Virus record (IMG/VR): IMGVR_UViG_3300024262_003533
Location: 1 to 27,744 of that record
Length of the DNA: 27,744 nt
Origin: a virus
Direction: 5' to 3' (one strand)
Position 1 is the stretch's first letter. Each line of letters begins with the position of its first letter. A model generated the notes under the pieces. That model saw only the letters and a program-made list of their open reading frames with translations, did no database searches and was not told the origin of the DNA. This document shows positions 1-27,744 of the stretch, one piece after another. Position numbers and translations under genes: made by a program.

Positions 1-3
1 ATA

Positions 4-792
4 ATGTCAAAGATTGGTATAGGTATTATAACATGCAATAGAAATGAATTTCTTGCAAACTGCGTTAAAAGCATCTCTTCAGAATGGTATGATGAGATTA
101 TTATTATTAATGACGGAGATACTCCGATTACAACATTTTATGATTGTGATATTATTAATAATGAGGAAAACATAGGAGTATGTAAAAGTAAGAATAAGGC
201 TTTAAAGGAATTGCTGAGTAGAGGCTGTGAATATGTTTTCCTCGTGGAGGATGACATGAGATTTAAGGGTAATGCTTTTGACGAATATATTAAAGCTAGT
301 CAAGTTACCGGTATAGAGCATATGTCCTTTGCTTACCATGGCCCGGCTAATAAAGGTAATATAAGTAAAGGTACCCCAAAGCCGAGAAAGATAATCGATT
401 ACGGAAATATTAAAATTGCCTTAAATCAGCACTCTGTTGGTGCAGTATGTTTTTATACTAAAAAGTGTCTGGAAGATGTAGGTTTATTTGATGAAGAGTT
501 TGACAAAAATAATTTTGAACATGTAGATCATTCATATAGATTAGCTAAAGCTGGTTATAGTACACCTTACTGGTGGTGGGCTGACTTAGCTAATAGCTTA
601 GATTTTATTGAAGAGCAAGCTTGTAGTGAAGATTCTTCTTCAATAAGAAGAGGAGATGACTGGCAACAGAGTATTATTGATAGTGCTTATATTTTTAAAA
701 GAAAACATGGAGTAATGCCGGCATGGAGCGGATGTGTACCCGATACTCCAGTTAATGAAGTTGTTAATTTTTTAAAGAAAGTTAAGCGATGA
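4..792 (+). CDS. GT2-like (GT-A fold) glycosyltransferase
   Basis: Probable nucleotide-sugar-dependent glycosyltransferase of the GT-A fold. The N-terminus (GIGIITCNRNEFLANC) is the usual first strand and helix of GT2 enzymes. An acidic metal-binding motif LVEDD lies at residues 80-84 in place of the DxD, and a later FDEEF...HVDHSYRLAKAGY stretch resembles the acceptor-side ED region. At 262 aa it is a compact single-domain enzyme with no membrane segment, so it should act in the cytoplasm. The start is the ATG at position 4. Its stop overlaps the next gene's start by 4 bp, and it leads a run of six glycan genes on the same strand. Donor and acceptor cannot be told from sequence. Confidence 0.8.
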   Translation: MSKIGIGIITCNRNEFLANCVKSISSEWYDEIIIINDGDTPITTFYDCDIINNEENIGVCKSKNKALKELLSRGCEYVFLVEDDMRFKGNAFDEYIKASQVTGIEHMSFAYHGPANKGNISKGTPKPRKIIDYGNIKIALNQHSVGAVCFYTKKCLEDVGLFDEEFDKNNFEHVDHSYRLAKAGYSTPYWWWADLANSLDFIEEQACSEDSSSIRRGDDWQQSIIDSAYIFKRKHGVMPAWSGCVPDTPVNEVVNFLKKVKR

Positions 793-1514
793 TATCTTTC
801 ATTATAGCTTATAGGCGAGATACTAGTGAGAGGCAGTTAAATTTAGAATATTGTAAAGCTTATTATAAAACATTAATACCAGAATGTGAAATTATAGTTA
901 AAGAGTCTACAGATGATATTTTTAATAAATGTAAATTATATAATCTAGGAGCTGGAGAAGCTAAAAATAATATAATATGCTTCTTAGATAGCGATGTATT
1001 TGTTTCTGAATGTTCAATTAAAAAATCTATTGAATTGGCTAGTAAAAATAATGTTGTTATAGGTTACAATGGAGTAGCCATATATCTATCATACTTATCA
1101 AAGCAGACTCTAACTAAGGCCTTGACATATGATGATTTATTAACAATATTACCAAAAAATTATAAGCCTACTAGGTTAGAAAAAAATAAAATGTTTGAGG
1201 TAGGTAATTTAAGAGCTGTTGGAGGTTGTTTGATAATGACTAAAGATTGTTTTAAAGATATAAACGGGTTTAATCCTAATTTTATTGGTTGGGGATATGA
1301 AGATAACGAAATTATACAAAGATCTCATAAGTTACTAAAGCTCGTTGTTATGGTTAATACTAAAAGACCGTATCTATTTCATTTACCTCATCATAATATT
1401 GAAGAAGATAAAAGTGATCATAATTTTTATAATAATAATCAATTGGAATATCAAAAGATATGTAAAATGGATAGCAATAAAATTAAACAATATATAAAGA
1501 CATGGAAAGTGTAG
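789..1514 (+). CDS. Galactosyltransferase-like GT-A glycosyltransferase (GT2/GT7-C type)
   Basis: A 241-aa glycosyltransferase. The DSD motif at residues 67-69 is the metal/nucleotide-sugar site. The segment FIGWGYEDNEI at 165-175 closely resembles the C-terminal signature of beta-1,4-galactosyltransferase-like enzymes (WGWGxED), where the ED pair contacts the acceptor. The N-terminus (ISFIIAYRR) is the first Rossmann-like strand. It overlaps both neighbours (4 bp upstream, 13 bp downstream), which implies translational coupling in one operon. Sugar specificity is not determinable. No transmembrane segment is visible. Confidence 0.8.
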   Translation: MISFIIAYRRDTSERQLNLEYCKAYYKTLIPECEIIVKESTDDIFNKCKLYNLGAGEAKNNIICFLDSDVFVSECSIKKSIELASKNNVVIGYNGVAIYLSYLSKQTLTKALTYDDLLTILPKNYKPTRLEKNKMFEVGNLRAVGGCLIMTKDCFKDINGFNPNFIGWGYEDNEIIQRSHKLLKLVVMVNTKRPYLFHLPHHNIEEDKSDHNFYNNNQLEYQKICKMDSNKIKQYIKTWKV

Positions 1515-2170
1515 ATGTTATAATACTATCTAATACTGCAGATATAAAGTATTATAATATGCTTAAGAGGTGTGTAGATTCTATTAAGCGTAGTGATAAT
1601 ATCAATACTCGCATTATATTAATAGAAAGTAATAAACGGCTTAAGGGTAAGGACCTAAAGCTGCCAATAGATGTTATTATTGTACCAGATGAGAAGTTTA
1701 ATTATAATAAGTTCTTAAACTACGGTGTGCGGGAATGTATACATAATAATATTTGTATTACAAACAATGATGTTTACTATTATCCAAATACAATAAGTAC
1801 GTTAGTATCTCATTTAAATGTATATGACTCGGTATCACCGTGGGATAATAACATGACATTTAGACTTCATAGTAGTAAGGGTATATATGAAGGGTATAAG
1901 ACACGATATCACTTAACCGGTTACAGTTTTATATTAAAACAATCAACTCTAGACGCAATTGGCGGTAGCTTTGATGAGAGGTTCAGTTTTTGGTACGCAG
2001 ATGATGATTACGCGATGTGTTTAATGGAAAAAGGACTTAGACATGCTATGATCGGAGATGCAGAAGTCTTTCATGAGATTGAGCAGTCACATGCGCTGTT
2101 TGATGATGAAGAGAGAAAGATCCAAACAATTAATGCAAAAAAGATTTTTGATGATAAATGGAAAAATTAA
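1502..2170 (+). CDS. GT2-like glycosyltransferase
   Basis: A 222-aa GT-A-type glycosyltransferase. It has an N-terminal VDVIILSNTAD strand, an NND motif at residues 88-90 taking the DxD position, and an acidic FWYADDDY motif at about 163-170 that fits the ED acceptor/base region of GT2 enzymes. It overlaps the preceding gene by 13 bp and the following one by 13 bp, again without room for separate regulation. It is a different subtype from the two upstream enzymes, so the cluster probably builds a multi-step oligosaccharide rather than repeating one transfer. The substrate is unknown. Confidence 0.75.
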   Translation: MESVDVIILSNTADIKYYNMLKRCVDSIKRSDNINTRIILIESNKRLKGKDLKLPIDVIIVPDEKFNYNKFLNYGVRECIHNNICITNNDVYYYPNTISTLVSHLNVYDSVSPWDNNMTFRLHSSKGIYEGYKTRYHLTGYSFILKQSTLDAIGGSFDERFSFWYADDDYAMCLMEKGLRHAMIGDAEVFHEIEQSHALFDDEERKIQTINAKKIFDDKWKN

Positions 2171-2970
2171 GAGTATCTATAATTGATAAGAATTTTGAAG
2201 GCAGGGATATTATAAATATGCCTGGTGTAAATTTTTCATGGTGGAATAAGAACGAGCTTATAAGTGATAGCGTCTTTATAACTGACTATTGTCTCCATAT
2301 GGTTGATAAACTTAAAGATCATCCAGTTAAAAGGATTGCCTGGTTATTAGAGCCGAGAGCTATTTGCAGTAGTTCATATAGGTACGTAGAAACCAATCAT
2401 GATAAGTTTGATACTATTTTAACTTTTGATGAAGATCTGCTGACTAATATTAAAAACGCTAAATTTATGCCGTATGGATCCTTCTGGGTAGATAAATCAA
2501 ACATTCCAAAAACATTAAAGATATCAATGATATCATCATTTAAAAACTTTGCAAGTGGTCATCAATTACGCCATCAAATTTATAATACACATAAAGGTGT
2601 AATTGATATGTTTGGATCAATTACCGGTGATCGTATTAGTAGTAAAAATATTGGTCTAGATAATTACATGTTTTCAGTAGCTGTTGAAAATAGTATTCAG
2701 AGCGGGTATTGGACTGAAAAAATACTTGACTGTTTTGCTACAAAAACTATTCCTATATACTGGGGAAGTGAAACAATAAGTGAATACTTTAATACAGATG
2801 GTGTATTATTTTTTAATAGTTTAGAAGAATTAAATGAAATTATTAAATCTTGCACTGAAGAAACATACCGTAGTATGCTTAGTGCTGTCGAGGATAACTT
2901 TAAGAGAGTTTCAAGATTTAATATTCCAGAGATGTTTATAGAGGATAACTATGAGGATTTATTATCATGA
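2158..2970 (+). CDS. GT10-type (alpha-1,3-fucosyltransferase-like) glycosyltransferase
   Basis: A 270-aa protein whose C-terminal half carries the GT10 signature. At residues 170-189 there is an F-x-V-x-V-E-N-S stretch, then Y-W-T-E-K-I, followed by TIPIYWGS. In GT10 enzymes this block binds GDP-fucose (the ENS...TEK residues contact the nucleotide sugar). The N-terminal half is the poorly conserved acceptor domain. By family knowledge this would transfer fucose or a related GDP-sugar to an oligosaccharide; the real acceptor is unknown. It overlaps the upstream gene by 13 bp and the next gene by 4 bp. Soluble, with no membrane anchor. Poxvirus-like DNA glycosylation genes are not resembled. 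Confidence 0.75.
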   Translation: MEKLRVSIIDKNFEGRDIINMPGVNFSWWNKNELISDSVFITDYCLHMVDKLKDHPVKRIAWLLEPRAICSSSYRYVETNHDKFDTILTFDEDLLTNIKNAKFMPYGSFWVDKSNIPKTLKISMISSFKNFASGHQLRHQIYNTHKGVIDMFGSITGDRISSKNIGLDNYMFSVAVENSIQSGYWTEKILDCFATKTIPIYWGSETISEYFNTDGVLFFNSLEELNEIIKSCTEETYRSMLSAVEDNFKRVSRFNIPEMFIEDNYEDLLS

Positions 2971-3758
2971 AAAACTATGTTATAGTACCTGGCGGTAGAA
3001 TGGCTGGCTTATTTTCTTACGTATTGCAAGCTATCCATAACCTATCTGTTGTGGATAATACTGAGGATAAACTATTTATAAAGTATACTAACAACATGTT
3101 ATATCTCGAACCTTCTAGAGGTAGTAACGTATGGGATTATTATTTGTATCAGCCATTCTCTTTTAATAGAGATGATATTATTAATAATCCAAAAGAAGAA
3201 GTAGTGTTTATTGAAGATGATTTAGCGTTAAAATTATGTCATAACCCTCGACCAACACTAGAGATGATTGAGAAAGCACAATATATTACTACTAAATATA
3301 TCAAAGTAAAAGAACATATACTCGAAAAAGTTAATATGTTTATAGGTGATAATTTTGGTAATGAAAAGTACTTTGCTATGCATAAAAGAGGTACAGACCA
3401 TGGTAAAGACGCTCCTTTACTTAAAATTGATGACTACATTAATCGCGCTGATAAGCTTTTTGATCAATACGATTTAGGATTAATATGCACAGATGAACAT
3501 AGTACAGTGGCTGCCTTTAAAAAGAGATATGGCAATAAAATAAAATCTTACAACTCAATTAGATGTGATAATGATAGGGGTATACACTATAGTGTAGGTT
3601 TAACCTCACCGTATCAGATGGGTGAAGATGTTATTATTGAGTCTATACTTATGTCAAAATCTGATTTATTAATACGTACAGTTTCAGGAGTAACAATGTT
3701 CTCGATAATATACGGCAATCCAAAATTTGAAAACATTGATTTACATATAAAGTATTAA
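2967..3758 (+). CDS. Fucosyltransferase-like GT-B glycosyltransferase (GT11/GT23/NodZ-like)
   Basis: A 263-aa protein with features of the inverting fucosyltransferase superfamily that includes GT11, GT23 and POFUT enzymes. It starts with a glycine-rich GGRMAGLFSYVLQAIHN segment. The motif H-K-R-G-T-D at residues 139-144 matches the HxRxxD GDP-fucose-binding motif, and near the C-terminus E-S-I-L-M-S-x-S-D...S-G-V-T-M-F resembles the third conserved motif. The exact family is uncertain. It follows the GT10-like gene with a 4-bp overlap, so two different fucosyltransferase-type enzymes are coupled. No GDP-fucose synthesis gene is seen in the window. Confidence 0.6.
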   Translation: MKNYVIVPGGRMAGLFSYVLQAIHNLSVVDNTEDKLFIKYTNNMLYLEPSRGSNVWDYYLYQPFSFNRDDIINNPKEEVVFIEDDLALKLCHNPRPTLEMIEKAQYITTKYIKVKEHILEKVNMFIGDNFGNEKYFAMHKRGTDHGKDAPLLKIDDYINRADKLFDQYDLGLICTDEHSTVAAFKKRYGNKIKSYNSIRCDNDRGIHYSVGLTSPYQMGEDVIIESILMSKSDLLIRTVSGVTMFSIIYGNPKFENIDLHIKY

Positions 3759-3772
3759 TAATTAAATATGTA

Positions 3773-5092
3773 ATGGCAGATTTAAATAATGTAACTCTCT
3801 TTTCAGTCGACTGTAAGTATTATGAAAAGACAATCCTTGCGATTAACGAATGTCTTAAAAATTTTAGCTTTAAAGAGGTTTTATTTTTGAGTGATAAGAA
3901 GCCTACGAACTTACCTGAAAACGTTAAGTTTATAAAAATACGATCGATCGTGAGTTTAGATGATTACTCATCTTTTATGATAAATGAATTACCGGATTTT
4001 ATTAATACGGAATTTTGTTTATCGGTACATCATGATGGTTGGATTATTAATGAAGAAAACTGGCGATCAGAGTTTTTAGATTATGACTATATTGGAGCTC
4101 CATGGCCTGTTAATAGTCACTTTTTGCCACAAGGCGAAAAATACCGGGTAGGTAATGGTGGAGTATCGATAAGAAGTAAAAAGCTTATGGAAGCGGCTCG
4201 TAAAATTGCGCCTAATGTCGGTTACCATGAAGATACTTTAATAGTACATACCTTGAGAAACTCTCTAGAAAATTCTGGTATAACATTTGCGCCTCTAGAA
4301 TTAGCAAAGTATTTTGCTTATGAAGCTGAGTGCACTGATCTTAATGTATCTTTTGAAGAAGTTTTCGCTTTTCATGGTAAGTCTCATACTACTAGTCATA
4401 TAGAACAGATGAAATATATAACTGGCGTTTATTATAGAGATGTTGTTACAAAGTTTAATAATACTGATGTAATTAAATGGTTAACCTATGAAGCTGGTTC
4501 GCAGGATCCAGCGAACTTTTTTGGAGCAGTTAAAGGTAATTTAAACCTACAACAAATACCTCATGAGTACGTTAATATGCTCGATTTCTTTCGAAATAGA
4601 AAAATAGAATCATATCTCGAATTAGGGGTAGGTAACGGTGGTAGTTTTTTTACAAATAGTTTATTCATAGGAAAAGATTGTAAGACATTCAAAGCTGTTG
4701 ATAGTATCGCTTATGCAAATACCCATATACAGCAAACTGAAGAGAAAATTATGAAAAAAGTAAATGCGTTGACTGAACTATTTCCAGGTAGTGAAGTTAA
4801 TTTTTATAATAAAACAACTGATGATTTCTTTAATATAAATAATAATACATTTGATTGTATTTTTATCGATGCAGATCATTCATATGAAGGTGTAAAGAAA
4901 GACTACGAAAATGCATTAAAATGTATTAATAAAGGAGGTGTATTAGTATTTCATGATATTGGCAATACTAGTACAGGCGTTGCTGAGTTATGGTCAGAAA
5001 TAAAAGGTAAAGCTAGTAGAGTTGAAGAATATATGTGGAAGCCGAATCATGTCGATTGGTATAATTGCGGTATTGGCATATATTTTTGTTAA
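3773..5092 (+). CDS. Two-domain protein: DUF5672 glycosyltransferase + class I SAM methyltransferase
   Basis: A 439-aa fusion. Residues 1 to about 215 match DUF5672, a putative glycosyltransferase family, shown by VHHDGWIINEENW, then DYIGAPWP and VGNGGVSIRS in order. Residues about 255-439 form a Methyltransf_24-type SAM methyltransferase: glycine-rich motif I ELGVGNGG at 283-290, FIDADHSYEG at 364-373, then KGGVLVFHDI. A plausible job is to add a sugar and methylate it, capping a glycan. It begins 14 bp after the preceding gene, so it closes the glycan operon. The joined domains show no frameshift or stop between them. The substrate is unknown. Confidence 0.8.
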   Translation: MADLNNVTLFSVDCKYYEKTILAINECLKNFSFKEVLFLSDKKPTNLPENVKFIKIRSIVSLDDYSSFMINELPDFINTEFCLSVHHDGWIINEENWRSEFLDYDYIGAPWPVNSHFLPQGEKYRVGNGGVSIRSKKLMEAARKIAPNVGYHEDTLIVHTLRNSLENSGITFAPLELAKYFAYEAECTDLNVSFEEVFAFHGKSHTTSHIEQMKYITGVYYRDVVTKFNNTDVIKWLTYEAGSQDPANFFGAVKGNLNLQQIPHEYVNMLDFFRNRKIESYLELGVGNGGSFFTNSLFIGKDCKTFKAVDSIAYANTHIQQTEEKIMKKVNALTELFPGSEVNFYNKTTDDFFNINNNTFDCIFIDADHSYEGVKKDYENALKCINKGGVLVFHDIGNTSTGVAELWSEIKGKASRVEEYMWKPNHVDWYNCGIGIYFC

Positions 5093-5101
5093 ATTAAGTA
5101 G

Positions 5102-5129
5102 TTGATACCTAACCTTTATATACTATAAT
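5102..5129 (+). promoter_or_regulatory. Sigma70-like promoter of the DUF366 gene, -10 six bp from ATG
   Basis: TTGATA (5102-5107), a 16-bp spacer and TATAAT (5124-5129). Only 6 bp separate the -10 box from the ATG at 5136, so transcription should start at or next to the start codon and give a leaderless mRNA. No Shine-Dalgarno sequence is present. Confidence 0.7.
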
Positions 5130-5135
5130 TAGTGT

Positions 5136-5729
5136 ATGATTATTAAAGATATTAAGGTTTATGACGGTCCATTAATTCATAAGCGCTTTGCTTACGATTA
5201 CTTTCGTAATAAGACGTTACCTATTGGTAATATTATCGCTTTTCGATGCCCGATGGATGTGAGTATCGATGGTATGATCGATCAGGAAGATGTACTTCAA
5301 GGCGACTATATCTATAGTGATGATGCTATTAACTTCTGCTGGGAAATTCCTAATCTAGATAAGCTAGGTGCTGTAGCGTTTCAGCGATTGCTTAATACTC
5401 AAATTGCTAATGTACTTTCTTCTAAATATATTAAGAAGCCTATTGAAGTAGACGGGGATGATTTGATGGTACATGCTGAGTTTGAAGGTAGTGATGGTAC
5501 ATTACAAAAGGTCGGTAAGTGTAGTGTAAGTATTACTTATTCGAAAGATAGTGTAGCTATCGGCCATACTGGTATTAATGTTAATGCCGGTCGTAAAGCT
5601 CCTAACTTTGCATATAGTACAGGTTTAACTGATGAACAGGCTACTGAATTTATGCAAGATATTATTGATCTTTTTTATGCGATGGTAGATGATATGTTCA
5701 TCGCTTGCTGCAAGATAAATATTTGGTAA
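5136..5729 (+). CDS. DUF366 family protein
   Basis: A 197-aa protein that resembles the DUF366 family, known from archaeal genomes and from a solved Pyrococcus structure related to biotin/lipoate ligase folds. Recognisable parts are IIAFRCPMDVSIDGMIDQEDV near the N-terminus, LGAVAFQRLLNTQIANVL in the middle, KCSVSITYSKDSVAIGHTGINV, and a helical C-terminus. This assignment is from memory of the family and not a search. The function is unknown in all members I know. It has its own promoter, so it is a separate transcription unit from the glycan genes before it. Length matches the family (about 190 aa). Confidence 0.6.
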   Translation: MIIKDIKVYDGPLIHKRFAYDYFRNKTLPIGNIIAFRCPMDVSIDGMIDQEDVLQGDYIYSDDAINFCWEIPNLDKLGAVAFQRLLNTQIANVLSSKYIKKPIEVDGDDLMVHAEFEGSDGTLQKVGKCSVSITYSKDSVAIGHTGINVNAGRKAPNFAYSTGLTDEQATEFMQDIIDLFYAMVDDMFIACCKINIW

Positions 5730-5786
5730 CCTTATAGATATATCATCAACAAACCCATAACTAATTATATGTAAGATTAAAACAAA

Positions 5787-6143
5787 ATGAATCTATTCCA
5801 ATATTTAAACGGTATCCTATTTAGTAAGAAGAAAGCGGACATAAATTGCGAAGATGAATCTCAATTCAGTCTGTATATGATTAATAGATGGGCGAGTATG
5901 TACTCAAAAGAGTTAAATGAGTATGTAAATGAGACGACCAATAAATATTGGAATCTTTTTAGCGATAAACCAGCGCAATATAACTATATATTTTCAGTGT
6001 TTCCAAGGCTTAAATTTAAGAGACTTAATTATATAAAAAAAATTAAAACAGAAAAAAAGAAAGAAGAAGATAAGGTGATAGTACCAGAGTTTTATAGTGA
6101 ACGAGAATATAAAAACAACCTGGCATTAATAGATATGCTTTAA
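5787..6143 (+). CDS. DNA polymerase clamp-loader small subunit, gp62-like (tentative)
   Basis: A 118-aa protein. Residues about 25-85 contain a pattern seen in the short gp62-type clamp-loader subunit A of T4-like marine phages: FxxYMINRWAS, then YVNETTNKYW, then QYNYIFSVFPRLKFKRL, followed by a lysine-rich linker and a C-terminal YSEREYKNNLALIDML helix. In T4, gp62 with gp44 loads the sliding clamp gp45 onto primer-template DNA. It is shorter than T4 gp62 (187 aa). No other clamp-loader gene is in the window, so context does not confirm the call. It could instead be an unrelated small basic protein. Confidence 0.5.
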   Translation: MNLFQYLNGILFSKKKADINCEDESQFSLYMINRWASMYSKELNEYVNETTNKYWNLFSDKPAQYNYIFSVFPRLKFKRLNYIKKIKTEKKKEEDKVIVPEFYSEREYKNNLALIDML

Positions 6144-6170
6144 TATTTATATTATAAAAGGAGCGACCTG

Positions 6171-6199
6171 TTGATTACTGCCATATAGAGGTTTAAATA
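6171..6199 (+). promoter_or_regulatory. Probable promoter of the groES-like gene
   Basis: TTGATT (6171-6176), a 17-bp spacer and TAAATA (6194-6199). The -10 box ends 7 bp before the ATG at 6207. The -10 lies in the centre of a perfect inverted repeat, so a protein bound there would block the promoter. The -10 is a weak match (TAAATA). Confidence 0.5.
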
Positions 6200-6210
6200 A
6201 CTCTATATGG
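6181..6210. repeat. Perfect 10-bp inverted repeat over the groES promoter and start codon
   Basis: CCATATAGAG (6181-6190) and CTCTATATGG (6201-6210) are exact reverse complements around a 10-nt centre that holds the TAAATA -10 box. The ATG (6207-6209) is inside the right arm. It may be a repressor operator in DNA or, on read-through mRNA, a hairpin hiding the start codon. The half-site CCATATA/TATATGG also occurs at the thioredoxin gene. Confidence 0.75.
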
Positions 6211-6617
6211 CATCAGCAAGTATTGACAGTTTAGCAACCAAAAGAAGTTTAATAGATATCGAGGGTCACAGTGACGGTGATTTCGGTCTCGGTGAAGAGT
6301 TTTTACTCTCTTTTGTTTTCGATGATATTATTCTAGTGGAGTTTATTGATGAATCTTCTGAAGAGGGAGCAGGGGATGCAATTAAAAGAGGTGGTATCTT
6401 TATACCTACAAATGCTCTGAATAAAACATGGAGAAAGGCTAAAGTAATATTAGTAGGACCTGAGGCTAAGTATACTAAGAAGGGCGACATAGTAATGTTT
6501 CCTAATGATAAAGGCGCGCCAGTATCCAATATGGATATTGAAGGTTATGGTAAAATTAAAAGGGGTATGTTCTTAAATGAACAGCGATTGTTTGGGATTT
6601 GCAAATCAAAAACGTAA
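6207..6617 (+). CDS. GroES/gp31-like cochaperonin
   Basis: A 136-aa protein. After a roughly 35-residue N-terminal extension it has the GroES beta-barrel pattern. FDDIILVEFIDE is the first strand. A flexible glycine-rich segment ending in RGGIFIP sits where the GroEL-binding mobile loop lies. KAKVILVGPEAKYTKKGDIVMFPNDKG is the core GroES motif (vlaVGpg...vkvGD.V.f), and the C-terminus is RLFGICK. By family it caps the GroEL chamber; T4 gp31 does this to fold gp23. A phage GroEL is encoded about 9 kb downstream, so the two likely form a phage-specific pair. The ATG lies inside a perfect palindrome. Confidence 0.75.
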   Translation: MASASIDSLATKRSLIDIEGHSDGDFGLGEEFLLSFVFDDIILVEFIDESSEEGAGDAIKRGGIFIPTNALNKTWRKAKVILVGPEAKYTKKGDIVMFPNDKGAPVSNMDIEGYGKIKRGMFLNEQRLFGICKSKT

Positions 6618-6620
6618 TAT

Positions 6621-6998
6621 ATGCCAAGAATTGGATTAACGAGTTTAAAGCAAATACTCCAAAATAGTGTCTGCGAAATTAGGTTTATTAAGAGGCGGCC
6701 TGAATTAACTAACCAGACAGTTAGGACTATGCTATGTACTCTAGATGGCAGTATACTTAATAGTGTAAACGGTCGAACATCACTTAATTTTAAACCAACC
6801 TCAAATCCACCAAAATATAATCCGGAATCAAAGAATCTATTATTAGTCTGGGATATCTTTATGCAAGACTGGCGAATGGTGAGTATGGATAGCTGTGACC
6901 TTATTAAGAGTGTACCTAATGATGAATTTTGGGAGTACTTTAATGACACTATACGCACTATGACCATACAAGAAAAAAATCAATTCATGGGAAGATAA
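6621..6998 (+). CDS. Small SH3-like protein (DUF2693/WYL_2-like)
   Basis: A 125-aa protein resembling small DUF2693-type proteins common in T4-like phages. It begins LKQILQNSVCEIRFIKRRP, continues through TVRTMLCTLDGSIL, and ends with LLLVWDIFMQDWRMVSMDSCDLIKSV, the typical final strands of an SH3-like barrel. The role of these proteins is not known; binding to nucleic acid or a protein partner is only a guess. It starts 3 bp after the groES stop and is probably cotranscribed with it. A C-terminal helix (FWEYFNDTIRTM) follows the barrel. Confidence 0.5.
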   Translation: MPRIGLTSLKQILQNSVCEIRFIKRRPELTNQTVRTMLCTLDGSILNSVNGRTSLNFKPTSNPPKYNPESKNLLLVWDIFMQDWRMVSMDSCDLIKSVPNDEFWEYFNDTIRTMTIQEKNQFMGR

Positions 6999-7002
6999 TT
7001 TA

Positions 7003-7347
7003 ATGAGTTATATAGAAGACATAGAAACCGAACTAAATGATTTCCTTTTAAGAGATATTGTTTTTATATTAAAAAATGGTAAAATTCTTAGAAAAGGTAA
7101 GCTAATATTATTTAGATTTAAAGAGTTTCACTTTAACTTTACATTAAAAAATGATAAAGGAGATCATAAAATATACGAAATTCCATACCCCTTTAATTAT
7201 AAAACGGGACATGATAGTATTAATTTCTCGTATGAATTGGACGATTTTACACTTAAAAATAGTGATTTATTCTATAAAGTAAAAACAGCAAAACATACAA
7301 CTGCTAATAAACTCTATAATTCGGTGGTTGTTTTATCGGGCATATAA
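7003..7347 (+). CDS. Small hypothetical protein
   Basis: Not recognised. It has 114 aa, is lysine- and phenylalanine-rich, and is mostly predicted beta: alternating hydrophobic strands DIVFILKNGKILRKGKLILFRF, FHFNFTLKN, then INFSYELDDF. A short acidic helix sits at the N-terminus. The pattern would suit a small barrel such as an SH3-like fold. It starts 4 bp after the DUF2693-like gene and ends 16 bp before the helicase ATG, within the helicase promoter region. Start is the ATG at 7003; GGAAG at 6990 may serve as a weak ribosome-binding site. Confidence 0.6.
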   Translation: MSYIEDIETELNDFLLRDIVFILKNGKILRKGKLILFRFKEFHFNFTLKNDKGDHKIYEIPYPFNYKTGHDSINFSYELDDFTLKNSDLFYKVKTAKHTTANKLYNSVVVLSGI

Positions 7348-7355
7348 GCTATAAT
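7328..7355 (+). promoter_or_regulatory. Sigma70-like promoter of the helicase gene
   Basis: TTGTTT (7328-7333), a 16-bp spacer and TATAAT (7350-7355). The -10 box ends 8 bp before the ATG at 7364, giving a leaderless or 1-2 nt leader mRNA. The promoter overlaps the stop codon of the preceding gene. Confidence 0.6.
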
Positions 7356-7363
7356 GGCTATAT

Positions 7364-8992
7364 ATGATAAGCCAATTCTTAGCAAATTTTCCAAAAGACT
7401 TCACTCCAAGTGAGCAGCAGGTTGATATTATACAGCAAATAGAGCAGGCATTTAAGAGTGGTAACAAGTTTGTTATATGTAGCGCTCCAACTGGCTCTGG
7501 TAAGAGTTTTATATCTAAGACTTTAGCGAATGTATCGAGTAATCATACAGATACGTTTAAGAATTACATTAATACGTATGAAGCTTATAAAATAGATCAG
7601 CATGGATCGTTTGTATACGAGCAAGAATGCAAAGATGAGCTGCCCGCCGGCGCGTTTGCGTTAACTATTACGAAATCTTTGCAAGATCAGTATAAGAGTC
7701 TATTTAAAGATACATCAGTACTTAAAGGTAAATCTAACTATCAATGTGAAGTTGATACAAACTATGATGTGGAAACAGCTCCATGCGTACATTCTAAGCA
7801 TATCCGTGATGACTGCTGGAAGAAAAATATATGTCCGTATTATAATGCACGAAATGAGTCTATACTAAGTAAATTTAGTGCTTTAAATTATAATATGTTT
7901 TTGGCATTACCGAAACATTTAAAGTATAGAGACTATATTATATGTGATGAAGCTTCAGAGCTTGAAGATGAAATTGTTAAGCAATTCTCTACGATGATTG
8001 ATGTTAAGAGATTAAGAATGTTTAAGATTAAAATATTCCCACTAACATCTACAGCCCCTGCCAGTGTTCGAAAGTGGATTAATACCATTCGAGTTGAAGT
8101 TACATCTCATCTAGATGATCTTCGTAGTGGTATGAAAAAATCAGCCGGTTTAACACAAACTGAAAAGAATAAATTTCAATATTTAAATAATATGCATAGA
8201 ACGTTAACGTTGATTGATGAAACATGGTCGACATGCGAATATGTAGTTCAAGTACAAGATAGGGATAATATTAAATTGACTCCTTTGAGAGTTGATACTT
8301 TAACAAAATATATATTTGAATATGCGGATAAGATATTACTAATGTCTGCTACTATTATTGATCATAAGAACCTTGCAAAAACTTTAGGTATTAAGGATTA
8401 TAAATATATTGAATCTGATAGCGGTTTTGATGCTAAGAAGGCTCCTATTTATATATCGCAGACGAATAAATTAAATCACGCTAATTTACAAAAAGCTTTA
8501 CCTTCTGTTATGAAGCAGATTAAGATGATATGCGACAAGCATAAGAATGATAAAGGTGTTATACATACACATACTAATGCGATTACAAAATATGTACAAA
8601 GTAGTGTCGAAGGTAATCGGTTTTTATATAGAAACGAATTATATAAAAATGAGGATATATTAGAAATTCATGAAAAGTCAAAAGAACCTACGGTATTAGT
8701 GAGTCCTAGTTTAGGCCTTGGGGTAGATCTAAAAGATGATCTCGCACGTTTTCAAATTATTATAAAAGCTGCATTCCTGCCATTAGGTGATGATAGAATT
8801 AAAAAAATGTTTAATGCAGATAAACAGTGGTATACTAATAAGATGCTATCAAACTTTATACAACAGTGCGGTCGTGGAGTAAGAAGTAAAAATGATCACT
8901 GCGTAACATATGTTTTAGACGCTACTATATTTGACGCTGTATTACGTAATAAAAGCAAGTTGCCTAAATACTTTCTCGATAGATTCGTATAA
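7364..8992 (+). CDS. SF2 DNA helicase, XPD/DinG-like, with putative Fe-S cluster
   Basis: A 542-aa ATP-dependent helicase of the Rad3/XPD/DinG type. Walker A APTGSGKS is at residues 41-48, the Walker B/DEAH box is DEAS at 195-198, a motif III-like segment LLMSATI is present, and motif VI QQCGRGVR is at 500-507. Between motifs I and II there are cysteines at 128, 141, 151 and 157, the position and spacing of the 4Fe-4S cluster of XPD and DinG. It probably unwinds DNA 5'-3' during replication, repair or recombination. T4's own helicases do not have this Fe-S layout. The TATAAATA late promoter of the next gene lies across its stop codon. Confidence 0.85.
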   Translation: MISQFLANFPKDFTPSEQQVDIIQQIEQAFKSGNKFVICSAPTGSGKSFISKTLANVSSNHTDTFKNYINTYEAYKIDQHGSFVYEQECKDELPAGAFALTITKSLQDQYKSLFKDTSVLKGKSNYQCEVDTNYDVETAPCVHSKHIRDDCWKKNICPYYNARNESILSKFSALNYNMFLALPKHLKYRDYIICDEASELEDEIVKQFSTMIDVKRLRMFKIKIFPLTSTAPASVRKWINTIRVEVTSHLDDLRSGMKKSAGLTQTEKNKFQYLNNMHRTLTLIDETWSTCEYVVQVQDRDNIKLTPLRVDTLTKYIFEYADKILLMSATIIDHKNLAKTLGIKDYKYIESDSGFDAKKAPIYISQTNKLNHANLQKALPSVMKQIKMICDKHKNDKGVIHTHTNAITKYVQSSVEGNRFLYRNELYKNEDILEIHEKSKEPTVLVSPSLGLGVDLKDDLARFQIIIKAAFLPLGDDRIKKMFNADKQWYTNKMLSNFIQQCGRGVRSKNDHCVTYVLDATIFDAVLRNKSKLPKYFLDRFV

Positions 8993-8995
8993 ATA
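8988..8995 (+). promoter_or_regulatory. T4-type late promoter TATAAATA
   Basis: An exact match to the T4 late -10 octamer, 5 bp upstream of the ATG at 9001. It overlaps the helicase stop codon. This predicts late transcription of the two following genes starting at or within the start codon. Confidence 0.7.
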
Positions 8996-9000
8996 ATAAT

Positions 9001-9645
9001 ATGCAAACATTCGAACAATATTATAATGAGCGGGTATTAGAGGAAAATAGACTTACCGATGCAGCTGCAGCCATAAAAGGTAAGGCTGCTGAAGTCGGTT
9101 CTAAGATTTCCGGAGCCGTAAGTGATGCTGCTAATGCTACAACTAATAAACTTAACAGTGTAGTTGCTGAGACTGACTTAGGTCAACAGCTTACAGATAT
9201 AAAGAATACTGTTACGGGAATACCTGAAACACTAGCAAAGATAGGTGATTGGGCGGTCAATGCTGGAATTGCCGGCGTTGGTGGAGCTCTTGCTACAAAT
9301 GCGTTAGGGCATGTAATCAATATTGTAGCAAATAAACTAGATGCAAAAAGAAGTGATGCTGCTGAACTTGCATCAGGTAAACGTAATATAATGATACAAG
9401 ATGAATTTCAAGAAGCTAAGCAATCTATGAATGCAGTTGAAAAAATGTCTGATGACGCGAAAATGAAATTGTTAGATGATATCTCAATGAAATGGGCAAC
9501 TAAATATAAAATACCACAGCCGCAAATGTTTGTTAAACTTATGAGAAAAACGGCGACAGGGTTAAAATCTAAATGGGGAGCAACATTTGGGGGAGTATTA
9601 GGGTTTTTAGCATTTAAATTAGCAGTACCTTTCCCTACAATGTAA
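9001..9645 (+). CDS. Putative internal capsid protein with targeting peptide
   Basis: A 214-aa protein of no recognised family. The N-terminus MQTFEQYYNERVLEE looks like the capsid-targeting sequence of T4 internal proteins (MKTYQEFIAE). It ends in LEE (13-15), a fit to the [L/I]xE site of gp21-type prohead proteases. Next comes an Ala-rich amphipathic region (20-65), a Gly/Ala-rich hydrophobic stretch (about 83-108), and a hydrophobic C-terminus (FGGVLGFLAFKLAV). I infer packaging into the head, N-terminal trimming, and possibly ejection with DNA and membrane contact. A late promoter lies directly in front. Its stop overlaps the next ATG by 1 bp. Confidence 0.6.
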   Translation: MQTFEQYYNERVLEENRLTDAAAAIKGKAAEVGSKISGAVSDAANATTNKLNSVVAETDLGQQLTDIKNTVTGIPETLAKIGDWAVNAGIAGVGGALATNALGHVINIVANKLDAKRSDAAELASGKRNIMIQDEFQEAKQSMNAVEKMSDDAKMKLLDDISMKWATKYKIPQPQMFVKLMRKTATGLKSKWGATFGGVLGFLAFKLAVPFPTM

Positions 9646-10253
9646 TGAATAAATTTGATACATTATATGCAGAACATATGCGGCTAATCGAAGAAGGTAA
9701 ACTCCGTAATACAGTAGCAATAGGAGCTTTAGCTGCTAGTTCAGTATTTGGTAATTTTGGTAATTTTGTTGACGATTGGTCAGATTATTACCAAACGTTC
9801 GGTAGTAGTAGTAAACCAGCACTACAGGCAAAAGCTAAAGAAAACGAAGCTAGAGCAACAGCAGTTCTTGACGCTGGTTATACAGTACCTGCAGATGCTA
9901 AAGAAGCAATCTCAATAGCAGCGGCTATTTTTGGCGGTGATGATGGCCATAGTGCAGCTGAATTAAAAGACTATTTAGAAAAAACCGGAGCAGTAGAATC
10001 AGAATACAAAACAAAAGTTCAATACGGTGGTGGTCCTGCAAAAAGCTACTGGCAAGTAGAACCTGAAACTGCAATGGATTTAGTTAAAAATTCATCTGCT
10101 TACTTTGGTTCTAAATTTCATAAAGCATTCGGTAAGGACGCCTTAGAAAGATTGCAAGAGTATGATGAAAAAGCTTGGTCAGATATCTTAGAGACAAACG
10201 ACGCGTTAGGGGCTACGATGGCAGCTGCTAAATGGATATCTACTTCTTGGTAG
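9645..10253 (+). CDS. Putative internal capsid protein with targeting peptide
   Basis: A 202-aa protein not matched to a known family. Its start MNKFDTLYAEHMRLIEE parallels the upstream protein (M-x-x-F-[ED]-x-x-Y-x-E) and contains LIE/IEE at residues 14-17, a fit to the prohead protease site. After this comes an Ala/Gly-rich hydrophobic segment (about 23-40), then a mostly helical Ala- and Glu-rich domain with two aromatic clusters. Translation is coupled by the TAATG overlap with the gene before. It may be a second packaged protein. It has no enzyme motif that I can identify. Confidence 0.55.
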   Translation: MNKFDTLYAEHMRLIEEGKLRNTVAIGALAASSVFGNFGNFVDDWSDYYQTFGSSSKPALQAKAKENEARATAVLDAGYTVPADAKEAISIAAAIFGGDDGHSAAELKDYLEKTGAVESEYKTKVQYGGGPAKSYWQVEPETAMDLVKNSSAYFGSKFHKAFGKDALERLQEYDEKAWSDILETNDALGATMAAAKWISTSW

Positions 10254-10259
10254 ATCCTT

Positions 10260-10808
10260 TTAACTAAACATCTCCTTATAATCGTCTGGAGCTGAATTTA
10301 TATCTAGAACTTTGATCTTTACTGTAGATTCTTTATTGGTTATAGCTTTAACTAATCTATGTTGACCGTCTAGTATTTTTTTAAACTTTCCATTAACCTT
10401 TGTAACTATCATAGGATAATTTAGATCCGCAGCTTGAACTCTGACTGGGTCTCTATTTACTTTAATTAAAGCATGCTTTAATTTTTTCGGTTCTATATTA
10501 ATAACCGGTTCGTTTTTAAGATATTTTAAAATATCTCTTAAGCTAATATCAATATCTCCATCTTGCCACCTCGTACTAATACCTTTTGAAATATCTTCTT
10601 TATCACTCGGTAATTGAAATAGTAAAGTACTTACTTTACCACCGGATTGACCTTTAAATCCACTAATAGCCTTAGTGCTATGAGGTTCATTTAGCTGTGG
10701 GTTATCTGCGCCATACTTACTATCTGGTCTTACCTTAACCGGCCTCTTCGTATCCGTGGGAGCTCTAAAATCTTCTAGTATATTTTCGACCATTGAGTTG
10801 AATTTCAT
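10260..10808 (-). CDS. ParB/sulfiredoxin-fold protein with capsid-targeting-like N-terminus
   Basis: A 182-aa protein. The C-terminal domain contains YPMIVTKVNGKFKKILDGQHRLVKA at about 131-155. The core DGQHRL (147-152) is the hallmark of ParB-like nuclease/sulfiredoxin-fold proteins, which bind nucleotides or cut DNA. The N-terminus MKFNSMVENILE ends in ILE (10-12), again an [I/L]xE prohead protease site, and a basic low-complexity linker follows. It therefore may be packaged in the virion and delivered to the host. It is divergent from the gene at 10834, and converges with the upstream capsid-like gene whose stop is 6 bp away. Nuclease activity is not shown by the sequence. Confidence 0.65.
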   Translation of the reverse strand: MKFNSMVENILEDFRAPTDTKRPVKVRPDSKYGADNPQLNEPHSTKAISGFKGQSGGKVSTLLFQLPSDKEDISKGISTRWQDGDIDISLRDILKYLKNEPVINIEPKKLKHALIKVNRDPVRVQAADLNYPMIVTKVNGKFKKILDGQHRLVKAITNKESTVKIKVLDINSAPDDYKEMFS

Positions 10809-10826
10809 ATAAATATTTATTATAAT
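10798..10826 (+). promoter_or_regulatory. Sigma70-like promoter of the gene at 10834
   Basis: TTGAAT (10798-10803), a 17-bp spacer and TATAAT (10821-10826). The second ATG of the reading frame (10834) is 7 bp downstream, matching the spacing at other genes and favouring it over the ATG at 10828. The -35 lies inside the first codons of the divergent ParB-like gene. Confidence 0.6.
10814..10821 (-). promoter_or_regulatory. Late-promoter-like element of the ParB-like gene
   Basis: On the minus strand AATAAATA lies 5 bp before the ATG at 10808. It differs by one base from the T4 late octamer TATAAATA and has the same 5-bp spacing as the exact sites at 8988 and 26447. It shares bases with the divergent plus-strand promoter. 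Confidence 0.45.
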
Positions 10827-10833
10827 TATGTTA

Positions 10834-11202
10834 ATGTCAAAGACTAAAAAAATAACATGTATAGTTACCGGTAAGCAGACAATTTATTCTGGTGATTTCT
10901 TACAGAAAAAAATTGATGAATACGGTACACTAGAAAAATTAAACGATTTGTATATATGCAGGGAAGTTAAAAGCTTCTTGAAAAGGGGGTATAAAATACT
11001 AGATATTCGAAAAATTTTAAATGTAGATGATAGTACCGCATTACCTGATGAGGCCACCGTTAATAATATTGAAAAAACTTTTTGTAAAACTAGTATACTA
11101 AAAGAACATCCTACATTTAATGAAACATTAACTAGTTTTACTTATAATAAGTCCGATCCTGACGTTGAACAATTCATTAAGGAGTATATAATTACTGTAT
11201 GA
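10834..11202 (+). CDS. Small hypothetical protein
   Basis: Not recognised. It has 122 aa from the ATG at 10834, which I prefer because it sits 7 bp after a TATAAT box; an in-frame ATG at 10828 would add two residues. The first half has the pattern KKITCIVTGKQTIYSGDFLQKKIDEYG, followed by ICREVKSFLKRGYKILDIRKILNV, a helix-turn-helix-like or zinc-free nucleic-acid-binding arrangement. I cannot assign a family. Cysteines are scattered and do not form a clear zinc site. The stop overlaps the next start by 4 bp. Confidence 0.55.
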   Translation: MSKTKKITCIVTGKQTIYSGDFLQKKIDEYGTLEKLNDLYICREVKSFLKRGYKILDIRKILNVDDSTALPDEATVNNIEKTFCKTSILKEHPTFNETLTSFTYNKSDPDVEQFIKEYIITV

Positions 11203-11426
11203 TCGCATTAACAGCCAGAATTAATAATAGTACTAAAGCGTTAGAAATTTTTAACGCAGTCGGGGGTGGTATACTTCGTACTCATTCATTACCACCAGGT
11301 ACGTATTCTAACTTAGCTATCTCTGGAGATGTAGTATCTGTACAGATCGCGACGCCTTATGCGGGTGAAAAGCTCAGAACAATTAATATGAAGACTGGCG
11401 CTTTAATTAGTGAGATTAGTTTTTAA
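11199..11426 (+). CDS. Small hypothetical beta-rich protein
   Basis: Not recognised. A 75-aa protein with short alternating strands and glycine turns (ALEIFNAVGGGILRTHSLPPGTY, ISGDVVSVQIATPYAGEKLRTINMKTGALISE). The motif resembles one blade of a PQQ/WD-like propeller or a small beta-sandwich. It is translationally coupled to the gene before (4-bp overlap) and ends 1 bp before the next ATG, which supports that it is a real gene in an operon. Function unknown. Confidence 0.5.
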   Translation: MIALTARINNSTKALEIFNAVGGGILRTHSLPPGTYSNLAISGDVVSVQIATPYAGEKLRTINMKTGALISEISF

Positions 11427-11427
11427 T

Positions 11428-11949
11428 ATGATTGATATTACATTAACAGATCAACCGGTAAATACTGATAAGTTTAACGCATTTGATGAAAAATTGCCTT
11501 GTTTATTTTTAGGGTTTGCTATAAAGAATGAGTACGATAATCAGCGTTTAGATATTTGTGAAAAATACAACCCTAAAAGAAGTTTATTCGTCTTTGAAAA
11601 AAATAAAAATGAAATAAAAGAACTCAGCGTGTTACCTTTGTTCGGATTATTTTTAGAACTTAGCCAACAAGGTAAGAATCTAGCTAAAACTTTATTAAGT
11701 GAAGATCTAACAGATAATCTTCATATCGATCAATATGAAAAAATTCTATCTGAATTTAATTTTTCATGCAATGATAGTTATTCTTATTTAAACAAGCGAA
11801 TATACCCGATAGATTTTACCCACTTTAAGGAACTAACTGATAATAGTTTAAGAGATGATAACAAAATACTACAACACCTTTTAAACCTAGATGAACATAA
11901 ATTTGATTTCCAAAAATTCGGTAGCTTTAAGCTATTAATTCTGGTATAA
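11428..11949 (+). CDS. Hypothetical protein
   Basis: Not recognised. I take the ATG at 11428, 1 bp after the preceding stop. A GTG 18 bp further upstream is in frame but lies inside the previous gene. The product is 173 aa, soluble and charged, rich in Leu, Asp, Asn and Lys, with the motif CLFLGFAIKNEYDNQRLDICEKYNP near the N-terminus and repeated helical segments after it. Its place directly before nrdA suggests co-expression, but no functional link is visible. Confidence 0.55.
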   Translation: MIDITLTDQPVNTDKFNAFDEKLPCLFLGFAIKNEYDNQRLDICEKYNPKRSLFVFEKNKNEIKELSVLPLFGLFLELSQQGKNLAKTLLSEDLTDNLHIDQYEKILSEFNFSCNDSYSYLNKRIYPIDFTHFKELTDNSLRDDNKILQHLLNLDEHKFDFQKFGSFKLLILV

Positions 11950-11960
11950 CCTTGTAAATA

Positions 11961-14225
11961 ATGAATATGAATATTGTAAAGAGAAACGGCGAAACTGCCC
12001 CATATGATGTAGAGAAGATTCATAAAGTCGTTAATTGGGCGGTTGAAGATATTAAAGGAGTAACTGCTTCTGATATTGAAATTAACGCAAAAGTTCAAAT
12101 GAAAGACGGTATTACAGCAGATGAGATACATAATGTATTAATTGAATCTGCAGTTAACTTAATTACATTAAATGCACCGAACTACCAATACGTTGCTTCA
12201 CGCTTACTTTCTTATCAGTTACGTAAAGATGTATGGGGAGGTAAGAATCCTCCTAAGCTATTAGATTTTATTAATAAGAATGTGCATGATTATGATGTAT
12301 ATGATGAAGATATTTTAATGCTCTATTCTGATAACGAAATTAATAAGCTAGATGAATATATCGATCATGATCGCGATAACCTCTTTACGTATGCAGGTAT
12401 ACGTCAATTATGCGATAAATATCTGATTCAAGATAGATCTAATACAAAAATTTACGAGACTCCTCAATTTGCTTATATGATTATTGCTATGGTATGTTTT
12501 GGTCAATATACTGGATCAGCTCGTGTACAATACGTTAAAAAGGCATACGATTATTTCTCTAAGTTTAAGATTAACTTACCGACACCATTGATGGCAGGTG
12601 TACGTAGTAAAATTAGACAGTATGCATCTTGTTGCTTAATTGATATCGACGATACTTTACCATCTATCTTTTCATCATCTACAGCTGCTGGTTATGCAAC
12701 CGGTTCACGTTACGGTATCGGTTTAAATATTGGTCGTATACGTCCGATTAACTCAGCAATCCGTAACGGTGAAGTTATGCATACTGGAGTTATTCCGTTC
12801 CTTAAGCTGATGGAATCTACAGTTAAGTCATGTCATCAGAATGGTATTAGAGGTGGTTCTGCGACTGTTAACTTTCCTTTCTGGCATTATGAAGCAGAAG
12901 ATATGCTTGTACTTAAGAATAATTCCGGTACTGATGATAATAGAGTACGTAAGTTAGATTATTGTATACAATTTAGTGAGCTTTTTTATAAGAGATTCTT
13001 AAAGAATGAAAATATTACATTATTTTCCCCTTATGAAGCTAAAGATCTTTATGACGCGTTCGGTCATGAGAATTTTGATGAGTTGTATGAGCAATATGAG
13101 CGTAAGACTAGTCTTAAATTTAAGAAGACTATTAAAGCTAGAGAAATGATGTCTTTGTTTGTCAAAGAGCGTGTTGAAACTGGTCGTATTTACTTCATGA
13201 ATATTGATCATTGCAATCAACGTTCATCATGGGATGATGATATTAAGATGACTAATCTTTGTGTTGAGGTTTTACACCCTACTAAACCGTTACAACATAC
13301 TGATGATAAAGATGCTGAGATCGGTATTTGTATTTTATCTGCTATTAACGTTTTTGAAATCCAATCAGATGCAGAAATGGAAAAGGTATGTGATATTATT
13401 GTACGTATTCTAGATCAACTAATTGATTATCAAGATTACTTCTTACCTGCTGCTGAAAACTTTACTAAGAATAGAAGATCTTTAGGTATTGGTATTACAA
13501 ACTTTGCAGCATATCTTGCAAAAGCTGGTGTTAAGTATACTGACGACGAAGCTCCTAATGTAGCTGATGAGTTAATGGAGAAGGTGCAGTATTACCTTCT
13601 CAGCTCTTCTTGCAATATAGCTAGTGAAAAAGGTAAATGTCCGAAATACCATAAAACTAAATATAGTAAAGGTTGGTTACCAATCGATACATATAAAAAG
13701 GAAATTGACGAATTTGTTACGCGTAAGAATTCAATGGACTGGGAAGGTCTTAGAGAGCGGATTAAAGAGCATGGACTTAGACACAGTACTGTATCAGCTA
13801 TCATGCCGTGTGAGAGCTCTTCAGTAATACAGTGCTCAACTAATGGCATAGAACCTATTAGAAGCTATATTACCTATAAGAAATCTAAAGCTCGTACATT
13901 ACCGGTAATTGTACCTAATTATAGTTCTCTTAAGAACAAGTATACCTTGGCATATGATATGCCAGATAATGTCGGGCTTATTAAGATCGTAGGAGCATTG
14001 CAGAAGTGGGTTGATATGAGTATTAGTGCTAATATGTATTATAATTACGCTCATTATGAAAATGGCGCTCTACCCGATTCGAAGGTTATTAAAGAAATTT
14101 TACTCGCCTATAAGCTAGGTTGGAGAACAGGTTATTATAATAATACTGATGATGGTGATAAACAAAGCGCCGCGGGTGAGGAACCTACCGATAATGGGTG
14201 CGAATCAGGAGCATGTGCATTATAA
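11961..14225 (+). CDS. nrdA: Ribonucleoside-diphosphate reductase class Ia, alpha subunit
   Basis: Reduces ribonucleoside diphosphates to deoxy forms together with NrdB. The 754-aa protein is the usual length. An ATP-cone opens it (VKRNGETAPYDVEKIHKVV, residues 5-23). The first active-site cysteine is in YASCCLID (C224/C225). N432, C434 and E436 in TNLCVEV match E. coli N437, C439 and E441. The radical-transfer tyrosine pair is Y725/Y726, and the C-terminal redox pair is C747/C752 (CESGACAL), reduced by thioredoxin or glutaredoxin; a phage thioredoxin lies 3 kb downstream. Start is the ATG at 11961; an ATG at 11967 is also possible. TATAAC at 11945-11950 may be a weak -10. Confidence 0.97.
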   Translation: MNMNIVKRNGETAPYDVEKIHKVVNWAVEDIKGVTASDIEINAKVQMKDGITADEIHNVLIESAVNLITLNAPNYQYVASRLLSYQLRKDVWGGKNPPKLLDFINKNVHDYDVYDEDILMLYSDNEINKLDEYIDHDRDNLFTYAGIRQLCDKYLIQDRSNTKIYETPQFAYMIIAMVCFGQYTGSARVQYVKKAYDYFSKFKINLPTPLMAGVRSKIRQYASCCLIDIDDTLPSIFSSSTAAGYATGSRYGIGLNIGRIRPINSAIRNGEVMHTGVIPFLKLMESTVKSCHQNGIRGGSATVNFPFWHYEAEDMLVLKNNSGTDDNRVRKLDYCIQFSELFYKRFLKNENITLFSPYEAKDLYDAFGHENFDELYEQYERKTSLKFKKTIKAREMMSLFVKERVETGRIYFMNIDHCNQRSSWDDDIKMTNLCVEVLHPTKPLQHTDDKDAEIGICILSAINVFEIQSDAEMEKVCDIIVRILDQLIDYQDYFLPAAENFTKNRRSLGIGITNFAAYLAKAGVKYTDDEAPNVADELMEKVQYYLLSSSCNIASEKGKCPKYHKTKYSKGWLPIDTYKKEIDEFVTRKNSMDWEGLRERIKEHGLRHSTVSAIMPCESSSVIQCSTNGIEPIRSYITYKKSKARTLPVIVPNYSSLKNKYTLAYDMPDNVGLIKIVGALQKWVDMSISANMYYNYAHYENGALPDSKVIKEILLAYKLGWRTGYYNNTDDGDKQSAAGEEPTDNGCESGACAL

Positions 14226-14231
14226 AAAAAT

Positions 14232-15293
14232 ATGAAAACTGTACTTAATTTAAAAAATATTGATACTACCCGCCAGCCGATGTTTCTCGGAGAGGATCTA
14301 GCTCTACAGCGTTATGATAGATTTAAATATCCAAAGTTTTTCGACCTATGGAGAAAACAAGAAGAGTTTCACTGGTTACCTGAAGAAGTCTCTCTTACAA
14401 AAGATCGTAGTGATTATGAAAATTTAACAGATACCGAAAAGTTTATTTTTAATAGTAATCTTAGATGGCAAACTATGACAGATAGTATGCTATCAAGAAG
14501 TATACATAATATTAAGAATTACGTTTCAAATCCAGAGTTAGAAATTTGTATGACCAGCTGGGCTAGGTTTGAAACTATTCATAGCTATTCATATACGTAT
14601 ACTTTGCAGAATATTACTAAGGATGCTACGGCATTCTTTGATTCTATTCTCGAAGATAAAGAGATTGTTACTCGCGCTGCTGAAGCTAGCTCTGCATATA
14701 ATCAATTACTCGGTGATGATTCGGGTGATATTAAGCAGAAGATATTTAATGCTATTCTATCGACTCAAATTACTGAAGGTTTATCATTCTATACATCATT
14801 TGCATGTTCGTTCTTCTTCGGTTATAGAGGTAAGATGGAAGGCAATGCAAAGATTATTGGATTGATTGCTCGTGATGAAAATCTTCATGCTGCTATTACC
14901 CAAAATATTATGAAGTATTGGAGAGAAGAAAAGAGCGAAGGTTTCCAGCAAATAATGAAAGATAATAAGCAGAAGATTTATGATATGTATGGCTTAGCTG
15001 CAGAGAATGAAAAGAAGTGGGGCGAGTATCTATTCTCTCAAGGTTCACTATTAGGGTTGAATGCTGAAATGCTTAGCGGTTATATTGAATGGTTAACTAA
15101 TACAAGATTACGCTCTCTTGGCTACGATAAGATCTTTGATCAGCCTACTAACCCAATTGGGGGTTGGTTAAATAGCTTTTCAGATAGCTCTAAGGTTCAA
15201 GTGGCTCCACAAGAAACAGAAATTAGCTCATATAAGATAGGTGCAAGAGACACTGAAATTAATGAAGCGGAGTTTAGTGATTTTGATCTGTAG
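14232..15293 (+). CDS. nrdB: Ribonucleoside-diphosphate reductase class Ia, beta subunit
   Basis: Di-iron radical subunit, 353 aa. Metal ligands and radical site are all present by comparison with E. coli NrdB: D84, E114, H117 and radical Tyr Y121 (ETIHSYSY), then E182 (ITEGLSFY), E216 and H219 (RDENLH). The C-terminus ends in an acidic EFSDFDL tail, the peptide that docks into NrdA. A tyrosine at the radical position makes it class Ia and not the Tyr-less Ic type. It starts 6 bp after nrdA stops. A strong terminator-like structure follows it. Confidence 0.97.
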   Translation: MKTVLNLKNIDTTRQPMFLGEDLALQRYDRFKYPKFFDLWRKQEEFHWLPEEVSLTKDRSDYENLTDTEKFIFNSNLRWQTMTDSMLSRSIHNIKNYVSNPELEICMTSWARFETIHSYSYTYTLQNITKDATAFFDSILEDKEIVTRAAEASSAYNQLLGDDSGDIKQKIFNAILSTQITEGLSFYTSFACSFFFGYRGKMEGNAKIIGLIARDENLHAAITQNIMKYWREEKSEGFQQIMKDNKQKIYDMYGLAAENEKKWGEYLFSQGSLLGLNAEMLSGYIEWLTNTRLRSLGYDKIFDQPTNPIGGWLNSFSDSSKVQVAPQETEISSYKIGARDTEINEAEFSDFDL

Positions 15294-15329
15294 TCGTTTA
15301 AATTGTAACTATTAATTAAATATTTATAT

Positions 15330-15390
15330 AACCTCCAGAGTATATCTCTGATAGCGTGATCACTGCATAGCGGGGGTTGCGCTTTTTTTT
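15330..15390 (+). ncRNA. Structured RNA / terminator between nrdB and groEL
   Basis: AACCTCC (15330-15336) can pair with GGGGGTT (15372-15378) to close two inner hairpins. The first is CAGAG/CTCTG (15336-15350) with loop TATAT. The second is formed from GCGT/A-C-GC around GATC (15354-15366). Alternatively AGCG (15369-15372) pairs with CGCT (15380-15383) directly before eight T residues (15383-15390), an intrinsic-terminator form. The two folds are mutually exclusive because they share GGGGGTT. This may simply be the nrdAB terminator, or a regulated RNA. Confidence 0.5.
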
Positions 15391-15420
15391 GGATTATTGA
15401 GTAGATTACCTATATTTTTC

Positions 15421-17074
<1,654 letters not shown>

Positions 17075-17091
17075 GTTATACGGCTATTAAA

Positions 17092-17119
17092 TTGATAATT
17101 TCCATATATTAACTAAATA
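17092..17119 (+). promoter_or_regulatory. Probable promoter of the thioredoxin gene
   Basis: TTGATA (17092-17097), 16 bp, TAAATA (17114-17119), ending 7 bp before the ATG at 17127. The -10 form TAAATA and the 7-bp gap are the same as at groES. The whole element is enclosed by an inverted repeat. Confidence 0.55.
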
Positions 17120-17137
17120 TTGATATATGGAAATTAT
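17095..17137. repeat. Perfect 15-bp inverted repeat over the thioredoxin promoter and start codon
   Basis: ATAATTTCCATATAT (17095-17109) and ATATATGGAAATTAT (17123-17137) are exact reverse complements around a 13-nt centre carrying the TAAATA -10. The start codon (17127-17129) is in the right arm. As at groES, the inner half-sites are CCATATA and TATATGG. Likely an operator, or a start-codon-masking hairpin on read-through transcripts from groEL. Confidence 0.8.
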
Positions 17138-17396
17138 TAAATTCTCCGCCCCATGGTGCGGGCCTTGTAAAGCTTATAAAAATATTTTTGATAAAGTTAT
17201 ATCAAAATATAATAATATATCTGTAATAGAAGCAAATGTTGACACAGATGTTGAAATTACAAAAAAATACGATATATCATCCATACCCACTACAATTATT
17301 TCAAAAAATAATCTTGAGCTAGTTAGGCTGAAAGGTATAATTAATGAAAAAGATTTAAAGTTGTGTATAGATAAGTACATTAAAATAAAAATATAA
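17127..17396 (+). CDS. Thioredoxin-like protein
   Basis: A short 89-aa thioredoxin. Active site WCGPC at residues 10-14, and the cis-proline is P54 in SSIPTT. It is shorter than bacterial thioredoxin 1 (about 105-108 aa), lacking the N-terminal helix and strand, and close in size to T4 NrdC, which is glutaredoxin-like. It most likely reduces the C-terminal disulfide of the phage NrdA. It lies just after groEL and before a SemiSWEET-like gene. Confidence 0.9.
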   Translation: MEIIKFSAPWCGPCKAYKNIFDKVISKYNNISVIEANVDTDVEITKKYDISSIPTTIISKNNLELVRLKGIINEKDLKLCIDKYIKIKI

Positions 17397-17398
17397 TA

Positions 17399-17656
17399 AT
17401 GCATATTATAGGCTGGGTTTACACAATATGCTTTGCAATCTGCTATATTCCGCAGATAGTTAAGTCAATACGGACAAAGAGAGTAGATGATATAAGTATA
17501 TCACTATTTATATTATCTTTAGCTGGATATATATGTGCAGGTGTATATACTATAGGTACTATAGGTATTAATATTATACTATTAACAAATTATATTTTTG
17601 GTTCTTTTTGTAGTTTATTTATGATAATAACTTACTATTGGTTTAAGCGAGAATAA
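17399..17656 (+). CDS. SemiSWEET-like PQ-loop membrane protein
   Basis: An 85-aa integral membrane protein with three hydrophobic helices (about 4-22, 35-55 and 60-80). Helix 1 carries the PQ motif (CYIPQIVKSI, P18-Q19). It is followed by a basic loop and the DISISLFILSLAGY segment typical of SemiSWEET sugar transporters, and an Asn (LLTN) in helix 3 at the position of the substrate-binding Asn. SemiSWEETs form dimers and move mono- or disaccharides down their gradient. The gene begins 2 bp after the thioredoxin stop. Substrate unknown. Other PQ-loop small proteins remain possible. Confidence 0.7.
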   Translation: MHIIGWVYTICFAICYIPQIVKSIRTKRVDDISISLFILSLAGYICAGVYTIGTIGINIILLTNYIFGSFCSLFMIITYYWFKRE

Positions 17657-17658
17657 AT

Positions 17659-17853
17659 ATGATTATATTGAGCAGCAACTTCTATAACTCGAGCTATTTT
17701 CAATTTCTTCAACAAGAGAGACAGGAGATTGATAAGCTAAAATGGATTGAATCAGAAAAAGCCGGGGCTGATATTGGTATAAATAAAGCATTTATGATAT
17801 GGCATAAATGCTATCGAGGCGAATGGATGAAAAGTTTAGGTAAAAGCTACTGA
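17659..17853 (+). CDS. Small hypothetical protein
   Basis: A 64-aa protein of unknown function. The central pattern W-I-E-S-E-K-A-G-A-D-I-G-x-x-x-A-x-x-x-W (29-48), followed by YRGEWMKSL, resembles a short conserved sequence I have seen in small bacterial and phage proteins, but I cannot name the family. Mostly helical and soluble. It starts 2 bp after the SemiSWEET-like gene and its end overlaps the convergent coiled-coil gene by 7 bp, closing this operon. Confidence 0.5.
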   Translation: MIILSSNFYNSSYFQFLQQERQEIDKLKWIESEKAGADIGINKAFMIWHKCYRGEWMKSLGKSY

Positions 17854-18167
17854 CCAGTAACGTTACTGTATATTGACATATTTCCAAGGAACCAAAATAC
17901 TGCAGTTACAATAGCTCCTATCATCGCGGTAGTGATAGCCCATACAACAGATCGTATAGTATTTGTCGTATCTATAGCATGTGATAAGTCTCTCTCAATT
18001 ATCCTCAATCTATCATCTTGAGCGACCATTCTTTTAAGAATAATACGTGTAGCGTCGTCTAGACTTACAATTTTTTCTTCTGCACGAGCTAAAGCAATAA
18101 TAGCCTCAACCATTCTATCGATTTTCTCTTCAATTCTATCGAGTCTAGTCTTTTCTCCGGAGTCCAT
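17847..18167 (-). CDS. Coiled-coil protein with one C-terminal membrane segment
   Basis: A 106-aa protein. Residues 5-70 form heptad-rich coiled coil (TRLDRIEEKIDRMVEAI, then DRLRIIERDLSHAID). One transmembrane helix lies at about 74-94 (VVWAITTAMIGAIVTAVFWFL) and is followed by a short tail. This layout is like XhlA-type haemolysin/holin-associated proteins and small phage membrane proteins, so a role in lysis or at the membrane is possible but not proven. It is transcribed with the tail genes and has a TATAAATA late element upstream. Confidence 0.55.
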   Translation of the reverse strand: MDSGEKTRLDRIEEKIDRMVEAIIALARAEEKIVSLDDATRIILKRMVAQDDRLRIIERDLSHAIDTTNTIRSVVWAITTAMIGAIVTAVFWFLGNMSIYSNVTGQ

Positions 18168-18176
18168 ATATAAATT

Positions 18177-18184
18177 TATTTATA
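18177..18184 (-). promoter_or_regulatory. T4-type late promoter TATAAATA
   Basis: An exact TATAAATA on the minus strand, 9 bp before the ATG of the coiled-coil membrane protein at 18167. Confidence 0.6.
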
Positions 18185-18201
18185 TATTTTTATTAGTTAA
18201 T

Positions 18202-18222
18202 CTAATATTTTTATCATATTAG
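18202..18222. repeat. 7-bp inverted repeat in the 88-bp gap before the coiled-coil gene
   Basis: CTAATAT (18202-18208) and ATATTAG (18216-18222) with a 7-nt loop. There is no U-run directly after it on either strand, so it is not a standard terminator. It sits between the spike gene and the coiled-coil gene and may separate their transcripts. Confidence 0.35.
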
Positions 18223-18255
18223 TATAAAAAAATACACTACATGCAACATAATAAC

Positions 18256-20511
18256 TTATCCCTTATATTCATTATGTTGAGCTTCAGCGATACTTCTATT
18301 TACACCCGCATTTAACTCTGTTGCTGCTTGCCGGACATTCTCATTAGTATCTTTTAATGTTAATGGTAAATTAGCAAAAGCGTGTGAATGTGGATATAAT
18401 TCAATTACCATTTCTGTTAAATTTGACGAAACAGATGCACCCGCGCCTTGATCATCTCCACCGCCTCCTACAGTACCTATATTAAAGCCTCCTAGTATTT
18501 TGCCGAAAACAGTAGTGCCCTCTGTTAATTGAAATTCTCTCGGTGCAGTTACATGCTGTAAGAACACTTCACCTTCAACATGCAAACCCCCTCCAATTAT
18601 AACATTTTTATTAACGCCAAGATTGTCTTCGATAAGAATTTGTCTCTGCCTTTTATTTCTTAATCTTAATATTTCTGCGCTTATATTAATAGTTTTTGCG
18701 TCAATATTAACCTCACTCTCAGAAGCTATATTAACCTGCTCACCAGCTATATTTGTTATAGTGCCTGTTAAATTTACAGCACCGTAGGATTTTAAATTTA
18801 ACCCACCAGCCCCTACCATAACATTATACCTATTACATACATTTAAGGTATAATTACCCCCAGGCAAATCCTGAACATGTACATATTCTAACAAGGGACT
18901 ATCAACTTTATTAACATACACTCCATTATCGTCAACTAACACCTCGTTACTTAGAAGCTTACCTATATTATCCATTCGTATACTACCAAAGTCATTCATT
19001 ATCATACCGATAGTCTCTATCTTATGCTTTGTTATCTGAATAATTTCACTACCACCTATACCTAGTTCATTTTCAATTTCAGTTAATTGCGGTAAACTAG
19101 CTTCAATTAACTCTTTAAGCCTATCTTTTTTATCGTCTATATCCCAACTACCGCTTTGTGTCGACAAACTCTTACCAATACCGTTCGAAAATGGTAATCC
19201 ACTCTCGCTCGACCATCTACCTACAGTCGGGGCTTGTGTTGTACTACTCGCAACCGCTTTTGGATCATCCATACCAGTCGGTCCATCGCTAGTTTGATTT
19301 GCGATTGAAGTATATCCAGCACCCGGTGCTGTGACGCTATTAGCTAAAGCTTTATAAGATGTTGAACCGTCTGTTACAGGATATGATGCAAATGTACCAT
19401 CTCTTTCCTGTAATAGGCTATTTCTCTTTAATACCGTTATGCCGTCATCGTTTTTAACGCTATTATCATTTGTACGCTTTATTTCAAACAACTGTTTAAA
19501 CTCCTGAATACCAGCAACTACGTCTTTCCACTTGTCAAAATATTCTACATTTAAAGATCCTACCTTCTTATATTTGTCTCTATAAACGATTTCATCTAAA
19601 TTCTTACCTGTATATTCATTCTTAAAACCTCTAACAGTATCATATGAATCATTAAGAACTAAATTCTGCTTATTCTTACTAGATAACTCAACTGTTGATT
19701 GATTATTCATCTCTTTAAATGAGCCTGAATAGTGAGTTAATCTCATCTTTTCATTTAGATCACTATTAACAAACTCTAAGGACCCGCCTTTCTGGTTAAT
19801 AACGTACTTGTTTCTATAAGCTTCTACATTATGGTCGTATTCTGTTATACCAGCGTTCTTATTTTCGTATGTACCCGGGTAATCTATACCTGGAGTATCT
19901 TCAGATTCGTATATACCCTTCCAGTCTGATTGACCAAAACTAGCTGCAAAATATACTGGAAACTGAGGATTACCTTCTCTGAAGAATACCCATACATGAG
20001 AACCAACTGCAGGTATACAGAACGAGCCTTTAGCTTCATTCGAATATGCATTTGGTTTATATTCAAACGATAGAGGATTAGGTCTATTTACATTATTAGA
20101 AGCATCCGTAAATGCATCGTTTAGACTTATATCAGAATCATATAAATTACTCGGGGCTTGACCTATATTATTTGAAGCAGATGAAGTAGCAACAGCTGTT
20201 TTATAAAAATTACTATCAGATACACTACCGGTTAAATTATAGTTGTTAAATCTACCACTTGAACTTTCACCAACTAGCGGCGCAGCGCATTCTCCCCATG
20301 GTAGTATCTTCTTTAAATCATCAAGTATACCGGTAATATCCTCATCAATGTTATTACCTATAAATTTAATTTTCTTATTATTAGTACCTCTAACCCAATC
20401 GTTATAAACGGTTGAGGATACGTGGGGTACAAATACCTTTACCTTGCCAGACATATCCGGGTCGTTATTTTGTATTACAACTCCTACATAATTACCATAG
20501 TATTTATTCAT
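18256..20511 (-). CDS. Baseplate central spike protein, gp5-like
   Basis: A 751-aa baseplate hub/spike protein. The N-terminal OB-fold is shown by YYGNYVGVVIQNNDPDMSGKVKVFVPHVS (5-33) and FCIPAVGSHVWVFFREGNPQFPVYFAASFG. The C-terminal third has the beta-helix pattern with repeated short strands (for example INIASESEVNIDAKTINISAE). T4 gp5 has a lysozyme domain between these parts, but I see none here; the middle is an Asn/Ser/Gly-rich low-complexity region. It punctures the outer envelope during infection. The ATG overlaps the stop of the upstream baseplate gene by 1 bp, so the two are cotranslated. Confidence 0.8.
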   Translation of the reverse strand: MNKYYGNYVGVVIQNNDPDMSGKVKVFVPHVSSTVYNDWVRGTNNKKIKFIGNNIDEDITGILDDLKKILPWGECAAPLVGESSSGRFNNYNLTGSVSDSNFYKTAVATSSASNNIGQAPSNLYDSDISLNDAFTDASNNVNRPNPLSFEYKPNAYSNEAKGSFCIPAVGSHVWVFFREGNPQFPVYFAASFGQSDWKGIYESEDTPGIDYPGTYENKNAGITEYDHNVEAYRNKYVINQKGGSLEFVNSDLNEKMRLTHYSGSFKEMNNQSTVELSSKNKQNLVLNDSYDTVRGFKNEYTGKNLDEIVYRDKYKKVGSLNVEYFDKWKDVVAGIQEFKQLFEIKRTNDNSVKNDDGITVLKRNSLLQERDGTFASYPVTDGSTSYKALANSVTAPGAGYTSIANQTSDGPTGMDDPKAVASSTTQAPTVGRWSSESGLPFSNGIGKSLSTQSGSWDIDDKKDRLKELIEASLPQLTEIENELGIGGSEIIQITKHKIETIGMIMNDFGSIRMDNIGKLLSNEVLVDDNGVYVNKVDSPLLEYVHVQDLPGGNYTLNVCNRYNVMVGAGGLNLKSYGAVNLTGTITNIAGEQVNIASESEVNIDAKTINISAEILRLRNKRQRQILIEDNLGVNKNVIIGGGLHVEGEVFLQHVTAPREFQLTEGTTVFGKILGGFNIGTVGGGGDDQGAGASVSSNLTEMVIELYPHSHAFANLPLTLKDTNENVRQAATELNAGVNRSIAEAQHNEYKG

Positions 20512-21446
20512 TATATATATTTACCTTTATGTTTAGGCGATAACAAGTCGAACGCTTGTGAATATGTTAAGCCGTAAAACTGATCACCAGGCTTAGAATT
20601 ATTAACAGTATATATAATATATATTTTTAAAACAATATATAACCCACCAGTATCAGGATAACCGGCAAAATCCTCCATATCTGATATAAAATATACAAAA
20701 TCGTTATAGGCACCGTTATAATCTACAGAGCTTTCTGTTATGATTTCCCTAAAAGGTCTTACTAATTTATTAAAAAATCTTTCAGGTATAATAGCCTCCC
20801 CACCAAAATAAAGATCTAGTTCGCTCTGAGACATCGGACCTAACGCTCGATTAGAGAGACTTTTTAATTGATTATCGGCTTGCTTAACATTAGTGACACC
20901 TTTAGCTGCCGCAACCTTACCGCGCTCTACGGTATTTGCAGTTATATCATTTACAGCAGCTAGCTGATTTTCTTCACTTAGATTAAAATCTCTTAATTGA
21001 TTATTCGAGAGACTACCTACATCTCCTTTAATATTAGCAAATATATCACCTTGCGACACTGATACTTCATTTGATGATATAGTAGAATCATTAATACAGT
21101 CAAGTTGAGAGTTAAGAATACCTTTGGCTTTATTTTTTTCGGTGGCAAGTTTAGCTTGAATGACAGTTAACGATGTTAAAGTATTATCTACATTTTTATC
21201 TATATCCTCGAAAAAACCAGCGGGATCAAATTTCGGAAGATTGAGAGAGGGTAGAGAACCCGTTTTTATATTTTTAAAATTTTCTACTGCACTCGCCACC
21301 TTACTTTTTATGTCAGGTAACGCAGTATTAAAAGTCTCATTAATATCGAAAGCTTTAACTTTTTCTGATACACCTGTAAACGCTGATGGTACAGCACCTT
21401 TCAGCTCTTGGGAAAGTGGATCAATATTAAATTTTTTACACGCCAT
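20511..21446 (-). CDS. Putative baseplate-associated structural protein
   Basis: A 311-aa protein of unknown family. N-terminal two thirds are helical and rich in Lys, Asn, Ser and Asp, with long amphipathic stretches (about 15-60 and 80-110). The C-terminus is more globular, with YNDFVYFISDMEDFAGYPDTGGLYIVLKIYIIY. Cotranslation with the gp5-like spike suggests a baseplate or hub component. No enzymatic motif is visible. Minus-strand sequence upstream of its ATG has TTAAATA, a loose late-promoter match, and the divergent promoter of the TGT-like gene begins 18 bp away. Confidence 0.55.
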   Translation of the reverse strand: MACKKFNIDPLSQELKGAVPSAFTGVSEKVKAFDINETFNTALPDIKSKVASAVENFKNIKTGSLPSLNLPKFDPAGFFEDIDKNVDNTLTSLTVIQAKLATEKNKAKGILNSQLDCINDSTISSNEVSVSQGDIFANIKGDVGSLSNNQLRDFNLSEENQLAAVNDITANTVERGKVAAAKGVTNVKQADNQLKSLSNRALGPMSQSELDLYFGGEAIIPERFFNKLVRPFREIITESSVDYNGAYNDFVYFISDMEDFAGYPDTGGLYIVLKIYIIYTVNNSKPGDQFYGLTYSQAFDLLSPKHKGKYI

Positions 21447-21463
21447 ATATATATATATTTAAC

Positions 21464-21491
21464 TTGAAATACCAGTTTTATACTCTATAAT
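21464..21491 (+). promoter_or_regulatory. Sigma70-like promoter of the deazaguanine cassette
   Basis: TTGAAA (21464-21469), 16 bp, TATAAT (21486-21491), then 6 bp to the ATG at 21498. This has the same geometry as the promoters at 5136 and 15455 and predicts a leaderless mRNA for the TGT-like gene. Confidence 0.75.
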
Positions 21492-21497
21492 AGTTAT

Positions 21498-22289
21498 ATG
21501 TATGTATCACACGAAAGTCCTATATCTATTTTAACTCAATCACGGTCATATAACGATTATGATTACGCGTTAGTTCATCTATTTGAAACTCACCCAGAAT
21601 ACTACCAGTTCTTTAAGGACTCCATTAAACTAGGTCGTCAAGTATTGCTGGATAATAGTATTTTTGAGCTCGGTGAATCCTTCGATTGTGAAAAGTTTGC
21701 TATGTATACTAGAGAATTAAAGCCTAGTTTTTATATTGTACCAGATGTATTAGAAGATGGGTATGCTACAATTAAGAGCTTTTCAGAATTTACTAGTAAA
21801 TACCCAGATTTACCTGGATTGAAAATCGGTGCGGTACAAGGTAAAACATATGATGAGATTGTAGACTGCTATAAATATATGTCTGAATATGCTGACTATA
21901 TTGCAATTAGTTTTAATTTTAGTTATTATATTGTAACCGGTAGAGGTCGAACCCAGCTTGAAAGATGGTGTGATGGCCGTCAGCGACTAATTAGTCAATT
22001 AAAATCTGATGGTATTTGGAATAAAAATAAGCCTCATCACCTTTTAGGTTGTTCTTTGGCTAAGGAATTTAAGAGTTATGTTGGTGATAGCTCTATTAGA
22101 TCGGTCGATACATCTAATCCGGTAGTTGCAGGTATTAAGGAACTTAGATATAATGGTGATCTCGGATTAACTGAAAAGCCGTCAATTCTGCTAGCTGATC
22201 TAATTGATTATAAAGTTACTGATACAGAGCAAGAAAATATAAATTACAATGTCGAACAATTTAAAAGTATTATAGGTTATGGTTATTAG
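21498..22289 (+). CDS. tRNA-guanine transglycosylase-like / DpdA-like base-exchange enzyme
   Basis: A 263-aa TIM-barrel-type protein with the TGT motifs in order. LLDNSIFELG (50-59) aligns with DSGGFQ, with D52 as candidate catalytic Asp. YIVPDVLED (79-87) matches the PD segment. GAVQGKTYDE (111-120) aligns with the VQGG motif. HHLLGCSL (180-187) aligns with the YLMGVG motif, followed by VDTSNP (203-208), where D204 fits the nucleophile Asp. It swaps guanine for a 7-deazaguanine in DNA (DpdA) or tRNA (TGT). It lacks the C-terminal CxCxxC zinc site of bacterial TGT and is far shorter than TGT (about 375 aa). QueF in the same operon supports the call. Confidence 0.7.
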   Translation: MYVSHESPISILTQSRSYNDYDYALVHLFETHPEYYQFFKDSIKLGRQVLLDNSIFELGESFDCEKFAMYTRELKPSFYIVPDVLEDGYATIKSFSEFTSKYPDLPGLKIGAVQGKTYDEIVDCYKYMSEYADYIAISFNFSYYIVTGRGRTQLERWCDGRQRLISQLKSDGIWNKNKPHHLLGCSLAKEFKSYVGDSSIRSVDTSNPVVAGIKELRYNGDLGLTEKPSILLADLIDYKVTDTEQENINYNVEQFKSIIGYGY

Positions 22290-22830
22290 TTTTACAGGAG
22301 CACAGAGTACAGGTAAAACGACTTTATTAAATGAGTTGCAGCTAGATAAGCGTTTTAAAAAATTCTCCTTTATTAAAGAGGTTACGCGTTTAGTAAAGAA
22401 AAAACATAAGCTAAGTATTAATGAAGAAGGTGACAATATGACTCAATTAGCGATACTAAGCGCTCATTTGGATAATTATTTAATCTCCCGTGATAAAAAT
22501 ATTATATTAGACCGGTGTATTCTGGACGGTTTGGTGTACACTGTATATTTGCATATTATGAAAAAGGTAGATACACAGGTAGCGGATTACGCAGAGTATC
22601 TTACGCATAAATTAATTGGTAACGTAGATATTATATTCTATACGGAGCCTGACATCCCTTTAGTAGATGATGGGGAGAGAAGCGTTAATAAAGAGTTTCG
22701 TACACGAATTATACATCTCTTCGAGATGGCGATCGAACACTTTAAAATTAATGTTGTAAGATTAGAAGGTACAGTGGAGCAGCGACTAGAAATAATATAT
22801 AATACATTTGATAATTATGAAAAACGGTAA
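22279..22830 (+). CDS. P-loop kinase, NadR/AAA_28-like
   Basis: A 183-aa P-loop NTPase. Walker A is GAQSTGKTT at residues 7-15. The segment ILDRCILDGLVYT is like the DR-containing motif of NadR-type nicotinamide riboside kinases and related nucleoside kinases. IIFYTEPDIPLVDDGERS resembles the lid/base region. The substrate is unknown; in this operon a nucleoside or deazaguanine-related role is conceivable but there is no direct evidence. The start overlaps the TGT-like gene by 11 bp and its end overlaps queF by 14 bp, so all three are tightly coupled. Confidence 0.65.
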   Translation: MVISFTGAQSTGKTTLLNELQLDKRFKKFSFIKEVTRLVKKKHKLSINEEGDNMTQLAILSAHLDNYLISRDKNIILDRCILDGLVYTVYLHIMKKVDTQVADYAEYLTHKLIGNVDIIFYTEPDIPLVDDGERSVNKEFRTRIIHLFEMAIEHFKINVVRLEGTVEQRLEIIYNTFDNYEKR

Positions 22831-23743
22831 AATAGATAACAGCAATATTAATAAGCACCTAGGTCAAACGTCTCAGTATAAGAGCGTATACGATAGGGAG
22901 CTGCTTGTAAGAGAACCTCGACGTAACAACAGAGAGTATCTGAATATTTTCGAGGAGGCCTTACCATTCGTTGGATCAGATACGTGGAATGCATATGAAT
23001 GCTCATTCCTTCTAAATAGTGGCCGTCCGGTAACAGGTATTGTTAAGTGTGTATATTCATGCCATAGTGAGTATATTGTAGAGAGTAAGAGTATTAAACT
23101 ATACTTTAATTCATTTAACATGACTAAAATGGGCGATCAAAATGATGTCGCAGTTAAGAACTTCGAAGAGATTACTGCTAGAGACTTAACTACATTACTC
23201 GGTACTGATGTAGTTATATCTTTCCATAGTGGTGAAAGAGTAAATTGTAAGTCTGGCAGTCCTGATACGGAGTGGTTTATGCAAGATTATATCAATGTAG
23301 ATCTACTTGATACTGATGGTTATACTTTTAATAAATATACTGAAAGTCCAGAACTATTAGAAGGCACTATACAGACCATAGAAAGTGAGCAGCAATTTTA
23401 CTCTGGACTGTTAAAGAGTAACTGCCGCGTAACTTCTCAGCCAGATTGGGGTGATGTATTTATCTATATAAAGTCTAATGTGGAAGTATTGCCTAAGAGT
23501 ATATTAAAGTATATCGTATCGTTTAGAGACGAGTGTCATTTTCATGAAGAAATTTGCGAGTGTATATATAAGCGGTTGCAGGATGCGTTCGATCCGAGCG
23601 AGCTCCTAGTAATGTGCCTATATGCGCGTCGAGGCGGCATTGATATCAATCCGGTTAGAGCGTCGAGCAATAATCTAATTCAACGGTTTGCTAAACAACT
23701 AGTTGATCCTGATACGGTACATACTAAAACCAGTAAGCAGTAA
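22817..23743 (+). CDS. queF: NADPH-dependent 7-cyano-7-deazaguanine reductase
   Basis: Reduces preQ0 nitrile to the preQ1 amine using NADPH. It is the long, unimodular-duplicated E. coli type (308 aa from the ATG at 22817; a TTG 9 bp upstream is an alternative). Residues ESKSIKLYFNSFN (89-101) form the substrate motif. Catalytic C203 is in LLKSNC and the acid D210 in QPDWGD. SFRDECHFHEE (235-245) and RRGGIDINP (271-279) complete the family signature and align well with E. coli QueF. It is the third gene of a cassette with a TGT-like enzyme. An intrinsic terminator follows immediately. Confidence 0.93.
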   Translation: MKNGKIDNSNINKHLGQTSQYKSVYDRELLVREPRRNNREYLNIFEEALPFVGSDTWNAYECSFLLNSGRPVTGIVKCVYSCHSEYIVESKSIKLYFNSFNMTKMGDQNDVAVKNFEEITARDLTTLLGTDVVISFHSGERVNCKSGSPDTEWFMQDYINVDLLDTDGYTFNKYTESPELLEGTIQTIESEQQFYSGLLKSNCRVTSQPDWGDVFIYIKSNVEVLPKSILKYIVSFRDECHFHEEICECIYKRLQDAFDPSELLVMCLYARRGGIDINPVRASSNNLIQRFAKQLVDPDTVHTKTSKQ

Positions 23744-23749
23744 TATAAG

Positions 23750-23777
23750 AGCCGATAGTGAAAGTTATCGGCTTTTT
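23750..23777 (+). terminator. Intrinsic terminator of the TGT-kinase-queF operon
   Basis: AGCCGATA (23750-23757) and TATCGGCT (23766-23773) form a perfect 8-bp stem with an 8-nt loop, followed by TTTT. It lies 7 bp after the queF stop. Confidence 0.8.
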
Positions 23778-23786
23778 AATGTATAC

Positions 23787-23823
23787 AAAAAGAGACCTAG
23801 TTCAAATTAATGAACTAGGTCTC
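23787..23823 (-). terminator. Intrinsic terminator of the major capsid gene
   Basis: GAGACCTAGTTCA (23792-23804) and TGAACTAGGTCTC (23811-23823) form a perfect 13-bp stem with a 6-nt loop. On the minus strand it is followed by five T (A residues at 23787-23791). It ends the capsid operon about 50 bp after the capsid stop. Confidence 0.85.
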
Positions 23824-23829
23824 AAACTG

Positions 23830-23860
23830 TATCTGTTAACCAGATAGCGGATTATTCCGC
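23830..23860 (-). repeat. Two stem-loops in the capsid gene 3' untranslated region
   Basis: TATCTG/CAGATA (23830-23846, 5-nt loop) and GCGGA/TCCGC (23847-23860, 4-nt loop) are directly adjacent. Transcribed on the minus strand they lie between the capsid stop and the terminator. They could protect the abundant mRNA from 3' exonucleases. Confidence 0.6.
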
Positions 23861-23872
23861 GTTTAATTCGGC

Positions 23873-25345
23873 TTAGAAGTAAACACTCTGGGTTGCAGGT
23901 GTAAATGCTTGTCCGAGTCCAGTTACAAGAATGACGTGATAGTAGAGGTTAGCACCAAAGATATTATCAACAACGCCGTAACGTGTAAGCAAGCCTACAC
24001 GTGGTGCGAAGTCATTAGGACCAATAGTACGTTGTACCATAACAGGGATGTACGGGCAATAGATAAGACCAGTGTCATAAAACTCTGGACCCTTATAGCC
24101 AAGTAACGCATATTCAGGACGGCTAGCGTCATCAACATTGTTACCTTCTGTACGTGTGTCACGGTAGACGTTAAAGCGACCACCAAGATTACCAATTTTT
24201 GCTACACCGACAGGCTGTGTGTTAACATTGCCTTGAACAGGTACCCACTGGAATTCAGGGAGCATCTCAAGGATAGCGCAAACGCGAGGAGTTGCAACAA
24301 CAAAGTTGGCTGCTCCACGACGATTACGAACAGCGATGCGATTTGCTTCGATGATAAGTCTTTGATAGAAATCACGATTACGTTCTACTAACCAACGGCC
24401 ATCAGCTGACTGAGGAGCCCATACAGAATAACCTGCGCCTTGCCCTGCATTGAGGGAGACTTGGATCATTCTGACTAACATTTCACGGTCGATTTCGGCT
24501 TGAATTTCATACGACATAGCGTTTGTCAATTCAGTATCGATATCAATACCATTCATGTTCTTAAGGTCCTGCTCAAGTTCTACTGACCAACGTGCGCCTA
24601 AGCGACGTGTGCCAGCTTCAACTGCTGTCTTTTCGAAAGATACTTCGAAGGAAGGAATATTACCTGTAACTTCGAAATTCTTAAGGAGAGCAGCAACACC
24701 GTTATCTGATGCGGAGATGAGCTTGTCAACGCCGTAGTCAGATGAACCGGTACCTGAGAGATAGCTTGCGGATGTGCCTGTATAGGCAGTGTTCAAGTAG
24801 TTATAACCAGCTTCTTGACCGGCTGCGCCAGCAAGAACACCTGGTTGACCTACAGGAGCATTACCAGCTGCTGACTTACCATCGATACCATCACCAAGGG
24901 TTTCCCCTGTGTAGCGGTAGCGAAGAGCAAATGCGAGACCAACTGGACCTGCCATTGGTTGTACACCAACGATTTCATTTGTAATTAACTCGGGAAAAGT
25001 ACGTCTAATCATTGGAATCAAGATCTTTGGAAGACGATAATCGCCAGAAGCGTAGGAGTCTGTTCCAGGTGTACCGGTCGCGGTGCGGCCGTTAGTCTGG
25101 AAGTTATTTCCGATTGCACCGCCATTACCAGCAACGTTACCGTTGCCGACGTAGTTCGGTCCTGCTTCTTGAATGCACCATGCTTCTTGATTCTCAAGTA
25201 ACATCGCTGTATTCAAACGAGTATGGGAGTCTTCAATTGGTGCAACACTTTTAGAAGTGTAATCCAGAACTGGAGCCCACTTTTCTAAAAGAGCTGACGC
25301 TCTTGATTCGTCAATATATGCCTGTGAAGGTCTAATTGTATTCAT
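23873..25345 (-). CDS. Major capsid protein, gp23-like
   Basis: A 490-aa major capsid protein. ATG at 25345 chosen: the frame could extend to TTG at 25387, but an AAGGA ribosome site lies about 13 bp before this ATG. T4 gp23 features: an N-terminal helical region, then IVGVQPMAGPVGLAFALRYRY, RWSVELEQDLKNMNGIDIDTELTNAMSYEIQAEIDRE, and LLGYKGPEFYDTGLIYCPYIPVM near the end. A likely prohead protease site is CIQE|AGPN (after residue 60), in the same place as T4 gp23's cut after residue 65. It follows scaffold and protease genes in T4 order. GroEL and the GroES-like protein may fold it. Confidence 0.93.
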   Translation of the reverse strand: MNTIRPSQAYIDESRASALLEKWAPVLDYTSKSVAPIEDSHTRLNTAMLLENQEAWCIQEAGPNYVGNGNVAGNGGAIGNNFQTNGRTATGTPGTDSYASGDYRLPKILIPMIRRTFPELITNEIVGVQPMAGPVGLAFALRYRYTGETLGDGIDGKSAAGNAPVGQPGVLAGAAGQEAGYNYLNTAYTGTSASYLSGTGSSDYGVDKLISASDNGVAALLKNFEVTGNIPSFEVSFEKTAVEAGTRRLGARWSVELEQDLKNMNGIDIDTELTNAMSYEIQAEIDREMLVRMIQVSLNAGQGAGYSVWAPQSADGRWLVERNRDFYQRLIIEANRIAVRNRRGAANFVVATPRVCAILEMLPEFQWVPVQGNVNTQPVGVAKIGNLGGRFNVYRDTRTEGNNVDDASRPEYALLGYKGPEFYDTGLIYCPYIPVMVQRTIGPNDFAPRVGLLTRYGVVDNIFGANLYYHVILVTGLGQAFTPATQSVYF

Positions 25346-25432
25346 AATTTGTATTTTTTCCTTTATTTTTGTTTTGTTCGACCCCAAGGGTTTAACCCAG
25401 GTAACTCAGGAAAGCCTAATTAATTTTAGAAA

Positions 25433-26284
25433 TTAGTACTTTGAAAGTTCTGTAAGATATGGGTTAGCAGGGGCAGGTGTTTCAACCTTCTCCTTTATAA
25501 CGCGATCAACCTTTACAGTATCTCTCAAAGCTTCTACTTTTAAGCCCTCAAGTCTGCTATCTTCTTTTTTATTAAAAAGCTTCAAAGTATATTCAAAATT
25601 CTCAGTAATAAACTCTGATGGTTTACCTTCGAACATTTTCTTTACATACTTTGCGCTTCTTTCATCGAGGTTAGCTGTTTTTTGTTCGATCAGAAGATTA
25701 GCCTTAATTGTATTAAGTTCTCTTTCGATAACAGCCTTCTCTTGAAGTGCAGACTCAAGCTTTGTGGTAGCTTCATTAATTTGATTATGCCCATCAATAA
25801 CAGCATCTTTAATGCTTTCTCTTTGAAGAGCGCCGTCGACGGCTAAATGGTTACGAATTCCTTCAAGCACTTTAATTGCTTTTTTATTTTTAACTGCTTC
25901 TTGAATATCAGCAGCTGGAATTGTTTCTTGTATATATGCATCAAGGTAAGAGGAGATTGACTCAACTAACTCTTCTTTAAATACCTTAGCATCTTCTGTT
26001 AATACGTTTTCATATTTCGAAATAACTGCCTTAAGCTTAGCTGATCTATCACTTTCGATAGCTTCGACAACCTTATTAAGCTTTTTTGAATGATCAGTAT
26101 CGATCGCTTCAAGAAGCTGCTCTAACTTAGAGGTATAAAGTTCATCTTGCTCAAGTAAAGCCTTATCTACATGTAACTGAGTCTTCTCAGCTAAACGTTG
26201 TTCGAATGCAGATTCGATTTCACTTAGGACAGCCTCGTCGACTGTACCGTTAGTTGCTTCTTTTAGTATTTTGGAAATAGACAT
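25433..26284 (-). CDS. Prohead scaffold protein, gp22-like
   Basis: A 283-aa, highly charged, mostly coiled-coil protein. Glu- and Lys-rich helices run from residue 20 to 255 with repeated LLEAIDTDHSKKL / VVEAIESDRSAKL segments. This composition and its place between the protease and capsid genes match the T4 gp22 scaffold. [L/I]xE sites are abundant (for example LKE at 7-9 and LLE), so it would be degraded by the gp21-type protease during maturation. Upstream on the minus strand is TATAAATC, 9 bp before the ATG. The start is 1 bp after the stop of the small core gene. Confidence 0.8.
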   Translation of the reverse strand: MSISKILKEATNGTVDEAVLSEIESAFEQRLAEKTQLHVDKALLEQDELYTSKLEQLLEAIDTDHSKKLNKVVEAIESDRSAKLKAVISKYENVLTEDAKVFKEELVESISSYLDAYIQETIPAADIQEAVKNKKAIKVLEGIRNHLAVDGALQRESIKDAVIDGHNQINEATTKLESALQEKAVIERELNTIKANLLIEQKTANLDERSAKYVKKMFEGKPSEFITENFEYTLKLFNKKEDSRLEGLKVEALRDTVKVDRVIKEKVETPAPANPYLTELSKY

Positions 26285-26285
26285 A

Positions 26286-26441
26286 TTAAAATAGATTTAT
26301 ATTATTATTTATGATCTGCTGCTTAATTTTCTGTTCAACAGCACGAGATAATTTTGAATGAGCATTTTTATACTGTTTATTAATGACATTATTAATAAAG
26401 TCTTTAATATGTGTATTGGTTTTACTCGTATCGCCGTTCAT
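26286..26441 (-). CDS. Small prohead core-like protein, 51 aa
   Basis: A 51-aa open frame from ATG at 26441 to TAA. Late promoter TATAAATA lies 5 bp in front and the stop is 1 bp before the scaffold ATG, so it looks like a real gene. Residues about 13-43 (DFINNVINKQYKNAHSKLSRAVEQKIKQQI by composition) form a helical segment with the NxxYxxAHxxLxxAVExKI pattern seen in small core proteins of T4-like heads, comparable to gp67/gp68. Its position between gp21 and gp22 suggests a core or scaffold role. Similarity is by pattern only. Confidence 0.6.
   Translation of the reverse strand: MNGDTSKTNTHIKDFINNVINKQYKNAHSKLSRAVEQKIKQQIINNNINLF
26294..26301 (-). promoter_or_regulatory. Late-promoter-like TATAAATC before the scaffold gene
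   Basis: On the minus strand TATAAATC lies 9 bp before the scaffold ATG at 26284, one base from the T4 late octamer. It is within the end of the small core gene. Confidence 0.45.
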
Positions 26442-26446
26442 AATAT

Positions 26447-26454
26447 TATTTATA
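26447..26454 (-). promoter_or_regulatory. T4-type late promoter TATAAATA
   Basis: An exact octamer, 5 bp before the ATG of the 51-aa core gene, overlapping the stop codon of the protease gene. Confidence 0.65.
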
Positions 26455-27118
26455 GAGATTTAATAAATTGCAACATATGTTTGCGTAAAAACTCATCTTT
26501 ATTTTTTAAAGGCATTGTAGCAATTGTTTTCTCAAAATTATCGTACGCTTCTTCGAACTGACCATACTGATTAACAACATATTGCTTACTTTCTAAAATA
26601 CCATTAACGAAAGCTTTTGGAAACGATGGATCAGCTACACAATCAATAGCTACTAATTTAAAGTCTTGAACCCGGCTAACACCTTCTTGACCAGATTCAG
26701 GAATTAATTGACCTAAAGCTCTAGAGCTCATACCGACCCTTACTCCGTCATTAATTAATGATCGGACGATTAAGCCGGTTGGTGTAGATAGAACCTTGCT
26801 CTTACCGTAGAATACATTACCGTCTTGAGATATTTCCGTAACTAAGTGACAGGCTCTCTCTAGATCGACATCGGCTGTAGATGGGTGATTTAACTCACCC
26901 ATTGCTCTACCAGTTTTTACCATTAAGTTTTCGTAACGCTTAACTTCTCTTTGCATTTCATCCAGAGGGTATATTCTCTTATTACGATTAATGCCTTCGG
27001 CCATCATATAAGGCCCTTTAATAAAAAAATTCTGAGTACCTTTTGCGTTACCGTCTTCGACGATATATTCAAAAGACTCTTTTGGTGCCGGTGTTTCAAC
27101 TATAAGACTTAAACTCAT
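26450..27118 (-). CDS. Prohead core protease, gp21-like
   Basis: A 222-aa serine protease of the herpesvirus-assemblin-like fold that matures the prohead. Strand ending YMMAEGINRNKRIYP (37-51) precedes GELNHP (74-79, catalytic H78). RVGMSSRALGQ (127-137) holds the catalytic serine (S131/S132). FKLVAIDCVADPSFPKAFV follows. This matches T4 gp21 in order and length (212 aa). The N-terminus has LIVE (5-8), an [I/L]xE self-cleavage site, and the C-terminus is helical. Late promoter TATAAATA lies 7 bp upstream. Confidence 0.9.
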   Translation of the reverse strand: MSLSLIVETPAPKESFEYIVEDGNAKGTQNFFIKGPYMMAEGINRNKRIYPLDEMQREVKRYENLMVKTGRAMGELNHPSTADVDLERACHLVTEISQDGNVFYGKSKVLSTPTGLIVRSLINDGVRVGMSSRALGQLIPESGQEGVSRVQDFKLVAIDCVADPSFPKAFVNGILESKQYVVNQYGQFEEAYDNFEKTIATMPLKNKDEFLRKHMLQFIKSL

Positions 27119-27125
27119 ATAATAT

Positions 27126-27133
27126 TATTTATA
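27126..27133 (-). promoter_or_regulatory. T4-type late promoter TATAAATA
   Basis: An exact octamer on the minus strand, 7 bp before the ATG of the gp21-like protease at 27118. Confidence 0.65.
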
Positions 27134-27180
27134 TATAAATGAGTAATTTCCTACCCTTTAGTAATAATAATGATAAAAAC

Positions 27181-27432
27181 CTAAATTAAATTATTATTAT
27201 GAATATCTTCACTCGGAAAAATATTTTCGCGAAAATCTTCTGAATTTACTTCAAACGATGCACACGCCTCATTCAATGTATCAAAATAGTACCAATCATC
27301 AATAGGGTATGTGTATGTGTCTTTTAAAGAAATATCCAAAGTCCAGTGTCTATTCTCCAAGTGTGTCGAAAAGAACATAGACGACCCTTTAGTGGTTACC
27401 GTTAATTTGTAAAATCCTTTTTCTTGATCCAT
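27181..27432 (-). CDS. Small hypothetical protein
   Basis: An 83-aa protein from the ATG at 27432; the frame extends to a TTG at 27453, but that lies inside the preceding gene's end. It is beta-rich at the N-terminus (FYKLTVTTKGSSMFFSTHLENRHWTLDISL) with acidic residues later. No family recognised. It follows a gene cut by the window edge with 2 bp between the stop and this ATG, so they are probably co-translated, upstream of the capsid genes. Confidence 0.5.
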   Translation of the reverse strand: MDQEKGFYKLTVTTKGSSMFFSTHLENRHWTLDISLKDTYTYPIDDWYYFDTLNEACASFEVNSEDFRENIFPSEDIHNNNLI

Positions 27433-27434
27433 AA

Positions 27435-27744
27435 TTATAGTGATAGTGTCCAACCTTTGTTTGTTGCAATAAGCTTATCGTTGTTTGTTAGCTCAGAGGT
27501 GTACGAATTATTTCTTATATCAAGTACGGCAGAATGACTTATTGTACATAGATGATTAAAGATTTCCAGCATCGCATCTCTTGAGAGTGGGCAATATTGT
27601 AGAGATACCGCATATTTGAATCCTGTCTCATCTGTCGGCCCGCCTGGAAAATCTATTCGTGCTAAATTTCGACATAGATAAAACGTCTGAGTATAATCAC
27701 CTGCATCATTAGCGTATGAAAAATCTATACCACTTATATATTGT
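27435..27744 (-). CDS. Partial hypothetical protein cut by the right edge
   Basis: A reading frame open from the window edge to TAA at 27435-27437, covering 102 codons of the C-terminus. Its stop is 2 bp before the ATG of the next gene, which supports it being a real gene. It contains DFSYANDAGDYTQTFYLCRN, then KYAVSLQYCPLSRDAMLEIFNHLC. I do not recognise it. The N-terminus and full length are outside the window. Confidence 0.55.
   Translation of the reverse strand, partial: QYISGIDFSYANDAGDYTQTFYLCRNLARIDFPGGPTDETGFKYAVSLQYCPLSRDAMLEIFNHLCTISHSAVLDIRNNSYTSELTNNDKLIATNKGWTLSL

Follow-up and report, generated by a model that had tools for sequence, protein, structure and literature searches.

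The closest described systems are phage 9g, Vibrio phage nt-1, Flavobacterium phage vB_FspM_immuto_2-6A (immuto, Immutovirus) and the Campylobacter firehammerviruses CP220, CPt10 and CP21. In 9g and nt-1, a DNA guanine transglycosylase (DpdA1 and DpdA2, respectively) occurs with preQ0 pathway genes, and partial replacement has been reported for 9g (PMC6884629). The DNA of firehammerviruses was described as 'highly modified by dADG' (PMC6884629), with complete replacement of dG by a 7-deazaguanine derivative (PMC10273834). The inserting enzyme of these phages was not named by Hutinet et al. (2019), who suggested a possible DpdA-independent route (PMC6884629). The immuto genome encodes dpdA, a thymidylate-kinase-like gene and queF in this order. 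In 2023 Cui and colleagues reportedly named a further subfamily, DpdA3, which is said to allow complete guanine replacement; we know of no kinase partner described for it.

Here we analyzed a 27.7-kb virus fragment (IMG/VR record IMGVR_UViG_3300024262_003533, positions 1-27,744; hereafter the window), to which the readable genome is limited. The virus belongs to an uncultured clade of T4-like phages with a bacterial host, and its capsid protein is about 34% identical to the best isolates among the matches listed. The window carries a three-gene cassette of dpdA, a small kinase gene and queF, which is very probably, as a whole and not for each of its steps, a phage DNA 7-deazaguanine modification module with a DpdA-type enzyme.

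The window shares with immuto the order of the three genes and the presence of GroEL. It differs in that immuto has queD, queE and folE nearby, a formyltransferase gene that separates dpdA from the kinase gene, and a PRA-PH pyrophosphohydrolase upstream. In the firehammerviruses, a homologous dpdA (48% identity) is directly followed by a homologous kinase gene (36-38%), whereas QueF is missing beside dpdA, the reported base is dADG and an HD-domain/P-loop protein is encoded upstream. A DNA guanine transglycosylase, putative in the window's module, and preQ0 pathway genes are common to 9g, nt-1 and this module, but the DpdA of 9g is longer (317 aa) and no kinase is annotated directly beside it.

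Organization of the cassette

An earlier note, made from the letters of this DNA, had proposed three plus-strand open reading frames overlapping by 11 bp (dpdA/kinase) and 14 bp (kinase/queF), and the coordinates matched (Table 1). An alternative TTG start for queF is present at 22808. A near-consensus promoter and a likely terminator were located for the single promoter and terminator of the note. The promoter motif was retained in 10 of 13 aligned relatives, and its distance from the dpdA ATG suggests that the transcript is probably leaderless or nearly so. The plus-strand T-run after the hairpin of the likely cassette terminator is short (TTTTAAT), and the terminator scan listed this hairpin on the minus strand only.

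Table 1. Features of the cassette in the window and acyltransferase genes between dpdA and the kinase gene in related contigs
Feature	Position	Strand	Remarks
sigma-70-like promoter TTGAAA-16-TATAAT	21464..21491	+	11/12 consensus matches, best of the region; 6 nt upstream of the dpdA ATG
dpdA-type gene	21498..22289	+	263 aa ORF
small P-loop nucleoside/nucleotide kinase gene	22279..22830	+	183 aa ORF
queF	22817..23743	+	308 aa; ATG start at 22817
likely cassette terminator	23750..23773	+	hairpin AGCCGATA-GTGAAAGT-TATCGGCT then TTTT; 3' of queF; read from the sequence
capsid operon terminator facing the cassette	23792..23823	-	13-bp stem and T-run; closes off the cassette
GNAT acetyltransferase gene	L040:8801-9343		between dpdA and the kinase gene
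GNAT acetyltransferase gene	L071:3897-4439		between dpdA and the kinase gene
GNAT acetyltransferase gene	L128:6750-7298		between dpdA and the kinase gene

The left flank, on the minus strand, contains a gp5-like tail/baseplate gene (judged from sequence and position) and a gene without assigned function. The right flank, also on the minus strand, encodes the Gp23 capsid protein, a scaffold protein (judged from sequence and position) and an S77 prohead protease. These tail-side and capsid-side genes bear out the description of a plus-strand cassette between two minus-strand late blocks. The pN/pS values between the window and five relatives were 0.09-0.25 for dpdA, 0.26-0.39 for the kinase gene and 0.24-0.34 for queF, indicating purifying selection and maintenance of all three genes. 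The order dpdA-kinase-queF recurs in about 50 related contigs, which together with the purifying selection places the cassette far beyond chance. The term 'cargo insertion' used in the note is only partly apt, given the stable inheritance of the cassette across a large clade.

Other genes of the window were also recorded. A DUF366 protein is encoded at 5136-5729 (+; Pfam 4e-23; structure 2ddz), with 57-72% identity to proteins of the long relatives G001 and G002 and a further copy in the relative G006; no relevant paper on DUF366 was found among the matches listed. A PQ-loop/SemiSWEET-like membrane protein of 85 aa, a transporter-like phage gene product, is encoded at 17399-17656 (+; Pfam 1.7e-13) and is adjoined by a thioredoxin gene at 17127-17396. 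The phage GroEL gene is located at 15449-17074 (+), and a GroES/gp31 co-chaperonin look-alike was noticed by eye at 6207-6617 (+). At the left end (4-3758, +), there are five consecutive genes that look glycosyltransferase- or glycan-related, several of which are conserved in G002.

Identity and phylogeny of the dpdA-type gene

The product of the first gene gave no family match in Pfam, NCBIfam or PADLOC and is below Pfam TGT detection; the Pfam TGT search over the entire fragment likewise gave no match. It matched phrog_19058 (E 4.1e-66) and phrog_20335 (E 5.5e-13), two PHROGs listed as of unknown function. An AlphaFold (AF2) model built from 24 homologues reached a mean pLDDT of 92.7 and a pTM of 0.89, and by this model the protein has a TGT-type TIM-barrel fold. 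The earlier note had considered that a structure search might place the gene outside the TGT fold; in the Foldseek search each of the best 50 PDB matches was a tRNA-guanine transglycosylase (E down to 4.9e-9, probability 1.00).

In the HMM comparison that had been suggested, a profile of diverse homologues found the DNA-guanine transglycosylase 7ui4 as its best PDB sequence match, via HLLG...SiD, at a weak E of 0.093. The hhalign comparison of the family with E. coli TGT had a low probability and a low overall profile score, and the QG, LMGVG and D264 stretch of E. coli TGT was in register with AVQG (Q114-G115), HLLGC and SVDTS (D204). Against the single sequence of 9g DpdA, hhalign of the family gave no significant match.

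Residues D52, R161, H181, G184 and D204 were invariant across 146 homologues, and D83 was present in 144 of them. D204 aligns with D264 of E. coli TGT, and by analogy with TGT Asp204 would be the nucleophile and Asp52 the acid/base. The protein resembles E. coli Tgt in the fold and in the order of the catalytic motifs, but is without its zinc site and C-terminal part; in the alignment to TGT, the region of the zinc-binding Cys/His site is absent. The isoelectric point was dropped as an argument about DNA binding in either direction, TGT, DpdA1 and this family being alike. The TGT fold, the catalytic motifs in register and the invariant D52 and D204 agree with the TGT/DpdA-like assignment of the note, and the gene is here regarded as encoding a putative DpdA-type DNA-guanine transglycosylase, with DNA suggested as the substrate by the reports on firehammervirus DNA.

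The protein was 51% identical to its homologue in immuto, which is annotated as DpdA, and 48% identical to that of CP220. Distant homologues were found in Cellulophaga phage phiST, Chryseobacterium phage MA9V-3 and Weizmannia phage Youna2, all beside preQ0 genes; in these three phages and in immuto, the dpdA homologues sit among folE/queD/queE/queC. Close relatives were detected on 53 IMG/VR contigs; when the search was broadened, the number of relatives rose to at least 507, and 80 of these were fetched. The gene order dpdA-kinase-queF was kept in the window's clade wherever the flank was long enough, and queF or another preQ0 gene was near dpdA in 28 of 38 lineages.

Phylogenetic analysis (65 rows) placed the CP220 protein inside the window's clade of 22 rows (support 100/99), where it branched beside the GNAT-bearing phages (97/94) on a long branch. 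The protein of the window belongs to a compact subfamily that also includes the proteins of the Campylobacter firehammerviruses and of immuto, rather than to the 9g-type DpdA. The family is a good candidate for the firehammervirus inserting enzyme, and it is likely the same as DpdA3.

QueF and the supply of preQ0

The product of the third gene matched Pfam QueF_N (5.8e-29, 101.1 bits against a cut-off of 25.6) and QueF (6.6e-20, 71.6 against 27.3), and in the PDB the QueF structure 3bp1 (E 2.1e-40). Residues E89, C203, D210, H243 and E244 were invariant across 95 phage QueFs, and the ESKSxK motif is present. The match to the NCBIfam equivalog TIGR03138 (E 6.5e-72, 242.4 bits) stayed under its cut-off of 293.45 bits. 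This cut-off is an annotation threshold and not a catalytic feature; because phage QueFs are divergent, the shortfall weakens strict orthology, not the inferred QueF activity. The Pfam and PDB matches and the full set of catalytic residues uphold the QueF assignment made earlier, and favour a QueF of the long bimodular E. coli-like type, a predicted NADPH-dependent preQ0 reductase (preQ0 to preQ1).

The genes for preQ0 synthesis had been expected outside the window, and the genomes of relatives do encode them elsewhere. The 184-kb relative G001 encodes queC, queD, queE and folE. The 221-kb relative G002 encodes queC, queD and queE, and a search for folE in G002 did not find it. The relative G003 encodes queC, queD and folE. 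Of the long relatives, G006 is the nearest (nrdA 92% and dpdA 85% identical); it has queD and queE on the same contig, and its spacing suggests that queE is located roughly 8-9 kb left of the window's left edge.

The kinase partner

The second gene product matched Pfam AAA_28 (E 2.7e-19), and profile searches matched NadR and thymidylate kinase; the dTMP-kinase equivalog of NCBIfam was not matched. Its structure model (pLDDT 91.4) matched deoxycytidine kinase (dCK), thymidylate kinase (TMPK) and the NadR ribosylnicotinamide kinase in Foldseek, and the P-loop GAQSTGKT, D78-R79, D83, Y87 and the lid DDGxRS were invariant or nearly so. The modelled protein is a small P-loop nucleoside/nucleotide kinase with the thymidylate-kinase/NadR-kinase/deoxynucleoside-kinase fold.

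The neighbourhood of dpdA was surveyed at 153 loci, which were grouped at 60% identity into 38 clusters; in 33 of them, dpdA was flanked by three or more genes on both sides. In 24 of these 33 lineages, a small P-loop kinase gene on the strand of dpdA was no more than three genes away from it, by the gene calls made in this analysis, while 3.5% of the genes in two large related genomes had such a neighbour (binomial 3e-28, with lineages that, as clusters at 60% identity, are not fully independent). For five of the nine remaining lineages, a homologous kinase was encoded elsewhere on the representative contigs. The kinase was also kept without QueF in CP220, L090, L112, L135, L152 and L110, which ties it to the base exchange itself and not to preQ1. 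Judged by this gene neighbourhood, the kinase belongs to the module as a constant partner of dpdA and is not an incidental gene.

The kinase of Streptomyces phage Karimac (26% identical) was set aside: the surrounding 25 kb contain no annotated dpdA or que gene, and it was taken for an ordinary thymidylate kinase. Relatives of the window's clade have, a few kb from queD/queE, a second and longer kinase paralogue of 235-272 aa (L064:3466-4281, L074:3578-4321, L080:4775-5569 and L083:12326-13030). The firehammervirus-like Campylobacter phage CC_R7 (L184) has queE and a kinase paralogue, and the search for dpdA gave no match there, possibly a natural loss of dpdA together with the adjacent kinase. 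By eye, look-alike proteins of about 160-175 aa without a Pfam match adjoin dpdA at L135:4689-5213, L146:6778-7281 and L110:7360-7836, and a region of L110 (2727-5951) contains queE and a dUTPase gene seemingly split by intein/HNH-like sequence.

The slot between dpdA and the kinase gene

At 39 loci, dpdA was separated from the kinase gene by a formyltransferase gene (Pfam Formyl_trans_N in those tested). A GNAT acetyltransferase gene was found there at three loci from two phages (L040/L071 and L128; Pfam Acetyltransf_1 2e-6 for L071). The slot was empty at 56 loci, those of the window's clade among them. Formyltransferases and GNAT enzymes commonly act on amines, therefore the slot enzymes fit preQ1 as the base. 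On these gene contents, formyl-dPreQ1 is predicted for the formyltransferase phages and an acetylated form (N-acetyl-preQ1) for the GNAT phages; to our knowledge, N-acetyl-preQ1 has no description as a DNA base. Since the window has no acyltransferase in its slot, unacylated dPreQ1 with a free amine is predicted for its phage.

Proposed mechanism and alternatives

The module reading is based on the fold, the catalytic residues, the synteny and the purifying selection, and from there the DNA substrate, preQ1, the extent of replacement and the role of the kinase are predicted. preQ0 would be made from GTP by phage queD, queE and queC (and folE in some relatives) outside the fragment, probably with help from host FolE, and would be reduced by QueF to preQ1. 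The DpdA-type enzyme would then exchange guanine for preQ1 in the phage DNA and release free guanine. The virion DNA would contain 2'-deoxy-preQ1, possibly in place of nearly all dG as reported for the firehammerviruses, and this would provide resistance to restriction enzymes, hiding the DNA from bacterial defences. The kinase most likely would handle the nucleotide traffic of the base exchange, either a deoxy-7-deazaguanosine phosphate or recycled guanine nucleotides.

Within the module reading, two alternatives concern the kinase and the mechanism. The first, with somewhat less than an even chance, is exchange on DNA coupled to a salvage loop, in which the freed guanine would be converted to GMP by a phosphoribosyltransferase and the kinase would return GMP to the pool or supply dNTPs. 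Guanine-salvage phosphoribosyltransferase genes of HGPRT/XGPRT type lie near dpdA in 9 of the 38 lineages, and G001 and G002 have them at other positions; they are consistent with this and could serve in recycling of the released guanine, but both routes would benefit from such an enzyme. In its similarities the kinase is closer to thymidylate and deoxynucleoside kinases than to guanylate kinase, and host Gmk could suffice.

The second, a tentative and rather unlikely one, is exchange at the nucleotide level. Here the DpdA-type enzyme would replace the base of free dGMP/dGTP with preQ1, the kinase would phosphorylate the deoxy-preQ1 monophosphate and the polymerase would incorporate the product. 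Full replacement would be expected, as in phages with hydroxymethyl-C or 2-aminoadenine, and the subfamily includes phages with complete dG replacement. The kinase, of thymidylate-kinase-like fold and with a DR motif, is the most constant neighbour of dpdA (24/33 against 3.5%), even without QueF as in CP220 and L090. Several lineages encode MazG or PRA-PH pyrophosphohydrolases no more than three genes from dpdA, and DNA polymerase genes are often near it. The kinase therefore suggests, but does not show, nucleotide-level exchange. However, TGT-fold enzymes of known substrate use polynucleotides, the kinase could have a part in normal nucleotide supply, and MazG genes are common in phages. In infected cells, Crippen and colleagues reportedly did not find phosphates of dADG in 2019, and Cui and colleagues are said to have inferred a post-replicative exchange in 2023; both count against the nucleotide-level route. 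The known literature favours exchange on DNA with salvage over exchange on free nucleotides. It is doubtful, and we would call it unlikely, that the kinase means both that this subfamily swaps bases on free deoxyguanosine nucleotides, giving dG-free genomes through the nucleotide pool, and that the slot (formyltransferase, acetyltransferase or empty) sets the preQ1 derivative, including N-acetyl-preQ1 in relatives.

For the base itself, preQ1 is the probable prediction. A different base is quite improbable: the QueF homologue would act as an amidinotransferase (QueF-L) to give archaeosine-type dG+, or preQ0 or ADG would be inserted directly. Reductase and amidinotransferase (QueF-L) are hard to tell apart among phage QueFs (PMC6884629) and the firehammerviruses carry dADG, but phages Dp-1 and HVTV-1, with QueF/QueF-L genes, carry dPreQ1 (PMC6884629). 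The full bimodular E. coli-like QueF with ESKSxK and the five invariant residues, and the formyl/acetyltransferase slot of the relatives, also argue for preQ1.

A transglycosylase acting on host or phage tRNA and boosting queuosine-type modification is very improbable: the TGT fold and a QueF that normally feeds tRNA queuosine would suit it, but the protein is compact, without the TGT zinc site and below Pfam TGT, its closest profile match is a DNA-guanine transglycosylase, a subfamily member occurs in phages with modified DNA, and a TGT of the host's own is usual in bacteria.

Significance

Modules of this type were already known; what is new is that a kinase constantly accompanies dpdA, that the acyltransferase slot is swappable and that there is a link with the firehammerviruses. 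The analysis places a large uncultured T4-like clade among the viruses with 7-deazaguanine DNA, and gives a putative function to phrog_19058 and phrog_20335. With the constant kinase, the choice between an on-DNA and a nucleotide-pool route to complete guanine replacement can be tested directly, and the content of the swappable slot gives a prediction of the base that each phage would carry.
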